64,000 nt of DNA, from the NCBI GenBank assembly GCA_001917815.1, contig MNES01000063.1:23696-87695 (forward strand), read 5' to 3'. Positions 1-64,000 of the stretch are shown in pieces. Both the position numbers and the translations under genes were made by a program. The stretch's first letter is position 1; each line of letters opens with the position of its first letter. This DNA comes from Chloroflexi bacterium 13_1_40CM_65_17 (GTDB taxonomy: Bacteria > Chloroflexota > Dormibacteria > Dormibacterales > Dormibacteraceae). Under the pieces are notes generated by a model. That model did not search any database, was not told the origin of the DNA, and worked only from the letters and a program-made list of their open reading frames with translations.

Positions 1-1158
1 GCGACGGTCCGAGAATTCTGCGCCAAGGAGTTCGCGCCCACCATCGCGGCAAACGACCGGGAAGCCAAGCACGATCCCAAGATCTTCGACAAGCTCGCCT
101 CGATCGGACTGCCGGGCGTGTGCTTCCCGGAGCGCTACGGTGGCCATGGCCTCGACTACCTGGCCCTCGGCCTCGCGTGCGAAGAGCTCGAATATGTCGA
201 TACCACGTATCGCACCGTGCTGTCGGTGCACGTGGGCCTGGTTGGCATGGGGCTTTACACGTGGGCCGACGAAGAGCAGAAGCAGCGTTGGCTAGTGCCC
301 ATGGCCTCCGGCCGGAAGCTCGCCTGTTATGGGCTCACCGAGCCGAACGCGGGCTCGGATGTCGCGTCGATGCAGTCGACCGCACGCCGCACCGGCGACA
401 GATACGTCCTCAACGGGCAGAAAGTGTGGGTCTCCGACGCCGACACCGCCGATTTCCTGCTGGTGTTCGCGAAAACGGATCCGAAGGCCGGGCACCGCGG
501 CGTTTCCGCCTTCATGCTCGATCGCACGGCGTGCGGCAAAAGCCTGAGGACCGAGCCGATCAAGGATCGCCTCGGCATCCGGGCGGGCGACGTCGGGTCG
601 ATTTTCATGACGGATGTCGAGGTGTCCGAGGCCGACCGGATCGGCGACGAGGGTGACGGTTTCAAGATCGCGATGAGCTGCCTCGACAACGGCCGCTACA
701 CGGTCGCCGCCGGCGCCACCGGCACCATCCGCGCCTGCCTCGACGCGTCCGTGAAATACGCTCGCGAGCGGAAGACCTTCGGTCAGGAGATCGGCCGCTA
801 CCAGCTCGTGCAGCAGATGATCGCCCGCATGTCGCGCGATTACGAGATCTGCCGCCTCCTCTATTTCAAGGTGGCGTGGATGAAGAACAAGGGCCTGCGG
901 CACACGCGCGACGTGTCGGTGGCCAAGCAGTACGCGACCGACGCCGCGTTCAATGCCGCCCACGACGCGATCGAGGTGCATGGGGCGTACGGATACTCGG
1001 CCGAGTACCCGGTCGAGCGCTTCCTGCGCAACGCGCGGGCGCCGATCATCTATGAGGGCACTCGCGAGATCCACACCGTCTTGCAGGGCGAGTACGCGCT
1101 CGGCTATCGAGAGGACCGCCCAGTCAAGAAGTCACTACCTCCCTACGAACCAGATTGA
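1..1158 (+). CDS. Acyl-CoA dehydrogenase, 5' end outside window
   Basis: The frame is open from base 1, so the N-terminus lies upstream of the window. The protein is a flavin-dependent acyl-CoA dehydrogenase that desaturates an acyl-CoA thioester and passes electrons to ETF. Seen: the family FAD/substrate loop (YGLTEPNAGSD), the C-terminal four-helix bundle with RKTFGQEIGRYQLVQ, and IIYEGTREIH, whose Glu is at the usual catalytic-base position. The substrate cannot be read from sequence; glutaryl-CoA-like and short or branched acyl-CoA enzymes are all possible. Its TGA overlaps the ATG of the MFS gene, so it belongs to the operon that continues with a transporter, a ureohydrolase and an FAD oxidoreductase, suggesting amino-acid or amine catabolism. 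Confidence 0.93.
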   Translation, partial: ATVREFCAKEFAPTIAANDREAKHDPKIFDKLASIGLPGVCFPERYGGHGLDYLALGLACEELEYVDTTYRTVLSVHVGLVGMGLYTWADEEQKQRWLVPMASGRKLACYGLTEPNAGSDVASMQSTARRTGDRYVLNGQKVWVSDADTADFLLVFAKTDPKAGHRGVSAFMLDRTACGKSLRTEPIKDRLGIRAGDVGSIFMTDVEVSEADRIGDEGDGFKIAMSCLDNGRYTVAAGATGTIRACLDASVKYARERKTFGQEIGRYQLVQQMIARMSRDYEICRLLYFKVAWMKNKGLRHTRDVSVAKQYATDAAFNAAHDAIEVHGAYGYSAEYPVERFLRNARAPIIYEGTREIHTVLQGEYALGYREDRPVKKSLPPYEPD

Positions 1159-2495
1159 TGGCGGTCGCCGTCTCGCGGCGGGAATCCCGCCTGACCCAGC
1201 TCGACTTCATCGTTCTTTCGATCTACTGGGTCGCCATCGGCTATCTGTGGAACAGCCTCGGCGGCCTGATCCTGCCCAACCTCATCGAGCAGCTGGTAGG
1301 CCACGCGCATAAGGGCGTCGCCCTAGGAGTGCTGGAGGGGATCGGATCGTTGATGGCGGTGGTGTGGCAGCCCCTCGTCGGCGCCTATTCGGATCGCACC
1401 CGCACCCGTTTCGGACGCCGGCACCCCTTCATCGTGATCGGCACGCTTGGGGACGTCATATTCCTGATCGGGATCGCGCTGTCCGGCTCGTACTGGCTCG
1501 TGGTCGTCTTCTACTTCCTTCTGCAGACGGCCTCCAACACCGCGCAGGGGCCGTATCAGGGCCTGCTGCCAGACGTCGTGCCGGTGGACCAGCGCGGAAA
1601 CGCGTCCGGCTATTACGGCGTGTCCAACGTGCTGGGCCTCTTGCTGGGGACGGTTGGAGCCGGGTTCATACTCGCGCACGCGGGTCGCGCCGCGGCGATC
1701 CTGAGCATCTGCGTGGTTCTACTCGCCACGATGCTGCCGACCGTGCTGCTGGTCCCAGACCGGGTGCAGTCCAGCCAGACTCAGTTCACCAACGCATGGC
1801 AGGCGATCAGGACGACCTTCACCCGCCCGTTGCGCCACACGAGCTTCCTGTGGCTGGTCGGGTCGCGGCTCCTCATCCTCATGGGGCTGGGCGGGATCCA
1901 GAGCTTCGTTTACTTCTACTTCAGCGATGCGTTCTTCAACCACGATGCCAAGGCGACGACAACAGCCACCTACACGCTGCTGGGGATTGTGATCATCACG
2001 GCGCTGCTGGTCTCGCTCCCGGCAGCACGCCTCTCGGACCGGATCGGCCGGCGGCCGCTCATCGTGGCCGGGGGGCTTCTCGGTGCCGCGGGCATGCTGG
2101 TGCTCGTCTTCAGCCACTACGAGCTATTGCCATCGGCGCTGCTTCAGCCGGTCGCGAGCGCGCTCAACGTGCCGATCCTGGCGGCGCAGGCAACTGTGGT
2201 CGGGATCCTGATCGGGATCGGTTATGGCCTCTTCTTCTCGGTCGACTGGGCCTTCATCCAGGATGTCATCCCGGCCGGTGAAGCCGGGCTTTTCATGGGC
2301 TTCACCAACATCGCCACGGCTGGCGCCGGCATCATCGCCCGATTCGTCGGGGGCTTCCTGCTCGATCCGTTCAACGCCGGACCCAAGCTGCTGGGCCTGC
2401 CCGGCGGGTACCCCGTCATATTCACTGTGTTCTTCATCTGGCTGCTGCTGGGCGGCCTACTCATCCTGAAAGTGCCGGAGATGAAAAAGAAGTGA
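1158..2495 (+). CDS. MFS transporter, SLC45/GPH-like
   Basis: A 445-aa polytopic membrane protein with about 12 hydrophobic segments. The loop after TM2 reads SDRTRTRFGRRHPFI, a strong form of the MFS signature seen in SLC45/GPH-type sugar transporters; a weaker copy (SDRIGRRPL) occurs in the second half, as expected from the 6+6 duplication. The ATG shares a base with the preceding stop (TGATG), and the gene ends in GTGA overlap with the ureohydrolase, so it is translationally coupled on both sides. The substrate is unknown. Context would fit import of the amine or guanidino compound used by the neighbouring enzymes, but the closest-looking families carry sugars. Confidence 0.88.
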   Translation: MAVAVSRRESRLTQLDFIVLSIYWVAIGYLWNSLGGLILPNLIEQLVGHAHKGVALGVLEGIGSLMAVVWQPLVGAYSDRTRTRFGRRHPFIVIGTLGDVIFLIGIALSGSYWLVVVFYFLLQTASNTAQGPYQGLLPDVVPVDQRGNASGYYGVSNVLGLLLGTVGAGFILAHAGRAAAILSICVVLLATMLPTVLLVPDRVQSSQTQFTNAWQAIRTTFTRPLRHTSFLWLVGSRLLILMGLGGIQSFVYFYFSDAFFNHDAKATTTATYTLLGIVIITALLVSLPAARLSDRIGRRPLIVAGGLLGAAGMLVLVFSHYELLPSALLQPVASALNVPILAAQATVVGILIGIGYGLFFSVDWAFIQDVIPAGEAGLFMGFTNIATAGAGIIARFVGGFLLDPFNAGPKLLGLPGGYPVIFTVFFIWLLLGGLLILKVPEMKKK

Positions 2496-3382
2496 GCAAA
2501 ATCAACCTAGCGGGATTGATGCCGTGGGCGGGCCTCGCTGGAGCTCCACTCGAAACGGCCGACGTCGTTTTGGCCGGGATCCCTTACGACGGCTCTGCCG
2601 TCTATCGCAAAGGCGCCGCCCTCGCCCCGATGCGCATCCGCGATCTGTCTCCGATCATGCCGCCCGTCACCGAAGACGGCCGCCCCTTGGGCGGCATCAA
2701 GGTGCACGACCTGGGCGACCTGGACGTGGGCGCGGAAATCGAGTCCGGCTGGTCGAAGGTCGCCGACCAGCTGGCGGGCGTCCCGCCCACCGCGCTGTTG
2801 ACAGTCCTTGGCGGCGATCACTGCACCGCCATCGCGACGCTTGCCGCCCAGGCGCGGCGGCACCCGGACCTGGCTGTGCTGTGGATTGACGCTCATCCGG
2901 ACCTATGCGACTTCTCGCGCGGCGGCCGCTGGACATGCGGCTGCGCGATGCGCCGCGCCCTGGAGGTCTCCAGCATCGGCCCGGCGCGGGTGGTGATCGC
3001 CGGCGGACGCGACTATGACCCCGAGGAGCTCGAGTTCATCCGTGCCCGCGGCATGCTGTTGGTGTCGGCCTCGGAGCTGGCCGGCGAAAGCGGCTCGGCG
3101 CGCATGGTTGCGGATGCGCTTGACGGCAAGAGTCTCCACGTGTCGTTCGACATCGACGCCCTGGACCCCGCCTTTGCTCCGGGGACCGAAATCCCGTCCG
3201 CCGGCGGCCTGTCGAGCCGGCAGGCGCTCGACTTCCTGCGCATCGCTACAGCGGGATCGAAGCTGGTCGGACTGGATCTAGTCGAGGTGTCACCGCCGTT
3301 CGACAACGGGGACATCACCACGCTCGCCGCTCTGAAGCTGATCTTTGAGTTCTGGGGCATGTTCTGGCATGGAAAGCGCTGA
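2492..3382 (+). CDS. Ureohydrolase (arginase/agmatinase family)
   Basis: A 296-aa member of the binuclear-manganese ureohydrolase family, which cleaves a guanidino group to urea plus an amine. All family metal-ligand motifs are present: GGDHCTA (normally GGDHS), DAHPDLCD, and SFDIDALDPAFAPGTEIP. The GTG start overlaps the upstream TGA. Substrate (arginine, agmatine, guanidinobutyrate, guanidinopropionate or formiminoglutamate) cannot be fixed from motifs. The co-operonic DAO-family oxidoreductase and acyl-CoA dehydrogenase suggest that the released amine or amino acid is oxidised further. Cys for Ser in GGDHC is a mild deviation; it does not remove a metal ligand. Confidence 0.9.
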   Translation: MSKINLAGLMPWAGLAGAPLETADVVLAGIPYDGSAVYRKGAALAPMRIRDLSPIMPPVTEDGRPLGGIKVHDLGDLDVGAEIESGWSKVADQLAGVPPTALLTVLGGDHCTAIATLAAQARRHPDLAVLWIDAHPDLCDFSRGGRWTCGCAMRRALEVSSIGPARVVIAGGRDYDPEELEFIRARGMLLVSASELAGESGSARMVADALDGKSLHVSFDIDALDPAFAPGTEIPSAGGLSSRQALDFLRIATAGSKLVGLDLVEVSPPFDNGDITTLAALKLIFEFWGMFWHGKR

Positions 3383-4511
3383 CGTAGTCATCGCCGGCGG
3401 CGGGATCATTGGCTGCGCCCTTGCCTACCAGCTGAGCAAGCGAAACGTGGATGTCCTCCTTCTCGAGCGTGAGACCCTGGGCTCACAGTCGACCGGCAAG
3501 TGCGCAGGTGGAGTCCGTCAGCAGTTCTCGAGCGAGGGCAACGTCCGCCTCCAGCGGATGTCGGTGGGCATGCTCGAACGATTCCAGGATGAGATCGGAC
3601 ATCCGGCGGACTTCCGCCAGATCGGTTACCTGTTCGTCCTTACGCAGCCACAGCAGGTGGAGGACTTCCGCCACAACATGGAGATGTGGCAGCGCGTCGG
3701 TCTGAACGACGCCCGCTGGGTTGACGCCACAGAGGCCTCGCGGATGGTGCCGATCCTCAACGTCGAGGACGTTCTCGGCTGCACGTTCTGTCCAAGCGAC
3801 GGGATTGCCAGCCCTGCCGACGTGACGTCAGGCTACGCGGCCGCCGCCCGGCGCCTCGGCGCGCGTTTGAAAGAAGGTGTGGCGGTCACCGGCATCGACA
3901 TCGCCTCAGGCAAGGTGCAGGGGGTGCGGACCAGTGCCGGCGACATCGCGACCCGGCTCGTCTTCAACTGTGCGGGCGCGTGGGCGCCGTCGATCGGGCG
4001 AATGGCGGGCCTCGAGATACCCATCCTGCCCTATCGCCGTCACATCGCCGTCACCGGCACCTTCCCGGCCATGCCGCGTACCAATCCGATGACCGTCGAT
4101 TTCCAGACCTCGCTCTACTTTCATCCGGAGGGCGACGGCGTGCTGATCGGCATGAGCGACCGCGAGGAGCCGCCCGGTTTTGCGACTGACGTGAATTGGG
4201 AGTTCCTCGAGAAGATGTTCGCGCAGGCGGCGCGGCGGGCCCCCGCGCTGTCCGCGGCCGGGGTGAAGACGGCGTGGGCCGGTCTATACGAAGTGACGCC
4301 TGACCATCAGGCGATCCTGGGGCCGATGCCGGAGCTGGAAGGGTTCTGGTGCGCGGCGGGCTTCAGCGGCCATGGGTTCATGCAAGCGCCGGCGGCGGCC
4401 CTGCTTCTCACCCAGCAGCTTCTAGATCACACGTCCGAGATCGACATCTCATCTTTTGCGTTCGAACGCTTCGCGCGCGGAGCGCTTGTCAAAGAACGCA
4501 ACGTGATCTGA
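3369..4511 (+). CDS. DAO-family FAD-dependent oxidoreductase
   Basis: A 380-aa glycine-oxidase/sarcosine-oxidase-beta-like flavoprotein. The N-terminal dinucleotide-binding fold is clear (VVIAGGGIIGCALAYQL, with an acidic residue at the end of beta-2, LLLERE), and the C-terminal FAD-closing motif is AAGFSGHGFMQAP. These enzymes oxidise amino acids or N-methyl amines to imines. The ATG at 3369 was chosen because the Rossmann strand begins six residues later; an in-frame TTG lies 24 bases upstream. It overlaps the ureohydrolase stop by 14 bases and is the last gene of the operon. The exact substrate is unknown; it could act on the amine or amino acid made by the ureohydrolase. Confidence 0.88.
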   Translation: MESADVVIAGGGIIGCALAYQLSKRNVDVLLLERETLGSQSTGKCAGGVRQQFSSEGNVRLQRMSVGMLERFQDEIGHPADFRQIGYLFVLTQPQQVEDFRHNMEMWQRVGLNDARWVDATEASRMVPILNVEDVLGCTFCPSDGIASPADVTSGYAAAARRLGARLKEGVAVTGIDIASGKVQGVRTSAGDIATRLVFNCAGAWAPSIGRMAGLEIPILPYRRHIAVTGTFPAMPRTNPMTVDFQTSLYFHPEGDGVLIGMSDREEPPGFATDVNWEFLEKMFAQAARRAPALSAAGVKTAWAGLYEVTPDHQAILGPMPELEGFWCAAGFSGHGFMQAPAAALLLTQQLLDHTSEIDISSFAFERFARGALVKERNVI

Positions 4512-4539
4512 CCTAGTACCCGGGTTGGGGAGGCTCGAG

Positions 4540-4767
4540 CTATCGCTTAAGAACGAGTGCTAGCACGATCAGGCCCAGGCCGCCGACCAGAAGCAGGCCT
4601 GAGCAGCCCGCCTGTACCACGGTGTAGACGATCCCGCCGGTCGCGCCATAGGTGGCCGCGATCTCCGCCCGGCGCCTCCGGGTTCGAATTGCGGCCACGA
4701 TCCCACCGGCGCCGATGAGCACCGCGAACAGCCCCAAACCGATGCCGCCGGCCTCCTGTCCGCTCAC
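4540..4767 (-). CDS. Small two-TM membrane protein, unknown
   Basis: A 75-aa protein with two hydrophobic segments (about residues 8-27 and 48-72) separated by a basic stretch (RTRRRRAEIA), predicting a hairpin with a cytoplasmic loop. GTG start. It is convergent with the upstream operon and divergent from the NAD-binding protein gene. No family recognised. Coding character is reasonable but the length leaves doubt. Confidence 0.5.
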   Translation of the reverse strand: MSGQEAGGIGLGLFAVLIGAGGIVAAIRTRRRRAEIAATYGATGGIVYTVVQAGCSGLLLVGGLGLIVLALVLKR

Positions 4768-4789
4768 CGGCTTCCAGTATGTGCTCCGT

Positions 4790-4795
4790 TACGAT
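4790..4795 (+). promoter_or_regulatory. -10-like TACGAT, leaderless start
   Basis: TACGAT ends 8 nt before the GTG at 4804, with no Shine-Dalgarno between. Fits a leaderless transcript beginning at or next to the start codon, and argues against the TTG at 4795, which overlaps the hexamer. No clear -35. Confidence 0.45.
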
Positions 4796-4803
4796 TGGCA
4801 CCC

Positions 4804-5709
4804 GTGGCGAGGATTCTCCTGTTGGGATCGACCGGTTTTTTCGGCCGTGGCGTCGCTCACAAGCTGATCGATGGCGGCCACCAGCTCCGGGTGCTCGTGC
4901 GCGACCCCATGAAGGCGGCCGCGTTCAAGATCCGGGGCGCACAGGTCGTCGTCGGCGACGCTCTGAACCCGGCAGCGGTGACGCAGGCCGCCCAGGGCGT
5001 CGACCACATCATCAGCCTGGTCGCCGTGCGCCGGAACCGGCCCCAGTCTTACCTGGCGGTCAATGTCGATGGGCCTCGCATCCTCGGTCAGGCGGCCAAG
5101 GCCGCCGGCGTGAAGTCAGTTGTATTAATCAGCGCCATCGGCGCCCGGCCCGATCCCCACTTCAAGTACTTCACGTCGCGCTGGATGGGAGAGCAGGAGC
5201 TGGCCAAGAGCGGCGTAGCGGGCACGATCCTTCGCTTCTCGTTTGTGCTTGCGGAGGATGGCGGTATGCTCGACGACTTCGAACGGGCGATCGTGGGGCC
5301 CTTCGCGGTCATCCCGGGCACCGGCCTGGCCCAGATGCAGCCAATTCTTCGTGAGGACGCCGCGCGCTGCGTGATCGAGACCATCGACAAACCCGAGCTG
5401 CTCGGCAAGATAGTCGAGCTGGGCGGCCCCGAGGTCGTCACGTACGAGGCCATCTTCGACTGGTTCCTCCAGGCCCGGGGGATCAAGAAGCGAAAGCTGA
5501 AGCTTCCGGCCGCGCTCCTCGTCCCTGTGGCGACGGTGATGGAGACCCTGATGGTCAAACCGCCGATCACGCCTGACGAGGTCAACATGATCCAGCTTCC
5601 GAACGTTGCCGAGGGCATCGATTCGGTGAGCGCGCGCTTCGGCTGGCGGCCCACCGCGCCGAGCTCATGGGCGACGAGCCACTGGCAGAAGGCTCCAGCC
5701 CACAAATAG
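4804..5709 (+). CDS. NAD(P)-binding atypical SDR, NDUFA9-like
   Basis: A 301-aa atypical short-chain dehydrogenase with an N-terminal Rossmann motif (ILLLGSTGFFGRGVAHKL, the GxxGxxG form) and the NmrA/NDUFA9-like layout: strand with VLVRDP after beta-2, VVGDALNP, and VVLISAIGA. It lacks the classical YxxxK dyad, as usual in this subgroup, so it may bind NAD(P)H as a sensor or assembly factor, or act on quinone or lipid-linked substrates. Complex I assembly or sterol-type reductase roles are known for relatives but nothing here decides. Start taken as GTG 4804 (residues VARILLLGS) because of the -10-like hexamer. Its 3' end overlaps thpR by 43 bases. Confidence 0.82.
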   Translation: MARILLLGSTGFFGRGVAHKLIDGGHQLRVLVRDPMKAAAFKIRGAQVVVGDALNPAAVTQAAQGVDHIISLVAVRRNRPQSYLAVNVDGPRILGQAAKAAGVKSVVLISAIGARPDPHFKYFTSRWMGEQELAKSGVAGTILRFSFVLAEDGGMLDDFERAIVGPFAVIPGTGLAQMQPILREDAARCVIETIDKPELLGKIVELGGPEVVTYEAIFDWFLQARGIKKRKLKLPAALLVPVATVMETLMVKPPITPDEVNMIQLPNVAEGIDSVSARFGWRPTAPSSWATSHWQKAPAHK

Positions 5710-6263
5710 GCCCCGCGACGAGCGTCCGCGCTTTCTTCGCGCTTCCCCTGCCCGACTCGGAGCGCATGTCACTGGGTCAGTTCGTCGCAGCCTCTGCCGA
5801 ACGGGCTCCGGAATTCCGCTGGACGCCGGCTGCGAATCTCCACCTGACCCTCCGGTTCGTCGGCCAGGTCGAGCGCTCGGTGGTGGAGGAGGTCGCGGAT
5901 CGGCTGGCCGCGACGTCGCATCCGGCGTTCGATCTCGAGCTGGGCGAGCTCGGGACGTTCAAGCGTGGGCGCCTGGTGCGCGTGGTCTGGCTGGGACTTC
6001 GGTCTGGAGGCGAGGCAGCCAAAACATTGGCCTCCGAGATCGAGGCCGAGTGCGTCAAAGCCGGACTAGAAGCCGAGAAGCGCCGTTTTCGAGCTCATCT
6101 GACCCTGGCCCGGGCACGCTCACGCGATGGCGCCGTGCTCCCTGCGCTGCCCGAACCGCCCCAATTGTGGCCATGGCGCGCGTCCGAACTAGTCCTTTAC
6201 TCGAGTCGGTTAGGTCGGACTGGTTCGGTCTACGAGCCGCTACGAGTCATGCAGCTCGAGTGA
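5667..6263 (+). CDS. thpR: RNA 2',3'-cyclic phosphodiesterase
   Basis: A 198-aa 2H phosphoesterase of the LigT/ThpR family, which opens 2',3'-cyclic phosphates on RNA ends. Both HxTx catalytic motifs are seen: HLTLRFVG in the N-terminal half and HLTLARAR in the C-terminal half, separated by about 80 residues as in the family. The ATG lies inside the 3' end of the preceding gene (43-base overlap), implying coupling; the first ~20 residues, before VRAFFALPLP, look dispensable, so the real start may be later. It ends by overlapping the convergent GlcG-like gene by 24 bases. Confidence 0.88.
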   Translation: MGDEPLAEGSSPQIGPATSVRAFFALPLPDSERMSLGQFVAASAERAPEFRWTPAANLHLTLRFVGQVERSVVEEVADRLAATSHPAFDLELGELGTFKRGRLVRVVWLGLRSGGEAAKTLASEIEAECVKAGLEAEKRRFRAHLTLARARSRDGAVLPALPEPPQLWPWRASELVLYSSRLGRTGSVYEPLRVMQLE

Positions 6264-6656
6264 GGCCAGGCCCGCAACCGCGCACGCCAGATCCTGCTCC
6301 GGACGAGCGCCGCTGACGCCAATGGCGCCGATGGTCATGCCGTCCCGGATTATCGGCAGCGAACCCGGACCCGGAATCAACGGCATGCGAACCAGCCGGT
6401 CTACCGCGCTGAAGAATCCCGGCCGGTCCTGCGACATCTCCAGCAGCGACCCCCCGTCTCGCAGGAGCATCGCGGCGCCGACTGCCTTGGCTTCGGCGAT
6501 CTGCGGCGACAGTGGCGGCGCGCCGTCCATGCGGCCCAAGGCGATCAAGTGGCCGCCTTCGTCAACTATCGCCGCGCTGACGTTCACGCCGATCTCCGAG
6601 GCTCTGGCGTGAGCGTTGGCGACCAACTTGTTGGCGTCGTCGAGGCTGATCGGCAT
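6240..6656 (-). CDS. GlcG/HbpS-family protein
   Basis: A 138-aa protein of the GlcG/HbpS (DUF336) family. The family pattern is seen: N-terminal helix with ANKLVANAHARA, a strand pair with AAIVDEGGHLIALGRMDGA, and the glycine-rich segment MTIGAIGVSGARPEQDLACA near the C-terminus. Relatives bind haem or cobalamin or are encoded with glycolate/diol pathways. No partner for such a pathway sits nearby, so the role is open. Divergent from the SDR gene with only 20 bases between starts; a TAGTTT hexamer 7 nt upstream suggests a leaderless mRNA. Confidence 0.85.
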   Translation of the reverse strand: MPISLDDANKLVANAHARASEIGVNVSAAIVDEGGHLIALGRMDGAPPLSPQIAEAKAVGAAMLLRDGGSLLEMSQDRPGFFSAVDRLVRMPLIPGPGSLPIIRDGMTIGAIGVSGARPEQDLACAVAGLASLELHDS

Positions 6657-6663
6657 ATCGGCG

Positions 6664-6669
6664 AAACTA
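6664..6669 (-). promoter_or_regulatory. -10-like TAGTTT, leaderless start
   Basis: Read on the minus strand, TAGTTT is followed by 7 nt and then the ATG at 6656. It lies in the 20-base divergent gap shared with the SDR gene, which has ACTAGT at its centre. Confidence 0.4.
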
Positions 6670-6676
6670 GTCTCGC

Positions 6677-7444
6677 ATGGAGCTCGACGGTAGAGTCGCG
6701 ATCGTCACCGGCGGGGGCACCGGCATCGGCCGCGCGGTCTGCGTTCGGCTCGCGAAGGCCGGCGCCGCGGGCGTGGTGGTTAACTACTCGCGCTCCGAAG
6801 ACGACGCGACTACGACCGCGCGCGAGCTCGAGTCGCTGGGCGCCACTGCCACCGCGCACCGGGCCGATGTCTCGGACGAATCTCAGGTCGTGGCGATGAT
6901 CGGCGAGGCGGTGAAGCGGTTCGGACGCCTCGACGTCCTGATCAACAATGCCGGCACGACGCAGTTCATCCCGCATTCCAACCTCGAAGCGCTGACCGAT
7001 GAGGTCTGGAACGAGATCCTCAGCGTCAATCTCAAGGGCACCTTCTTCTGCTGCCGCGCGGCGGCGCCCGAGCTGCGCAAGGTGAAGGGAGCGATCGTCA
7101 ACGTCGCGTCCGTCGCCGGACACCGGGCGGCCGGATCGTCGATCGTATACGCCGTCTCGAAGGCGGGCGTGCTGCAGCTGACCCGGGCGCTCGCGCTTGC
7201 GCTTGCTCCGGACGTTCGCGTCAACTCTGTCTCGCCGGGACTGGTGTCCAGCCGCTGGTTCAGCAAGCGGTTCGGCGACGAAGCCGCGAGCGCGCTCGAA
7301 TCCTCGACTGCCGAAAACACGCCGCTGCGAGCGATTCCGACGCCTGACCATGTCGCGCAAGCGGTGATGGCATTCGTCGAAAACGACCTCGTCACCGGCC
7401 AGGATCTGGTCGTCGACGGCGGTCGGATGGTGGAATACGTCTAG
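6677..7444 (+). CDS. SDR-family oxidoreductase (FabG-like)
   Basis: A 255-aa classical short-chain dehydrogenase/reductase. Seen: the cofactor motif TGGGTGIG, the NNAG motif (VLINNAGTT), the catalytic Ser-Tyr-Lys in NVASVAGH and YAVSK, and the PG motif after beta-6 (SVSPGLVSS). Length is typical. Relatives include 3-oxoacyl-ACP reductases and many alcohol or sugar dehydrogenases; the substrate cannot be assigned. It stands alone: divergent from the GlcG-like gene and followed by a 234-base non-coding gap. No Shine-Dalgarno is visible before the ATG. Confidence 0.9.
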   Translation: MELDGRVAIVTGGGTGIGRAVCVRLAKAGAAGVVVNYSRSEDDATTTARELESLGATATAHRADVSDESQVVAMIGEAVKRFGRLDVLINNAGTTQFIPHSNLEALTDEVWNEILSVNLKGTFFCCRAAAPELRKVKGAIVNVASVAGHRAAGSSIVYAVSKAGVLQLTRALALALAPDVRVNSVSPGLVSSRWFSKRFGDEAASALESSTAENTPLRAIPTPDHVAQAVMAFVENDLVTGQDLVVDGGRMVEYV

Positions 7445-7503
7445 TCCACAGCCCCGCGCCGAAGGCTACCTATGGTGGCCTGGCGGCGAACTGACTTTCG
7501 GGC

Positions 7504-7532
7504 TTGCGCTCAACTCGGACCGCATCTACTGT
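7504..7532 (+). promoter_or_regulatory. Sigma70-like promoter for a small RNA
   Basis: TTGCGC (7504-7509), a 17-nt spacer and TACTGT (7527-7532). The predicted start, about 7539-7540, coincides with the first base of the long hairpin that follows, which is why I think the pair is real. Confidence 0.4.
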
Positions 7533-7538
7533 TTGCAA

Positions 7539-7629
7539 CGGCCCCGAGGGAAACGTTCGAAAGGGCAGGAACAGGCCGCAAGGCAGGTACCGGCCCTCGA
7601 GAGGCGATCCGTCGGGGTCATTTCTTTTT
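7539..7629 (+). ncRNA. Candidate small RNA, long imperfect hairpin with U-tract
   Basis: Bases 7540-7619 can fold end to end into one imperfect hairpin with 38-nt arms. The base stem is 8 bp (GGCCCCGA with TCGGGGTC, one G-U), then short stems 7549-7551/7608-7610, 7554-7558/7601-7606, 7563-7566/7593-7596, 7568-7569/7590-7591 and 7571-7572/7587-7588, then GCC-GCAA-GGC at the tip (tetraloop 7578-7581). TTTCTTTTT follows at 7621-7629 as a terminator tract, and a promoter lies exactly upstream. Size and shape match bacterial SRP RNA, and the tip partly matches it, but the conserved AGCA on the 3' side and the GGAA tetraloop are missing. So this is either a divergent SRP-like RNA or an unrelated sRNA. 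The rest of the gap (7630-7664) holds a small CCGGC/GCCGG stem-loop. Confidence 0.4.
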
Positions 7630-7664
7630 CCGGCTAACTGCAAGCCGGCTGCCGGCACCGCCGT

Positions 7665-7670
7665 TACCCT
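7665..7670 (+). promoter_or_regulatory. -10-like TACCCT, leaderless start
   Basis: TACCCT followed by 8 nt and the ATG of the glycosyltransferase. No Shine-Dalgarno. Supports the start at 7679 over in-frame upstream starts. Confidence 0.4.
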
Positions 7671-7678
7671 CTAGCGCA

Positions 7679-8884
7679 ATGAAAGTCGCGCGCCGTCCTT
7701 CGGCCACGGCGCACCAGGCGCCGGCGGCGGTCGAGGTCTCGATCGTGATGCCCTGCCTCAACGAGATCGAGACGCTCGCCGTGTGCATCGCCAAGGCTCG
7801 CCAGGCCATCGAGAAGGGCGGCTATTCCGCTGAGATCATCGTCGCCGACAACGGAAGCAGCGACGGCTCCCAGCTCGTGGCACGGAAGCTCGGCGTCAGG
7901 GTTGTCGACGTCTCGAGAAAGGGGTATGGGAGCGCCCTCATCGGGGGCATCGACTCGGCGCAAGGCAAGTACGTGGTGATGGGCGACGCCGATGCGAGCT
8001 ATGACTTCGCCGCCATCGACCCCTTCATCGCCAAGCTGCGCGAGGGCTACGACCTCGTGGTGGGTAATCGATTCATGGGGGGTATAGAGCCCGGCGCCAT
8101 GCCGTGGTCGCACCGATGGGTCGGCAACCCAGGCCTCACGCGCATCAGCCGCATCTTCTTTCACGCCCCTGTCGGCGACACCCACTGCGGGCTGCGGGCG
8201 TTCACAAGGGACGCCTACAAACGGATGCGGCTGCGCTCCAGCGGCATGGAGTTTGCCAGCGAGATGGTTATCAAAGCGTCGTTGAAGGAAATGCGAATTA
8301 CCGAGGTGCCCGTGACACTTCATCCCGATGGGCGTTCGAGGCCGCCACACCTGCGCACATGGCGAGATGGCTGGCGCCACTTACGTTTCATGCTTCTGTT
8401 CAGCCCGCGATGGCTGTTCCTGTATCCGGGGATTGCGCTTTTCGGCTTGGGCCTGGTGGTGGGGGCAGCGCTCGAGACCGGACCCAAAGCGATCGGCCCT
8501 TTCGGCTTTGACATCCATACGCTGCTGCTCGCGGGCTTCTGCTGCCTGATCGGTTACCAGCTGATCGTGTTCGCGGTCTTCACGAAGGTGTTCGCGATGC
8601 GCGAGGGCTTCCATCCCCCAAACCGAGCCTATTCCGAGATGTTCCGTTACGTGAAGCTGGAAACCGGGCTCGCACTAGGGGCGCTGATGTTCGTGCTCGG
8701 GGTGGCCGGCACGGTCCTTGCGGTGCTCAGCTGGGGGGCGGTCGGGTTCGGCGCCCTCGATCCCCGACTCACGATGCGTGAGATCATCCCCGCCGCGGTG
8801 CTGCTGACCCTTGGCGTGCAGACGATTTTCGCGAGCTTCTTCCTCAGCATCCTCGGCATCGATAGCGAAACTGATCCGTCCTGA
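7679..8884 (+). CDS. Family 2 glycosyltransferase with C-terminal TM helices
   Basis: A 401-aa membrane-anchored GT-A fold transferase like dolichyl/polyprenyl-phosphate sugar transferases. Seen: VSIVMPCLNE at the start of the domain, VADNGSSDGS, and the nucleotide-metal motif GDADASYD. After the catalytic domain, from residue ~235, there are four hydrophobic segments (LFLYPGIALFGLGLVVG, LLLAGFCCLIGYQL and two more). Such enzymes charge a polyprenyl phosphate with a sugar for use outside the membrane. It opens a plus-strand operon with a GT-C-like protein, an epimerase, a GT4 and two methyltransferases, so it probably supplies a lipid-linked sugar for envelope glycan decoration. Confidence 0.88.
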   Translation: MKVARRPSATAHQAPAAVEVSIVMPCLNEIETLAVCIAKARQAIEKGGYSAEIIVADNGSSDGSQLVARKLGVRVVDVSRKGYGSALIGGIDSAQGKYVVMGDADASYDFAAIDPFIAKLREGYDLVVGNRFMGGIEPGAMPWSHRWVGNPGLTRISRIFFHAPVGDTHCGLRAFTRDAYKRMRLRSSGMEFASEMVIKASLKEMRITEVPVTLHPDGRSRPPHLRTWRDGWRHLRFMLLFSPRWLFLYPGIALFGLGLVVGAALETGPKAIGPFGFDIHTLLLAGFCCLIGYQLIVFAVFTKVFAMREGFHPPNRAYSEMFRYVKLETGLALGALMFVLGVAGTVLAVLSWGAVGFGALDPRLTMREIIPAAVLLTLGVQTIFASFFLSILGIDSETDPS

Positions 8885-8897
8885 CGCGCTGAACGTC

Positions 8898-10676
8898 GTG
8901 CGGCGGCACCCACTGATCCTCGCGTATGTCGCCGCGCTCATACCCGCGCTTGCGATGGCTGTCACGCAGCCTTTGTGGTCCCTCGTGGACGAAGCGCAGC
9001 ACGCCGATTTCATAATCCAGTTGAGTCACGGCGTCTACCCGGCGGCTGACAGAACTCTCATCAGTGCTGAGACGCTGCACGTAACCGAGTCGACCGGCGT
9101 GTTCCGTGCCTTCTATCCAGCGGGCTCTTATCCAACACCCGATCTCTCCGACGTCGGCCTGCCACCTCCCGGGATGAGTGTCCGCGCCAATGCCGCCTGG
9201 ATGAGGAGGCACATGTGGCAGCTTTCGCACGAATCGGTGCAAACGCCGATCTACTACGTGGCGATGGTGCCGGTCTGGTGGGCTGCCGATCGGTTGGGCG
9301 GACCTTTCGCTGCGATCTATGCCCTTCGCATCATCAACGCGCTCATCGTCGCGACCCTGGCGCCGATGGTGGTGGCGGTGGCGCGGATTCTCATTCCGAC
9401 ACGACCTGAGGTAGCGGTGTTGGGGGCGATCCTAGCCATCCTGCTGCCAGGCCTCGACCTGAATGGAACACGGATCAGCAACGATGCCCTTGCGGCCGCC
9501 GCGGGAGGGATTCTGGTGCTCCTGGCGGTGCGGTGGTCTCGAGACGAATGGACGTGGCGGCGGGCCGCGATAGGGGGCCTCGCTCTTGGCGCGGGAATGA
9601 TGGTCAAGATCACGCTGGCTGGGCTGTTCCCCGCGATGGCGCTTTCAGCCCTCTGGCCGATTGCGGGCACCGCGTGGAGCGGCAAGCTCGCCAAGGTTCT
9701 GCTGACGGGTGTAATCGCGGTCGCCTGCCTGGCGCCGTGGTTCCTGGTGAATGTCCAGAATTACGGTGCGCTGACCCCCGGCGCACTCGCCGCCCGGGTG
9801 TCGGACGCGCTGCCTGGGCCCCTGACCGCGTCTTTCGTTGCGCTCGACCTGGCCGTTTTCGTGCTGACCTACTGGACCGGGGAACCGTGGGGAGCCCTAC
9901 CGCTCGCGGCGCCATTGGCCGTCCTTGGCGGGCTGATCGCCCTCATGGCTCCGGTAGGAGTCCTCAAGCTGCTGAGGACCCCCGCGCTATCGGCCGCCCG
10001 CGGTCCGGTCGTGGCAGCAACTCTCGCCGTGCTCGGCATGGTCGCCGTCTCGCTGCTGCTGCCGGTGACTGCGTCCTACGAGTTCGTGGGCCCGGGGCGG
10101 TACGTCTATCCGGCTCTGCCGGCGCTGGCCACTACATGCGCGATCGGAATGTGTGCTGTCTTGGCGAATGCCGTCGCGCGGCGCTCAGCGGCCGCCGCGT
10201 ACGCGGCGCTGGCGGTCATCATCCTGGCTGGGGGTGCTGCCGGCTTGCCTGCCCCGCCAGAACGCGGGTCCGGAGCGCCGGCTTCCGACGCGAGGATCGT
10301 CAGCGTGGGCGCCTCCGGCACGATGCAAGGAATGTCGATCCGAGTCGATAAAGTTGCCTTTGACGCAGGCGCAAGAGCCACGTGGCTCGAGGTGACTGTG
10401 AGCAACTCAGGACCCGAGGAAGCCGAGTGGACCGTACCCCCGATCGTCTTCCGTGGCGACGTCTTCGCCAACGGCGACTACCTGAGGTCGACCCACCTAC
10501 CGGGCGACATCGATGCCGGTCAGACCGTGACCGGTTGGCTTTTCATCCCGATCGATCCGGCCGGCCTCGCTGCAAATGAATCGCTTCACGTACGTTTTCC
10601 CGATGTGACGGCAGATGGCTATCGGACTGTTGGGGACATCGATCTGGAAATCCCCCTGGCGGGCGTCGTGCGATGA
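8898..10676 (+). CDS. Polytopic membrane protein, GT-C/DUF2142-like
   Basis: A 592-aa protein with about ten hydrophobic segments between residues 6 and 455 and a soluble C-terminal beta domain of ~125 residues. The first extracytoplasmic loop contains DEAQHADFI, an acidic motif in the place where GT-C glycosyltransferases carry their catalytic Asp/Glu; the overall plan matches DUF2142-type proteins. The GTG at 8898 is the first start after the GT2 stop and precedes RRHPLILAYVAALIP. Probably uses the lipid-linked sugar made by the neighbouring GT2 as donor. The C-terminal domain resembles DUF4352-like accessory folds by pattern only. Confidence 0.7.
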   Translation: MRRHPLILAYVAALIPALAMAVTQPLWSLVDEAQHADFIIQLSHGVYPAADRTLISAETLHVTESTGVFRAFYPAGSYPTPDLSDVGLPPPGMSVRANAAWMRRHMWQLSHESVQTPIYYVAMVPVWWAADRLGGPFAAIYALRIINALIVATLAPMVVAVARILIPTRPEVAVLGAILAILLPGLDLNGTRISNDALAAAAGGILVLLAVRWSRDEWTWRRAAIGGLALGAGMMVKITLAGLFPAMALSALWPIAGTAWSGKLAKVLLTGVIAVACLAPWFLVNVQNYGALTPGALAARVSDALPGPLTASFVALDLAVFVLTYWTGEPWGALPLAAPLAVLGGLIALMAPVGVLKLLRTPALSAARGPVVAATLAVLGMVAVSLLLPVTASYEFVGPGRYVYPALPALATTCAIGMCAVLANAVARRSAAAAYAALAVIILAGGAAGLPAPPERGSGAPASDARIVSVGASGTMQGMSIRVDKVAFDAGARATWLEVTVSNSGPEEAEWTVPPIVFRGDVFANGDYLRSTHLPGDIDAGQTVTGWLFIPIDPAGLAANESLHVRFPDVTADGYRTVGDIDLEIPLAGVVR

Positions 10677-11623
10677 GTGAATCGACCGACATCGTCACGG
10701 GCGGGGCAGGCTTCATCGGCCGAGCCCTTGTCGGCCAGCTCGCGACACTCGGGCACCGAGTGGTGGTCCTCGACAACCTCTCCCTTCGCGCGAGTCGAGA
10801 GGCGCCGGTGTTGCCGCCCGGCGCGGAGTTGGTACCGGGAGACGTGAGAGACCGCAGCTTTGTTCAGTCCGTGTTGGAGCGCGAGCGGCCCAGCACTCTG
10901 TTCCACCTGGCCGCGATCCATTACATACCCGCTTGTGACGAGGACCCCGCCGGATGCGTGTCTGTGAACACGGCCGGCGGAGCTTCCGTGCTCGAGGCAT
11001 GCACCAGGGTGGAAGCGCCTCCAACCTGCGTAGTTGCCTCTACGGCCGCGGTCTACGCGCCGGCAGAGGCCGCGCACAGGGAAGACGACCTATTGCGACC
11101 AATCGACATCTACGGCCTGAGCAAACTCTGGCTCGAACAGCTCGCCGAGCTCTATGCCAGAAGAAACGGTCTCCGCGTCAGAGTGGCGCGTCTGTTCAAC
11201 GTCTATGGACCTGGAGAAACCAACCCCCACCTCATTCCTTCGCTTGTCGACCAGGCGCTGGCCGGCGGCGTCATCCAGACTGGAAATCTGAGCACTCAGC
11301 GCGACTATGTCCATGTAGGTGACGTCGCGAACGCGCTGGTCGCCCTGGCCACGCCGTCACAAGGTGATGGCATCGTCTGCGTCAACGTGGGCAGCGGGAG
11401 AGCGGTGAGTGGATTGGATGTCGTCGATACGATCGCCCATTCCATGGGACGTAAGCTGGAAATCGCGACCGACGTGTCGCGGCTTCGACCTGTCGACCGC
11501 CCGCGGTTGCTGAGCGACCCACGGCGGGCCGCGGATCTGCTGGGTTGGCGTGCCCGCGTCTCGTTCGAGGATGGCATCGGCGACCTGGTCAGGGAGTCGC
11601 TCGCGGCGGGGGTTCGAATTTGA
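10673..11623 (+). CDS. NAD-dependent epimerase/dehydratase
   Basis: A 316-aa extended SDR acting on nucleotide sugars. Seen: TGGAGFIGRALVGQL (cofactor loop), VVLDNLS after beta-2, GDVRD, the Ser/Thr of ASTAAVYAP and the catalytic YGLSK dyad, followed by RLFNVYGPGE, typical of UDP-glucose 4-epimerase-like enzymes. It makes a modified NDP-sugar, likely for the glycosyltransferases beside it. ATGA overlap upstream, and its TGA overlaps the TTG of the next gene. Confidence 0.9.
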   Translation: MSESTDIVTGGAGFIGRALVGQLATLGHRVVVLDNLSLRASREAPVLPPGAELVPGDVRDRSFVQSVLERERPSTLFHLAAIHYIPACDEDPAGCVSVNTAGGASVLEACTRVEAPPTCVVASTAAVYAPAEAAHREDDLLRPIDIYGLSKLWLEQLAELYARRNGLRVRVARLFNVYGPGETNPHLIPSLVDQALAGGVIQTGNLSTQRDYVHVGDVANALVALATPSQGDGIVCVNVGSGRAVSGLDVVDTIAHSMGRKLEIATDVSRLRPVDRPRLLSDPRRAADLLGWRARVSFEDGIGDLVRESLAAGVRI

Positions 11624-12840
11624 ATCCGACCGCGGCGGACGAATCCTTCCGGGTAGCTGTGTTCACCGACCACTTCTCGCCGCAATCGTCGGGAGGCGTC
11701 GAACACGTGGTGTGGGAGGTTTACCGGCGGCTCGCCGCGCGCAATGTGCGGGTGCTCGTCGTCACTGCAATCGAGCGAGGGTGGAGTTCCTTCGGCGCGG
11801 TTGAGGGTATGCAAGTTCACGCGGTGCGAATCTGGGACCTGTCGCGGGTCGTCGGCGCACAGGTCGGCTTGGCGCCGCGGCTCTTTCGATCTGTTCCGCA
11901 CGTCATCGAAGAATTTCAGCCGCACGTGCTACACGCCAACGGGCTTCATTTCCAGTCAACACTGGCTGCGGCGTTGGCCAATCGCGACCGCCGAAGGCCG
12001 ATGGTCCTCACCAGCCATGTGGGCAAGCTCGATGCCCTCCAGCAGCCGACCCGTGCACTCACCAGAGCCTACGAGGCGTCGCTGGGACGCTACGTCCTCC
12101 GTCGCTGCACGCGCTTCATCGCGATCAGCCGGTCTGTCCGTGAACACCTCGAGGGCCTGGGTATCGAGCCTGATCTGATCGACGATGTTCCCAACGGAGT
12201 CGATCACGAACGTTTCCACGCCCGACAAGAGAGCGCCGAGCGCCTTCCACGTCCACCGCTCCTGATGTTCGTGGGCCGGCATATGCCCAACAAAGGCCCG
12301 CAGGTCTTCGTGGAGGCGCTGGCGCTGCTTCGCGACCAGGGGATCGACTTCAGGGCCGAGCTTCTGAGCTCTGGCCCGCTGCGCCAACGACTCGAACGGA
12401 GGACCAGGGAGCTGAAGCTCGAAAAACTTGTGACCTTCCGCGGTCACGTCCCAGACGTCGCCGCCGAGATGCGGCATGCTGATCTAATCGTGCGACCTTC
12501 GTTCAGCGAAGGTATGCCGCTCAGTCTTCTCGAGGCGATGGCCACGGGCGTCTGCCTCATCGTGAGCGACGTGGCTGGCAACTACGATCTCATCCGCGAT
12601 GGAGAGAACGGCCTTGTATTTCGTGCAGGGCGCGTCGACCTCTTGGCCGATGCCTTGAGGCGTTTGATCGAAGCTCCTGAGCTGCGCCGCTCGCTGGCGT
12701 CGGCGGCGTGGAAGGACTCTCTTGCGTACTCATGGGAGCGATGTGCCAGTGAGACGCTGGACGCGCTCCGGCGTGCTGTCGATGACCACGATGCAACTCA
12801 CCCTGCGCGCATCGTCGCAGACCAGGGGAGCAACCAGTAG
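11620..12840 (+). CDS. Family 4 glycosyltransferase
   Basis: A 406-aa GT-B fold transferase. The N-terminal half begins RVAVFTDHFSPQSSGGVEHV (acceptor side, glycine-rich loop); the C-terminal half carries VPNGVDHERF, FVGRHMPNKGP and the EX7E nucleotide-sugar motif in PSFSEGMPLSLLEAMATG. It transfers a sugar from an NDP-sugar to a lipid-linked or nascent glycan on the cytoplasmic side. The TTG at 11620 was chosen because it overlaps the epimerase stop (TTGA) and leaves a normal N-terminus; the earlier in-frame start would add 25 non-conserved residues. Confidence 0.92.
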   Translation: MNPTAADESFRVAVFTDHFSPQSSGGVEHVVWEVYRRLAARNVRVLVVTAIERGWSSFGAVEGMQVHAVRIWDLSRVVGAQVGLAPRLFRSVPHVIEEFQPHVLHANGLHFQSTLAAALANRDRRRPMVLTSHVGKLDALQQPTRALTRAYEASLGRYVLRRCTRFIAISRSVREHLEGLGIEPDLIDDVPNGVDHERFHARQESAERLPRPPLLMFVGRHMPNKGPQVFVEALALLRDQGIDFRAELLSSGPLRQRLERRTRELKLEKLVTFRGHVPDVAAEMRHADLIVRPSFSEGMPLSLLEAMATGVCLIVSDVAGNYDLIRDGENGLVFRAGRVDLLADALRRLIEAPELRRSLASAAWKDSLAYSWERCASETLDALRRAVDDHDATHPARIVADQGSNQ

Positions 12841-12846
12841 GACAGC

Positions 12847-13551
12847 GTGCAGCCTTCATACGACGTGTTGTGGCGGGGCTACTGGGGAGATATGCAACGG
12901 CTTGGACCTGTCCACCGCCACATTCGCGAGGACATCGTCCGGCGCGTGGGCGCGCTAGACGTCAAGAGCGTGCTGGACGTCGGTTGCGGCTCGGGCGAGA
13001 ACCTTGCCGCGCTGGCGACTTTGGGACGCTATGACCTTTCGGGAGTCGATATCTCACCCGAGGGGATCGAGCTGGCTCGTGAGCGCGTTCCGGGCGCAAG
13101 AATGCTGTCGGTTCTCAACGTCCAGGAGCAGGCCTTGCCCGAGCGGTTCGACCTCGTGATGTCCATCCAGGTGGTCGAACACATCGTCGACGACATGGCG
13201 GCGCTCAGGAATATGGCGGCGATGGCGAAGAAATACGTGTTCATCTCCACTCTTGCCGGGCGCATGCGAGCCTCGGAGTTGCTGACAGGCCACGTCCGCA
13301 ACTACTCGGCGGTCGAGCTGACGCGAAAGCTCGAAGTGGCCGGACTGCGCGTGGTCGACGTGCGCGGGTGGGGATTTCCTTTCTACTCACCCGTGTACCG
13401 CACGTTGATCGAGCTGTTGCCTGGCGGCCCGCCGGCGGGCGCCACAGGACCGTTGAGCCGCATCGTCGCACGGGTTCTGTATGAGGTGTATCGGCTCAAC
13501 TGGCCGCGTCGTGGTGATGTGTTGAGCGCGCTGGCCGAGGTGCCCACCTGA
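12847..13551 (+). CDS. Class I SAM-dependent methyltransferase
   Basis: A 234-aa Rossmann methyltransferase with motif I VLDVGCGSGENLAAL, the acidic residue after beta-2 (SGVDISPEGIELAR) and motif IV DLVMSIQVVEHIVDD. The GTG follows the GT4 stop by 6 bases. Inside a glycan operon, methylation of a sugar or a glycan terminus is likely, but the acceptor is not visible in the sequence. The C-terminal segment (residues ~180-234) is hydrophobic in part and has no assigned role. Confidence 0.85.
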   Translation: MQPSYDVLWRGYWGDMQRLGPVHRHIREDIVRRVGALDVKSVLDVGCGSGENLAALATLGRYDLSGVDISPEGIELARERVPGARMLSVLNVQEQALPERFDLVMSIQVVEHIVDDMAALRNMAAMAKKYVFISTLAGRMRASELLTGHVRNYSAVELTRKLEVAGLRVVDVRGWGFPFYSPVYRTLIELLPGGPPAGATGPLSRIVARVLYEVYRLNWPRRGDVLSALAEVPT

Positions 13552-13625
13552 ACCGGAAGCTGCTCATTCGTTTTCTTCACGAGTACCCGTTCCAGCCGGC
13601 CACGGCGCTGTGGCGCGCGATCGAG

Positions 13626-14381
13626 GTGGATGAGCTGGTTGCGCACGGCCTGCCCGATGGCCGAGGCCTCGACCTCGGATGTGGCGACGGGCTGCTCACC
13701 CGGATCGTCTTGCAAGAGGTTGGAGGGCGCGAGCTCGTCGGCGTCGACCCGGATCCTGCTGAAGTCGAACAGGCGCGGGCGCTGGGCATCTATGCCGGCG
13801 TCCACGTCGCGGGCGGCGACAAAGTGCCCGAGACCGATGCCAGTTTCGACTGGGCGCTGTCCAACTCGGTGCTGGAGCATATCCCGGACGTCGACCCCGT
13901 GCTTGCCGAGGTCGCGCGTTTGGTCCGACGTGGTGGGAAATTCATATTCAACGTGCCGGGACCGGGCTTCCATGCTTGCCTGCGAGGGCCGTTGATGCCT
14001 GGGGCGTCACGCGAGGAATACTTGCGCCACCTGGACGAGCGCCTCGCCCACCGCCGGTACTGGGGGCCAGCCGAATGGGAGCCGGCATTGGCCCGCCACG
14101 ACATGCGCTTGTCTGACGCCACCGCCTACCTCGATGCAGCGGAGGCGCGGCGCTGGGAATCGATCTCTCGCCTCACCGCCGGGGTCCTGTACGGACTCGC
14201 GGGCCGTCGCCGCCAGCCGATCGAGATTCAGCGCAGGTTGGGCATGCGCAAGAGTGGTCGACGCCTGCCCACCCGACTTGCCGGACCGCTCGCGGCCGTC
14301 CTTGGTGCGGGCTTAAATGGCGGCGCGGTACGAGCCGCCCCCAAACATGGCGCCTGCTTGATCACGGCCGTCAGGCTATAG
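13626..14381 (+). CDS. Class I SAM-dependent methyltransferase
   Basis: A Rossmann methyltransferase of at least 251 aa with motif I LDLGCGDGLLTRIVL, the beta-2 acid (VGVDPDPAEVEQAR) and DWALSNSVLEHIPDVD. GTG 13626 is the first ordinary start, but it leaves only about 15 residues before motif I. The frame stays open upstream to 13518 and codes for a plausible N-terminus (RFLHEYPFQPATALWRAIEV) with no ATG, GTG or TTG. A CTG at 13548 overlaps the previous stop as CTGA, matching the coupling pattern of this operon, so the true start may be CTG. The role is probably glycan or lipid methylation, as for its neighbour. Confidence 0.82.
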   Translation: MDELVAHGLPDGRGLDLGCGDGLLTRIVLQEVGGRELVGVDPDPAEVEQARALGIYAGVHVAGGDKVPETDASFDWALSNSVLEHIPDVDPVLAEVARLVRRGGKFIFNVPGPGFHACLRGPLMPGASREEYLRHLDERLAHRRYWGPAEWEPALARHDMRLSDATAYLDAAEARRWESISRLTAGVLYGLAGRRRQPIEIQRRLGMRKSGRRLPTRLAGPLAAVLGAGLNGGAVRAAPKHGACLITAVRL

Positions 14382-14411
14382 CCCGAACCTCCCCCAACCG
14401 CTGAATCAGGA

Positions 14412-17400
14412 TCACGTCGCCAGCGCGAAGTTCTGGGTTCCCCAGCCAGGGAAGCCGAAGGTGCTTGGACCGGACCACTCGCCGGTTCCCCACACCACGC
14501 CGCTGTTCATGGGATCAGGCGAGGCGCCCGCGTAATCGCCCCAACGGCAGGGTGGACCATAGGGTGCAGCGCAGCTTAAGTCGGTGTCCGAGGCGGTGCT
14601 GGTGGCGAGCACGGTCTCTCCGCTGTCCAGCGTGCCGAGCGCGGCAGCGGCGCTGTGACCCTGGCCGGCGATTACCGGCGGCTGCGAAGATCCGCCCCGG
14701 TTATAGAACACCACCGCGTCGTTCCCGGCGATGGACGGAGAGATGGCGCCGTTGAATACGAAGTCGGTTGCATTCGTCACCTGGCCTTGCTGCCGTACTG
14801 CGTGGGTGGCGGGCAACAGCTCATACCAGCGGAGGACCGAGCGGCCGCCCGGGCCATTGATGGTGTGCTGAGTCCAGACGGCCTCGGCGCCGCCCGCTGA
14901 GGGATCGGCGTGAGCAACGGCTTGTGTCAGGCGCCCGTCGAGGCTGTCGATGAGTGACGCGCCGCCCGGCTGCGGCACTCCGGCGGGCACATCGAACGTT
15001 CCGACGGTTAGATCGCCATCCGCTGAAAGCGCCGGCGTGCCCGATCCCTGGCGCACGAGGTGCCAGGTCATGATCTTTGCTTGCGGCCCGTTCGGCGCGA
15101 GAGTGGGGGTGTGGGCGGCGACGATAAAGCCATTCTGCGAAGCGTCCACGGTGTTGGTGGGAACAGGAGTGAACGCCAAGCTCCCGTCAGAGTTCTTGAG
15201 CAGATGATTCGAGTCGGCGAACATGTGGGCGGTCGGGGCCGTGCAGCTCGTGGAACCGGCAGCCGGCTTGGACATCGCGTAGATCTGGGCCGTGACGAAC
15301 GGCTGCGTCGACTTGCTCATGTCGTAAACATTGGCGCCGATGACGATGAAGTTGTCGTCGTGGCCGAGCTTCGGATAATCCGGCAGCATCGATCCGCTCC
15401 CAATCCCGAACTGGCACCAGCCGCTGGTCAGGTTTGTCGGATCAGCCGTCTTCGACCATCCGAACAGCACGTACGAGCTGCTGAAGTTGCTGGTGAATGA
15501 GATCAGGCTGTAAATCCAGCGCCCCGAGCGGGGGTCCCACTGGATGTTGGGGTCGCTGACGTTCAGCGTGCCGGCGCCTGAGAACGAAGCCAGGTCCAAG
15601 CTGCCGACCAGGTTCAGGCTGCGGTCGTAGACGGCGACTGTCGTGTTGATGATCTCAACGTAGTTCGATGGGCCGATCGCCCCAGTGGTGTCCGGTGGCA
15701 CACAGCAGAAGCCTTCGTCCACGGCTGAGATGCCCGGCGCGTCGGTGGCGTGCCAGCCAGGTGCGAGCCTGTAACTCGGGTTGGGCGAAATATGCGCCTC
15801 GTACGACGCTGTGGAGCCGTTTTGCCTGGCGTAGACGTCGAATAGGTACGTCCCGCCGGCCAGGCCGGTCGTGCTCCAGGTCCAGGTGTTGTTGGAGCTG
15901 TAGGCCTGGACCACCGACCAGCCGCCGCCCGGCGCCTGAAACCAGAACTGGTACGTCGGGTTGGGGCAGCCGGTCGCGGTGGCGGTGAACTTCACCGTCG
16001 TTCCGGGCGACTGCGGAGACGCCGGAATCGCGGTTTCGGTGACCGAAGCGCACGCCGGCCCCGCGCTCAACTCGTAGGTGGGATTGGGTGAGATATGAGC
16101 GTCGAAAGTGGCCGTCGAGCTGACATCGCGAGCATAGACGTCGATGGTGTAGGTGCCGGTCGCGAGGCCGCTCGTGCTCCAGCTCCAGATGTTGTTCGAA
16201 CTGTAGGCCTGGGCCACCGACCAGCCGCCGCCCGGCGCCTGGAGCCAGAACTGGAAGGTCGGGTTGGGGCAGCCGGTCGCGCTGGCGGTGAACTTAACCG
16301 TCGCTCCGGGCGATTGCGGCGAGGCGGGAGTCGCCGCTTCGGTCACTGATGTGCATGTCGTCGATGCGGCGTTCAACACATAGGTCGGATTGGGGGAGAG
16401 GTGGGCGTCATACGCAGCCGTCGAGGTGGCGTCGCGCGCGTAGACGTCGAGGGTGTAGGTGCCGGCGCCTAGACCGCTGGTGCTCCAGTTCCACGTGTTG
16501 CTCGCGCTGTACGCCTGGGCCACCGACCAGCCACCGCCCGGCGCCTGGAGCCAGAACTGATAGGTCGGGTTTGGGCAGCCGGTCGCGCCGGCGGCGAACT
16601 TGACTGCCGTCCCCGCTGATTGGGGGGAGGCAGGAGTCGCCGTTTCGGTCACTGTCGCGCATGTCGTCGATGAGGCGGTCAACACATAGGTCGGATTGGG
16701 TGAGATGTGTGCGTCGAAGGCGGCCGTGGAGCTCGCGTCGCGAGCGTAGACGTCAAACGCATAGGTGCCGGCGCCCAGGCCGCTCGTGCTCCAGTTCCAG
16801 ATGTTGTTGGAGCTGTAGGCCTGGGCGACCGACCAGCCGCCGCCCGGTGCCTGGAGCCAGAACTGGTAGAGCGGATTGGGGCAGCCGGTCGCGGTGGCGG
16901 TGAACTTTACTGTCGCCCCAGCCGCCTGCGGCGAGACCGGGTTGGCCGATTCGGTAACCGACGTGCATGTCGGCGCCGCGGCGCCGTTCAGAACGTAGGT
17001 CGGATTCGGCGAGATGTGCGCGTCGTAGGCGGCCGTCGAGCTGGCATCGCGCGCATACACATCGAGGGTGTAGGTACCGGTCGCGACCCCGCTCGTGCTC
17101 CAGTTCCAGGTATTGCTCGAGCTGTAGGCCTGGGTCACCGACCAGCCGCCGCCTGGGGGTAGGAGCCAGAACTGGTAGGTCGGATTGGGGCAGCCCGTCG
17201 CGCTGGCGGTGAACGCGACTGTCGGCCCGGGCGACTGCGGCGAGGCCGGTGTAGCACTCTCGCTCACGGACGTGCAGACGGGGGCCTCCACGGTATAGGT
17301 CGGGGCTGGCGACAGGTACGTGTCGTAGCCGGCGGTCGAGGTGGCGTCTCGGGCGTAGACGTCCTCTGTATATGTGCCCATCGCGATCCCGCTCGTGTTC

Positions 17401-17876
17401 CAGCTCCAGGCGTTGCCGGAGCTGTAGGCCTGGACTACCGTCCATGACCCGCCCGGCGGCAGCAGCCAGAACTGGTATGTCGGATTCGGGCAGCCCGTCG
17501 CGGTGGCCGTGAACGTCACAGTCGTCCCCGGCGGCTGGGGGGACGCCGGGCTTACCGTTTGGGTCACCGACGAGCAGGGAGCGCCGGCGGCGACCACAGC
17601 TTCTGCCTTGAGCGAGTTCGCTTTGACCTCGCGGCTTGCGCCCGATTCGGCTCGCGCCTTGGCTGCCTTGAGGCCGTCCGGGTCGGCAGGGCGGCTCGGC
17701 ATGGAAACCTCGTGGCCATGCTTGGAGGCCGCAGTTGTGTGCAAGACCTCGACTTTTGCGTGGCCGACAGGAAGGAGAAGGCTCTCTGGGCCGGCGAGGA
17801 CTGGTGCCGGAGACAGCACAATCGGGAGGAAGGCGATCGCTGCCGACATCGCCGAGAGGACTCGCTTTCGAGCCAT
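14412..17876 (-). CDS. Secreted protein with six ~100-aa repeats
   Basis: A 1154-aa exported protein. Residues 1-28 form a Sec signal peptide (basic MARKR, a hydrophobic core, likely cleavage after PVLA). A linker leads to six tandem repeats (residues 101-704), each opening with Cys in a CxSVTETATPASPQSPG-like segment and containing GCPNPTYQFW, a YSSxNTWNWST block, DVYARD and SPNPTYVL; two Cys per repeat suggest a disulfide-clipped beta-sandwich. The C-terminal ~450 residues (CCVPPDTTGAIGP, then YDRSLNLVGSLDL) look like a beta-rich, propeller-type domain. No LPXTG or C-terminal TM is seen, so it is probably released or bound non-covalently. AAGGAG lies 8 nt upstream, one of the few clear Shine-Dalgarno sites here. 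Function unknown; adhesion or surface binding is a guess. Confidence 0.88.
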   Translation of the reverse strand: MARKRVLSAMSAAIAFLPIVLSPAPVLAGPESLLLPVGHAKVEVLHTTAASKHGHEVSMPSRPADPDGLKAAKARAESGASREVKANSLKAEAVVAAGAPCSSVTQTVSPASPQPPGTTVTFTATATGCPNPTYQFWLLPPGGSWTVVQAYSSGNAWSWNTSGIAMGTYTEDVYARDATSTAGYDTYLSPAPTYTVEAPVCTSVSESATPASPQSPGPTVAFTASATGCPNPTYQFWLLPPGGGWSVTQAYSSSNTWNWSTSGVATGTYTLDVYARDASSTAAYDAHISPNPTYVLNGAAAPTCTSVTESANPVSPQAAGATVKFTATATGCPNPLYQFWLQAPGGGWSVAQAYSSNNIWNWSTSGLGAGTYAFDVYARDASSTAAFDAHISPNPTYVLTASSTTCATVTETATPASPQSAGTAVKFAAGATGCPNPTYQFWLQAPGGGWSVAQAYSASNTWNWSTSGLGAGTYTLDVYARDATSTAAYDAHLSPNPTYVLNAASTTCTSVTEAATPASPQSPGATVKFTASATGCPNPTFQFWLQAPGGGWSVAQAYSSNNIWSWSTSGLATGTYTIDVYARDVSSTATFDAHISPNPTYELSAGPACASVTETAIPASPQSPGTTVKFTATATGCPNPTYQFWFQAPGGGWSVVQAYSSNNTWTWSTTGLAGGTYLFDVYARQNGSTASYEAHISPNPSYRLAPGWHATDAPGISAVDEGFCCVPPDTTGAIGPSNYVEIINTTVAVYDRSLNLVGSLDLASFSGAGTLNVSDPNIQWDPRSGRWIYSLISFTSNFSSSYVLFGWSKTADPTNLTSGWCQFGIGSGSMLPDYPKLGHDDNFIVIGANVYDMSKSTQPFVTAQIYAMSKPAAGSTSCTAPTAHMFADSNHLLKNSDGSLAFTPVPTNTVDASQNGFIVAAHTPTLAPNGPQAKIMTWHLVRQGSGTPALSADGDLTVGTFDVPAGVPQPGGASLIDSLDGRLTQAVAHADPSAGGAEAVWTQHTINGPGGRSVLRWYELLPATHAVRQQGQVTNATDFVFNGAISPSIAGNDAVVFYNRGGSSQPPVIAGQGHSAAAALGTLDSGETVLATSTASDTDLSCAAPYGPPCRWGDYAGASPDPMNSGVVWGTGEWSGPSTFGFPGWGTQNFALAT
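15765..17576 (-). repeat. Six tandem ~305-bp coding repeats
   Basis: Direct repeats encoding residues 101-704 of the secreted protein, with unit starts at residues 101, 201, 304, 406, 508 and 609. The third to sixth units are most alike (the QAPGGGWSV variant); the first two carry LPPGG instead, so the array probably grew by recent duplication of the later units. Confidence 0.9.
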
Positions 17877-17955
17877 GACCTACTCCTTCCTGTTCCGCGA
17901 GCGGCTGTAGCGGGGTAATCATCCAACGATTCACCGCGACAGGATGGTCGTAGAC

Positions 17956-17968
17956 AACCAATTTGGTT
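17956..17968. promoter_or_regulatory. 13-bp palindrome, possible operator
   Basis: AACCAA-T-TTGGTT lies in the 107-base gap upstream of the secreted repeat protein and just beyond the E2 stop. An AT-rich perfect palindrome is unusual in this GC-rich sequence. It could be an operator or part of an E2 terminator. Confidence 0.3.
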
Positions 17969-17983
17969 TCTCAGGCCGCGGCG

Positions 17984-19261
17984 CTAGTAGATGGGCGTCT
18001 CCGGGGTAACGGCCTCCAGCCATTTGCGGCACGAAGTGAGGAACCGCGCCGCCTTCAGGCCATCCAGCACGCGATGGTCGAAGGAGAAGCAGAGGTACAT
18101 CATTGGCTTGATCCCGATCAATCCGCTCACGGCCACCGGCCGTTCGACGATCGCCTCCATAGTCAGGATGCCGGCCTGGCCGGGATTGATGACCGAGTAG
18201 CTGAACAGCGTGCCGAACGTCCCAGAGTTGTTGACGGTGAACGTCCCACCGCTCAGGTCGTCTGCCTTCAGCTGCTTGGTGCGGGCGCGGCTGGCGACAT
18301 CATTGACCGCGCGAGCGAGGCCCGCGATCGAGAGCCCGTCCGCGCGCCGGATCACGGGCACCACCAGGGTGTCCTCGAGGCCCACCGAGATCCCCAGATT
18401 GATGTCGCGATGGATGATCAGCTCGGTCTCGTTGAAGGTCGAGTTGACCTCCGGATGCTCGCGCAACGCGGAGAGCGTGGCGGCCATCACGTACGGCAGG
18501 TAGGTGAGCGAGAAACCCTCCTGCTTCTGAAAGGCGGCCTTGTTGGCGTTGCGGTTCGCGACCACGCCCGACATGTCGGCTTCCTGCGTCTGCCACGCAT
18601 GGGGGATGGTCGTCTTCGAGCGGACCATGTTCTCGGCGATCAGCCGCCGGACGCGCGTGAGCTGAACGACCTGGTCGCCTTCGGCCGGCGCGGGGGCGGC
18701 CGTTGGCTGCTGTGCGGCCGGTGTGGGAGAAGCTTTGGCCGCGGCCGCGAACTGCTCCACGTCCTTCTTGGTGACGCGTCCGCCGATGCCGGTGCCTTGC
18801 ACTTTCGAGAGGTCGACGCCCAGCTCGGAGGCCTGCATCTGGACCGCTGGCGAGTAGCGGTGCTCGCCGCTCTCGACGACTGGTGCCGGCGCGGGCGGTT
18901 TTGCCGGCTCAGCCCCCTCCCGCGCCTTCGGCGCGGGGGCCCCAGACGTTTCTCCCCGAGGGGGAGAGGGGACCTCGGGCGCCTCCGCCGGCTGCTTGCC
19001 GGCAACCTCGCCGTCGGCGCCGACCTCGACCACCGCGATCTCCGCCCCCGCCTGTACCGTCTGGCCCTCCTTGGCCAGGATCTCGCGCAGGACGCCGCTG
19101 ACCGGCGACGGCACTTCCGCGCTCACCTTGTCGGTGTCGACCTCGAGCAGCGGCTCGAACTCCACCACCTTGTCCCCGGGCTTCACCAGCCAGCGGGAGA
19201 TGGTCCCCTCGTGGACAGACTCGCCGAGCTGTGGCATGACCACGCGCGTCGTCTTCGCCAT
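17984..19261 (-). CDS. 2-oxoacid dehydrogenase E2 acyltransferase
   Basis: A 425-aa dihydrolipoamide acyltransferase. One N-terminal lipoyl domain with the lipoylated Lys in LEVDTDKVSAEV (about residue 45), an Ala/Pro-rich linker, a peripheral-subunit-binding domain (YSPAVQMQASELGVDLSKV, then GGRVTKKDVEQF) and the catalytic domain ending in SFDHRVLDGLKAARFL, where His and Asp are the active-site pair. It accepts the acyl group from E1 and passes it to CoA. The ATG at 19261 shares a base with the E1 stop (TGATG), and homology begins at MAKTTRVVMPQLGE. Third gene of the E3-E1-E2 operon. Specificity follows E1, most likely branched-chain acyl groups. Confidence 0.93.
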   Translation of the reverse strand: MAKTTRVVMPQLGESVHEGTISRWLVKPGDKVVEFEPLLEVDTDKVSAEVPSPVSGVLREILAKEGQTVQAGAEIAVVEVGADGEVAGKQPAEAPEVPSPPRGETSGAPAPKAREGAEPAKPPAPAPVVESGEHRYSPAVQMQASELGVDLSKVQGTGIGGRVTKKDVEQFAAAAKASPTPAAQQPTAAPAPAEGDQVVQLTRVRRLIAENMVRSKTTIPHAWQTQEADMSGVVANRNANKAAFQKQEGFSLTYLPYVMAATLSALREHPEVNSTFNETELIIHRDINLGISVGLEDTLVVPVIRRADGLSIAGLARAVNDVASRARTKQLKADDLSGGTFTVNNSGTFGTLFSYSVINPGQAGILTMEAIVERPVAVSGLIGIKPMMYLCFSFDHRVLDGLKAARFLTSCRKWLEAVTPETPIY

Positions 19262-21342
19262 CAGTAGGCTGCGAGCTCGCGGAGCGCCGCGGCGATCTTC
19301 TCGGGGTTGGGCATGAAGGCCTCCTCCATCGCGGGCGCGTAAGGCATCGCCGGCACGTCGAGACCGCCGAGGCGCTTCACCGGCGCGTCCAACCAGCGCC
19401 ACGCTTCGTCAGCGATAAGCGCCGCCACCTCGGATCCAACCGAGACGCTGAAGTTGTCCTCGTAGAGGACCAGGCTCTTGCCGGTCTTGCGAGCGGAGCC
19501 GATGATCGCCTCCCTGTCCAGCGGATAAACGGTGCGCAGGTCGACGATCTCCACGCTCACGCCCTCGGTCTCGAGGGCCTTGGCCGCCTCCAGGGCGTAG
19601 TGGACCATGAGCCCATAGCAGAACACCGAGATGTCGGTGCCCTCGCGGACCGTGCGCGCCACCTGCAGTGGAATCAAGTACTCGCCCTTCGGTACCGGCT
19701 CTTTGAACATCCGGTAGAGCCGCTTGTGCTCGAAGAAGAGCACCGGATCCGGGTCACGGATCGCAGCCAGCAGGAGGCCCTTCGCCTCATAAGGGGTCGA
19801 CGGGATGACTATCTTCAGACCGGGAGTAGCGAAGCGCGCCTCGATCGACTGCGAGTGATAGAGCGCTCCGTGCGCGTGGCCCCCCATCGGTGCGCGTATG
19901 ACCGCCGGTACCGACCAATCGCCGTCGCTGCGATAGCGAAACTTCGCCATCTCGTTGGTGATCTGGTTGAAGGCCATGTGGGCGAAATCCGTGAACTGGA
20001 TCTCCGCAACGGGCCGCTTGCCGGCGAGCGCGAGACCAAGCGCGACGCCTGCGATCGACGACTCGGCCAGGGGCGTATCGATGACGCGCTCCTCGCCGAA
20101 TCGTTTGCGCAATCCGTCGGTGACCAGGAACACGCCACCCTTCTGGCCGACGTCCTCGCCCATGACCATCACACGCTCGTCGCGCTCCATCTCCTCGGTG
20201 AGGCACGAGCGCAGCGCCGCGACCATGTTCATCTCTTCGGTCTCAACGCCGGCGGGCGGGTCGATCGCATTAGGCACGTCGAGGCCGTAGACGTTCGTGA
20301 GCGCATTCTCAGCGGGAGCGTCCGGCGACTCCATGCCCTGGCGCGTCGCCTCCGTGACCTCGTTCCGAACCCGCTCTTCGAAGGCCTCGACGTCCTTGGC
20401 GGTGAGCACGCCCTCATCGAGCAGGCGCTTCTTGAACTGCTCGAGGCCGTCGTTCTTCGCCAGCTGATCGATCTCCTCCTGGGTGCGATAGCGCCGCTGG
20501 TCGTCCTCCGACGAGTGGGCGCCCAGCCGGTCGACGAGGCACTCGATGAGCGTCGGCCCCTGGCCCGCGCGTGCGCGCGCGACCGCCTCCTTCGCCACGA
20601 AGTAGCAGGTGACCGGGTCGCGGCCGTCGACCGTCACGCCCGGGAATCCATAGCCCGCCGCGCGCTGGGCGGCGCGCTCGATCGCGTACTCCTTGTTGAA
20701 TGGCGTCGAGATCGCGAAGCCGTTGTTCTCGCAGACGAAGATCTCCGGCAGCTTGTAGATGGCGGCGAAGTTGAACGCCTCGTGGGTGTCGCCCTCTGAC
20801 CCGGCGCCCTCGCCGTAATTGGTCATGACGACCTTGTCCGTGCCGTTCATCTTCAGCGCGTACGCGACCCCGGCGCCGTGCACCATCTGGGTTGCCACGG
20901 GTGAGCCGCCGGAGATGATGTTCAGCCGCGTGTCCGAGAAGTGGCCGGGAGTCTGCTTTCCGCCCGACGCCGGGTCAGCCGGCTTGGCGAGCACGGCCAG
21001 CATGAGGTCGAGCGGGGTCACGCCCATCCGCATGCAGAGCACGACGTCGCGGTAGTAGGGCGACACCCAGTCGTACTTCGGTTTCAGCGGCCAGCTCACG
21101 CCGATCTGTGCCGCCTCGTGGCCGGCGCAGGAGATGATGAACGGAGCCCGGCCCTGCCGGTTGAGGACCTGAAATCGGTAGTCGATCTGCCTTCCGAGCA
21201 GGATGTAGTAGAACCACTCCGTCAGGGTCTTCTCGTCGAGGTCGGTGTCGCGCCAAGCGATTGGCTTCTGGAAGTGCCACCCGGGCTTGAATTCCGGCTC
21301 TTCCTCTTTCGCCGACTGCTCTCGCGGTTTGGTTGTCGCCAT
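19261..21342 (-). CDS. 2-oxoacid dehydrogenase E1, fused alpha-beta
   Basis: A 693-aa thiamine-diphosphate decarboxylase in which alpha and beta subunits are one chain. The alpha half (to about residue 350) has the ThDP motif running from YGEGAGSEGDTHEA to FVCENN and the phosphorylation-loop-like HSSEDDQRRYR, which looks more like branched-chain than pyruvate E1. The beta half starts near MNMVAALRSCLTEEM and contains VMGEDVGQKGGVF and DTPLAESSIAG. ATG 21342 overlaps the lpdA stop by one base; upstream in-frame residues are not conserved. It decarboxylates a 2-oxoacid and acylates the E2 lipoyl group. Most likely substrates are the branched-chain 2-oxoacids, with pyruvate possible. Confidence 0.92.
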   Translation of the reverse strand: MATTKPREQSAKEEEPEFKPGWHFQKPIAWRDTDLDEKTLTEWFYYILLGRQIDYRFQVLNRQGRAPFIISCAGHEAAQIGVSWPLKPKYDWVSPYYRDVVLCMRMGVTPLDLMLAVLAKPADPASGGKQTPGHFSDTRLNIISGGSPVATQMVHGAGVAYALKMNGTDKVVMTNYGEGAGSEGDTHEAFNFAAIYKLPEIFVCENNGFAISTPFNKEYAIERAAQRAAGYGFPGVTVDGRDPVTCYFVAKEAVARARAGQGPTLIECLVDRLGAHSSEDDQRRYRTQEEIDQLAKNDGLEQFKKRLLDEGVLTAKDVEAFEERVRNEVTEATRQGMESPDAPAENALTNVYGLDVPNAIDPPAGVETEEMNMVAALRSCLTEEMERDERVMVMGEDVGQKGGVFLVTDGLRKRFGEERVIDTPLAESSIAGVALGLALAGKRPVAEIQFTDFAHMAFNQITNEMAKFRYRSDGDWSVPAVIRAPMGGHAHGALYHSQSIEARFATPGLKIVIPSTPYEAKGLLLAAIRDPDPVLFFEHKRLYRMFKEPVPKGEYLIPLQVARTVREGTDISVFCYGLMVHYALEAAKALETEGVSVEIVDLRTVYPLDREAIIGSARKTGKSLVLYEDNFSVSVGSEVAALIADEAWRWLDAPVKRLGGLDVPAMPYAPAMEEAFMPNPEKIAAALRELAAY

Positions 21343-22718
21343 TAGATATGGATGGCGTGACCGTCCACAGCCATCGCCGCCTCCATCACCGCCTCGCTGA
21401 GCGTTGGGTGCGGATGGATGTTGCGGCCGAGCTCCCATGCATCGCCCTGGAACAGCTGCGTCAGCGCAGGCTCGGCGATCAGCTCCGTGGCGCTCGGTCC
21501 GACCACATGGGCGCCGAGCAGCCGGCCGGTCTTGGCGTCCGCAACCATTTTCACGAAGCCGCCTGTTTCGCCATGGATGATCGCGCGCCCGAGTGCGGTG
21601 AACGGAAATTTGCCCACCTTCACCTCGTGGCCCTTGGCGCGTGCCTGCTGCTCCGTCAATCCGACCGATGCGATCTGGGGATGAGAGTAGGTGCAGCGGG
21701 TGACGAGGTCCTGATCCATAGGCGCCAGCTGCTGGCCGGCAATGTCCTCCGCAGCGGTTATGCCTTCATGTGACGCCGCGTGGGCGAGGAGGTAGCCTCC
21801 GACCACGTCGCCGATCGCGTGGATCGATTCCGCCGACGTGCGCATCCACTCGTCCACCTTGATGAAGCCGTTGGGATGCGTCTCGACGCCGACCTGCTCG
21901 AGCCCGATGTCCTTGGAGCGCGGCGCTCGTCCCACGGCGACCAGCAGCTGGCGCGCCCACACCTCCCCCTGCTCTGTGTCCACGCTCACGCCGTCGCGCG
22001 CCTTCTTCGCGCCCTTCACGCGCACGCCGACCCGACATTCGATGCCGGCTTTCTTGAATGCGTTGAGCATCTCTTTCGAGATCTCTTCGTCCTCGAGCGG
22101 GACCAGGCGATCGAGCGCCTCGAGCAGTGTGACCTTGACGCCCAGCTGGTTGTACAGGGTCGCGAACTCGACCCCGACCGCGCCGGCGCCGATGATGCAG
22201 ATCGACTCCGGCACCTTCGTGGCCAGTGTGGCGTGGTCCGACGAGATGATGTACTCGCCGTCGAATTCGATTCCCGGCAGTGCCTTCACGACGGAGCCGG
22301 TCGCGACGATGACGTGCGGGGCTTTCACCTGTGTGGCGCCGACATCGATTGTGTTGCGGTCGCGCAGCTTGCCGGCTCCCGCGACGACCTCGATCTTGTT
22401 CTTCTTCATGAGGAACTGGACGCCCTTGTACAGCTGGTTCACCACCGCGTCACGCCGTGTGGCGATGCGCGGGTAGTCGTAGACCACCTTGTCGGCATTG
22501 ACGCCGAACTCAGCGCCCCGGGCTGACACCCGGTGGTACAGCTCCGACGATTCGAGCAGGGCCTTGGTCGGGATGCAGCCAATATGAAGGCACGTGCCGC
22601 CGAGCTTGTCGGACTCCACCAGGGCGACCTTCAGGCCCAGCTGGGAGGCTCGGATCGCGGCCGGATAGCCGCCCATGCCGCCGCCGAGGATCACAACATC
22701 GAAGTCGCTTGCAGCCAT
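21342..22718 (-). CDS. lpdA: Dihydrolipoyl dehydrogenase (E3)
   Basis: A 458-aa flavoprotein disulfide reductase that reoxidises the E2 lipoyl arm with NAD+. Seen: FAD motif VVILGGGMGGYPAAI, the redox disulfide GGTCLHIGCIPTK, the NAD motif IIGAGAVGVEFATLY, and the C-terminal dimer active site HPHPTLSEAVMEA (His and Glu). First gene of the E3-E1-E2 operon, with TACACT 7 nt before the ATG and no Shine-Dalgarno, so the operon mRNA is probably leaderless. Confidence 0.95.
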   Translation of the reverse strand: MAASDFDVVILGGGMGGYPAAIRASQLGLKVALVESDKLGGTCLHIGCIPTKALLESSELYHRVSARGAEFGVNADKVVYDYPRIATRRDAVVNQLYKGVQFLMKKNKIEVVAGAGKLRDRNTIDVGATQVKAPHVIVATGSVVKALPGIEFDGEYIISSDHATLATKVPESICIIGAGAVGVEFATLYNQLGVKVTLLEALDRLVPLEDEEISKEMLNAFKKAGIECRVGVRVKGAKKARDGVSVDTEQGEVWARQLLVAVGRAPRSKDIGLEQVGVETHPNGFIKVDEWMRTSAESIHAIGDVVGGYLLAHAASHEGITAAEDIAGQQLAPMDQDLVTRCTYSHPQIASVGLTEQQARAKGHEVKVGKFPFTALGRAIIHGETGGFVKMVADAKTGRLLGAHVVGPSATELIAEPALTQLFQGDAWELGRNIHPHPTLSEAVMEAAMAVDGHAIHI

Positions 22719-22725
22719 TGATTTA

Positions 22726-22731
22726 AGTGTA
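22726..22731 (-). promoter_or_regulatory. -10-like TACACT, leaderless start of lpdA operon
   Basis: On the minus strand TACACTTAA runs into the ATG at 22718 (7 nt after the hexamer). The same nine bases occur before the citrate synthase operon. It lies in a 24-base gap after the previous minus-strand gene. Confidence 0.5.
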
Positions 22732-22742
22732 GAAGTCGCCGC

Positions 22743-24080
22743 TCAAAGCGACTCCGGCGGTCGTACGCAACCGGGTTTGACGAGGTTCTCGCCTGCACGT
22801 TCGAATTCGGCGTCTCGAATCGCCGGCATGCCGGCAACGGGGTCGCCGTATCGATCCACAGCGTGGTAGTAGGCGGGCGGGCTGGTCACCAGGGGCATGA
22901 CGAGGGGATCGACGCTTGCCGTCGGATCGAGGCAAGGATCCGCGCGCTCCACTGCCAAGGCCTGCAGGTCGGCAGCCTCGCGGTGCATCTGTTCGGTCTT
23001 GGCCGCCGCCCACGTATAGAGCAGCGCGCTGCTGCTGAAGCAGGCGAGGAACAGGCAGGCGATCAGCGCGGGGCGCCATGTGCCGCGCCAGGGAAGGTCG
23101 CGGGCCGCATCGGCGAGCAGCAACAGCCAGAACACCGCACCCTCATAGACGTACCGCCCCGCGCCCGACTGCTCGAAACCGATCTGCGCCCGGTTGAGGC
23201 CGAGCACCACATAGAACGCGATCATGGCGGCCGCGATGCCGATGGCGAACGGGTCCGGCCTGCGGCGGAGCCACGTGAAGCCGATAGTGGCCAGGGCGAG
23301 GAGCAGGACCGCAGGGCCGAACAGGCCACCCTCACCGATGAGCCCGGCGACGCTGGCGCCAAGGCCCCACAAAACATAGAGCGGCAGCACCTCGAGATTG
23401 GCCGCGAGTGAAACCGGTTTCGGGGGTGCACCGGCGTGGCCGTAGGCGAGGTACCAGGCGCCGAGCGCGAGCGCAACAGGGGCGAGCCACACCAGCTCCA
23501 TTCGCCTCGCCGGCGTGAGCGCGAGCCGTATCGCGGCGGCGACGAGGAAGAAGAGTCCGATCCCGGAGAACATCAGCGACCCGAAGAGGAGGATCATCGC
23601 AAGCCACATGCGATCGCTCCCCGTCTCGATGAAAAGTAGCGCGCCCAGACCGCACGCGACTGAGCCGACGAACGCGATCTGAAACGCCCACAGCAGGTTC
23701 TCCCAGCCGGCACCCAGCCCAAGTAGAAGGAATGAGGCTCCGATCGCGACCAGGTCTCCGGCGCGGCGGCGCACCACCTCGAACAGCAGCACGACGCTCG
23801 CGGCGTGCAGGAGAAGAAGGACTGTCATGTACGGGAGGTAGCTGCGCATCCCGATGGTGTTGAGCAGCGCGGCGTAGATGAGCCGCGGCAGCATTGTTGG
23901 GTGCTCGTTGTGCGGCTGGAGGTAGTAGGTCCAGCTCGAATCGGACGGGAGTATGAACGCCCATTCGTCGAAGTAGAAATTGAACCCACGCGACAGCCAG
24001 AGGATGGCCGCGCCCACGATCACGGTCGCGGCTGCGACCCACAGCCGTGCACGGGGAATGCGTACTTCTGCTGCCTTCAC
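22743..24080 (-). CDS. Polytopic membrane protein, GT-C-like
   Basis: A 445-aa protein with about ten hydrophobic segments from residue 11 onward. The first outer loop has FNFYFDEWAFI, an acidic motif placed like the catalytic Asp of GT-C glycosyltransferases. The GTG at 24080 overlaps the upstream TGA; the protein then runs KAAEVRIPRARLW into TM1. It ends in a soluble tail of ~75 residues. Last gene of an operon with two citrate synthases and a GT87-like protein. Acceptor and donor unknown. Confidence 0.75.
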   Translation of the reverse strand: MKAAEVRIPRARLWVAAATVIVGAAILWLSRGFNFYFDEWAFILPSDSSWTYYLQPHNEHPTMLPRLIYAALLNTIGMRSYLPYMTVLLLLHAASVVLLFEVVRRRAGDLVAIGASFLLLGLGAGWENLLWAFQIAFVGSVACGLGALLFIETGSDRMWLAMILLFGSLMFSGIGLFFLVAAAIRLALTPARRMELVWLAPVALALGAWYLAYGHAGAPPKPVSLAANLEVLPLYVLWGLGASVAGLIGEGGLFGPAVLLLALATIGFTWLRRRPDPFAIGIAAAMIAFYVVLGLNRAQIGFEQSGAGRYVYEGAVFWLLLLADAARDLPWRGTWRPALIACLFLACFSSSALLYTWAAAKTEQMHREAADLQALAVERADPCLDPTASVDPLVMPLVTSPPAYYHAVDRYGDPVAGMPAIRDAEFERAGENLVKPGCVRPPESL

Positions 24081-25114
24081 AATGCAGCCGGCTGCGCGTG
24101 GCGGGCCGAGCTGCGTGGGATTGCGAGCAGCGCGAACCATACAGCCACAGCGATCAGGACCGGCAGCGGTCCCCACGGCCACGCAAGCTCCGCGGTCAGC
24201 GCCACTGCGATGAGCCACGCTCGCTGCCACTGCGCCGGCTCATCGTGAATGAACAGCCAGGCCGCTCCAACCAGGATCGCGAAATCCTGTAGATGCCAAT
24301 ACGTAGCGGAGAGCATCGAGGTGAGCAGGCCCAAAACAATGAGGCGGGCCATACCGGCCCTGCGGTTGGCGTAAGCCGCGGCACCGCCCACTGCGATGAC
24401 TATCACCTCCAGGACGTAGCTCGGGGCTCCGGGGCCGACGATGAACGCCCATGTGAAGTACCGGTTGTTGACCACGCCCTGGGCCTCGGTGAGCAGGCTG
24501 CGGTAGTCGCTCACGCCCTGGGTGCCGACCATCAGCAGCGACACGATCCCCAGTACGGCGATCGTGACCGCCCAGCCCGCCGCGATGCGCCAATGCCCGG
24601 CAACGATAAGGACAAGCGGCACCGCGATCGTAAGCTGTGGCTTGAGGACTGACAGTCCGAGGACGGCTCCCGCCAGGTATGGCCTGCCGGACTCGGCGAG
24701 TCGCCAGCACGCCACGACAGCGAGCAGCACCAGCGTCACCGGCTGGCCGAGGCTCAGGCTGTACTGCACCGGGTACCACGCCATGGCCCCCAGCAGCCAT
24801 GCGATGCGTACCAATCCCGCGCCAGGCGCCGCGAGCCACCAGGCGGCAACCAGCGCGGCCACCGATACCGCCAGCCAGACGAAGAATCCGGCCTGCGGGC
24901 CCACTGCCGTCAGGGGAAGCGCGAGCCATGCCGCCGGCGGCGGGGATAGAAAGCGTTCGCCGTCTCCGAACGGAACCCCGGGACGCATCTGGGAGAAGAG
25001 CTGGTGCTGAAGGCTCAACGCGTAGATGTGGCTCCATCCGTGCTCCAGGCCGATGCGGGCTCCGATGTAAACCAGGGTCAGGTCGTTGTCGAGTGGGTCC
25101 GCCCAGATCGGCAT
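24077..25114 (-). CDS. GT87-like (DUF2029) membrane glycosyltransferase
   Basis: At least 345 aa and about nine TM segments. The pattern fits GT87/DUF2029 polyprenyl-phosphate-mannose-type transferases: an acidic, Asp-containing first loop (ADPLDNDLTLVYIGARIG), FLSPPPAAWLALPL, and GLSVLKPQLTIAVP with the KPQ typical of the family. ATG 25114 is the first ordinary start but falls after what should be TM1. The frame upstream, between the citrate synthase stop and 25114, encodes a convincing TM helix (LGIAALAWFLFIAAGLTAW) with no ATG, GTG or TTG. The mature protein probably begins further upstream, close to the citrate synthase stop. Confidence 0.8.
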   Translation of the reverse strand: MPIWADPLDNDLTLVYIGARIGLEHGWSHIYALSLQHQLFSQMRPGVPFGDGERFLSPPPAAWLALPLTAVGPQAGFFVWLAVSVAALVAAWWLAAPGAGLVRIAWLLGAMAWYPVQYSLSLGQPVTLVLLAVVACWRLAESGRPYLAGAVLGLSVLKPQLTIAVPLVLIVAGHWRIAAGWAVTIAVLGIVSLLMVGTQGVSDYRSLLTEAQGVVNNRYFTWAFIVGPGAPSYVLEVIVIAVGGAAAYANRRAGMARLIVLGLLTSMLSATYWHLQDFAILVGAAWLFIHDEPAQWQRAWLIAVALTAELAWPWGPLPVLIAVAVWFALLAIPRSSARHAQPAAL

Positions 25115-25220
25115 GAAAGCTCTCCACGCGGTGAGGCCTGCGGCGATGAACAGGAACCACGCAAGGGCCGCGATGCCGAGGTTGCGGAGGACCCTGCCGT
25201 CGATCCGCCCGAAGATGTTT

Positions 25221-26339
25221 CTAGATCCGCTCGGCGAGCGGCACCGGTTTTCGCGGCTCGGGTCCGATGTACTCTGACTGCGGGCGGATGAGGCGGTTGT
25301 TCGCTACCTGCTCGAGCACGTGCGCGGTCCAGCCGACGACGCGCGAAACCGCGAACGTCGGTGGAAAGAACTCTTTCGGCAGTCCGATCGCCTGCAGCAC
25401 CCCGGCTGAATAGAACTCGACGTTGGTAGCCTGCGGCCGCTCCGGGTGCTCCTCATGAAGGATCGCGAGCGCCGTCTCCTCGACCTTCGACGCGAGCGCA
25501 TAGAAAGTTGGATTGAGCCGCTCGCACATCGCTTTGAGAATCCTCGCCCGCGGGTCGTAAGTGCGGTAGATGCGATGCCCAAAGCCCATGAATCTCACCT
25601 TTCGCCTGCGGGCCTCACGCATCCACTGCTCTGCGTTTTCCGGGGTGCCGATCTGCTCGAGCTGGTCCATGACCTGCGAGGGCGCGCCTCCGTGGGCAGG
25701 TCCCTTGAGCGCACCTATCGCGCCGACGAGGCACGAAGCCACATCGGAATCCGTCGAAGCGATGACCCGGGCGGTGAAGGTTGATGCGTTCATGCCGTGA
25801 TCTGCCAGCAGCACCAGGTAGGTGTTGAGCGCCCGCACGAGCTCAAGCGGCGCTTCCTTGCCGTTCAGCATGTAGAGGTAGTTCGCGGCGTGCGCGAGGT
25901 CCGCACGCGACTTGACCGGCTCGAGGCCTTGGCGGCGGCGGTGATACGCCGCGAGGATGGTCGGGAACGACGCCGTCGCGTGAATCGCAAGCGGGATCGT
26001 CGGCTTCTCGAGCCTGTGCTCCAGGCCCTGGACCGACACCACGCTTCGCAGCACGTCCATTGGATCGGCGTCGGTTGGCAGGGCGTTCAGCGTCGCGGCT
26101 GCGGCCCGCGTTAGCAATCGTGAGCCCGCGAGCTCCAGCGTGAGCGCGTCGAGCTCTGCCCGGGTCGGCAGGCGGCCGTACCACAAGAGGTGCGCCACCT
26201 CTTCGAAGGACATGTCCTCGGCCAGGTCGGCGATCACATAGCCGCGATAGACGAGGCGCCCATTGGCGCCGTCCACAAGCGAGATCTCGGTCCGTGCCGC
26301 GACGATGCCTTCGAGCCCGGGAACGAATTCGCCGGTCAT
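25221..26339 (-). CDS. Citrate synthase family protein, copy 2
   Basis: A 372-aa citrate synthase (condenses acetyl-CoA, or propionyl-CoA in 2-methylcitrate synthase, with oxaloacetate). Seen: VDGANGRLVYRGY near the N-terminus, catalytic-His regions in LADHGMNASTF and GALKGPAHGGAPSQV, FGHRIYRTYDPR, and a C-terminal RLIRPQSEYIGP. Start taken at ATG 26339, four bases inside the end of its paralogue (ATGA). Same length as copy 1 and clearly homologous across the whole chain, so this is a tandem duplication that has diverged. Which copy is the TCA enzyme and which might be methylcitrate synthase cannot be told from motifs. Confidence 0.92.
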   Translation of the reverse strand: MTGEFVPGLEGIVAARTEISLVDGANGRLVYRGYVIADLAEDMSFEEVAHLLWYGRLPTRAELDALTLELAGSRLLTRAAAATLNALPTDADPMDVLRSVVSVQGLEHRLEKPTIPLAIHATASFPTILAAYHRRRQGLEPVKSRADLAHAANYLYMLNGKEAPLELVRALNTYLVLLADHGMNASTFTARVIASTDSDVASCLVGAIGALKGPAHGGAPSQVMDQLEQIGTPENAEQWMREARRRKVRFMGFGHRIYRTYDPRARILKAMCERLNPTFYALASKVEETALAILHEEHPERPQATNVEFYSAGVLQAIGLPKEFFPPTFAVSRVVGWTAHVLEQVANNRLIRPQSEYIGPEPRKPVPLAERI

Positions 26340-27454
26340 CGGTCGGCCAGAGGGAGAGGCTTGATGCCCGGTTGCGGCCCCTTCCACAAGGATGCGGGTC
26401 TGATGATGCGGAGGTCGGCCAGCGACTCGAGCACGTGCGCTGTCCAGCCGGCGACGCGCGAGGTCGCGAAGACGCAGGTGAACAGCTCCTTCGGGATGGC
26501 CACGCCCGTCAGCACGACGGAGGCCCAGAAGTCAACGTTGGTCGCGTTCGGGCGCTCCGGGTGCGCCTCGTGAAGGATCTTCAATGCGACTTCCTCGGTG
26601 CGAGCTGCCAGCCGGTACAGGTCCGGAGCCGCGGTCTGGGCGAGCTCCCGCAGGATCTTGGCGCGCGGGTCATAGGTCCGGTATACGCGATGGCCGAAAC
26701 CCGCGAAGCGCCGATGCTCTTCATGGGCCTTCTGCATCCAGGGCTCGACGTTGTCGACGTGCCCGATCTTGTCCAGCATCGTGCGCGCTGCGTACATGGC
26801 CCCGCCGTGCGCCGGCCCCTTCAGCGCACCGATGGCACCGACCACGCACGAGGTGAGGTCGCTCCCTGTGGACGCGATGACACGCGCCGTGAACGTAGAC
26901 GCGTTCAAGCCGTGATCGGCGAGCAGCACGAGGTACGTGTCGAGCCAGTGCACGCGCTCAGCGGAAGGTTCTTTGCCTTCCAGCATCCATAGGAGGTTGG
27001 CTGCATGGCCGAGGTCTTCGCGCGCAGCGATCACTTCGATGCCTTTCGCTCGTCGGTGCGCTGCTGCGACGATGGTCGGTACGACAGCGGTGAGCGCGAT
27101 GGCCTCTTCGAGCGACGGCGTCGTCAGGGTCTTGGTCGCGCCCTGGGCGGAGATGGTGGTCCGCAGAGTGTCCATTGCATCGGTCTGAGCATCCAGCGCT
27201 GACATAGCGCCTCGCGCGCTGTCACTCAGCCGTCGAGCAATCGTCATCTGGCGGCGCAGCGTTTCCAGGGCGATTTTGTTGGGAAGCTGTCCATTCCAAA
27301 GGAGGTATGCGGTCTCCTCGAAATTCGCGACCGGGGCGAGATCCTCGATGAGGTAACCGCCGCGATAGATCAGCCTGCCGTTGGCGCCGTCAACCTCGCT
27401 GACGGCGGTCTCGGCCGCGACGACCCCCTCCAGCCCGGGGCTGAACTCAGGCAC
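26336..27454 (-). CDS. Citrate synthase family protein, copy 1
   Basis: A 372-aa citrate synthase with VDGANGRLIYRGGYLIEDL, the active-site segments LADHGLNASTF, GALKGPAHGGAMYAA and FGHRVYRTYDPRAK, and the C-terminal RIIRPASLWKGP. The GTG at 27454 was chosen: homology starts directly at PEFSPGLEGVVA, TACACT sits 8 nt upstream, and the in-frame extension beyond is not conserved. First gene of an operon with its paralogue and two GT-C-like membrane proteins. Carrying Ala-Met where copy 2 has Ala-Pro next to the GGA loop may relate to substrate choice, but this is not diagnostic. Confidence 0.93.
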   Translation of the reverse strand: MPEFSPGLEGVVAAETAVSEVDGANGRLIYRGGYLIEDLAPVANFEETAYLLWNGQLPNKIALETLRRQMTIARRLSDSARGAMSALDAQTDAMDTLRTTISAQGATKTLTTPSLEEAIALTAVVPTIVAAAHRRAKGIEVIAAREDLGHAANLLWMLEGKEPSAERVHWLDTYLVLLADHGLNASTFTARVIASTGSDLTSCVVGAIGALKGPAHGGAMYAARTMLDKIGHVDNVEPWMQKAHEEHRRFAGFGHRVYRTYDPRAKILRELAQTAAPDLYRLAARTEEVALKILHEAHPERPNATNVDFWASVVLTGVAIPKELFTCVFATSRVAGWTAHVLESLADLRIIRPASLWKGPQPGIKPLPLADR

Positions 27455-27462
27455 GAAGCTTA

Positions 27463-27468
27463 AGTGTA
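27463..27468 (-). promoter_or_regulatory. -10-like TACACT, leaderless start of citrate synthase operon
   Basis: TACACTTAA on the minus strand, 8 nt between the hexamer and GTG 27454. A TTGGTC lies 16 nt upstream as a possible -35. Confidence 0.5.
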
Positions 27469-27476
27469 CGGAGCCG

Positions 27477-27482
27477 TAGAGT
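27477..27482 (+). promoter_or_regulatory. -10-like TAGAGT, leaderless start
   Basis: TAGAGT, 7 nt, then ATG 27490. It lies back to back with the citrate synthase promoter in a 35-base divergent gap and favours ATG 27490 over GTG 27481. Confidence 0.45.
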
Positions 27483-27489
27483 GCGACCA

Positions 27490-28104
27490 ATGGCGTTAGG
27501 GAACGCCGGCCGCGAAGCTCGGGCGTTGCGCGTGATGGTGTGGATCGCGTTTGCAATCGTCCTGGGCATCGACATCGCGTACCTGTTGCTGATTGGGGCG
27601 CAGCAGCCATATCCACCGGACGCATTCACGGTGCCATTCGTCGCCGCATTTCTCGTGCTGATGGCGGGGATGCTCGGCCTATCGCTTCTCAATTCCGCAA
27701 CAATCGTTCGTTTGCGTCCAGCCCTTCGGGCCGGCGCCGCTGGGGGACTGCTGGTCATCGGCGTGCTGGCGCTGTTTTCGATCGGACTCCCGCTCATGGT
27801 CGCGGGAGCTCTGGCGACAGGAGCGGCGGTGAGGTCATTGACCGGCCGGCGCCGGACAGCGGTGATGTCCGAGGTTATCGCGGCTGTGTTGGTGCTTGTG
27901 TTTCTCGTCTCCGGTTTCGAGGTTACCGAGCGCCTGATCGTGTGTCCCCCAACCGGCTCGTCGGGCGGCGGCGGGCCTGGTTTCGTATTGGGCGGGTACC
28001 ACTGGGAATGCGTCGACGGCCAGCTGTACATGCACTCTGGCTTCTGCAATTCCGGCAGCGGCACGGTCGATTCGAACTGGAACGTGACCACGATCTGCCA
28101 CTAA
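27490..28104 (+). CDS. Four-TM membrane protein with Cys/Gly-rich tail, unknown
   Basis: About 204 aa with four hydrophobic segments (roughly residues 18-36, 50-70, 85-110 and 130-147) followed by an exposed tail of about 50 residues. The tail holds CPPTGSSGGGGPGF and, near the end, three further Cys (HWECVDGQ, FCNSGSG, TICH), which could form disulfides outside the cell. No family recognised. It is divergent from the citrate synthase operon and probably leaderless. Confidence 0.65.
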   Translation: MALGNAGREARALRVMVWIAFAIVLGIDIAYLLLIGAQQPYPPDAFTVPFVAAFLVLMAGMLGLSLLNSATIVRLRPALRAGAAGGLLVIGVLALFSIGLPLMVAGALATGAAVRSLTGRRRTAVMSEVIAAVLVLVFLVSGFEVTERLIVCPPTGSSGGGGPGFVLGGYHWECVDGQLYMHSGFCNSGSGTVDSNWNVTTICH

Positions 28105-28186
28105 GGCGCCAGGCAACAAATGGTAGGCGTTAGCAGGAAATGCCCTTTACGCACGTTAGGCTTGGTGAACTAACTCGGAGGCAACC

Positions 28187-28387
28187 ATGTCATCTCTACG
28201 TCCTGCAACGCTCATAGCAACGCTGTACCAGCTCATCGGCGGGTCCAAAAGGTCGCCGGTGGAACCGGAAGGCCCAGGCTGCTCGTGCGAGAAGTGCGAG
28301 CAAGCCTGGAACCGGAACCAGGCCCCGAGTCGGGTCCCAGCTCGAGCCAGGGTGAGTGCGGGCCTGCGCCGGAGGGGGCTGGGCTAG
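28187..28387 (+). CDS. Small CxCxxC protein, unknown
   Basis: A 66-aa frame preceded by a textbook Shine-Dalgarno (GGAGG, 28177-28181, five bases before ATG) and followed by an intrinsic-type hairpin terminator. It contains CSCEKC, a possible metal-binding or redox site, then an Arg-rich tail. The strong ribosome-binding site in a genome that mostly lacks them supports real translation, but the sequence is short and has no recognised relatives. Confidence 0.4.
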   Translation: MSSLRPATLIATLYQLIGGSKRSPVEPEGPGCSCEKCEQAWNRNQAPSRVPARARVSAGLRRRGLG

Positions 28388-28413
28388 CTGCCCATATCCG
28401 TTACGTTGCCAGG

Positions 28414-28436
28414 GCGGCCGGGTTTAACCCGGCCGC
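28414..28436 (+). terminator. Intrinsic-type terminator
   Basis: Nine-base arms GCGGCCGGG / CCCGGCCGC around TTTAA, followed by GACTTTGTTT. It follows the small CxCxxC gene by 26 bases. Confidence 0.55.
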
Positions 28437-28511
28437 GACTTTGTTTACCTCGTCTGCCAAACGTGGCGAGGAGCAAGCATTCAATAAACCCAAACAGTGG
28501 GAAAGAGAGCA

Positions 28512-28562
28512 GCGCGGCGCCTTCGCGCCGCGCGATGAGAGGGAACCGGCAGGTTCCCTCTC
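28512..28562 (-). terminator. Double hairpin after suf operon
   Basis: Two perfect hairpins side by side: GCGCGGCGC-cttc-GCGCCGCGC (28512-28533) and GAGAGGGAACC-ggca-GGTTCCCTCTC (28537-28562). They begin 4 bases beyond the sufT stop, so they most likely end the minus-strand suf transcript; on the minus strand CTCTCTTTC follows. Confidence 0.5.
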
Positions 28563-28566
28563 ATAC

Positions 28567-28908
28567 CTACACCATCCCCAGTTCCCAGCGCGCTTCCTCG
28601 GACATGCGCTCTGGGGTCCAGACCGGCTCGTAGACGATATCCACACCGGCGTCCGTGACGCCTGGCAGCGTCAGCAGGTGGTCGCGCACGTCAGCCATAA
28701 CGTCTGCCGCCATCGGACAGCCAAGGGCGGTGAGGGTCATTTTGATGTCGACTCGCTCGGGCTTGATCGCTATGTCGTAGATCAGGCCCAGGTCGACGAT
28801 GTTGACCGGGATCTCGGGGTCGTAACACTGCCGCAGCACCTCGATCACGTCCTCGGGCTTGACGGTGGCGTCAGGCGCCACCTGCGTGGTCGGAGCGTTG
28901 TCGCTCAT
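28567..28908 (-). CDS. sufT: SufT/MIP18-family Fe-S assembly factor
   Basis: A 113-aa DUF59 protein. Seen: the family core YDPEIPVNIVDLGLIYDI and the Cys-containing MTLTALGCPMAADVM, where the Cys is the conserved reactive residue. Relatives assist maturation of Fe-S proteins. Start taken at ATG 28908 (ATGA overlap with the rhodanese stop); the in-frame upstream residues are not conserved. Last gene of the suf operon, right before the terminator hairpins. Confidence 0.9.
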   Translation of the reverse strand: MSDNAPTTQVAPDATVKPEDVIEVLRQCYDPEIPVNIVDLGLIYDIAIKPERVDIKMTLTALGCPMAADVMADVRDHLLTLPGVTDAGVDIVYEPVWTPERMSEEARWELGMV

Positions 28909-29234
28909 GGTGTCTCCAGAGGCAGTCCTGCCTCTTTCCATGCCTTGGTCCCGCCGCGGAAGCTGACGACATCATTGACCCCGAGGGCCACGGCCATCTC
29001 GGCCGCCACTGCCGACCGCTCGCCCACCGCGCATACAAAGATCGTTCGGTCGCGGAACTTCTGGGCGGTCGGATTGGAGAGGATCGTGTTCAACACGACG
29101 TGCCGCGCCCCCGGAAGGTGGCCCTTGTTCCACTCCCAGTCCTCGCGCACGTCCACCACCTCATAGCCCTCATCGATCAGCTTTCGAATCTCATCCAGCT
29201 TCAGGTCGCGGAACGGCGTCACCTGGTTGCTCAT
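28905..29234 (-). CDS. Rhodanese-like protein
   Basis: A 109-aa single-domain rhodanese (sulfurtransferase). Seen: VVDVREDWEWNKGHLPGARH and the active-site loop FVCAVGERSAVAAEM with the persulfide-forming Cys. Placed between sufU and sufT, it may carry sulfane sulfur between SufS/SufU and the scaffold, or supply sulfur from another source. The 3-base gap from sufU and ATGA overlap with sufT show co-transcription. Confidence 0.9.
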   Translation of the reverse strand: MSNQVTPFRDLKLDEIRKLIDEGYEVVDVREDWEWNKGHLPGARHVVLNTILSNPTAQKFRDRTIFVCAVGERSAVAAEMAVALGVNDVVSFRGGTKAWKEAGLPLETP

Positions 29235-29237
29235 CGG

Positions 29238-29645
29238 TTACTCCTCATCCTCATCATCGGCCAAACCGTACGCGCCGACCTTCAGCACCTTCAACGACAG
29301 CAGGGCGCACTTGATGCGCGCTGGCGAGATCTGGATCCCCAGCTCGCCGAGCACGTCGTTCTTGTCGATCTTCTTCGCCTCGTCGAGCGCGAGGCCCTTG
29401 AGACGCTCGGTCAACAGCGAAGCCGACGCCTGGGAGATCGCGCAGCCGCGGCCATGGAAGCGAACGTCCTCGATCACTCCATCGTTGACGCGGAAGTCCA
29501 TTCCGACCACGTCGCCGCACAGAGGGTTGTCCTCTTCGTGCGAAATGTCGGGGTGCTCAAGGCGCCCGTAATTACGCGGGTTCTTGTAGTGGTCGAGGAT
29601 GTACTCGCGATAAAACTGGTCGTCGGCTGCGGTTCCGCTGCTCAC
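29238..29645 (-). CDS. sufU: SufU zinc-dependent sulfurtransferase
   Basis: A 135-aa SufU protein with the three Cys of the family in NPLCGDVVGMDF, GRGCAISQASAS and IKCALLSL; the 18-20-residue SufU-specific insertion between the second and third is present. In Gram-positive bacteria it takes sulfur from SufS by zinc ligand exchange and delivers it to SufBCD. The GTG overlaps the sufS stop (GTGA). Confidence 0.93.
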   Translation of the reverse strand: MSSGTAADDQFYREYILDHYKNPRNYGRLEHPDISHEEDNPLCGDVVGMDFRVNDGVIEDVRFHGRGCAISQASASLLTERLKGLALDEAKKIDKNDVLGELGIQISPARIKCALLSLKVLKVGAYGLADDEDEE

Positions 29646-30868
29646 TTGAAGATCCTCTGGGCCTCTTTGATGGAACCCACCAGCCGGTCGACTTCATCCT
29701 TCTGGGTGTAGACATAAAAGGAAGCGCGAGCGGTGGCGGCCACGCCGAGCCGCGTCATCAGCGGCATCGCGCAATGGTGGCCGGCCCGCAGGCACACCTG
29801 GTCGCGATCGGCGATGGTCGCCAGGTCATGGGGGTGGATGCCTTCCAGCGAGAACGAGATGACGCCGGCGCGCCGGGACGGCGGCGGCCCATAGAGCGTC
29901 AGCCCTTCGATGTCGCTCAAGGCCTCATACGCGTACTCGGTGATCTCTCGCTCGTGCGCCCGAACCGCCTCCATGCCCAGCCCGGATAGATAGTCGACGG
30001 CGGCGCCCAGGCCGATCACCTCGCCGATCGCCTGGGTTCCGGCCTCGAACTTCCACGGCAGGTCGTGATAGGTCGTGCCCTCGATGCGGACGGTTTTGAT
30101 CATGTCGCCGCCCGACTGGAACGGGTCCATCGCCTCGAGCAGCTCGCGGCGGCCGTAAAGGACGCCGGCGCCCGTCGGGCCGAGCATCTTGTGGCCGCTG
30201 AAGGCGTAGAAGTCACAGCCGAGCGCCCGCACGTCGACGCCCTGGTGCGGGGCGCCCTGCGCACCGTCCACGAGCACGGTCGCTCCGGCCGCCTTCGCCG
30301 CGGCGACCATCTCCCGCGCCGGGTTGATGGTGCCCAGCGCGTTCGACACCTGGCTGAAAGCAACGAGTCTCGGTGATCGCTTCAGGAGCTCGTGAAACTG
30401 GTCCTGCCTCAGCTCACCTTTCTCGTCGATGTCCACGTACTCGATCCGGGCGCCGTTGGCGGCGGCGAGGATCTGCCACGGCACGATGTTGGAATGATGG
30501 TCGAGGATCGTGAGCACGATCAGTTCCCCGGCACGCACGTTCTTGCGGCCCCACGCGTAGGCGACGAGGTTGATCGCCTCCGTCGTGCCGCGCGTGTATA
30601 TCACCTCTTTGGTCGACGCGGCATTGATGAAGGCGCGCACCTTTTCGCGCGTGCCTTCGTAGCGCTCGGTCGCCACCTCAGCGATGTGGTAAGCGGCGCG
30701 GTGGATGTTGGAGTTGAAATGCTCGAAGTAGTCCAGCATCGCACCCGTAACCTGGCGCGGCCGCTGCGAGGTGTTGGCCGAGTCGAGGTAGACGATGCCG
30801 GTCTCGAAAATGGGGAAGTCGTTGCGAATTGCGGCGACGTCCAGCCGGCGGGCGCCGTTAGTGCTCAT
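29642..30868 (-). CDS. sufS: Cysteine desulfurase SufS
   Basis: A 408-aa class V PLP enzyme that releases sulfur from cysteine as an enzyme persulfide. Seen: YLDSANTSQRP, the PLP region TILDHHSNIVPW, the Schiff-base Lys in SGHKMLGPTG, and the persulfide Cys in RAGHHCAMPLM within a short loop typical of group II desulfurases that need SufU. Start at ATG 30868, four bases inside the Rieske gene end; the longer in-frame upstream segment is a shadow of that gene. Confidence 0.95.
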   Translation of the reverse strand: MSTNGARRLDVAAIRNDFPIFETGIVYLDSANTSQRPRQVTGAMLDYFEHFNSNIHRAAYHIAEVATERYEGTREKVRAFINAASTKEVIYTRGTTEAINLVAYAWGRKNVRAGELIVLTILDHHSNIVPWQILAAANGARIEYVDIDEKGELRQDQFHELLKRSPRLVAFSQVSNALGTINPAREMVAAAKAAGATVLVDGAQGAPHQGVDVRALGCDFYAFSGHKMLGPTGAGVLYGRRELLEAMDPFQSGGDMIKTVRIEGTTYHDLPWKFEAGTQAIGEVIGLGAAVDYLSGLGMEAVRAHEREITEYAYEALSDIEGLTLYGPPPSRRAGVISFSLEGIHPHDLATIADRDQVCLRAGHHCAMPLMTRLGVAATARASFYVYTQKDEVDRLVGSIKEAQRIFK

Positions 30869-31179
30869 TCCGGCACCTCGACGAAGACGTCCTGGCCTTC
30901 CACCGTCACGGGATAGGTCGTTGCCGGGATGACGGCGGGGAGGCCGGTCACCTTGCCCGTCACCAGGTTGAAACGCGAGCCGTGCTGCGGGCACTCGACG
31001 TCCATGCCCCAGAGCTCCCCCTCGCACAGCGAGAACTCCTCGTGGGTGCAGATGTCGTTCAGGGCGTAGAAGTTTCCGTCCTCGGCATGCGCGAGGCACA
31101 CCGGCGTGGCCCCCACCTCAACCCTCTTCAGTGACTCGACCGGCACGTCTGCGACCGACGCCACCCGAAACCTAGCCAA
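30865..31179 (-). CDS. Rieske [2Fe-2S] ferredoxin
   Basis: A 104-aa Rieske domain protein with both ligand pairs, CTHEEF and CPQHGSRF. Such non-haem-oxygenase-type ferredoxins often sit in suf operons of Gram-positive bacteria; here it may feed electrons to assembly or serve an unrelated oxygenase. The TTG at 31179 overlaps the sufD stop by 8 bases; a GTG a few codons later is an alternative. Confidence 0.9.
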   Translation of the reverse strand: MARFRVASVADVPVESLKRVEVGATPVCLAHAEDGNFYALNDICTHEEFSLCEGELWGMDVECPQHGSRFNLVTGKVTGLPAVIPATTYPVTVEGQDVFVEVPE

Positions 31180-32374
31180 GCCGCGCCTCGAGCTCGGCCT
31201 CGACCAGCGCCCGTGCGTGCTCGAAGGGGATGCGGTCGAGGACGTCGCCGAAGAAGCCCTGGACGATCATCCGCTTGGCCGTGGCCTCGGGGATTCCACG
31301 CGAGCGCAGATAAAACATGGACAGAGGGTCCACTGGCCCCACGGTCGCGCCGTGGGTACAGCGCACATCGTTGTTGTCGATCTCGAGCATCGGGATCGAG
31401 GTCGCCTTCGCGTGATCGGAAAGCACCAGGTTGCGGTTCGCCTGATACGCGTCGGATCGCGCGGCGCCCTTCTCGATTCGGATCAGGCCCGCGTAGACGG
31501 TGCGCGCGACATCCTGCAGCGCGCCCTTGAACAGCAGGTCGGATCGCGTGTTGCCGACCTGGTGGTCCTGCAGCGTGTGGAAGTCGAAGAACTGCTCACC
31601 CGAGGCGAAGTAGATCGCTTTCAGCTCCGCGTCCGCGCCCTGGCCCTGAAGCGTCGCCTCGACGCGCGTCTTCGAGAAACGGGCGCCCAAGGTCACGTTG
31701 AAGAGTCGCAGCGACGCGTCCTTCTGTAGCTCCGCGCGCTGGTCCGCGAAGTGCCACGCGTTGCGACCCCACTTCTGGACCGCGACGTAGCCCACTTGCG
31801 AACCTTCGCCGGCAAAGATTTCGGTGGAGCCGCTTCGGTACCCGATCTCATTGCCGTCTTCGGCGATGTATTCGTCGAGGTAGTTGAAGCGGGCGCCCTT
31901 GCCCGCAACGATCAGCGTGTGAGGCAGCACGCTCGTGCCGCCCTCGTGCGAGAAATGCTGGCCGATCACCGGCTGTTCGATCACCACCCCATCGGGGACG
32001 TAGAGGAAAGTGCCGCCCGTGAAGAAGGCCGCGTGGAGGGCGGTGAACCGGTCCCGGTCGGCGTGCACAAGGGAGAACAGGCGCGGCTCGACCAGGTCCG
32101 GGTGGTCCTGGGCCGCCTGGCGGAGCGGCTTGAGGATCACCCCTGGCGGCAGGGTGGACGGAAGCACCAGCTTCTGTCCGTCCAGGTGCTCCAGCTTTGA
32201 GTACTGCCCCGGGTCAAAGCCGCTGACATCGGTCCTGCGCCACTCCTCGTCGATGCGGCTCGGCGCGGGCAGGCGCTCAAAGGCGTCGAATGACGATCGG
32301 CGGCGCTTGCGAAGCCAGGCGGGTTCGCCATGGAGTGAGGCGATCTCCTCCATGGTTTCGAGAGTGAACGGCAT
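31172..32374 (-). CDS. sufD: SufD scaffold subunit
   Basis: A 400-aa SufD of the SufBC2D scaffold complex. The N-terminus carries EEWRRTDVSGFDP, and the C-terminal beta-helix has the conserved NDVRCTHGATVGPVDP, where the His aligns with the residue needed for cluster assembly, followed by LFYLRSRGIPE-like RSRGIPEATAKRMIV. It starts 2 bases after the sufB stop. Confidence 0.95.
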   Translation of the reverse strand: MPFTLETMEEIASLHGEPAWLRKRRRSSFDAFERLPAPSRIDEEWRRTDVSGFDPGQYSKLEHLDGQKLVLPSTLPPGVILKPLRQAAQDHPDLVEPRLFSLVHADRDRFTALHAAFFTGGTFLYVPDGVVIEQPVIGQHFSHEGGTSVLPHTLIVAGKGARFNYLDEYIAEDGNEIGYRSGSTEIFAGEGSQVGYVAVQKWGRNAWHFADQRAELQKDASLRLFNVTLGARFSKTRVEATLQGQGADAELKAIYFASGEQFFDFHTLQDHQVGNTRSDLLFKGALQDVARTVYAGLIRIEKGAARSDAYQANRNLVLSDHAKATSIPMLEIDNNDVRCTHGATVGPVDPLSMFYLRSRGIPEATAKRMIVQGFFGDVLDRIPFEHARALVEAELEARLG

Positions 32375-32376
32375 GC

Positions 32377-33785
32377 CTAACCTACCGAGCCCTCCATCTC
32401 GAGCTGGATGAGGCGGTTCAGCTCCACCGCGTACTCGAGCGGGAGCTCCTTGGTGAACGGCTCGATGAAGCCGTTGACGATCATCGTCTCGGCCTCGCTG
32501 CGCGTGATCCCGCGGCTCATCAGGTAGAAGAGCTGCTCGTCGGACACCTTGCTCACCGTCGCCTCGTGCCCCAGGGTCACGTTCTCCGCGTCGACGTCGT
32601 TGTAAGGGTAGGTGTCGGACCGCGATTCATCGTCCAGCAACAGCGCGTCGCACTTGACGAACGACTTGGAGTTGGTCGCGCCCGGATAGATCTTGATGTG
32701 GCCTCGGTACGAAGTGCGCCCACCGGCCTTGGAGATTGACTTCGAAGTGATGGTCGACGTCGTGTTCGGCGCCACGTGGATCATCTTGCCGCCGGCGTCC
32801 TGGTGCTGGCCCTTGCCGGCGAACGCGACCGACAACACGTCGCCCTTTGCGCCGGGCTCCATCAGATAGACGGAGGGGTATTTCATCGTGATTTGCGAGC
32901 CCAGGTTGCCGTCGACCCATTCCATCGTCGCGTCGGCGTATGCCATCGCTCGCTTGGTGACCAGGTTGAAGACGTTGGTCGACCAGTTCTGGATCGTCGT
33001 ATAGCGGCAGCGCGCGTTCTTCTTGACGATGATCTCGACTACCGCGGAGTGCAGCGAGTCAGTGGAGTAGATGGGCGCCGTGCAGCCCTCGATGTAGTGC
33101 ACGAATGAACCCTCGTCGCAGATGATCAGCGTCCGCTCGAACTGGCCCATGTTCTCCGCGTTGATGCGGAAGTAGGCCTGCAGGGGGACGTCGACGCGTA
33201 CGCCCTTCGGCACGTAGATGAACGAGCCTCCCGACCACACCGCGGTGTTGAGGGCGGAGAACTTGTTGTCCGCCGGCGGGATGACGGTGCCGAAATATTC
33301 CTTGAAGAGCTCCGGGTGATCGCGGAGGGCTGAGTCGGTGTCGGTGAAGATCACGCCCTTCGCGGTGAGCTCCTTCTGCAGCGAGTGGTAGACGACCTCC
33401 GACTCGTATTGAGCCGAGACGCCGGCGAGGAACTTCCGCTCGGCCTCGGGCACGCCCAGGCGGTCGTAGGTCTTCTTGATGTCGGGCGGCAGGTCCTCCC
33501 ACGACGTCGACTGCTTGTCCGAGGCCTTGAGGTAATAGAAGATGTTCTCGAAGTCGATCACCGAAAGGTCGGCGCCCCACTTCGGCATCGGCTTCTTGCG
33601 GAAGATCTCCAGCGAGCGGAGCCGCATCTTCGTCATCCACTCCGGCTCTTTCTTCATCCACGAGATCTCCTTGACGATCTCGGGGTTCAGGCCGCGCTTG
33701 GCCTTGAACACGTAGTCCTCGGGGACGAAGAAGCCGTACTTCTCCTTGTAATCGGTGCCGACATCGACTTTGGGTACCGTCGCCA

Positions 33786-33786
<1 letters not shown>
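32377..33786 (-). CDS. sufB: SufB scaffold subunit
   Basis: A 469-aa SufB. Seen: [18 protein letters not shown] at the N-terminus, [30 protein letters not shown] and, in the core, [17 protein letters not shown] with the conserved Cys that accepts sulfur, then [20 protein letters not shown]. The most conserved protein of the operon. It overlaps the last base of sufC. Confidence 0.97.
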
Positions 33787-34572
<786 letters not shown>

Positions 34573-34580
<8 letters not shown>

Positions 34581-35220
34581 CTCTCTTCTGGCTCTCCTTG
34601 ACTTCATAGGTGCAGTCGCTCGCCGCCTCGCGCATCCACGTGGATCGGATAACGGGGGCCCCAAGCAGCCGTTCGTACATCTGCTGCTCGTTCAGGCAGG
34701 GCAGGCCGGTGCGGGCGGCGACGTCCTGGATGGGGCAGTTGCAGTGGCGGATGGCAAGCCCGCCCCCCGGCGCTTCGACCACCTCGGCCATGTGGCCGTG
34801 CTCGGTGGCGAGCTTCGCCAGCTCGCGGACTCTTCCTTCAAAGTCTAGCCCGGCCAGCCTGGGGGCGTACTCGGCCTCGAGGCGGGCGGCGCGGCGCTCG
34901 AAGAAGCGCTTCAGCTGCTCGTCGGACAGGAACTCCACCAGGTCCGTCGCCAGCTCGCGGTGGGCGTGCGGGAAGTGCTCGTAAGCGGCCGGGGCGAGCT
35001 TGTAGACGTTCTCGGGCCGCCCACGCCGGTGCTCCTCGGCCGGCGCGACCGAGGCCAGGCCGTCTGTCTCGAGGGCCTCCATGTGGCGCAGGGCGCCTTG
35101 CTTGGAGATCTCCAGGTGGGCGGCAACCTCGCCCAGCGAGGCGTGCCCCCGAGTCTTGAGGAAGGCGAGGATGGTCTCACGCCTGGAATCCACGAGTTGA
35201 TTGTATGAGTTTTTCAACAT
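34573..35220 (-). CDS. sufR: SufR-type Fe-S-sensing repressor
   Basis: A 215-aa winged-helix regulator. The N-terminal HTH reads HASLGEVAAHLEISKQGALRH, and the C-terminal half holds four Cys (HCNCPIQDVAARTGLPC and ASDC) of the kind that ligate a [4Fe-4S] cluster in SufR. In cyanobacteria and actinobacteria SufR represses the suf operon when its cluster is loaded. It is the first gene of the operon, so autoregulation is expected; a 7-bp inverted repeat overlaps its start codon. Translation could also begin at an in-frame GTG nine codons in. Confidence 0.9.
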
Positions 35221-35231
35221 GGACGTTGAAA
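35212..35231. promoter_or_regulatory. Candidate SufR operator
   Basis: TTTCAAC-N6-GTTGAAA, a perfect 7-bp inverted repeat with a 6-nt centre that covers the sufR ATG. Its right arm also contains the TTGAAA -35 of the divergent gene, and on the minus strand TATTTC (7 nt before the ATG) overlaps it. One protein bound here could control both directions. Confidence 0.5.
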
Positions 35232-35255
35232 TACGTCGTGGCGAGCGCTTACTCT
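35226..35255 (+). promoter_or_regulatory. Sigma70-like promoter, leaderless gene
   Basis: TTGAAA (35226-35231), 18-nt spacer, TACTCT (35250-35255), then 7 nt to ATG 35263. No Shine-Dalgarno. Confidence 0.5.
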
Positions 35256-35262
35256 CGGGCCC

Positions 35263-36417
35263 ATGCGCACGGTGCTGGTCGGGATCGTCGCCGCTGACAT
35301 GGCCCTGGCCCCCCTAACGGCGAGCGCTGCCGCCGACCCAAGCTGGGAGCAGTGGCAGACGGTGGCCGGCGTCTTCGACTTCGGTGGACCACGAAGCGAT
35401 GGATCCCTGCTGGTCGCCGGGTCGCCCAACCTGTATCTGGCCGACCCCGCGGGTAACCTCGCCCCGTTTGCAAGCGGGCCGGGCGGCTACCACCCGGCGC
35501 CAGGGGCTGAGGCATATGTGGCCGTTTCGCCCGGCCTGCATGTAGGAGCGGCCGGGTGCGATTTCATTCAAGACGAGACCTTTGTGCTCCGCCTGCAGCC
35601 GCCATTCGGTATCGATCGGCTCGCCGCCACGGGCGAGAATGCGGGCAGCTTCGCCACCGTCAGCGGGGTCACCTCGCTCAACGGGATCGCCTTCGACAGC
35701 ACCGGCGCATTCGACCACCGTCTGCTCGCAAGCGGAGGGTCTGGTGGCAAGACCGTCATCGCGGCCGTCGACTGTCGCGGGACCGTTCAGCCGATCACGA
35801 GCTCAGCGCCCGCACTCGAGGGCGGGCTGGCGGTTGCACCGCTAGGGTTCGGCGTTTTCGGAGGCGACCTGATCGCGCCCGACGAAGTGGGCGGAAGCAT
35901 CTACGCGATCGCTCCAGACGGAAAGCTCGCCACGATTTTGAAGCCCTCGCTGCCGACCGGTGGCGACATCGGAGTCGAGAGTCTCGGGTTCGTGCCGACC
36001 GGTTTGTTGAGAGGTGGCATGGTTTATTACGCCGATCGCAAGACGCAAGGAAATCCGCATCCCGGAACGGACAGCGTGCTGCGCCTGCCGTCCTCGGACC
36101 TCGTTGCCGCAGGCGTGCAGGAAGGCGACCTGCTCGTCGCCACAGAGGGTGGCGCCGCGCTGATCGCGGTGCATTGTGCGGATTCGTGCCGCGAGATTCC
36201 TGTGGTCAGCGCGCCGACGACCGCGCACGGCGAGGGTCACATCGTGTTTACGATCAACAAGATCGCACCCAGCCCCACGCCGAGCGCCAAGGCGAGCCCG
36301 AAGCCGGTCGCGCAGCCGGCGAGCTCGAGTCCAAACGTCGGCATTCTGGCGTTGGCCATCGCAGCCGGCGTCGTTGTTTCTGCCATACGGTTCTTCCTTC
36401 GCCGGCGTCGCCGCTGA
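35263..36417 (+). CDS. Exported, C-terminally membrane-anchored protein
   Basis: A 384-aa protein with a short N-terminal signal sequence (cleavage probably near SASAAA), a ~290-residue beta-rich domain with repeated strand-turn units (NLYLADPAGNL, SIYAIAPDGKL, LLVATEGGAALI) like a propeller, a Pro/Ser linker (PSPTPSAKASPKP) and a C-terminal TM helix ending in RRRRR. Three isolated Cys-containing turns (GAAGCDF, AVDCRG, HCADSC) may form disulfides. Unknown function; it shares its promoter region with the suf regulator, so it might respond to the same signal. Confidence 0.8.
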   Translation: MRTVLVGIVAADMALAPLTASAAADPSWEQWQTVAGVFDFGGPRSDGSLLVAGSPNLYLADPAGNLAPFASGPGGYHPAPGAEAYVAVSPGLHVGAAGCDFIQDETFVLRLQPPFGIDRLAATGENAGSFATVSGVTSLNGIAFDSTGAFDHRLLASGGSGGKTVIAAVDCRGTVQPITSSAPALEGGLAVAPLGFGVFGGDLIAPDEVGGSIYAIAPDGKLATILKPSLPTGGDIGVESLGFVPTGLLRGGMVYYADRKTQGNPHPGTDSVLRLPSSDLVAAGVQEGDLLVATEGGAALIAVHCADSCREIPVVSAPTTAHGEGHIVFTINKIAPSPTPSAKASPKPVAQPASSSPNVGILALAIAAGVVVSAIRFFLRRRRR

Positions 36418-36421
36418 TGCT

Positions 36422-36940
36422 GTGAACGAGGATCTCACCGCCCTCGACGATGCGGATCTCGAGCGCCGCGTGGCCGCGGTGCGAGATCGCATGCGGCCGG
36501 TCGAGGAACAGCTGGCGTCGCTGCGCGGGGAGCGCGACCTGCTCCTGACCGAGCGGCGGCGCCGCGAGCGCAATGCGCACCGTGAGTCGCGAGCGGACTT
36601 GAAGGCAGCAATGCGCGAGGGAAAGTTTCCGACCATCGCCGAGCTGGTCGCGGGCAGCCAGGCAGGGGCGCTGGACGCCTACGCGTTCAACCTCAAGACT
36701 GGCGGTGAGGTGCGGCTGGGCTACCCGGGTGCCCGTATGCAGAGCCTCACCTTCACCGACGGCGTCCAGGTCGCCCAGGCCGCCGACCTGGCCGCTGCAG
36801 CACGGCTGTATTCGGCGGGCTGGGACCTGGGCAGCCCCGGGCGCCCTGGTGTCAGGGTCCATTTCCCGGGGACGCGCCAGGAGCGTCTGGTCCCCGTGGA
36901 CGAGGTATTCGCCCGGCCGAAGGACGCAGGCGCTCCGTAA
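36422..36940 (+). CDS. Coiled-coil protein, unknown
   Basis: A 172-aa cytoplasmic protein. Residues 1-60 are a charged amphipathic helix (DLERRVAAVRDRMRPVEEQL, then a run of Arg/Glu) typical of a coiled coil; residues 70-170 are a compact domain with VHFPGTRQERLVPVDEVF. The GTG lies 4 bases after the preceding stop, so the two genes are probably co-transcribed. No family recognised. Confidence 0.6.
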   Translation: MNEDLTALDDADLERRVAAVRDRMRPVEEQLASLRGERDLLLTERRRRERNAHRESRADLKAAMREGKFPTIAELVAGSQAGALDAYAFNLKTGGEVRLGYPGARMQSLTFTDGVQVAQAADLAAAARLYSAGWDLGSPGRPGVRVHFPGTRQERLVPVDEVFARPKDAGAP

Positions 36941-36980
36941 CCCCCGCCCGCCTCCACGCGTTGGGTCGTGCGGGAAACCG

Positions 36981-36986
36981 TAGAAT
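36981..36986 (+). promoter_or_regulatory. -10-like TAGAAT before class A PBP
   Basis: TAGAAT 17 nt before ATG 37004; the same hexamer precedes tig and clpP. Confidence 0.35.
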
Positions 36987-37003
36987 CTACGCGCTCCCCC
37001 TCC

Positions 37004-39193
37004 ATGGCTCGAAACGTTCCTGAGAAGATCAAAACCAAGGGGGGCCATCGCCCTCGGGCGCGGGTCCACGCAGGCTGGTCGCCGATCGGGCAGCGGCTGC
37101 GCCGAACCGCCCTCCTGCGAGGCCTCGGGGTCTTCGTCGCCGTGGTCCTGGTCGTTGGATTCGCGGTCGACGCATACGCGCAGTCGTTCTTCGACAGCCT
37201 GCCCTCGATCCAGGGCCTCGACAGTTCGTCGTTTGCCGGCGACACGCTGGTCACGGACCGCAACGGCGTGCTCCTCGGGGACGTTGGCAACCACGGCGAC
37301 CACCGCCTGGCCGTGCGGCTCAAGAACGTTTCGCCCGTGATGATCCAGGCCACCGTCGCGATCGAAGACAAGGGTTTCTATACCAACCCCGGTTTCGACA
37401 TCCAGGGCATCATCCGCGCCGTCCTCGACGACATCCGCGCGGGCCACATCGTCGCCGGCGGAAGCACGATCACCCAACAGCTCGCCAAGCAGCAGTTCCT
37501 GACTCCGGACCAGACGATCTCTCGAAAGGTCAAAGAGGTCGCGCTGGCACTTGAGCTGAGCCAGGCCTACTCCAAGGACCAGATCATGGAGCTCTACCTC
37601 AACAAGAGCTTCTACGGCTCGCAGTCATACGGCATCGAGGCCGCTGCCCAAAGCTACTTCCACATATCAGCATCCAAGCTCGACCTCGCGCAGTCGGCGG
37701 TGCTCGCCGGACTGCCACAGGCGCCCACCGAGTGGAACCCGGTGCTGCACCCGGAAGCTGCCAAGCTCCGGCAGACCGAGGTCCTACAGGCCATGCTCCG
37801 CTTGAACTTCATCACACAGGACCAAATGGACACGGCGCTCGCCGAAAAGCTCACATATCAGGCGCCGATCAACACCTTCTTGGCTCCGCACTTCGTCGAC
37901 TTCGTGCTTGAAGAGCTGAGGCAGCTCGGATTCAAGCCTGGTGTTCAGCAGCTGAACGTCAAGACAACGCTCGACTACCCCCTGCAGCAAATGGGCGAGG
38001 GAGTGGTGCAGGCCAACCTTGCCCACTGTCTTGCGCCTCCATCGTGCGATCCGAAAGGGCGCCTGTCCTCTGGTCTGATCGCCGAGAGTCCGACGAACGG
38101 CGAGATCTACGTGATGGTCGGTTCGCCTGACTACAACGCCCCGGGAGGGCAGTTCAACTGGACGACGACGCCACGCAACGTTGGCTCGTCGGTGAAGCCT
38201 TACACCTACGCCGCCGTGATCAACGCGCGCGCGGCCACAGTCGACACGCCGGTATATGACGGGCCGAGCCCCCTCATCTACAAGGACGCGTACAGCACGA
38301 CGAAGTTCTACAACTACGACAGCAGGTCCCACGGCGTCCTGCCTCTTAAGGAGGCGCTGGGCAACTCGCTCAACATCTGTGCCGTCAAGGTCGAGCTGTC
38401 GATCGGCGTGCCGGCAGTGCTTTCCTTCTATCGCAACATCGGCGTCCAGCCCCGCTACATCAATGCAGACGGCAGCTACGACACGCGGGCGCCGGCCGAC
38501 GAGTACGGCCCCAGCGTGACCCTGGGCGGCTACCCGATCACCCTGCTGGAGCATGTCGGTGGCATGGCGACGATCGCAAACCAGGGCGTCTATCACACGC
38601 CGGAAGCGATCCTGCAGGTGACGGATTCCCACAGCCAGGTCCTCTACCGGACGCACGCGGACCAGCGGGCTCGCCAGGCTATCGATCCAGGGGTGGCGTT
38701 CATCATCGCGACAGTCATGGCCGACGACAACAACCGCGCCAAGATCTTCGGCTACAACAGCCCACTCCACTTTCCGGACCGTATCGTGGCCGCGAAGACG
38801 GGCACCTCCGACGACTTCAAGGACGCCGCCACCGTCGGCTTCACGCCGGATCTGGCGGCCGTGCTCTGGATCGGCGACATCCTTGACATCACCCATACGA
38901 TGGTCAGGGGCTCCGACGGAGTGTTCGTCGCCACGCCCGGCTGGCACACCTTCATGTCCAACGCACTCGGTTACATCAAAGCTCCCGGTAACCGCTGGTA
39001 CTCGCCGCCCGCAAACGTGGTGGCCGGCCCCAACAACAGCTGGTACCTGAGCGACACAAAGAACATCCCGCGGCTCCCCGGCGACAACCCGCCGAGCCCG
39101 ACCCCGACGCCCATCAACATCAATGTGCCGCCCGACCCGGGAACCGGTCCGGTTCTGGCGAGCCCCGTCCCGACGCCCTCGCCTCATCCCTAG
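37004..39193 (+). CDS. Class A penicillin-binding protein
   Basis: A 729-aa bifunctional peptidoglycan synthase. Short basic cytoplasmic tail, one TM helix (about residues 34-56), then a GT51 transglycosylase with the catalytic Glu in AIEDKGFYTNPGFDI, GGSTITQQLAKQ and RKVKEVALALELS, then a transpeptidase with SSVK (acyl Ser), SLN and KTGTSDD. The C-terminal ~50 residues are Pro/Thr-rich (PSPTPTP) and probably span the wall. It polymerises and cross-links glycan outside the membrane. It stands between unknown genes and tig, away from the mre cluster. Confidence 0.95.
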   Translation: MARNVPEKIKTKGGHRPRARVHAGWSPIGQRLRRTALLRGLGVFVAVVLVVGFAVDAYAQSFFDSLPSIQGLDSSSFAGDTLVTDRNGVLLGDVGNHGDHRLAVRLKNVSPVMIQATVAIEDKGFYTNPGFDIQGIIRAVLDDIRAGHIVAGGSTITQQLAKQQFLTPDQTISRKVKEVALALELSQAYSKDQIMELYLNKSFYGSQSYGIEAAAQSYFHISASKLDLAQSAVLAGLPQAPTEWNPVLHPEAAKLRQTEVLQAMLRLNFITQDQMDTALAEKLTYQAPINTFLAPHFVDFVLEELRQLGFKPGVQQLNVKTTLDYPLQQMGEGVVQANLAHCLAPPSCDPKGRLSSGLIAESPTNGEIYVMVGSPDYNAPGGQFNWTTTPRNVGSSVKPYTYAAVINARAATVDTPVYDGPSPLIYKDAYSTTKFYNYDSRSHGVLPLKEALGNSLNICAVKVELSIGVPAVLSFYRNIGVQPRYINADGSYDTRAPADEYGPSVTLGGYPITLLEHVGGMATIANQGVYHTPEAILQVTDSHSQVLYRTHADQRARQAIDPGVAFIIATVMADDNNRAKIFGYNSPLHFPDRIVAAKTGTSDDFKDAATVGFTPDLAAVLWIGDILDITHTMVRGSDGVFVATPGWHTFMSNALGYIKAPGNRWYSPPANVVAGPNNSWYLSDTKNIPRLPGDNPPSPTPTPININVPPDPGTGPVLASPVPTPSPHP

Positions 39194-39202
39194 CCCGAAC
39201 TA

Positions 39203-39222
39203 CGGTCCGTAGAATCGGACCG
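39203..39222 (+). promoter_or_regulatory. tig promoter inside an inverted repeat
   Basis: CGGTCCG-TAGAAT-CGGACCG: 7-bp perfect arms with the -10 hexamer (39210-39215) as the centre, and ATG 39225 nine nt after the hexamer. Either an operator around the -10 or the stem of a PBP terminator that doubles as promoter. Confidence 0.45.
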
Positions 39223-39224
39223 CG

Positions 39225-40544
39225 ATGCCTCCATCTCTCTCGGTGACCACCGAGCAGCTGCCCAAGAGCCAGGTGGGCATGACCATCGATGTGCCCGCCG
39301 AGACCGTCGACGCGACGTACGAGCGGGTGCTGAACAGGTTGGCGTCACGCTCCAAGCTGGAGGGATTCAGGCCAGGCCGCGCGCCGCGCGCGCTGGTCGA
39401 GGCCCGGCTCGGCCCCGCCGTCCTTCGCGAAGAGGTGGTCGAGACGATGGTCCCCGAGGTGCTCCGCCAGGCGCTGGAGGAGAAATCCATCAACCCCATC
39501 GACAACCCCGACGTGGAGGTGGTCGAGCTCGAGCGCGGGCGGCCGGCGCGGCTCAAGGCCACGGTCAGCGTGATGCCGGAGGTCACACTCGGGGAGGCGG
39601 CGTCACTGAAAGTGGCCACACCCTCGGTCGAGGTCACCGACGAAATGCTCGAGCGGCGGCTTCAGGCCGTGCGCGAGCCGATGGCGGAGATCACGCCCGT
39701 CGACCGTGAGGCGCGCTCGGGCGACGTCGCGGTGATCGATGTCGAAGTCGAGGCTGATGGTCAGGTCGTGCCCTCTGAGTCGCGACAGGCGATGGAGGCC
39801 GAGCTGAAAGAAGGTGTCCTGCTGCCCGAGCTGCTCGAAACGATTCCCGGCGCCAAGGTGGGCGAGACGCGCTCCGTCACTGTGAAGTTTCCCGATGACT
39901 ACGGCGAGCCAAGGCTTGCCGGCAAGGACGGCACCATCAAGATCACAGTGCAGGGGGTCAAGGAAAAGGTCCTGCCCGACCTCGATGATGCGCTCGCCAA
40001 GCAGCTCAGCGACGGCAAGCATGAGACGGTCGAGGCGTATCGAGGCGCCACGCGCGAACAGCTCGAAGAGTCCGCCAAGGAGCTGGCGCAGCTGGCTCGC
40101 GAGCAGGCGGCTGTCAAGGCGCTGGTCGATGCATCTGAGGTTGATATCCCCGATGCGCTGGTGGAGCGGGAGCTTGCCAGTCACCTCGACTCGCTCGACC
40201 GGAGCCTGCACCGCCAAGGCCTTCGCCTCGATCGTTATCTCGAGTACCTGGGCAAAACCCCCGACCAATGGATTGCGGACGAGAGGCCCGAGGCGGAGGC
40301 GCGCCTCAAGGTCGACCTCGTTCTCGACGAGTTCGCGAAGCGCGAGCACATCGAGCCCACCGAGGAAGAGATCGACCGCTTCATAGACGAACAGGCCGCC
40401 AAGGACGAGGAGCTCAAGGGCCGCCTGGACGAGTTGAAGCGGGGGCCGAACTCGCGCCGCTTCTTTGTCTCTCGGCTGCGCCGTCTGCGAGTCCTGGAGC
40501 GGCTTTCCGAGGTCGCGGGCCACGATGTAGGCGCGCAGACTTGA
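39225..40544 (+). CDS. tig: Trigger factor
   Basis: A 439-aa ribosome-bound chaperone. The N-terminal ribosome-docking signature is GFRPGRAPRALVE, followed by an FKBP-type PPIase domain (about residues 155-245, VKFPDDYGEPRLAGKDG) and an alpha-helical C-terminal chaperone arm rich in Glu, Lys and Leu. It binds L23 at the exit tunnel and shields nascent chains. It starts a tig-clpP-clpX cluster, a common arrangement linking folding and degradation. Probably leaderless. Confidence 0.96.
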   Translation: MPPSLSVTTEQLPKSQVGMTIDVPAETVDATYERVLNRLASRSKLEGFRPGRAPRALVEARLGPAVLREEVVETMVPEVLRQALEEKSINPIDNPDVEVVELERGRPARLKATVSVMPEVTLGEAASLKVATPSVEVTDEMLERRLQAVREPMAEITPVDREARSGDVAVIDVEVEADGQVVPSESRQAMEAELKEGVLLPELLETIPGAKVGETRSVTVKFPDDYGEPRLAGKDGTIKITVQGVKEKVLPDLDDALAKQLSDGKHETVEAYRGATREQLEESAKELAQLAREQAAVKALVDASEVDIPDALVERELASHLDSLDRSLHRQGLRLDRYLEYLGKTPDQWIADERPEAEARLKVDLVLDEFAKREHIEPTEEEIDRFIDEQAAKDEELKGRLDELKRGPNSRRFFVSRLRRLRVLERLSEVAGHDVGAQT

Positions 40545-40566
40545 CGGAATCCCCGGAGTCGATGTC

Positions 40567-40572
40567 TAGAAT
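40567..40572 (+). promoter_or_regulatory. -10-like TAGAAT, leaderless start of clpP
   Basis: TAGAAT, 6 nt, GTG 40579. This spacing favours GTG 40579 over GTG 40576. Confidence 0.45.
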
Positions 40573-40578
40573 GGGGTG

Positions 40579-41256
40579 GTGCCTGACATGAACCGAATAC
40601 AGCGCCCGGCCGGCTACCTGGTCCCGATGGTGGTCGAGAACACAGGGCGCGGCGAACGTGCCTTCGACATCTACTCGCGTCTGCTCAAGGACCGCATCGT
40701 CTTCATCGGAACGCCAATCGACGACCAGGTTGCAAACCTGGTGGTGGCGCAGCTCCTGTTCCTGCAGTCCGAGGATCCCGAGAAAGAGATCGCCCTGTAC
40801 ATCAACAGTCCCGGCGGTCAGGTCACTGCAGGCCTGGCGATCTACGACACCATGCAGTACATCCGGCCGCCGGTCTCGACCATCTGCATCGGCATGGCTT
40901 ACTCGATGGCCGCGGTGCTGCTGGCCGGCGGTGCTCACGGTCACCGCTACGCCCTCCCGCATGCCAACATCCTCATCCACCAGCCGTGGGGCGGCATGCA
41001 GGGCCAGGCCACCGACATCCAGATCCACGCCAAGGAAATTCTGCGCACCCGCGAGCAGTTGAACCAGATCCTCGCGCGCCACACCGGCCAGAAGATCGAG
41101 AAGGTCACGCAGGACACCGAGCGCGACTACTTCCTGACCTCAGAGGCGGCGAAGGAGTACGGCTTGATAGACGACATCATCCTGACGCCGACCAAGCCCG
41201 CCGACAAAGAGAAGGAAAAAGAAAGGGAGAAGGAGAAGGTGGCCGCGACCCCATGA
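40579..41256 (+). CDS. clpP: ATP-dependent Clp protease proteolytic subunit
   Basis: A 225-aa serine peptidase forming the degradation chamber used with ClpX. The triad is visible: Ser in [14 protein letters not shown], His in [11 protein letters not shown] and Asp in the [10 protein letters not shown] segment. Tyr stands before the nucleophile where Ala is usual. A C-terminal tail of about 20 residues is almost only Lys and Glu. GTG 40579 chosen from the -10-like site; the N-terminal segment [17 protein letters not shown] resembles the axial-loop region. Its TGA overlaps the next ATG. Confidence 0.95.
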
Positions 41257-41447
41257 TCTTTCGCAGGAAGGGCAAGAGCGGCGAGGTCAAGAGGCACAAG
41301 CCGACGTGCTCCTTCTGCGGTAAGTTGCAGGGTCAGAGCGGCGTCCGGCTCGTGGCAGGCCCTGGCGTGTTCATCTGCAGCGAGTGCATCAGCCTTGCCA
41401 ACGAGATCCTGTGGGGCCATAATCCCCCGGCGCCTGCATCCTCGTAA
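41253..41447 (+). CDS. Stand-alone ClpX-type C4 zinc-finger protein
   Basis: A 64-aa protein: basic N-terminus ([16 protein letters not shown]), then a C4 zinc domain with CSFCGK and VFICSEC, separated by [14 protein letters not shown], then a short tail. It is nearly the same as the zinc domain at the N-terminus of ClpX 20 bases downstream ([20 protein letters not shown]). In ClpX this domain dimerises and binds adaptors and substrates. The ATG overlaps the clpP stop (ATGA), so it is made together with ClpP. It could act as a free adaptor or a competitor of the ClpX domain. Confidence 0.8.
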
Positions 41448-41466
41448 TGGATACAGCTGAGGACCA

Positions 41467-42744
41467 ATGAACGAAAGAGAGGACCGACGCCGCTACACGC
41501 GCTGCTCGTTCTGCGGCAAGGGGCAGGACCAGGTTCGCAAGCTGGTCGCCGGTCCCGGAGTGTTCATCTGCGACCAATGCATCGACCTTTGCCAGGAGGT
41601 CCTCGAGGACGATAACCGGTCGGCCGGCACGAAGAAGCAGAAGACCGGCTTCATCCCCAACCCGAAGACGATCTGCGCCGCGCTCGACCAGTACGTGATC
41701 GGGCAGGACCGAGCGAAGAAAGTGCTCTCGGTTCAGGTCTACAACCACTACAAGCGCATCTCAGCATCGAAGTCGGTCGGCGATGTGGAGCTGACGAAGT
41801 CGAACGTTCTGCTCGTCGGGCCCACCGGCTGCGGCAAGACCTACCTCGCGCAGACGCTGGCGAAGATTCTCGACGTCCCGTTCGCGATCGCTGACGCGAC
41901 CAGCCTCACCGAGGCTGGTTACGTAGGCGAGGACGTGGAGAACATCCTGCTGCGTCTGATCCAGGCCGCCGACTTCGACATCAGCCGGGCCGAGCGCGGG
42001 ATCATCTACATCGACGAGATCGATAAGATCGCGCGCAAGTCCGACAACCCGTCGATCACACGCGACGTCAGCGGCGAAGGCGTTCAGCAGGCGCTGCTGA
42101 AGATCCTCGAGGGAACGGTCGCCAACGTTCCGCCACAGGGCGGCCGCAAGCACCCGCACCAGGATTTCATTCAGATCAACACCACCAACATCCTCTTCGT
42201 CTGCGGTGGTGCGTTCGACGGGCTGGAGAAGGTTGTCGAGCAGCGCATTGGCCGGCGTGCCATCGGCTTTGGAGCGCCCCACACCAAGATCGAGCGCAAG
42301 GCGGTTTCTGAAACGCTCAAGCACATGCAGCCTCAGGACCTGCTTAAGTACGGGTTCATCCCCGAGTTCATCGGGCGCCTTCCAATCATCGTGACCCTGC
42401 ACCACCTCGACCAGCAGGACATCGTGCGCATCCTCACCGAGCCGAAGAACGCGCTCGTGAAGCAGTACCAGAAGTTCTTCTCGCTCGACAACGTCGAGCT
42501 TGTGTTCCAGAAAGGGAGCCTCGATGCGATCGCGGAGCTCGCACTCCTGCGCGGCACCGGCGCACGCGCTCTGAAATCGATCATCGAGGAGGCGCTGCTC
42601 AACTCGATGTTCGAGATCCCCTCACGTCCTGAGATCAAGCGCTGCTTGATCTCGGAGCGTTCGATCCGCGAAGCCCTGGAACCCGAGTTCGAGTTCAGCG
42701 AAGAGGGCGACGGGCCGGCCCGACTGGTCGGCGAATCAGCTTAA
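41467..42744 (+). CDS. clpX: ClpX unfoldase
   Basis: A 425-aa AAA+ unfoldase. N-terminal C4 zinc domain ([16 protein letters not shown]), Walker A GPTGCGKT, pore loop [11 protein letters not shown], Walker [11 protein letters not shown], sensor-type arginines in the C-terminal small domain ([16 protein letters not shown]), and an IGFG loop near residue 275 for docking to ClpP. It unfolds tagged proteins and threads them into ClpP. A weak GAGG lies 7 nt before the ATG. Confidence 0.97.
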
Positions 42745-42790
42745 GATTTGAGCATCATGTGCCGCGACGAGAGCGTCCAGGGGTCCCCGC

Positions 42791-42875
42791 GAACTCTCGG
42801 CGAAGCCGCCGAGTTCGTGGTGCCTGTATCTGTAGCCTCGCCGGCACTGTCGCGCTAAGCGACCGTCAGCCGGCG
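42791..42875 (+). promoter_or_regulatory. Structured valS leader, two hairpins
   Basis: The 165-base gap before valS contains GAACTC...GAGTTC (42791-42816, inner CGGC/GCCG, GAA loop) and a longer hairpin CGCCGGC...GCCGGCG (42839-42875) with an inner GTCGC-GCTAA-GCGAC. Between them, GTGGTGCC at about 42818-42825 faintly recalls the T-box core. A leader before an aminoacyl-tRNA synthetase invites a T-box reading, but no specifier stem was identified. Confidence 0.3.
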
Positions 42876-42909
42876 TCCTCCACCCCCGACCCCTAGACCA
42901 AACACGCCC

Positions 42910-45474
42910 ATGAGCAGAACCATGACCGAGATGCCGAAGTCCTACGACCACAAGGCCACCGAGGCCGGATGGTACGCGCGCTGGGATGAGGCCGGACTCT
43001 TCACGGCCAACGCGAGGAGCCCAAAACCCAAATACACAATCTGCCTGCCTCCTCCGAACATCACCGGCGAGCTTCACATGGGCCATGCGCTCAACCACTC
43101 GCTTCAGGACTTCTGCTCGAGATACAGACGGATGTCCGGGTACGAGGTGCTCTTTCTGCCGGGCATGGACCACGCCGCCATCGCCACTCAGAACGTGATC
43201 GAGAAGCAGCTCGCCGCAGAAGGAATGACGAAGGAGCAGCTCGGCCGCGAGGCGTTCGAGTCTCGCGTCAACGAGTGGTATGTGGAGGTCGGGGACACCA
43301 TCGTGAGGCAGGACCGGATCCTGGGCGCTTCGCTGGATTGGACCCGGCTTCGATTCACGATGGACGAGCGTTACGTGCGATCGGTGATGACCGCATTCGT
43401 CGCTTTCTACGAGCGCGGATGGATCTACCGTGCGCCGCGCATCGTCAACTGGTGCCCACACGACCAATCCGCCATCTCCGACCTCGAGGTGAAGTGGGAA
43501 GAGCATCACGACACGCTTTACTACATCCGCTACCCGATAGAAGGCGGCGGTGAGGTGGTGATCGCGACGGTGCGCCCCGAGACGATGCTCGCCGATACCG
43601 CGGTCGCGGTGAACCCGACGGATCCGCGCTACCGATCGATTGTCGGCAAGACCGCGATCCTTCCGCTGGTCGGAAGAAAGCTGCCGATCGTCGCCGATGA
43701 GGCTGTCGAGAAGGACTTCGGCACCGGAGCGCTCAAGGTCACGCCCGGTCATGACCAGATGGACTACGAAATCGGGCAGCGGCATCACCTCGAGATCGTC
43801 AACGGCATGCATCCCGACGGGCGGATGAACGTGCCCGGGCTGCCGTACGACGGTCTGCCCGCGCTCGAGGCGCGACAGCTCGTCGTTCGCGACCTCAAGT
43901 CGCAGGGATACGTGGTCAAGGAAGAGCCGTACACACACGAGGTCGGCCACTGCGACCGCTGCGACGCGATCATCGAGCCCCTGATCAGCGAGCAGTGGTG
44001 GCTGCGGATGGACAAGATGCGCGACAAGGCGCTCGGCGCCTCGGCCGAGGGCAAGGTGCGATGGCATCCGGAGCGCTACGAGCGGACTTACCTCGATTGG
44101 CTGCACGGCCTACGCGATTGGAACATCGGCCGCCAGCTCTGGCTGGGCCACCGGGTGCCCGTCTACAACTGTGAGAACGGGCATCGGACCGTGGCGGTCG
44201 AGCGTCCCGCTGAATGCACGGAATGCGGGAGCCGTCAGCTCACGCAGGACCCGGACGTGCTTGACACGTGGTTCTCGTCTGCGCTCTGGCCGTTCGCAAC
44301 ACTCGGTTGGCCCGACGAGACCGAGGACCTTCGCGCCTTCTATCCGAATGACATGAACAGCACGGCACGGGAGATCATCAATCTCTGGGTGAGCCGGATG
44401 ATCATGACCGGCCTCGAGTTCATGGGCGAGGTGCCGTTCTCGGATGTGGCAATCCATTGCCAGGTCCAGGCGGCAGACGGGCGGCGGATGTCGAAATCGC
44501 TAGGGACCGGACTCGATCCGCGCCGCCTGATCACCAAGTACGGGGCAGACGCAGTTCGCGCGTGGGCGGCATCGGTTGCGATGTCGAGCCAAGATGTCCG
44601 CTTCGACGAGAGCCGGGTCGAGGGTTATCGCCGTTTCTGCAACAAGCTGTGGAACGCGGAACGGTTGGTGTTGGGGAACATCGGCGACGGCGCGGTCCCG
44701 GCAATTCCCGAAGCCGATGAGCTGGAGCTCATCGAGGACCGCTGGATCCTGTCTCGGCTTGCCTCAGCGCAGCGCGAGGTCACAGACGGCATCGAGGGTT
44801 TCGAATTTCAGGATTCGATCAACGCCGCTTATGGCTGTACATGGAACGAGTTGTGCGATTGGTGGCTCGAGGCGGCGAAGGACCGGCTGAAAGATGGCGA
44901 TAAGACGGCGCAGGCGGTCGCCATCTTCTGCCTGGACAACCTGCTCCGGCTACTGCACCCATTCATGCCATTCGTCACAGAGGACCTCTGGTCCCGATTG
45001 CCGGGCGAGCGCGACTTCATCATGCGCGCGCAGTGGCCTGAGGACCTACACCGTTACGTCGACGGCCAGGCCGAGGTCGAATTCGAGCGATTGATGGACA
45101 CCGTCAACGAAATTCGCTCATATCGCAAGACGATTGCGGGCGCACCGGCCAAGGGAGGAGCGGTGAAGCTGTTCGAGCCCGCGCCACCTGACTGGGTTCG
45201 AGCGCTCACGCTGCTGGGCAGCGTTGCGGCGGTCGATGAGCTGCCGCCGGGAAAATCATTCGGTCTCAGCGCGGGCAGCATAGTGTTCCCGGCAATCGCG
45301 GCAGCGGATCCCATGATCGCCGCGAAGAAAAAGGCCGAACTGCAGAAGGAGCTGGATCGCGTGCAAGCCAAGCTGGACAATCCTGAATTCCGAGCGAAAG
45401 CCCCGGAGTCGGTGATCGCCGAACAGCAATCGAGGGCCGACGAGCTGAGAGCCGCAATCGACCGCCTCGAATAG
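42910..45474 (+). CDS. valS: Valyl-tRNA synthetase
   Basis: An 854-aa class Ia synthetase. Catalytic signatures: PPPNITGELHMGHAL (HIGH region) and RRMSKSLGTG (KMSKS); the editing domain lies between (VRPETMLADTAVAVNP, GTGALKVTPGHDQMDY), followed by the anticodon-binding helical domain and a C-terminal coiled coil (KKKAELQKELDRVQAKLDN) typical of ValRS that contacts the tRNA corner. A CxxC pair (CDRCD) and another (CTEC) may bind zinc. No Shine-Dalgarno is seen before ATG 42910. Confidence 0.97.
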   Translation: MSRTMTEMPKSYDHKATEAGWYARWDEAGLFTANARSPKPKYTICLPPPNITGELHMGHALNHSLQDFCSRYRRMSGYEVLFLPGMDHAAIATQNVIEKQLAAEGMTKEQLGREAFESRVNEWYVEVGDTIVRQDRILGASLDWTRLRFTMDERYVRSVMTAFVAFYERGWIYRAPRIVNWCPHDQSAISDLEVKWEEHHDTLYYIRYPIEGGGEVVIATVRPETMLADTAVAVNPTDPRYRSIVGKTAILPLVGRKLPIVADEAVEKDFGTGALKVTPGHDQMDYEIGQRHHLEIVNGMHPDGRMNVPGLPYDGLPALEARQLVVRDLKSQGYVVKEEPYTHEVGHCDRCDAIIEPLISEQWWLRMDKMRDKALGASAEGKVRWHPERYERTYLDWLHGLRDWNIGRQLWLGHRVPVYNCENGHRTVAVERPAECTECGSRQLTQDPDVLDTWFSSALWPFATLGWPDETEDLRAFYPNDMNSTAREIINLWVSRMIMTGLEFMGEVPFSDVAIHCQVQAADGRRMSKSLGTGLDPRRLITKYGADAVRAWAASVAMSSQDVRFDESRVEGYRRFCNKLWNAERLVLGNIGDGAVPAIPEADELELIEDRWILSRLASAQREVTDGIEGFEFQDSINAAYGCTWNELCDWWLEAAKDRLKDGDKTAQAVAIFCLDNLLRLLHPFMPFVTEDLWSRLPGERDFIMRAQWPEDLHRYVDGQAEVEFERLMDTVNEIRSYRKTIAGAPAKGGAVKLFEPAPPDWVRALTLLGSVAAVDELPPGKSFGLSAGSIVFPAIAAADPMIAAKKKAELQKELDRVQAKLDNPEFRAKAPESVIAEQQSRADELRAAIDRLE

Positions 45475-45480
45475 AGCCTT

Positions 45481-45486
45481 TACGCT
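45481..45486 (+). promoter_or_regulatory. -10-like TACGCT, leaderless start
   Basis: TACGCT, 9 nt, ATG 45496. The valS stop is only a few bases upstream. Confidence 0.4.
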
Positions 45487-45495
45487 AGCGGGCGC

Positions 45496-47148
45496 ATGCC
45501 CGCGATCGCCCTACTTGCGCCCGTCGCCCTCCTGCTTGCGACCGCGGGTGCGGTCGCGATTTGCGGATCCGCCGGTTGGAAAGTCGACCGGATCGTGCTC
45601 GGGGTAGGATCGCTCGGCGCGATCCTCGTGATCGTCGGCCTGTGGGCGCCGGTCCGATCCTCGCAGGAGCTGAACCTCGGCCAGCTCGGCTTCGGCGCGT
45701 CGTTCGACCTGCGGCTCGACGCCGTGAGCTTCGTCTTCTCGCTCATGGTCCTCGTTCCCGCCTCGATCCTGCTAGCTCTGCAGCCACGCCCGTGGCAGGA
45801 GACCACGGTTGCGGTACTCGGCGTGGCCGCATCGGTGCTGGCGGTGGAGTCGGGCGGAGTCCTGCTGACGGCGCTGGCGGGCGGTGCCGCCGCCACGCTT
45901 GCCGTCGTGCAGCTCGACGTCGAAGACCCCCGAGCGCCTAGACCGGCATGGGGCGTGCTTCTCGCCGCGTGGCTGGCTTTGAGCTGGGTCGGAGCGCTCC
46001 TCCAGGTGCGCAGCGGGACCGCCGTGTACGCGGCTGTGCCGGTCTCGGCTCTGACCGTGCCCGTTTTTGTCCTGATGGCAGCGTCGGCGCTGATCGCCTC
46101 GGGGCTGTTCCCGTGGCGGGGATGGGCTTCCCAGCTGTGGGGCCGGCCCGCCCTGCGTGCGGCCGGGATGACCGTCGCGACCCTGTACCCGCTGGGCTTC
46201 TACCTCCTGGTGCGCGCGTACGAAATCGGCGACGGCCGCTATCCCCACTTCTCGCTGAACGCGATCCTCGCTGCGATTGGGGTGGCGGTCGCGTTCGGAG
46301 CCGCCGCTCGCGCTCAGGCCGCAGCCACCCGCCGCGAGTATCTCGGCGAGGTCATTCCCGGCCTGGGCGGCTTTGCGCTTATGGGGATCGCTCTCGGCAC
46401 CCCGCTCGGCCTGGCCGCCGGTCTGGCGACGCTGGCCGTCGCCGCGGTTGTGGCCGCATGCCTTCCCCTCCTGCCCGATCGCGCCGGTGCCGCGTCGCTG
46501 GTGGCTATCACGGCGGCCGCGGGCTTACCGCCGGCCCTCGCCTTCGGCGTCCGAGTGCTCGACCTGGAGGCGACCTTTGAGGCCGGCAATCTGCTCGGAA
46601 TCATCGGCATCGCGGGGGCGGCGACGTGGATGGTTTCGATCATCGCGGCGGCGCGGGCCATCGGTCTGCCCGCCGGCCGAGGCCACCCGGCAAGCGAGAC
46701 CAAACCCGCAGCCGCCATGGGGCTGGCGGCCGCCACCGTTCTTGCCGGTCCCGCGCTCGGTGTCGTCCTCACTACCCTTGCGCTTCCTGTCCAGGGCGAG
46801 GTGATGCCCGCCTCCGCAGGGGTGCCGATCGGGGGCTTGACATCGGTCGTGACAGTCTCGACCGTGCTGCCTGCCTTGACCCTGCTCGCCCCCGTCCTTG
46901 TGCTGGCGCTCGTGGTCTACATGGCCGCCGGGCCGGCGCCGGTGCGCGCGCAGCCGCGTCCCGCGCTGTTTGCGTTACCGGCGGCACAACAGCTCGGTCG
47001 CCTGCGGGATCAGGTACGCAGCTTTACCGTCCCCGACCAGTACCGATTCCTCGTCGACCTGCGGGCGCTCGAGGCCGCGGCCACCAGAGGTGGGCCGCTG
47101 CTGTGGCTGGCGGCGCTCGTCGCCCTGGCGTTCGCGGTCACCCGCTGA
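45496..47148 (+). CDS. NuoL/NuoM-like membrane protein lacking proton-channel residues
   Basis: A 550-aa protein with about 14 TM segments. Similarity to the NuoL/M/N (Mrp antiporter) family is by pattern: FDLRLDAVSFVFSLMVLVPA near the N-terminus, SALIASGLFPWRGWASQLWG where the family has AKSAQFPLHVWLPDA, LYPLGFYLLVRAY where it has MVKAGVYLLARL, RREYLGEVIPGLGGFALMGI for RLLAYSSISHLGYI, and AGLPPALAFGVRV for GLPPLAGFWSKD. At each place where the family carries the channel Lys, this protein has another residue (Ala, Tyr, Arg), and the TM5 Glu is not found. So it probably does not pump by the known route. First of four overlapping membrane genes. Confidence 0.65.
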   Translation: MPAIALLAPVALLLATAGAVAICGSAGWKVDRIVLGVGSLGAILVIVGLWAPVRSSQELNLGQLGFGASFDLRLDAVSFVFSLMVLVPASILLALQPRPWQETTVAVLGVAASVLAVESGGVLLTALAGGAAATLAVVQLDVEDPRAPRPAWGVLLAAWLALSWVGALLQVRSGTAVYAAVPVSALTVPVFVLMAASALIASGLFPWRGWASQLWGRPALRAAGMTVATLYPLGFYLLVRAYEIGDGRYPHFSLNAILAAIGVAVAFGAAARAQAAATRREYLGEVIPGLGGFALMGIALGTPLGLAAGLATLAVAAVVAACLPLLPDRAGAASLVAITAAAGLPPALAFGVRVLDLEATFEAGNLLGIIGIAGAATWMVSIIAAARAIGLPAGRGHPASETKPAAAMGLAAATVLAGPALGVVLTTLALPVQGEVMPASAGVPIGGLTSVVTVSTVLPALTLLAPVLVLALVVYMAAGPAPVRAQPRPALFALPAAQQLGRLRDQVRSFTVPDQYRFLVDLRALEAAATRGGPLLWLAALVALAFAVTR

Positions 47149-47179
47149 TCAACTTGCGGATGCCTGCGACCGACCGCTC

Positions 47180-47719
47180 GTGACCGGCGCCGCGGGCTTT
47201 GCCGCCTGGGCCGGCGCGGCGATCATCGTCCTGGCGGACGGACGGCGAGGCCTGGCCGTCGGGATCGCACTGGTCGGCGCTGGATTCACCGTTTTGGCCT
47301 GGTTGGCGGGAGATTGGTTCGGGGGCGCGGCCCTGCTCGTGGGCGTCGCCGTCTGCGCGATCCAGCTGCTGCGCACGGGCCGGCAGGAGTGGGGCTTGAT
47401 GCCACCAGGCTCAACGGCGCGGCTGATCCTGGCCGTGGTCGGCGGCATCCTGTCGCTTTGGGTGGCGGCTTCGGTCACCACCGGCGCCGGCGCCCCCCTG
47501 AAGTTTGCATCCGTGACAGTGCTGAGCTTGCTGGCGGCGCGGCTGCTGCAGGCCCAGAAAGCGGTGCAGGTCCTCACCGCCTCCGCCGGCCTCGCCATCG
47601 CACTGGCCGGAGCATCTGCCCTAGGACGCAGCGTGCCGGGTTTGGTCCCATACCTGGTCGCGGGCGTGATCGCCGCCGGCGTCTCGTTGCTCCCGGTCGC
47701 GGAGTCCCGTGGAGCCTGA
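47180..47719 (+). CDS. Small polytopic membrane protein of Nuo-like cluster
   Basis: A 179-aa protein with five or six TM segments and few charged residues (an RRG turn near residue 22, LLRTGRQEWG near 65, RLLQAQKAVQ near 125). By position it corresponds to the small subunits (NuoJ/K or HyfE) found between large antiporter-like subunits, but no specific motif confirms this. GTG 47180 is the first start after the previous stop; its end overlaps the next GTG by 11 bases. Confidence 0.55.
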   Translation: MTGAAGFAAWAGAAIIVLADGRRGLAVGIALVGAGFTVLAWLAGDWFGGAALLVGVAVCAIQLLRTGRQEWGLMPPGSTARLILAVVGGILSLWVAASVTTGAGAPLKFASVTVLSLLAARLLQAQKAVQVLTASAGLAIALAGASALGRSVPGLVPYLVAGVIAAGVSLLPVAESRGA

Positions 47720-48794
47720 GCTCGCCTTCGCCCTACCCGAGGTGACCCTGTATATCTCGGCGATCAGTCGAGCAGCTCTGCTTGCCGCCGCCGGATCGCT
47801 TGCGCTCATCGTCGTCTTCCCTCCACCCAAAGCAGAGCGCGCCACCCTGTTGATGTGGGGCGTGGCCGGGATCGCCGCCATGGCGGCCATCGCGGCTGCG
47901 CCAAGCCTCGACCTGGTCATCCTTCTCACGCTGGCGATCGCCCTGCTGCATTCGGCGCTCGCCGGGCGTCGCTCGCTGGCGGCCCGACTTCGGGCGCCGG
48001 CCCTGGCGGTCGCGCTGCTCGGCCTTGCACTCGTATTCGCGCGTCTGGAAGGCCCACCGATCCTCGCGGCCTTCGCGGCGGTAGGTCTCGTCGCCGGACT
48101 GGCCGCGGCCCTGGGCGTTCTGCCGTACATCCACGAGTTCGACCCCGACGAGGTGACAGCCGCCTCGCCAATCGTTTGGATGGCCTTTCTCGGACCGGTA
48201 CTTGCCATCGCGGTGATAACGCGAGCGCGTGAGCTAATCCCAACCGCCGCTGCCGCCTTCCAGGCGATGCTGATCGGGCTCGGACTGCTGAACATCCTTT
48301 GGGGCGGCCTTGCCTCCTGGCTCACGGAAAAAGGCACATCTGCCTGGCACTACTCGTTCATGGCGGATTGGGGTCTCGTGCTGTGCGCCTTCGGCGTGCT
48401 GGTCGCCGACGGCCAGTCGGCGGCATTGCTGGTGCTCTACACCATCCTGCTGAGCCGTCTGCCGCTATACCTCTGGTCGCGCCAGCCGCTGCGCGACAGG
48501 GTTCAGACCGAAAAACCCATCAACCTCCTGGCCGCGGCGATGCTGGCGGGTTCGGCTCCGTTTGCGGGATTCGCCGCTCGTGTGCTGCTGCTCCGCGGTG
48601 CCACCCAGCTCTATTGGCCACTGGCGCTGGTGATCGCTATCGGCCTCCTCATGTGGCTGCCGCCGTCGCTCCGGCTGGGACGCAGCCTTGGCCTGCCGCG
48701 TGGCCGGCAGGCGGTGGGCGCCGGCATCGCCCTCGCGCTCAGTGTCGCGATCGGACTGTATCCGCAGCCAATTCTTTCTTTGGCCGGACTATGA
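47709..48794 (+). CDS. NuoN-like membrane protein lacking proton-channel residues
   Basis: A 361-aa protein with about ten TM segments, beginning LPEVTLYISAISRAAL, close to the usual NuoN opening LPEIILAXXAL. The central helices read LAAALGVLPYIHEFDPDEV (family: KLAAFPFHLWTPDVYEGAP), VLAIAVITR (family: VPKIAAF) and GSAPFAGFAARVLLL (family: GIPPTAGFIGKWYLF). Again the three Lys positions carry other residues. It is about 100 residues shorter than typical NuoN. GTG start inside the end of the previous gene; ATGA overlap with the next. Confidence 0.62.
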   Translation: MEPELAFALPEVTLYISAISRAALLAAAGSLALIVVFPPPKAERATLLMWGVAGIAAMAAIAAAPSLDLVILLTLAIALLHSALAGRRSLAARLRAPALAVALLGLALVFARLEGPPILAAFAAVGLVAGLAAALGVLPYIHEFDPDEVTAASPIVWMAFLGPVLAIAVITRARELIPTAAAAFQAMLIGLGLLNILWGGLASWLTEKGTSAWHYSFMADWGLVLCAFGVLVADGQSAALLVLYTILLSRLPLYLWSRQPLRDRVQTEKPINLLAAAMLAGSAPFAGFAARVLLLRGATQLYWPLALVIAIGLLMWLPPSLRLGRSLGLPRGRQAVGAGIALALSVAIGLYPQPILSLAGL

Positions 48795-49600
48795 GCAGGA
48801 TCCTCATCCAGCTCGCGACGCATTCGGTGGCGCTGCTGCTGTATCCCGGCCTTGTCACGATCGCTCTGTTCGGCAGCGCGGCCGAAAGCGTATGGGTGCG
48901 CGTCACGGAGCGGCGCTGGGTGCTGCCGGAATTTCCATGGCATCGCCCGTCGGCCGTGCTGACCACGGCAGCCATAGCTTCGATGCTCGCTTGCGTCCAG
49001 CTCGCCGCTCCGTTCAACCCGGTGCCATCGGAGGAGCGCAACCTGATCGTCGCCGCGATCTCGCTTGGAATCATCGTCTGGGCAGAGCTCGCGATTGGCG
49101 CCGAGCTTTTCGGCGAACCAGGCCTGCTCCTGTTGATCCAGTGCTGCTGGTTCGTGGCGGTCCTGGGTCCGGCGGTCGAACCGCAGAGCCTGCGCCCGCA
49201 AGTGCTGGGGGGGGTGTTGGTTCCATCGCTGCTTCCACTCAAGGTCGCGAGCGGAATCCTTTATCTGTTGTGCCTTCCGGCGCTGCTCAAGCTGTGGCCG
49301 GTGCCGGTGCCGGGTGAGAGGCGAGCCACTCGGCGGCTCGACGCGCTGCGTGTGCTCTCGTGGTGGCCATACTGCGGCCTGTTCGCGACGCTCTACTTTC
49401 CGCCGTCGCCGGACGAATTGCTCGGCATCGCGCGATTCATCGGCCTGAGCGTGCTCGTCGCCGCGATCTGCGTGGTCTTGGGTGTGCTCATGAGACGGCG
49501 GGGCGCGGAGCCTGCGCGCGGAATCTATCGAAAGGGCATCGCGCCCTTCGCGGGCCTGGTTCTGGTGCTGGTGGTAGGGACTTCACTGCTTCTTCGCTGA
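48791..49600 (+). CDS. NuoH/HyfC-like membrane protein
   Basis: A 269-aa protein with about seven TM segments. The first helix and loop, LLLYPGLVTIALFGSAAESV followed by a basic stretch, resemble the YPGL...E...R start of NuoH/HyfC, and the C-terminal RRLDALRVLSWWPYCGLFA recalls the R-DQL-W-P pattern before the last NuoH helices. The acidic cytoplasmic loop that forms the quinone channel in NuoH is not seen. Similarity is weaker than for the two antiporter-like subunits. Last gene of the cluster. Confidence 0.5.
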   Translation: MSRILIQLATHSVALLLYPGLVTIALFGSAAESVWVRVTERRWVLPEFPWHRPSAVLTTAAIASMLACVQLAAPFNPVPSEERNLIVAAISLGIIVWAELAIGAELFGEPGLLLLIQCCWFVAVLGPAVEPQSLRPQVLGGVLVPSLLPLKVASGILYLLCLPALLKLWPVPVPGERRATRRLDALRVLSWWPYCGLFATLYFPPSPDELLGIARFIGLSVLVAAICVVLGVLMRRRGAEPARGIYRKGIAPFAGLVLVLVVGTSLLLR

Positions 49601-49644
49601 TCAGGGGTACTAACACACTAGGTATGGTGTAAAGCTGTAGAAAG

Positions 49645-49665
49645 CACCCCTACGGGGTGTATGAT
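49645..49665 (+). promoter_or_regulatory. mreB promoter with inverted repeat
   Basis: TATGAT (49660-49665) is a good -10, 52 nt before mreB. Directly upstream, CACCCC-TAC-GGGGTG (49645-49659) fills most of the spacer, so a dimeric regulator or a hairpin could act here. The rest of the 117-base gap shows nothing further. Confidence 0.4.
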
Positions 49666-49717
49666 CCGGGGCGTCCCGCGCTTTGGCTAACCTCTTGCAT
49701 GCGTTCCTGCTACAGCC

Positions 49718-50776
49718 ATGAGCTTGCTGACCTCTGTGTTGGGGATCTGGTCGGCCGACATCGGCATCGACCTCGGGACCGCCAACACCCTGGTGCATGT
49801 CCGCGGACGGGGCATCGTCGTCAACGAGCCTTCGGTGGTGGCGGTGAGCACGCTCACCGGCCAGGTCCTCAGCGTCGGCACCGAGGCGCGCCGAATGCTC
49901 GGGCGGACGCCGGCGGACATCGTTGCGATGCGCCCCCTCCGCGACGGTGTGATCGCGGACTTCGAGCACACCGAGCAGATGATCAGGCACTTCATCGCGC
50001 GGGCACACAACCGCGCGTGGCACATCAGCCACCCTCGAATCGTGATCGGGATTCCATCCGGAGTCACCGAGGTCGAAAAACGCGCCGTCACCGACGCGGC
50101 AACGATGGCGGGGGCGCGCGAAGCGCATCTGATCGAGGAGCCGATGGCGGCTGCAATCGGCTCCGGGCTCCCGATCCAGTCCGCCGCCGGGTCGATGGTC
50201 GTCGACATCGGTGGCGGCACCACCGAGGTTGCGGTCATCTCGCTAGGCGGAATCGTGGCGGCGACCTCGGCGCGGGTGGGCGGCGACGAGATGGACGAGG
50301 CGATCGTCCAATACGTGCGCCGCAACATGGGCCTGCTGATCGGCGAGCGCACCGCCGAAGACATCAAGATCGCCATGGGCTCCGCTTTTCCGATGGCCGA
50401 CGAGCGATCGTTCCTCGTTCGCGGTCGCGACCTCATCACCGGCCTGCCGAAGACCGTGGAGATGACCACCGCCCACGTACGCGAGGCGTTGAGCGGTGTG
50501 CTCATCGACATCGTGCGCGCCGTCCGCTCGACGCTCGACACGACCCCCGCAGAGCTGGTCGAGGACATCATCGAGCGCGGCATGGTTGCCTGCGGCGGAG
50601 GTGCGTTGCTCGCCGGCCTGGACCAGCTCCTCGCGCACGAAACCCTGATGCCGGTCCGCGTTGCCGAGGACCCGCTGACCTGCGTGGTCCGCGGCACCGG
50701 AATCGTCCTCGACGAGATCGACACGCTGAACCGGGTGCTCCTGCGCACGCGGCGCGCGCGAGCACTTCGTTCCTAG
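49718..50776 (+). CDS. mreB: Rod shape-determining protein MreB
   Basis: A 352-aa bacterial actin. Phosphate 1 loop DIGIDLGTANTLVHVRG, phosphate 2 MVVDIGGGTTEVAVISLGG, adenosine motif near the C-terminus (GMVACGGGALLAGLDQLL). It forms membrane-bound filaments that guide lateral wall synthesis. The short N-terminal segment MSLLTSVLGIW is amphipathic/hydrophobic as in membrane-binding MreB. First gene of mreBCD-mrdA-rodA. Confidence 0.97.
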   Translation: MSLLTSVLGIWSADIGIDLGTANTLVHVRGRGIVVNEPSVVAVSTLTGQVLSVGTEARRMLGRTPADIVAMRPLRDGVIADFEHTEQMIRHFIARAHNRAWHISHPRIVIGIPSGVTEVEKRAVTDAATMAGAREAHLIEEPMAAAIGSGLPIQSAAGSMVVDIGGGTTEVAVISLGGIVAATSARVGGDEMDEAIVQYVRRNMGLLIGERTAEDIKIAMGSAFPMADERSFLVRGRDLITGLPKTVEMTTAHVREALSGVLIDIVRAVRSTLDTTPAELVEDIIERGMVACGGGALLAGLDQLLAHETLMPVRVAEDPLTCVVRGTGIVLDEIDTLNRVLLRTRRARALRS

Positions 50777-50780
50777 GCCG

Positions 50781-51596
50781 ATGTATGGGAGGGCCCGGCC
50801 GCGGTCGACGGGTCGATTCCTGGCGCTCGCCGCGGCGATGCTTGCCCTCGCGGTGCTGTCTCAGCAGTCATGGGCGGAGGGTGTCCGCGGCTCCGCGAAA
50901 AGCGCTCTGGCGCCATTGGAGGCTCAGATGATGTCGGTCGCCTCCGCGGTCGAGCACGCAACAGCGATCTTCGGCGACATCGCAAGCCTGCGTGCGCAAA
51001 GCCGGCGCTTGAATGCTGAGAACCAGGACCTCAAGCGCCAGGTAGCCGAGCTGAATGCGGCCGCGCTCGACAACAAGGAGCTGCGGCAGGCGCTGGACTT
51101 CCAGCGCGCATTCGGTCATAAAACCGCGGTCGCCGAGGTCGTCGGTCGCGGCCCCGACGCGTTCAGCCGCACGCTCCAGATCGACCGCGGAACGAATGAT
51201 GGAGTGCGCGCTGGAATGATCGTCGTCAGCGGGGCGGGCCTGGTCGGGCGCGTGCGCGAGACGGGACCTCACGGCGCCATTGTGCAGACGCTCGCCGACC
51301 CGCAGAGCCGCGCCAATGTCTACCTGTCTGGATCCGGGCTGCAGGGGACGATCATCGGCGGCCCGGCGGCGCTACAGCTGCAGCTCGAGCACCGCCTTGG
51401 TGCAACCGCGTCCAAGGGCGAGTGGGCAATCACCAGCGGCATCGGCGGCGGTTATCCCCGTGGTCTGGTGGTCGGCGATGTCACCAGCGTCATACACAGC
51501 GATGCCGCTACCGTCGATACGGCCCTCGTCGATTGGGTCAACGATCCCGCGGCCATGAGCCTCGTCATCGTGGTCATGGATTTCACGCCTGCATGA
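50781..51596 (+). CDS. mreC: Rod shape-determining protein MreC
   Basis: A 271-aa MreC: one N-terminal TM helix (about residues 12-30), a coiled coil (LRAQSRRLNAENQDLKRQVA) and two periplasmic beta-barrels with VVGRGPDAFSRTLQIDRGTN, GLVGRVRETGPHGAIVQTL and the closing GLVVGDVT. It links MreB and PBP2. The ATG follows mreB by 4 bases. Confidence 0.95.
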   Translation: MYGRARPRSTGRFLALAAAMLALAVLSQQSWAEGVRGSAKSALAPLEAQMMSVASAVEHATAIFGDIASLRAQSRRLNAENQDLKRQVAELNAAALDNKELRQALDFQRAFGHKTAVAEVVGRGPDAFSRTLQIDRGTNDGVRAGMIVVSGAGLVGRVRETGPHGAIVQTLADPQSRANVYLSGSGLQGTIIGGPAALQLQLEHRLGATASKGEWAITSGIGGGYPRGLVVGDVTSVIHSDAATVDTALVDWVNDPAAMSLVIVVMDFTPA

Positions 51597-52093
51597 AGGC
51601 AGTGGCCGGCCTGCTCTTCTTGCTGGCGGCGGCGCTGGTCCAGGTCACGTGGGCCTCGCGGCTCGAGGTCGCGGGGGCGTTTCCGAACGTGGTTCTCATC
51701 GCAATCATCGGGTTTACGTGGTCTCAAGGCGTGCGCGCCGGGCTGCTCTGGGCGTGCGTCGGGGGTCTCCTGCTCGACCTCAACGCCCCGGGTCCGCTGG
51801 GCCCGCACGCGCTGGCCCTCCTCGTGAGCGCCTACGTGACCGGCTTCTGGGCCCGCAACCTCGACCGAGAGAGCCCATTGCACCCCGCCGGCGCTGCCGC
51901 GGCCGGCACCGTGCTGTATTCGCTCGTGCTGATCGGCGCTGACACTGTCCTGGGCCTACCCATTCCTGCTTTTCGGACCGCGCTGCAGCTGGTGATTGCG
52001 GCGTCCGTTTACAACGCAGCAGTGATGCCGCTCGCGCTGCTCGCGTTGCGGCGCGTGACCGTCGGTCTTCGCTGGGAGCCGTCGGCCACTTGA
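51593..52093 (+). CDS. mreD: Rod shape-determining protein MreD
   Basis: A 166-aa membrane protein with five or six TM segments. The family pattern is seen in FPNVVLIAIIGFTWSQGVRAG and the following LLLDLNAPGPLGPHAL. ATGA overlap with mreC, and its TGA overlaps the TTG of mrdA. Confidence 0.92.
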   Translation: MKAVAGLLFLLAAALVQVTWASRLEVAGAFPNVVLIAIIGFTWSQGVRAGLLWACVGGLLLDLNAPGPLGPHALALLVSAYVTGFWARNLDRESPLHPAGAAAAGTVLYSLVLIGADTVLGLPIPAFRTALQLVIAASVYNAAVMPLALLALRRVTVGLRWEPSAT

Positions 52094-53985
52094 TCGACCC
52101 AGGCCGGTTGATCGAGCTTGGCGGCGCTGCGCCTCGGCCGCGATGGTCGGTGAGGATGGTGGCCGCGGCCGTGCTAGTGGTGCTCCTCGTCGGAGTCCTT
52201 TCGCTGAAGCTCGCGCAGCTGCAGGTCTACGACTCGGCAACGCTCGCTGGGCTTGCCCGGGCCAACACGGTCCATCGCGTCGTCCTCGAAGCCGACCGCG
52301 GGATCATCTACGACCGGCACGCTGTGCCCCTGGTGCAGAACACGCCGGTCTGGAATCTCGAGATCGTGCCCGCTGATCTGCCCGCGGACGCTCGAGGACG
52401 CGCCGCAGAGCTCGCCGCAATCGCAGCGCTCACGGGCCAGCCCGAAGACGGGCTGCACGCGGTGCTCGGAGTCGCCGACCCGTTCACCCCCGCCCGCGTG
52501 GGCCCGGACCTCACCGACGCGCAGGTCCTTGCCTTCAACGAACGCTTGCCGGCTCTCGCAGGCGTGTCGCTTGCTCATCATGCGGTGCGCACGTATGCGG
52601 ATCCCATGACGTTCGGGCACGTCGTCGGATATGTGGGCCCGCTCGACGACGAAGACCTGAAGCGGCTCAGGCCGCGCGGCTACCAGCCCGATGAGGTCGT
52701 CGGCAAGGTCGGTGTGGAGGCCGGCCTGGAATCGATTCTTCGTGGCACCAACGGGTGGGCCGATGTCGAGGTCGACGCGCGGGGGCAGATCGTCAAGACC
52801 ATCGCGATGCAGCCGCCGGTGGCCGGGCACGCGGTGTACCTGACCATCGATGCGTCGCTGCAGAGCGCAACAGCGCAGGCGCTCGCGGCCGGCCTGCAGC
52901 GCGATCACAAAACCGCGGGCGCGTCGGTCGTCATCGATCCGCAGTCGGGCGAGGTGCTCTCGCTGGTCAGCCTGCCTGGTTATGACACCAACCTCTTCAC
53001 GCACGGGATCTCACACGCGGCCTACAACCGCCTGGTCACAGACCCGGACCGGCCCCTGCTCAACCGCGCGATCGCGGGCCAATACGCGCCCGGATCGACT
53101 TTCAAGATGGTGACGGCGACGGCCGGCCTCCAGGAAGGCAAGATCACCGCGCAGACATTGCTCGGCTGCCCGAGCTATCTGTCATACGGCGGCTGGGTCT
53201 ATCACAACTGGGCGAGCTACAACCTCGGCTACATGAATGTCGCCAAGGCACTTGCGGTGTCGTGCGACACCTTCTTCTATCAGGTCGCGGCCATGGTCGG
53301 TGACGTGACGCTTGCGCGGTACGCGCGGGCCTTTGGATTCGGGCAGGCGAAAGCCATCGAGATGCCGGGTGTGCAGCCGGGACTCGTGCCGGATCGAATC
53401 TGGAAGCAGCTGCAATGCGACGCCCCTGACCTCAACTCGGACTCCTGTCGCTGGACGTTGGGCGACACGATCACATTCGGTATCGGCCAGTCGGCCCTGC
53501 TCACGACGCCGCTCAACCAGGCCGTGTATGCCGCCGCGCTTGCCAATGGCGGCCAGGTTCTCCAGCCGACGCTCGTCTATCAGGTGCGCGACGCAGGCGG
53601 TGAGGTGATCTCCACCCACCAAAGGCAAGTGGTCGACAGCGTTCCCGCCTCGCCGGCCAACCTGGAAGCCGTGCGCGAGGGTATGCGCCAGGAGATCAAC
53701 CGCCCGTACAACATGAATTACTGGTTCCGCTCCGCGGGCGTGCCTGCAGACGGCGGCGGCAAGACCGGCACCGCGCAGTGGGGCGGAAGCGGGCTCGACC
53801 TCCCGACTCATGCGTGGTTCGTGTTCTTCGCCCCTTACTCACAGCCCGACGTGGCGTTGTCGGTCTTCGTCGAGCGCGGCGAGCTGTCGGAGGTCGAGGC
53901 GGCGCCGATCGGAGTCCAGATCATGAAATTCTTCAATGGCAGTCGGGCCGCGATTCACACAGCCACCCCCAAAGCTCTGGCATGA
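52090..53985 (+). CDS. mrdA: Penicillin-binding protein 2 (elongasome transpeptidase)
   Basis: A 631-aa class B PBP with one TM helix (about residues 22-42), a pedestal domain beginning with ADRGIIYDRHAVPL, and a transpeptidase with PGSTFKM (acyl Ser), SCD as the second motif and GKTGTAQWGG. It cross-links wall made by RodA. TTG start in the TTGA overlap with mreD. Confidence 0.95.
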   Translation: MIDPGRLIELGGAAPRPRWSVRMVAAAVLVVLLVGVLSLKLAQLQVYDSATLAGLARANTVHRVVLEADRGIIYDRHAVPLVQNTPVWNLEIVPADLPADARGRAAELAAIAALTGQPEDGLHAVLGVADPFTPARVGPDLTDAQVLAFNERLPALAGVSLAHHAVRTYADPMTFGHVVGYVGPLDDEDLKRLRPRGYQPDEVVGKVGVEAGLESILRGTNGWADVEVDARGQIVKTIAMQPPVAGHAVYLTIDASLQSATAQALAAGLQRDHKTAGASVVIDPQSGEVLSLVSLPGYDTNLFTHGISHAAYNRLVTDPDRPLLNRAIAGQYAPGSTFKMVTATAGLQEGKITAQTLLGCPSYLSYGGWVYHNWASYNLGYMNVAKALAVSCDTFFYQVAAMVGDVTLARYARAFGFGQAKAIEMPGVQPGLVPDRIWKQLQCDAPDLNSDSCRWTLGDTITFGIGQSALLTTPLNQAVYAAALANGGQVLQPTLVYQVRDAGGEVISTHQRQVVDSVPASPANLEAVREGMRQEINRPYNMNYWFRSAGVPADGGGKTGTAQWGGSGLDLPTHAWFVFFAPYSQPDVALSVFVERGELSEVEAAPIGVQIMKFFNGSRAAIHTATPKALA

Positions 53986-55094
53986 GAGCGGCCGTGTGGA
54001 ACCGGCTCGACCATCTGCAGCCGCTGCTGGCCGGGATGCTCGTGGCGCTGGGCTTGATGACGGTGTACAGCGCCCGCGCCGACTGGATGCGGCAGCTCGT
54101 CTGGGTGATTCTGGGCGCCGCGGCGTACGCCGCCGCGACCGCGTTCGATTACCGGCGATTGCGCGCGCTCGCGCCCTGGCTCTACCTGGCGATGCTGGCC
54201 ATGCTCATCTCCGTTCGCCTGCTCGGACGGACCACGCTGGGTGCGCAGCGATGGCTGTCCGTCGGCGGCTTTCCCCTCCAGCCTTCTGAGCTGTCCAAGC
54301 TCATGCTGGTGCTGGTCCTGGCCGCATACCTCAGCCGGCTGGATAGGATTTCGTGGCGCGCGTTCATCGCGGCTATCGGCCTCGTGGCCCCGGTCGCGGC
54401 GCTCATCCTCCTCCAGCCCGACCTCGGCACGACCATCGTGGTCGTCGCCGTCGCCATGGGGATGCTGTTCCTCGGCGGCGCGCGAGTCGTCCAGCTCGGT
54501 TCGGTCGCCGCGTGCGCGGTCGTGGTGATTCCCCTGCTGCCGCACCTTCTGCACGGCTACCAGCGGCGGCGTCTCGAGATTTTCCTGAATCCAAACTCCG
54601 ACCCGCTGGGGGCGGGGTACAACCTCCTTCAAGCTCGCATCGCGGTCGGCGCCGGCGGCCTGTTCGGGCAGGGGTGGCTCCACGGCCTGCAGGGGGCGCT
54701 GGGCTTCGTTCCCGAGCGCGCCACCGACTTCGTTTTCGCCGTCTTCGCCGAGCAGTTCGGGCTCCTTGGATCGCTGCTCCTGCTGGCGATCTTCGGCACT
54801 CTTTTGATCCGGCTGCTGCGCTCGGCGGCGGCAGCTCCGGACCGGTTCGGCGCGCTGGTGGCGGCCGGCGTGTTCGTGATGATCTTCGCGCAGGTGGTCG
54901 AGAACGTGGGCATGAACATCGGTCTGCTCCCGATCGCCGGCATTCCCCTGCCACTGATCTCGTACGGGGGATCGGCAACGGTGACCACGCTCGCGGCACT
55001 GGGATTGGTCCAGTCGGTGACGCTGCGCCGGCCCCTGCTGCTCCGACCGCAGGCCGGCTGGTCCGGTAATATCACCGTTCGTGCCCAAGCCTGA
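53982..55094 (+). CDS. rodA: RodA SEDS glycosyltransferase
   Basis: A 370-aa SEDS protein with ten TM segments. Seen: GAQRWLSVGGFPLQPSELSK (the catalytic-region motif), LQPDLGTTIV, ERATDFVFAVFAEQFG with the conserved Asp, and the C-terminal GIPLPLISYGGSA. It polymerises glycan with PBP2. ATGA overlap with mrdA; its last 14 bases overlap rplU and carry that gene's promoter just upstream. Confidence 0.96.
   Translation: MRAAVWNRLDHLQPLLAGMLVALGLMTVYSARADWMRQLVWVILGAAAYAAATAFDYRRLRALAPWLYLAMLAMLISVRLLGRTTLGAQRWLSVGGFPLQPSELSKLMLVLVLAAYLSRLDRISWRAFIAAIGLVAPVAALILLQPDLGTTIVVVAVAMGMLFLGGARVVQLGSVAACAVVVIPLLPHLLHGYQRRRLEIFLNPNSDPLGAGYNLLQARIAVGAGGLFGQGWLHGLQGALGFVPERATDFVFAVFAEQFGLLGSLLLLAIFGTLLIRLLRSAAAAPDRFGALVAAGVFVMIFAQVVENVGMNIGLLPIAGIPLPLISYGGSATVTTLAALGLVQSVTLRRPLLLRPQAGWSGNITVRAQA
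55067..55072 (+). promoter_or_regulatory. -10 TAATAT inside rodA, leaderless rplU
   Basis: The best -10 of the window: TAATAT, 8 nt, GTG 55081. It lies inside the rodA coding end, giving the ribosomal protein genes a promoter of their own. Confidence 0.5.
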
Positions 55095-55599
55095 GGGATC
55101 GCTGTCGGCTGTCGTCGTCAGCGGCGGAAAGCAGTACCGCGTAGCACCGGGAGACAAAATCCTGGTCGACCGCCTCGCCGCCGAGCCCGGCTCGTCGGTA
55201 AAGCTGGATCGCGTCCTGCTCGTGCGCGACGGTTCCGACATCAAGGTCGGAGCGCCCGCGATCGACGGAATCGCCGTCGATGCGAAGGTGCTCGCGCACA
55301 GCCGCGGCCCGCGGATCGAGACCCTGCGCTACAAATCCAAGAAGCGCGTGCGCGTGCACCGGGGCGGCCGCGCGGACTATACGGCCCTGGAGATCCTCGC
55401 CGTGGGCGGGCTCAAGGTGGCCACAGGCACGGAAAGCGAAATCGAGCCTGCGAAAGCCAAGGCAGCGTCGGGGCGCAAGGCAAAGACCGCGAAGCCCACC
55501 GCGAAGGCGGCCATCAACGCCAAGGTCGAAACGGAGGCGAAGGCTGCCGAAGAGAAGCCCAAGCGCGCCGCACGCAAATCGAAGAAGGACACCGAATAA
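55081..55599 (+). CDS. rplU: Ribosomal protein L21 with long tail
   Basis: A 172-aa L21. The ~105-residue core is normal: SAVVVSGGKQYRVAPGDKI, VLLVRDGSDIKVGAPAIDG, and the RNA-binding KSKKRVRVHRGGRADYTALEI. The remaining ~60 residues are a tail rich in Lys and Ala (KAKAASGRKAKTAKPTAKAA) absent from most L21 proteins. GTG start overlapping the rodA end; the rpmA ATG follows the stop directly. Confidence 0.95.
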   Translation: MPKPEGSLSAVVVSGGKQYRVAPGDKILVDRLAAEPGSSVKLDRVLLVRDGSDIKVGAPAIDGIAVDAKVLAHSRGPRIETLRYKSKKRVRVHRGGRADYTALEILAVGGLKVATGTESEIEPAKAKAASGRKAKTAKPTAKAAINAKVETEAKAAEEKPKRAARKSKKDTE

Positions 55600-55854
55600 A
55601 TGGCACATAAGAAGGGCGGCGGCTCGTCCCGCAACGGTCGCGACTCCCAGCCGAAGATGCTGGGCGTGAAGATCTACGCCGGCCAGACCGTTGACGCGGG
55701 CGCAATCTTGGTTCGGCAGCGTGGGACCAGGATCAACCCGGGCACAGGGGTCGGCCTCGGCCGCGACCACACGCTTTTCGCCCTCGTGCCGGGCGAGGTG
55801 CGATACGAGCGGGTGGGCAAGGACGGCCGGCGCGTCAGCGTCGTCGCGCAGTAG
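55600..55854 (+). CDS. rpmA: Ribosomal protein L27
   Basis: An 84-aa L27 beginning [19 protein letters not shown], whose N-terminal tail reaches the peptidyl-transferase centre. No cleavable N-terminal extension of the Firmicutes type. Body contains [20 protein letters not shown] and ends in a basic segment. It sits between rplU and obg, the standard order. Confidence 0.97.
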
Positions 55855-55876
55855 CCACGGCACCAGCCGGCGCAGG

Positions 55877-57112
55877 GAGTTCGTCGATTCGGCGCGAGTA
55901 GTCCTGCGCGCCGGGCATGGCGGGCGCGGTTCGGCCTCCTTTCGCCGCGAGCCTTTCATCCCCCACGGCGGTCCTGACGGCGGCGACGGTGGCCAGGGCG
56001 GTGCGATCCACGTGAAGGCGACGACCCAACTGACGGACCTGTCCGCGTACAAGCGTCAGGCACGCTGGGAAGCCGAGGCCGGCGCCAACGGCGCCGGCGG
56101 GCGCAAGACCGGCCGAAACGGCGCAGACCTCGTGCTCGAGGTACCGGTGGGGACGCTGGTCCTCGACGAGGAGGGGGGCCTGATCGCCGACCTTGCGCTT
56201 CCGGGCGCCCGCACAGTGGTCGCCCGCGGGGGCGCCGGCGGCCGCGGCAACGTCCACTTCAAGAGCTCGCGACAGCACGCTCCCGATTACGCCGAACCGG
56301 GGCTCAAGGGCGACGAGCTCACTGTGACCTTCGACCTCAAGCTGATCGCCGACGTCGGCCTGGTCGGGCCACCAAACGTGGGCAAGTCATCGCTGCTCGC
56401 ATCGCTCACAGCCGCGCGCCCGGATGTCGGGAACTACGCGTTCACCACCCTCGACCCTGCCCTCGGGGTGGCCGAATCAAGGGCAGGACGCTTCGTGATC
56501 GCAGAAATTCCGGGGCTGGTGGAGGGTGCATCGCGTGGCGCGGGCCTGGGACACCGCTTCCTGCGACATGCCGAGCGGACACGCGTTCTCGTTTATGTGG
56601 TGGATGGGTCGACTCCCGATCCGTGGCAGGGTCTCGAGAATGTGATCGGGGAGGTCGCACGTTTTTCTCCAGAGCTCGCCAGGCGCCCGTATCTCGTCGC
56701 GGTCAACAAGCTCGACCTCGAGGAGACCCAGCGGCTGCGCAAACGTTCTCGTCGCAAAGGCGTGCACTTCATCTCCGCGACGACAGGTGAAGGCTTGCCG
56801 CAGCTGCTCGACGCGATGGTCACCGCGCTGGCGAGCGCTCCGGAGCCGATGGCGCCGGCTCGGCCCGCAACGATAAAGCTGACCCCAGCCGCCTCAGATC
56901 TGGCCGTCGAACGCAGGGACTGGGGATTTGAGGTGACCGGCAGTCGGGTCGAGCACCTCGTCTCCCACACCAATCTCGAATCCGCCGGTTCCCTGGATCG
57001 TTTCCAGGCCCAGCTCGACCGCCTGGGGGTCAATACGGCACTGGAGGCGGCCGGAGTGGAGGACGGCGACACCGTCCGCATCGGCGGCGTGGAGTTCGAG
57101 TACCGGCCATGA
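55877..57112 (+). CDS. obg: Obg GTPase
   Basis: About 411 aa. N-terminal glycine-rich Obg fold (RAGHGGRGSASFRREPFIPH), G domain with GPPNVGKSS (G1), the switch II region IPGLVEGASRGAGLGHRFLR and VNKLDL (G4), and a C-terminal OCT domain (ending GVEFEYRP). Needed for 50S assembly and stress control. The start is problematic: homology begins at FVDSARVVL (55880), yet no in-frame ATG, GTG or TTG lies between GTG 55721 (inside rpmA) and GTG 56012 (inside the Obg fold). I give the codon before FVD as nominal start. Confidence 0.9.
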   Translation, partial: EFVDSARVVLRAGHGGRGSASFRREPFIPHGGPDGGDGGQGGAIHVKATTQLTDLSAYKRQARWEAEAGANGAGGRKTGRNGADLVLEVPVGTLVLDEEGGLIADLALPGARTVVARGGAGGRGNVHFKSSRQHAPDYAEPGLKGDELTVTFDLKLIADVGLVGPPNVGKSSLLASLTAARPDVGNYAFTTLDPALGVAESRAGRFVIAEIPGLVEGASRGAGLGHRFLRHAERTRVLVYVVDGSTPDPWQGLENVIGEVARFSPELARRPYLVAVNKLDLEETQRLRKRSRRKGVHFISATTGEGLPQLLDAMVTALASAPEPMAPARPATIKLTPAASDLAVERRDWGFEVTGSRVEHLVSHTNLESAGSLDRFQAQLDRLGVNTALEAAGVEDGDTVRIGGVEFEYRP

Positions 57113-57717
57113 GCTCCAACGCCAAACGCGTCGGTGTGCTGGGTGGCACGTTCGATCCCATTCACGAGGGTCACATTGCGGCTGCAAAAGCCGCCGTCGA
57201 ATGCGCGCGGCTCGATCGGGTCATTTTCGTGCCCACCGGGCAGCCGCCTCATCGACCTCCGGCAGCCACCGGTCCTGAGCACCGGCTCGAGATGACCAGG
57301 CTCGCGATCGCCGGCGACCGACGTTTCGACGTGTCCGATGTCGAGCTGCGGCGCCCCGGCGCGTCGTTCACGTCCGACACGCTGCGTGAGCTGCGCGAGC
57401 TCTATCCGAGTGATGAGCTTTTCCTGATCCTCGGCTGGGACGCAGCAAAACTGTTCACGACATGGCATGAGCCTGACAAGGTGCGCGCGCTGGCGACCAT
57501 CGTGCTCGTTGCGCGGCCTGGCAGCGGGTCGCCGCAGCCCGCAGACCTCGAGGCTTCGGGCCTCGAAGGCGATGGCGTGATCGTGTGTCTCGAGCACACG
57601 CCCGACATCTCGGCGAGCGCGATCCGCCAGGACATCAAGCACGGACGACCCATCACGGGCAAGGTTCCACCGGCCGTCGAGCAGTACATCGCGGCCCATG
57701 ATCTGTACGTTGAGTAA
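57109..57717 (+). CDS. nadD: Nicotinate-nucleotide adenylyltransferase
   Basis: A 202-aa nucleotidyltransferase making deamido-NAD. Seen: GGTFDPIHEGHIAAA (the GGTFDPxHxGH motif), FVPTGQPPHR, and the C-terminal ISASAIRQDI with the conserved SxxxxR. ATGA overlap with obg, and its end overlaps rsfS by 20 bases. Confidence 0.96.
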   Translation: MSSNAKRVGVLGGTFDPIHEGHIAAAKAAVECARLDRVIFVPTGQPPHRPPAATGPEHRLEMTRLAIAGDRRFDVSDVELRRPGASFTSDTLRELRELYPSDELFLILGWDAAKLFTTWHEPDKVRALATIVLVARPGSGSPQPADLEASGLEGDGVIVCLEHTPDISASAIRQDIKHGRPITGKVPPAVEQYIAAHDLYVE

Positions 57718-58105
57718 GGTCACGCCCGCGCGCGCCGGGCGGCCGACCCCCTTACAGCTGGCGCGACTGCTGCGCGGAGCCGCCGTCGACAAGAAAGCCT
57801 GGGACGCTGTGGTCATGGACGTCCGTGACAAGACCTCGGTCGCCGATTACTTCGTCGTCTGCGAGGGGGAGACCGATCGCCAGGTGCGGGCCATCGCTGA
57901 CGCGATGGTCGATGCAGCCAAGGACCGGCAGCTCAGGCCGCTGGCCGTGGACGGTTACGACGATGCAACCTGGATCCTGCTCGACTTCGACTCCGTGCTG
58001 GCCCACGTTTTCCTGCCGGGTGAGCGTTCCTACTACGACCTAGAGAGCCTTTGGGGCCGCGCGGATAAGAGGCGCCGAAGATCAGGGGCCCCCGCGAAAT
58101 CGTAG
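57698..58105 (+). CDS. rsfS: Ribosome silencing factor RsfS
   Basis: A 135-aa RsfS/Iojap protein that binds L14 and blocks subunit joining in starvation. Seen: VVMDVRDKTSVADYFVVCEG, QVRAIADAMVDAAK and DFDSVLAHVFLPGERSYYDLESLWG. ATG 57698 lies inside nadD; an in-frame TTG four codons later is possible. Last gene of the rplU-rpmA-obg-nadD-rsfS run. Confidence 0.95.
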   Translation: MICTLSKVTPARAGRPTPLQLARLLRGAAVDKKAWDAVVMDVRDKTSVADYFVVCEGETDRQVRAIADAMVDAAKDRQLRPLAVDGYDDATWILLDFDSVLAHVFLPGERSYYDLESLWGRADKRRRRSGAPAKS

Positions 58106-58116
58106 TTTTCGTGGGG
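58090..58116 (+). terminator. Terminator hairpin after rsfS
   Basis: CCCCGCGAAA pairs with TTTTCGTGGGG around the rsfS stop codon. No long T-run follows. Confidence 0.35.
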
Positions 58117-58138
58117 ACATAAAAGCTCTATAGCGGCC

Positions 58139-58144
58139 TAGGAT
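58139..58144 (+). promoter_or_regulatory. -10-like TAGGAT, leaderless start
   Basis: TAGGAT, 9 nt, ATG 58154; no Shine-Dalgarno. Confidence 0.4.
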
Positions 58145-58153
58145 TGGTGGGCC

Positions 58154-58516
58154 ATGGCGCATCCCGCAAGCAATCGAGGGAGCTCCCATGGGCCGCAACC
58201 CTCGTTCGGCGACCTCGACAAGCCGCTGTACACGATCAGCGTGGCGGCCGAGATCCTGGAGACCCATCCCCGGACGCTCATGCTCTACGAGGACGCGGGT
58301 CTCATTGAGCCATTTCGCACCTCGACCAACCGGCGGCGGTACTCGCAGCGCGACATCAGCAAGGTCCAGGTCATTCAGCACCTGACGCGCGAAAAGGGCG
58401 TCACGCTGGCGGGTGTCAGGCACATCCTCAGCCTGTTCGAAACCATGAAACGTCATCGGGTCGAACCGCCTGCGGACCTCAGGGAAGTCTTCGACCGGTA
58501 CTCCCAAATCATCTAA
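58154..58516 (+). CDS. MerR-family regulator, HspR-like
   Basis: A 120-aa MerR-type regulator. The winged HTH begins at PLYTISVAAEILETHPRTLM, continues LYEDAGLIEPFRTSTNRRRY with the wing Arg residues, and is followed by a dimerisation helix (LAGVRHILSLFETM). There is no C-terminal Cys cluster, so metal sensing is unlikely. The layout matches HspR, which represses chaperone operons with DnaK, but no heat-shock gene is in view. It is monocistronic. Confidence 0.85.
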   Translation: MAHPASNRGSSHGPQPSFGDLDKPLYTISVAAEILETHPRTLMLYEDAGLIEPFRTSTNRRRYSQRDISKVQVIQHLTREKGVTLAGVRHILSLFETMKRHRVEPPADLREVFDRYSQII

Positions 58517-58537
58517 ACAGAGCCAAGTGGAGTTTTA

Positions 58538-58556
58538 GGCCGGATTTATTCCGGCC
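58538..58556 (+). terminator. Hairpin after MerR-type gene
   Basis: GGCCGGA-tttat-TCCGGCC, 22 bases past the stop, preceded by TTTT. Confidence 0.45.
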
Positions 58557-58614
58557 GTCTCCTGGCGCGCCACCTTCCAAACGCCTCCGACACGCCATGA
58601 CACGGAGGGGGTTC

Positions 58615-58640
58615 CACGGGGGAGGCCTGCCTCCCCCGTG
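58615..58640 (-). terminator. Hairpin after tadC
   Basis: Twelve-base arms CACGGGGGAGGC / GCCTCCCCCGTG with only two bases between (the tip probably opens to a 4-6-nt loop). It starts 5 bases beyond the tadC stop and should end the minus-strand Tad transcript. Confidence 0.5.
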
Positions 58641-58644
58641 CTTC

Positions 58645-59535
58645 CTAATGCAGACTCTTGACGATCTGGATGATGGCGGGTCCGAGCAGCACGATCCAGA
58701 GCACCGGGAAGATGCAGCCGACCATCGGGAAGACCATCCTGGACGAGGCCTGAGCCGCGCGCTCCTGGGCGGTCTGGCGCTGTCGCCGGCGCATCTCGGT
58801 CGCCTGGACCCGCAACAGTCGCGCGATGGGTACGCCCATCTGGTCTGATTGCACGATCGATTCGACCAGATGATGCAGGTCTGCCACCCCAGTCGTCTCC
58901 GCCATGTGCTCTAGCGCGGTCATGCGGGGCCGGCCAAGCCTGATCTCGCGCAGGACCTTGCCGATCTCGTCGCCAAGCGCGTTGTGGAACCGCTCGGTGA
59001 TGCTCAGCAGACCTTCGTCGAGACTCATGCCGGACTCCACCACGAGCGTCAGGAGGTCGGTCGCCTCGGCCAGCGACCGCTCGATCTGGCGGCGCCGCTG
59101 CGAGATTCGTTGGTTCAGCCACAGGCTGGGCGCCAGGTAGCCGACGAAAGCCGCGACGGCTCCACCGGCGGGCGCCAGCAGCAGCGGCGGTATGGATAGT
59201 CGAAGAAGGAGGCCGATGGTGAGCCCGGCGACGGCGAAGAGGGCCGCGACACTGTAGCGCACGGCCTGAAACCCGGCTGGGGTCAGGTTGCCTGGGTCAC
59301 CCGCGCGGCTCAACTTTTGACGCAGAGGTCCGGTCGCGTGTGCGGGCATGCGTGAAGCCAGCGGCCGGGCCAGAACCTCGAGCTGCTTGAGCCAGGTCGT
59401 GCGCACCGGCGGTGCGGCCCATGCCCCGTTGGTGGCGGTGACCGGTTTGGTCTGGTCGATGGCAATGAAGTAGGCAGCGACCACGATCCCGCAGATGACT
59501 CCTGCGGTGATCGCAATCATGAAAGTGGTAGACAT
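58645..59535 (-). CDS. tadC: Tad pilus inner-membrane protein TadC
   Basis: A 296-aa GspF/TadC-type platform protein. N-terminal TM helix, two central TM helices (about residues 90-140), then the GspF domain with LAEATDLLTLVVESGMSLDE and LREIRLGRPRMTALEHMAE, and a C-terminal TM pair. Together with TadB it forms the base on which the pilus ATPase acts. Confidence 0.88.
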   Translation of the reverse strand: MSTTFMIAITAGVICGIVVAAYFIAIDQTKPVTATNGAWAAPPVRTTWLKQLEVLARPLASRMPAHATGPLRQKLSRAGDPGNLTPAGFQAVRYSVAALFAVAGLTIGLLLRLSIPPLLLAPAGGAVAAFVGYLAPSLWLNQRISQRRRQIERSLAEATDLLTLVVESGMSLDEGLLSITERFHNALGDEIGKVLREIRLGRPRMTALEHMAETTGVADLHHLVESIVQSDQMGVPIARLLRVQATEMRRRQRQTAQERAAQASSRMVFPMVGCIFPVLWIVLLGPAIIQIVKSLH

Positions 59536-59542
59536 GACCCGC

Positions 59543-60487
59543 TTACGACTGCAGCGCGGTCATGCGCCGGATGAGAAGGTTGCCCACGAGGATCAAAAAG
59601 CCCGCCACCCCGAGCAGGACATAGCCGACGAAAGTGCTGGTCATGGGGGCGAAATAGCCGGGCACGAACACGTACAGGCCGAGCGCGAGCAGGATCGGCA
59701 GGCCGGTGATGATGCTTGCGGACGCCCTCGATTGGGCAGTCAGCACGCTCATATCGCGCTTGGTCTGCACGCGGTCTCGAAGCGTGTCGGAGATGTTGTC
59801 GAGGACCTCGGCCAGGTTGCCGCCGACGCGCGTGTGCAGAAGGATCGCCGTGACGATGAACTCGAGGTCCGGGCTGTTGATGCGGAGAAGAAGCGCGCTC
59901 AGAGCGTCCTCGACCGACGTGCCCAGCGTGATCTCGGTCGCCACGCGCTCGAACTCGGTGGAAACCGGCGGCTGGGACTTGGTGGCCACCGTCTCGATGG
60001 CGCGGTCGATGGCGTAGCCCGTCTTGAGCGAGTTCGACAGCAGCTGGAGCATCCCGCCCAGCTGCTCGTTGAACATGTTCTGGCGCCGCCGCTGGAGGTA
60101 GCTGACGACCAGCGGTGGGATCACGAAGCCCACGGCTGCGATGACGATCGGACCGATCGAGAAGCCGAAGCGGAACAGTCCGATCAAGGCGCCCAGCGCC
60201 ACCGCTCCCATCCGGATCAGCAGGTATTCAGCGGGCGTGATGTTAAGGCCGGCGCGGGCGAGATCCTCGCTAAGAGTGGGACGGCCGCGCACGGTGCGCC
60301 TGAGGCTCAGGTTGTCGGCGGCCGGGCGCAACAGTCTTTCCACCAGCTCGCGCGGGGTCGCCCGAGGTGGTCGCGCGGTGTCCGTCGCGCTGGTGCGCTC
60401 CTTGCGGATCCGGTCGAGGCTCCAGAAGAACACGGCGATCGCGGCCGCCATGGGCAGCGCGACAGCGAGGAGGGTGATGAGGTCCAT
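59543..60487 (-). CDS. tadB: Tad pilus inner-membrane protein TadB
   Basis: A 314-aa GspF-domain protein: N-terminal TM helix, helices around residues 90-130, GspF core QLGGMLQLLSNSLKTGYAID and LHTRVGGNLAEVLDNISDTL, and two C-terminal TM helices. ATG 60487 chosen because the TM-bearing MDLITLLAVALPMAAAI starts there; further upstream is the end of cpaB. Seven bases separate it from both neighbours. Confidence 0.88.
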   Translation of the reverse strand: MDLITLLAVALPMAAAIAVFFWSLDRIRKERTSATDTARPPRATPRELVERLLRPAADNLSLRRTVRGRPTLSEDLARAGLNITPAEYLLIRMGAVALGALIGLFRFGFSIGPIVIAAVGFVIPPLVVSYLQRRRQNMFNEQLGGMLQLLSNSLKTGYAIDRAIETVATKSQPPVSTEFERVATEITLGTSVEDALSALLLRINSPDLEFIVTAILLHTRVGGNLAEVLDNISDTLRDRVQTKRDMSVLTAQSRASASIITGLPILLALGLYVFVPGYFAPMTSTFVGYVLLGVAGFLILVGNLLIRRMTALQS

Positions 60488-60494
60488 CGAATCT

Positions 60495-61259
60495 CTAGAA
60501 CAGCGTGGGGTACGCCTTCTGCACGGCTTGCAGGGTGACCCCCTGGGCCGCATCGACGCTGGGACAGGCGGGGTCCTTGGACTGGTTGGTGGATTGCAAG
60601 TAGTCGTGGAAAGACTCGAGCGAATACTTCAGAGCGGCGTACGTCAAGAACCAGGTGATGATCTCGGCCTGGCATTGGGTCACGACCACCGTCAGGCTGG
60701 TGGCGGCAGAGTTGGTGCTTGCCGAGCTCGTGCCGACCTTGATCACGTGCAGGTTGGTGAAGATCGTCTTGGATGCGACCTTGGCATTCGTCGACACGGT
60801 AGCGATCACGGAGATGTAATCGCCTGGCTGGATGTAGTCCGCGACCCCTTGCTGCTCGCTCGTGGGGATGGTCAGAGCGACGTAGCCGGACGGGATCGGC
60901 AGGTACTCCGATTGTGACCCCAGCGCTTGGCTCGGCTTGACCACCTCGTTCGAAGTGATCGCCTGGCCCGAGAGGATCGTTACCAATGGGACCATGCCCT
61001 GGACATTGGAGACCCTGTCGAAGAAGACGGGCGGGTAATTGGCCAGCACGGGCACCCTTTTGATTTCGAGGGCATCGGCGGCGATCGGGAGGCGGGGCTG
61101 GAGGTCCTGGGTCGCGACGACTACTGACTGCATCGGGACGCTGCTTCCCGTACTTGCGTTGAGTGCCACAAGCACGAAGGCCCCGATCACGACCAGGGCG
61201 AGAACGATGCCCAGCAGGGTGAACGGGCGCCTGGAGGTAAGGCCCCTAAAAATGCTCAA
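60495..61259 (-). CDS. cpaB: Flp pilus assembly protein CpaB
   Basis: A 254-aa CpaB/RcpC protein: N-terminal TM helix (about residues 13-33), an SAF domain (SVVVATQDLQPRLPIAADAL) and PIPSGYVALTIPTSEQQGVA with YIQPGDYISVIATV, the usual CpaB core. It anchors pilus assembly in the envelope. TTG start with TATGAT 9 nt upstream. In most Tad loci cpaB is followed by cpaE/tadZ and tadA; here tadB comes directly. Confidence 0.85.
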   Translation of the reverse strand: MSIFRGLTSRRPFTLLGIVLALVVIGAFVLVALNASTGSSVPMQSVVVATQDLQPRLPIAADALEIKRVPVLANYPPVFFDRVSNVQGMVPLVTILSGQAITSNEVVKPSQALGSQSEYLPIPSGYVALTIPTSEQQGVADYIQPGDYISVIATVSTNAKVASKTIFTNLHVIKVGTSSASTNSAATSLTVVVTQCQAEIITWFLTYAALKYSLESFHDYLQSTNQSKDPACPSVDAAQGVTLQAVQKAYPTLF

Positions 61260-61268
61260 GGCCGACCC

Positions 61269-61274
61269 ATCATA
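61269..61274 (-). promoter_or_regulatory. -10 TATGAT, leaderless start of Tad operon
   Basis: On the minus strand TATGAT, 9 nt, TTG 61259. It lies in the 30-base divergent gap between the two halves of the Tad locus. Confidence 0.45.
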
Positions 61275-61289
61275 GGCAAGATATCCGCG

Positions 61290-61868
61290 GTGCCGTCGCT
61301 CTTAAGGCCTACTGATCGTTCCTCCCAGAACCGCCAACACGGGCAGTCGATGGTCGAGTTCGCCCTGTCGTCCGTGGTCCTGCTCTTGATCGTTGGAGGG
61401 CTGATCGACATCGGTCGGTCCGTGTATATCTCCGAGGTGCTCTCCAGCGCCGCACGGGAGGGGGCCCGCCATGGAGCCTGGTTCGACGCGCCCAACTTGA
61501 CGCACCCGTATCTCTATGACGCCCAGATCAAGGCCGAGGTCGACATCGAGCTGGCGACGATCTCGCTGCCGGCCTCGATCCTCAAGAACCCGGGGACGAC
61601 CTGCCCGAACCCGACGGACGGAAATGCGTATCACAACCCGCCGTACGCCAGCTCAGCGTATCCAGCGACCGCAAACCAGCCCTGGCTCTACATCTGCTAC
61701 GACAACACTCCGGGGGTCGATTTCACGGCCCCACCCGGCGGCCAGAGCCAGCAGGACGTCAACGTGATCATCCTTTACTCATATGGGCCGCTGACTCCGC
61801 TGATATCCGGGCAGTTCGGCAACTTTCGCGTCGCCGCCAACGAGCACATCACCGTTCAGGGCCCATGA
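61290..61868 (+). CDS. TadE-like pseudopilin
   Basis: A 192-aa TadE/G-type minor pilin. The processing and membrane segment is RQHGQSMVEFALSSVVLLLI (Gly-Gln-Ser with Glu five after the cleavage site), then IDIGRSVYISEVLSSAAREG, the TadE signature. The rest is an exposed domain with two Cys (TTCPNP, YICYDN). GTG start; ATGA overlap with the next gene. Confidence 0.85.
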   Translation: MPSLLRPTDRSSQNRQHGQSMVEFALSSVVLLLIVGGLIDIGRSVYISEVLSSAAREGARHGAWFDAPNLTHPYLYDAQIKAEVDIELATISLPASILKNPGTTCPNPTDGNAYHNPPYASSAYPATANQPWLYICYDNTPGVDFTAPPGGQSQQDVNVIILYSYGPLTPLISGQFGNFRVAANEHITVQGP

Positions 61869-62416
61869 GATCGCACAAGCCGAGACTCGCGGGCCAGACA
61901 TCGCAGGCGCTGATCGAGTTCGCGCTGATCTCGCCTGTGCTCTTGCTACTGCTCTTCGGAATCATCGACATCGGCCGAGCCGTCTTCTATTACGACACGC
62001 TTGGTCACGCCGCGCGCGAAGGTGCGCGCGCCGCGGTGCAGGCCTCGATCCAATTGCCGAGCAACGCAGATGTACTGACCTCCGTCAGTTCGCAGATGGC
62101 CGGCGTCCCAGTTACAGAGCCGTGTCCGCAGGGTCCGATCACGAGCGCGACTCCGCCCAACAATGCGGCCTGGCTCTATGTGACCGAGCCCAATCCGCCG
62201 GCATCGGTCGAGGCCAATCCACCGATGAACGCACCCGGAGGCGAGTATTCCGCTTCCGCTGCCGGGGGCTGCAGCGCCGTCAACCCCGCTTCAGGAAACG
62301 CCCCTCTGCAGGTGACCATCCGCCTCAACCTGATCCTCATCACTCCGGTGATAGCGCAGGCCACCGCAAATCGCATCTTGATCACGGCTTCGGCAATCTT
62401 CCGGACTGAGTATTGA
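61865..62416 (+). CDS. TadE-like pseudopilin
   Basis: A 183-aa paralogue: GQTSQALIEFALISPVLLLL, then IDIGRAVFYYDTLGHAAREG. Two Cys in the exposed part (EPCPQG, GGCSAV). Overlaps the upstream TGA, and its own TGA overlaps the ATG of the next gene. Confidence 0.86.
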   Translation: MRSHKPRLAGQTSQALIEFALISPVLLLLLFGIIDIGRAVFYYDTLGHAAREGARAAVQASIQLPSNADVLTSVSSQMAGVPVTEPCPQGPITSATPPNNAAWLYVTEPNPPASVEANPPMNAPGGEYSASAAGGCSAVNPASGNAPLQVTIRLNLILITPVIAQATANRILITASAIFRTEY

Positions 62417-62658
62417 TGACACGCGGACGGCGATATCAGCGCGGCCAGGCGATCGTCCTGATAGCCATCATGCTGGCGGTCGTGGTGGGCATGGGTGCTC
62501 TTGCCATTGACGGGTCACGTGCCTATGCACTGCGCCGGGACCTGCAGGCGGCTGTGGACGCCGCCGCGCTTGCGGCGGGAGACAATTTTCAGCAGACCGG
62601 GAGCTATACGTCAGCCGAGCAGGCGGCGACCACGCAGCGCCCGGCGCCCCGCCGCTGA
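62416..62658 (+). CDS. TadG-like protein, N-terminal part before frameshift
   Basis: Eighty residues with the TadE/G-like (PF13400-type) N-terminus: RGQAIVLIAIMLAVVVGMGA, then DGSRAYALRRDLQAAVDAAALAAG. The frame stops at TGA 62656, but the next frame carries on with the same type of exported, Cys- and Asn-rich protein to the end of the window. One more C in the CCCC run (62647-62650) would join the two parts into a single reading frame. Confidence 0.8.
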   Translation: MTRGRRYQRGQAIVLIAIMLAVVVGMGALAIDGSRAYALRRDLQAAVDAAALAAGDNFQQTGSYTSAEQAATTQRPAPRR

Positions 62659-64000
62659 CCATCACGTGCACGTACTCCGACGGCACCGTGGTCCAGCAGG
62701 TGGTGAGAGCTCTGGGTCCGGCGGGCAGCCTATTCACCATCACCGGGTCCAGGTCGCTTGTGCTCCAGTTCGCTCGAATCCTCACCAACGGCACCACTCC
62801 TCGGCTGTCCGCTTATGCCGCCGGCAGCGTAAACAACCTTCTGTATCAGCCGACTCTTGCAGCCCTGAGCCGGGCTGGGTGCGGCGGCGTACCCGGAACC
62901 GCGATCTCGGTTACCAGCGGGGGCACGCTGACTGTCGTTGGTGACATGGTGTCGAGTGGGGCGATCTCAATCGCAGGCTCGGCTAACGTCGCGGGAGACG
63001 TGTACGCACGCTGCCAGCCGGTTGTTCCCGGCGTCTCGAGCATGTGCTACCCGAGCGGCAACAACACCCCCTGCACGTTTCCTGATGTGGCGGGCCTCAC
63101 CAAGAGTGGATATAACTTCGTCGACCCCAACTATCCACCGCCGGCGGTGGTCGGCAGCGCCCAGCCCAAACCAGGGAACAACGTGATCCTATCGGCGGGC
63201 ACTTATGCGGTGGATCCGGCATTCAACGCGGGCACGTGCTATTTCCTCGCCGGCGGCGTCTACAAGTGGATGGGCGGCTACACGAACAACAACGCCTTCG
63301 TTTCCAACGAGCTCAGGCCGCCTGATGAGCCCAGGGTTGGCGACAACACCAAATTGGCCAGCCACCAACTCTGGAACGTCGACGGCGCGAGCTGCTCTGG
63401 CTCTGCGCAGGTGACCAGCATGGGAGGACCAAACCCCGTCCCCAACGGCCAATGGTCCTTCGTGCTGACGTCGACGAGGACCGCAACCTATAACGGCTTG
63501 AGCTACACCCGCGAGAGCGCTCCATCGGTGTGTTACACCGCTAACGCCCAGGGCAGCAACCGGAACATTCAGATCGTAGTCAGCAACGTTCCCGGTGCTA
63601 CGGCTTACAACATCTACGCCGGGCCCAGCGGCTCCTGCAACGGACCCTTTGGCCTGGCTGCCACCCTTGCGGTCAGTGGAACCCCCCAGAACAACAACAC
63701 AGGCTCCTGCCCCGCGTTTACGGGCTCTTCGTGCAGTCTCGGCCATGAATCGATCACCCTCGACAGCGGCAATCTCGGACCTCCATTCGCGCCCAACGGT
63801 GCCGCGCCTCCTGGCGTAAACGGGTCTTATCCCCCCGCCGGACAAACGTCTCCCCTCAAGAACAACCTACCCAACGAGAACGCGGAGCGCGCGGCCCCGC
63901 CTGCGGGCGACAGGGCCAACGAGAACCAATGTGACACCGTGGCCGGCGCTCTTGCCACGTGCCCGGGTCCGATCACTCCCGGTGCGGTGGCCTTCTACAT
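62640..64000 (+). pseudogene. Out-of-frame continuation of TadG-like protein, 3' end outside window
   Basis: The frame starting at 62640 is open to base 64000 (about 450 codons) and encodes an exposed beta-rich domain: LTITCTYSDGTVVQQ, repeated Cys pairs, SAGTYAVDPAFNAGTCYFL, and a fibronectin-like VPGATAYNIYAGPSGSC. It has no start codon of its own near its beginning and follows directly on the 80-residue N-terminus, so both belong to one gene broken by a one-base loss, a sequencing error, or read by -1 frameshifting. Confidence 0.7.

Follow-up and report, generated by a model that had tools for sequence, protein, structure and literature searches.

The intergenic space between an SDR gene (ending at 7444) and a GT2 glycosyltransferase gene (starting at 7679) of the window, i.e. 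the whole stretch of 64,000 nucleotides analysed here, contains a bacterial small RNA gene. Comparison of related genomes shows a conserved structure, strand and promoter-terminator frame, as well as sister copies and synteny and, judged by sequence matches, the RNA is specific to one Ca. Dormibacteria family, in which it occurs as a set of sister copies. The explanation that we favour, to which we give an even chance, is a stand-alone gene for a structured RNA of approximately 85–90 nt, representing the family-wide syntenic copy of the sister set and having its own promoter and terminator, whose product would act in trans, with a protein as its most likely binding partner.

No prior description of this RNA family was found in Rfam 15 or in the literature searched, and the literature search yielded no paper on small RNAs of Dormibacteria. 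These are soil bacteria known mostly from metagenomes. A family-wide RNA that has 1–4 sister genes, shows deep covariation and carries a conserved control region provides an entry point to RNA regulation without detectable Hfq, and for Rfam it is a candidate family whose alignment and model are at hand.

Structure and covariation of the RNA

A preliminary description of this DNA, made from the letters alone, had proposed a promoter followed by an 80-nt hairpin and a U-tract; direct reading confirmed all of its coordinates (Table 1). The hairpin occupies exactly positions 7540–7619. Its two arms of 38 nt (7540–7577 and 7582–7619) are joined by the loop GCAA (7578–7581), and at its base there is a stem of 8 bp (7540–7547/7612–7619). 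The predicted folding energy is −47.2 kcal/mol, compared with −30.5 kcal/mol for shuffled sequences (z = −5.2), and none of 200 shuffles was as stable. The 3' arm is followed by a single A and then by the U-tract; both the hairpin and the U-tract of the preliminary description are thus present, and a T-tract is conserved among the copies (mean of 60% T in the 12 nt past the stem versus 18% upstream).

Table 1. Features of the small RNA gene and its control region in the window.
Feature	Position	Strand	Basis or conservation
Upstream conserved hexamer GGCTAC of window-type promoters	7464..7469	+	In most window-type copies, approximately 71–76 bp before the RNA
Imperfect palindrome GTGGCCTGGCGGC (family form GTRGCC-W-GGCKRC)	7475..7487	+	Centred at −59 in the window
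Conserved element GAACTGACTTTCGG, from palindrome to −35	7488..7501	+	Conserved among window-type copies
−35 element TTGCGC	7504..7509	+	TTGC conserved among window-type copies
−10 element TACTGT	7527..7532	+	TAnnnT at −13 in 59/77 copies
Small RNA (80-nt hairpin 7540–7619 and U-tract)	7540..7629	+	Covariance model, fold, covariation
Basal helix, 5' side, GGCCCCGAGGGAAACGU	7540..7556	+	Helix 1; 98.6% of cells paired, mean identity 96%
Apical stem-loop, GCAA tetraloop 7578–7581	7574..7585	+	Loop identity 97%; compensatory CG-UA in stem
Basal helix, 3' side, GCGAUCCGUCGGGGUC	7604..7619	+	Structure alignment
U-tract TTTCTTTTT	7621..7629	+	With the basal stem, predicted intrinsic terminator

An alignment of 63 distinct copies (96 columns) was used to examine the structure. 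In a model of 29 base pairs, 89.6% of the cells are paired and 17 of the pairs show two-sided changes, values reached by none of 500 shuffles; the covariation in related genomes that had been proposed as a check is therefore strong. Sliding the 3' partners by one column reduced pairing to 40–52% (30–52% over all slid registers), although this control is tilted in favour of the 29-pair structure, which was adjusted by eye from the same sequences. RNAalifold alone gave 21 pairs, 11 of them with two-sided changes. The alignment contains 216 G-U cells versus 18 A-C cells, which identifies the plus strand as the RNA.

The basal helix and the GCAA loop are nearly fixed (Table 1). The middle helix has an identity of just 71%, yet 77% of its pairs are kept, and two conserved junction segments (alignment positions 18–22 and 66–71) are in part unpaired. 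In short forms (L045, 62 nt to the end of the stem, and L134) part of the middle is gone and both ends are kept. The divergent sisters (L129–L131, L133) retain a GGCCCCGA-type start, a GCCGCAAGGC-type tip and the GGGGTCA end; some of them (L129) have lost the internal loops of the basal helix, which weakens the claim that these loops are a binding site. A coding peptide is disfavoured by 2-nt indels, by the 62-nt short form and by the lack of an ATG in 49 of 64 copies.

Distribution in Dormibacteria

The covariance model R1 matched positions 7540–7628 of the window with 105 bits (E = 1.8e-24), the window copy itself being part of the model's alignment. At E ≤ 0.001, covariance model searches detected the RNA in 37 of the 42 genomes of the family, in 1–4 copies each, whereas the remaining 68 genomes of the class had no match; matches in a phylum sample of 301 genomes were confined to the same family. 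A more permissive search of 13 genomes lacking a match yielded weak signals only (27.9 bits in G016, 23.7 in G036, and 23.9 in G040, which belongs to another family). DNA searches of 61 genomes located the element throughout the window's taxonomic family, often with weaker extra copies in the same genome. All 42 records obtained by a pattern scan of a species-genome collection are labelled Ca. Dormibacterota/Dormiibacterota or Chloroflexi MAGs.

Several tandem pairs occur in which approximately 190–260 bp separate the two RNAs and each RNA has a promoter element of its own (L129, 4958–5232; L130, 480–756; L147, 6027–6310; L045, 3014–3357).

Promoter and upstream control region

The −35 and −10 elements are separated by 17 bp in the window, and the spacer sequence varies among the copies. 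The −10 hexamer begins exactly 13 nt before the hairpin in the copies counted in Table 1. A strict scan with the E. coli consensus did not call this promoter, and its support is comparative: the letters of the proposed TTGCGC-17-TACTGT are present, and it is the conserved −10 distance, not the consensus scan, that bears the proposal out. Judged by conservation, the RNA has both its own promoter at a fixed distance and its own intrinsic terminator which, together with a conserved structure showing compensatory changes, are the marks of a stand-alone sRNA gene.

Upstream of the promoter there is a 13-bp near-palindrome, whose centre is at −54 to −61 in the majority of copies; it is perfect (GTAGCCAGGCTAC) in the second own copy of the RNA. 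As such a position is a usual one for an activator, the near-palindrome is probably an activator-like site. The 13-mer alone is not rarer than chance within the window; the 24-mer 7478–7501, in which the palindrome runs into GAACTGACTTTCGG, is unique there at 3 mismatches (expected 0.00). A genome-wide operator was rejected, since the 13-mer at ≤1 mismatch is no commoner than its control in the own genome. Other palindrome sites in this genome, among the matches listed and judged by inspection, do not have the longer conserved element. Taken together, these two results suggest that the regulator is dedicated or that the full site is longer. In G005 (L155) a duplicated sister-RNA control region (GTAGCCAGGCTACGGACACAAG...; palindrome at 647–659 of G005:C71) has no RNA behind it.

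Genomic context of the copies

In most of the family the window copy is found in one conserved gene order, epimerase-ThpR-HbpS-[SDR]-RNA-GT2. The SDR gene is variably present and the RNA stays. At the window locus approximately 50 nt separate the RNA from GT2, which lies downstream on the same strand and is the next gene in most of the family; it was not found downstream at the window-type loci L022, L028, L038 and L056. In the five genomes of the family that have no RNA match, a search for GT2 had no hit at E 1e-60. The GT2 gene itself may be leaderless, as a TTACCC-type −10 lies approximately 10 nt before its ATG (window 7660–7681), with a similar arrangement in many relatives.

Gene calls at the sister loci were made by a simple script, with a Pfam check for representatives only. 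By these calls, a second group of copies lies beside DnaE2-like genes (L033, L035, L036, L042, L050, L140); where the contig is long enough, these copies have ImuB-like genes on their other side, and the RNA is on the strand opposite to both. A third group adjoins SnoaL and HTH genes, and a fourth, often in tandem, a methyltransferase gene. These differing neighbourhoods argue against a leader and against dependence of the RNA on any single neighbour. The near-palindrome may be a shared control site in L033, L035 and L140, where it lies in the approximately 80 bp between the RNA start and the probable start codon of DnaE2.

Possible mode of action

According to the favoured explanation, the RNA would be transcribed from its own promoter, probably with a shared activator bound to the near-palindrome approximately 59 bp upstream, and the transcript would end at its own basal stem and U-tract. 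It would act in trans, most likely by protein binding, as a scaffold or a decoy, using its two fixed parts, the basal helix and the C-GCAA-G tip, for contact; the middle helix, being variable, would serve as a spacer, and the sister copies may provide dose or different inputs to one output. Fixed ends with a freer, still paired middle are a pattern seen in protein-binding RNAs, and the combination of a fixed base and loop with a variable middle helix in the alignment suggests a protein-binding mode more than an antisense one. However, stability and termination alone may explain the conservation of GNRA loops and strong basal stems. The distribution of CsrA, of all decoy targets the best known, also speaks against protein binding: the own genome (84% complete) gave no CsrA match and neither did 20 of the 21 genomes searched, so a CsrB-type decoy was rejected. 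Among the genomes searched, the only family member with a csrA gene is G007 (G007:C64:17231-17386, 67 bits).

Base pairing of the same RNA with target mRNAs, as an antisense-type sibling sRNA working without Hfq or with another chaperone, remains a serious rival, which we regard as quite possible. Pairing with mRNAs has been described for many bacterial sibling sRNAs, and the conserved, partly unpaired junction segments could be read in this way; on the other hand, almost the entire RNA is paired, and a clear conserved single-stranded seed is absent, the U-tract excepted. Hfq (PF17209) was found in none of the 21 genomes searched, while the controls matched, which argues against this rival and led us to reject an Hfq-dependent sRNA. 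A cis-acting leader or attenuator, in which the hairpin would be a regulated terminator just before the GT2 start codon, agrees with the position of GT2 in most of the family. We consider it unlikely, since sister copies occur that are not directly followed by a gene on the same strand (e.g. those convergent with imuB), GT2 was not found downstream at the four loci named above, and no competing antiterminator form came up in an unsystematic inspection; a same-strand regulated gene is therefore not present behind the element in all copies. Still less credence is given to a dispersed repeat or mobile element (MITE- or REP-like) instead of a gene. Several copies per genome in unrelated places, some in tandem (L029, L045, L129, L130), would suit such an element, but their number is low, orthologous sites are kept across genera, there are compensatory changes, and the promoter and terminator are kept with the RNA. 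Moreover, nothing similar was present in phage and plasmid collections, and the pattern scan gave no record in viral contigs, so an origin from any of these was rejected.

A more specific version of the protein-binding explanation is speculative and, in our judgement, rather improbable. It holds that the RNA is Hfq-free, lineage-specific and protein-binding, and that its sisters would be co-activated by one dedicated regulator which may serve the divergent promoter of dnaE2 as well and would thereby connect the RNA with the DNA-damage (mutasome) response. The link through dnaE2 is a lead only, and the copy beside this gene makes the lead to stress testable.

Comparison with known RNA families

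The preliminary description had left two alternatives, a divergent SRP RNA or a new stable RNA. With the small bacterial SRP RNA (RF00169; approximately 80–100 nt) the RNA shares its size, a single long hairpin and a GNRA-type tip (GCC-GCAA-GGC). The absence of the AGCA and GGAA elements, reported earlier for the window copy, holds throughout: the tip is GCAA in nearly all copies and the core motif GGAAGGAAGCAG occurs in none (a GGAA-type tip with the AGCA/AGG symmetric loop is absent). RF00169 had no match in the window at the gathering score (40 bits), and none in 7440–7720 up to E 10. The canonical SRP RNA of the own genome was identified on another contig (G000:C79:3481-3580, RF00169, 66.8 bits, one copy), where its core CCGGAAGGAAGCAG lies on the minus strand of the sequence examined, and SRP RNA is present in 34 of the 37 relatives' genomes searched. 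As the RNA described here is, in addition, multicopy and restricted to one family, the SRP alternative is refuted and we give it hardly any weight. Two conditions had been named that would count against the original proposal: a lack of sequence or covariation support in relatives, which was not the case, and a canonical SRP RNA combined with no expression from this locus, of which the first part was found. The alternative of a new stable RNA stands, backed by conservation and covariation.

The whole-Rfam check that had also been suggested revealed no family at the locus at gathering score, and only chance matches at E up to 10. The best-scoring name, Xoo2 sRNA (RF02241), reached 13 bits versus a cut-off of 45 (E = 3.6), a chance match. 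The divergent sister copies had no convincing relative in Rfam either. 6S RNA (RF00013; approximately 160–190 nt) is likewise a long conserved hairpin and works by protein binding, but the RNA described here is half its size and without the large central bubble; as there was also no RF00013 match in the window, this assignment was rejected. Separate 6S-like matches, below the cut-off, occur in some of the same genomes. Sibling sRNAs (e.g. review PMC4211561; CsrB duplicates, PMC6262261) resemble this RNA in having at least two related stand-alone sRNA genes per genome; the present RNA differs from them in being a very rigid hairpin with no seed identified, no Hfq found and CsrA nearly always absent.

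Approximately 1.2 kb from the second own copy of the RNA, on the minus strand of L032 (1719–1797), there is a sub-threshold match to the anti-hemB sRNA (RF02837; 30.6 bits, cut-off 49.5, E = 0.003).
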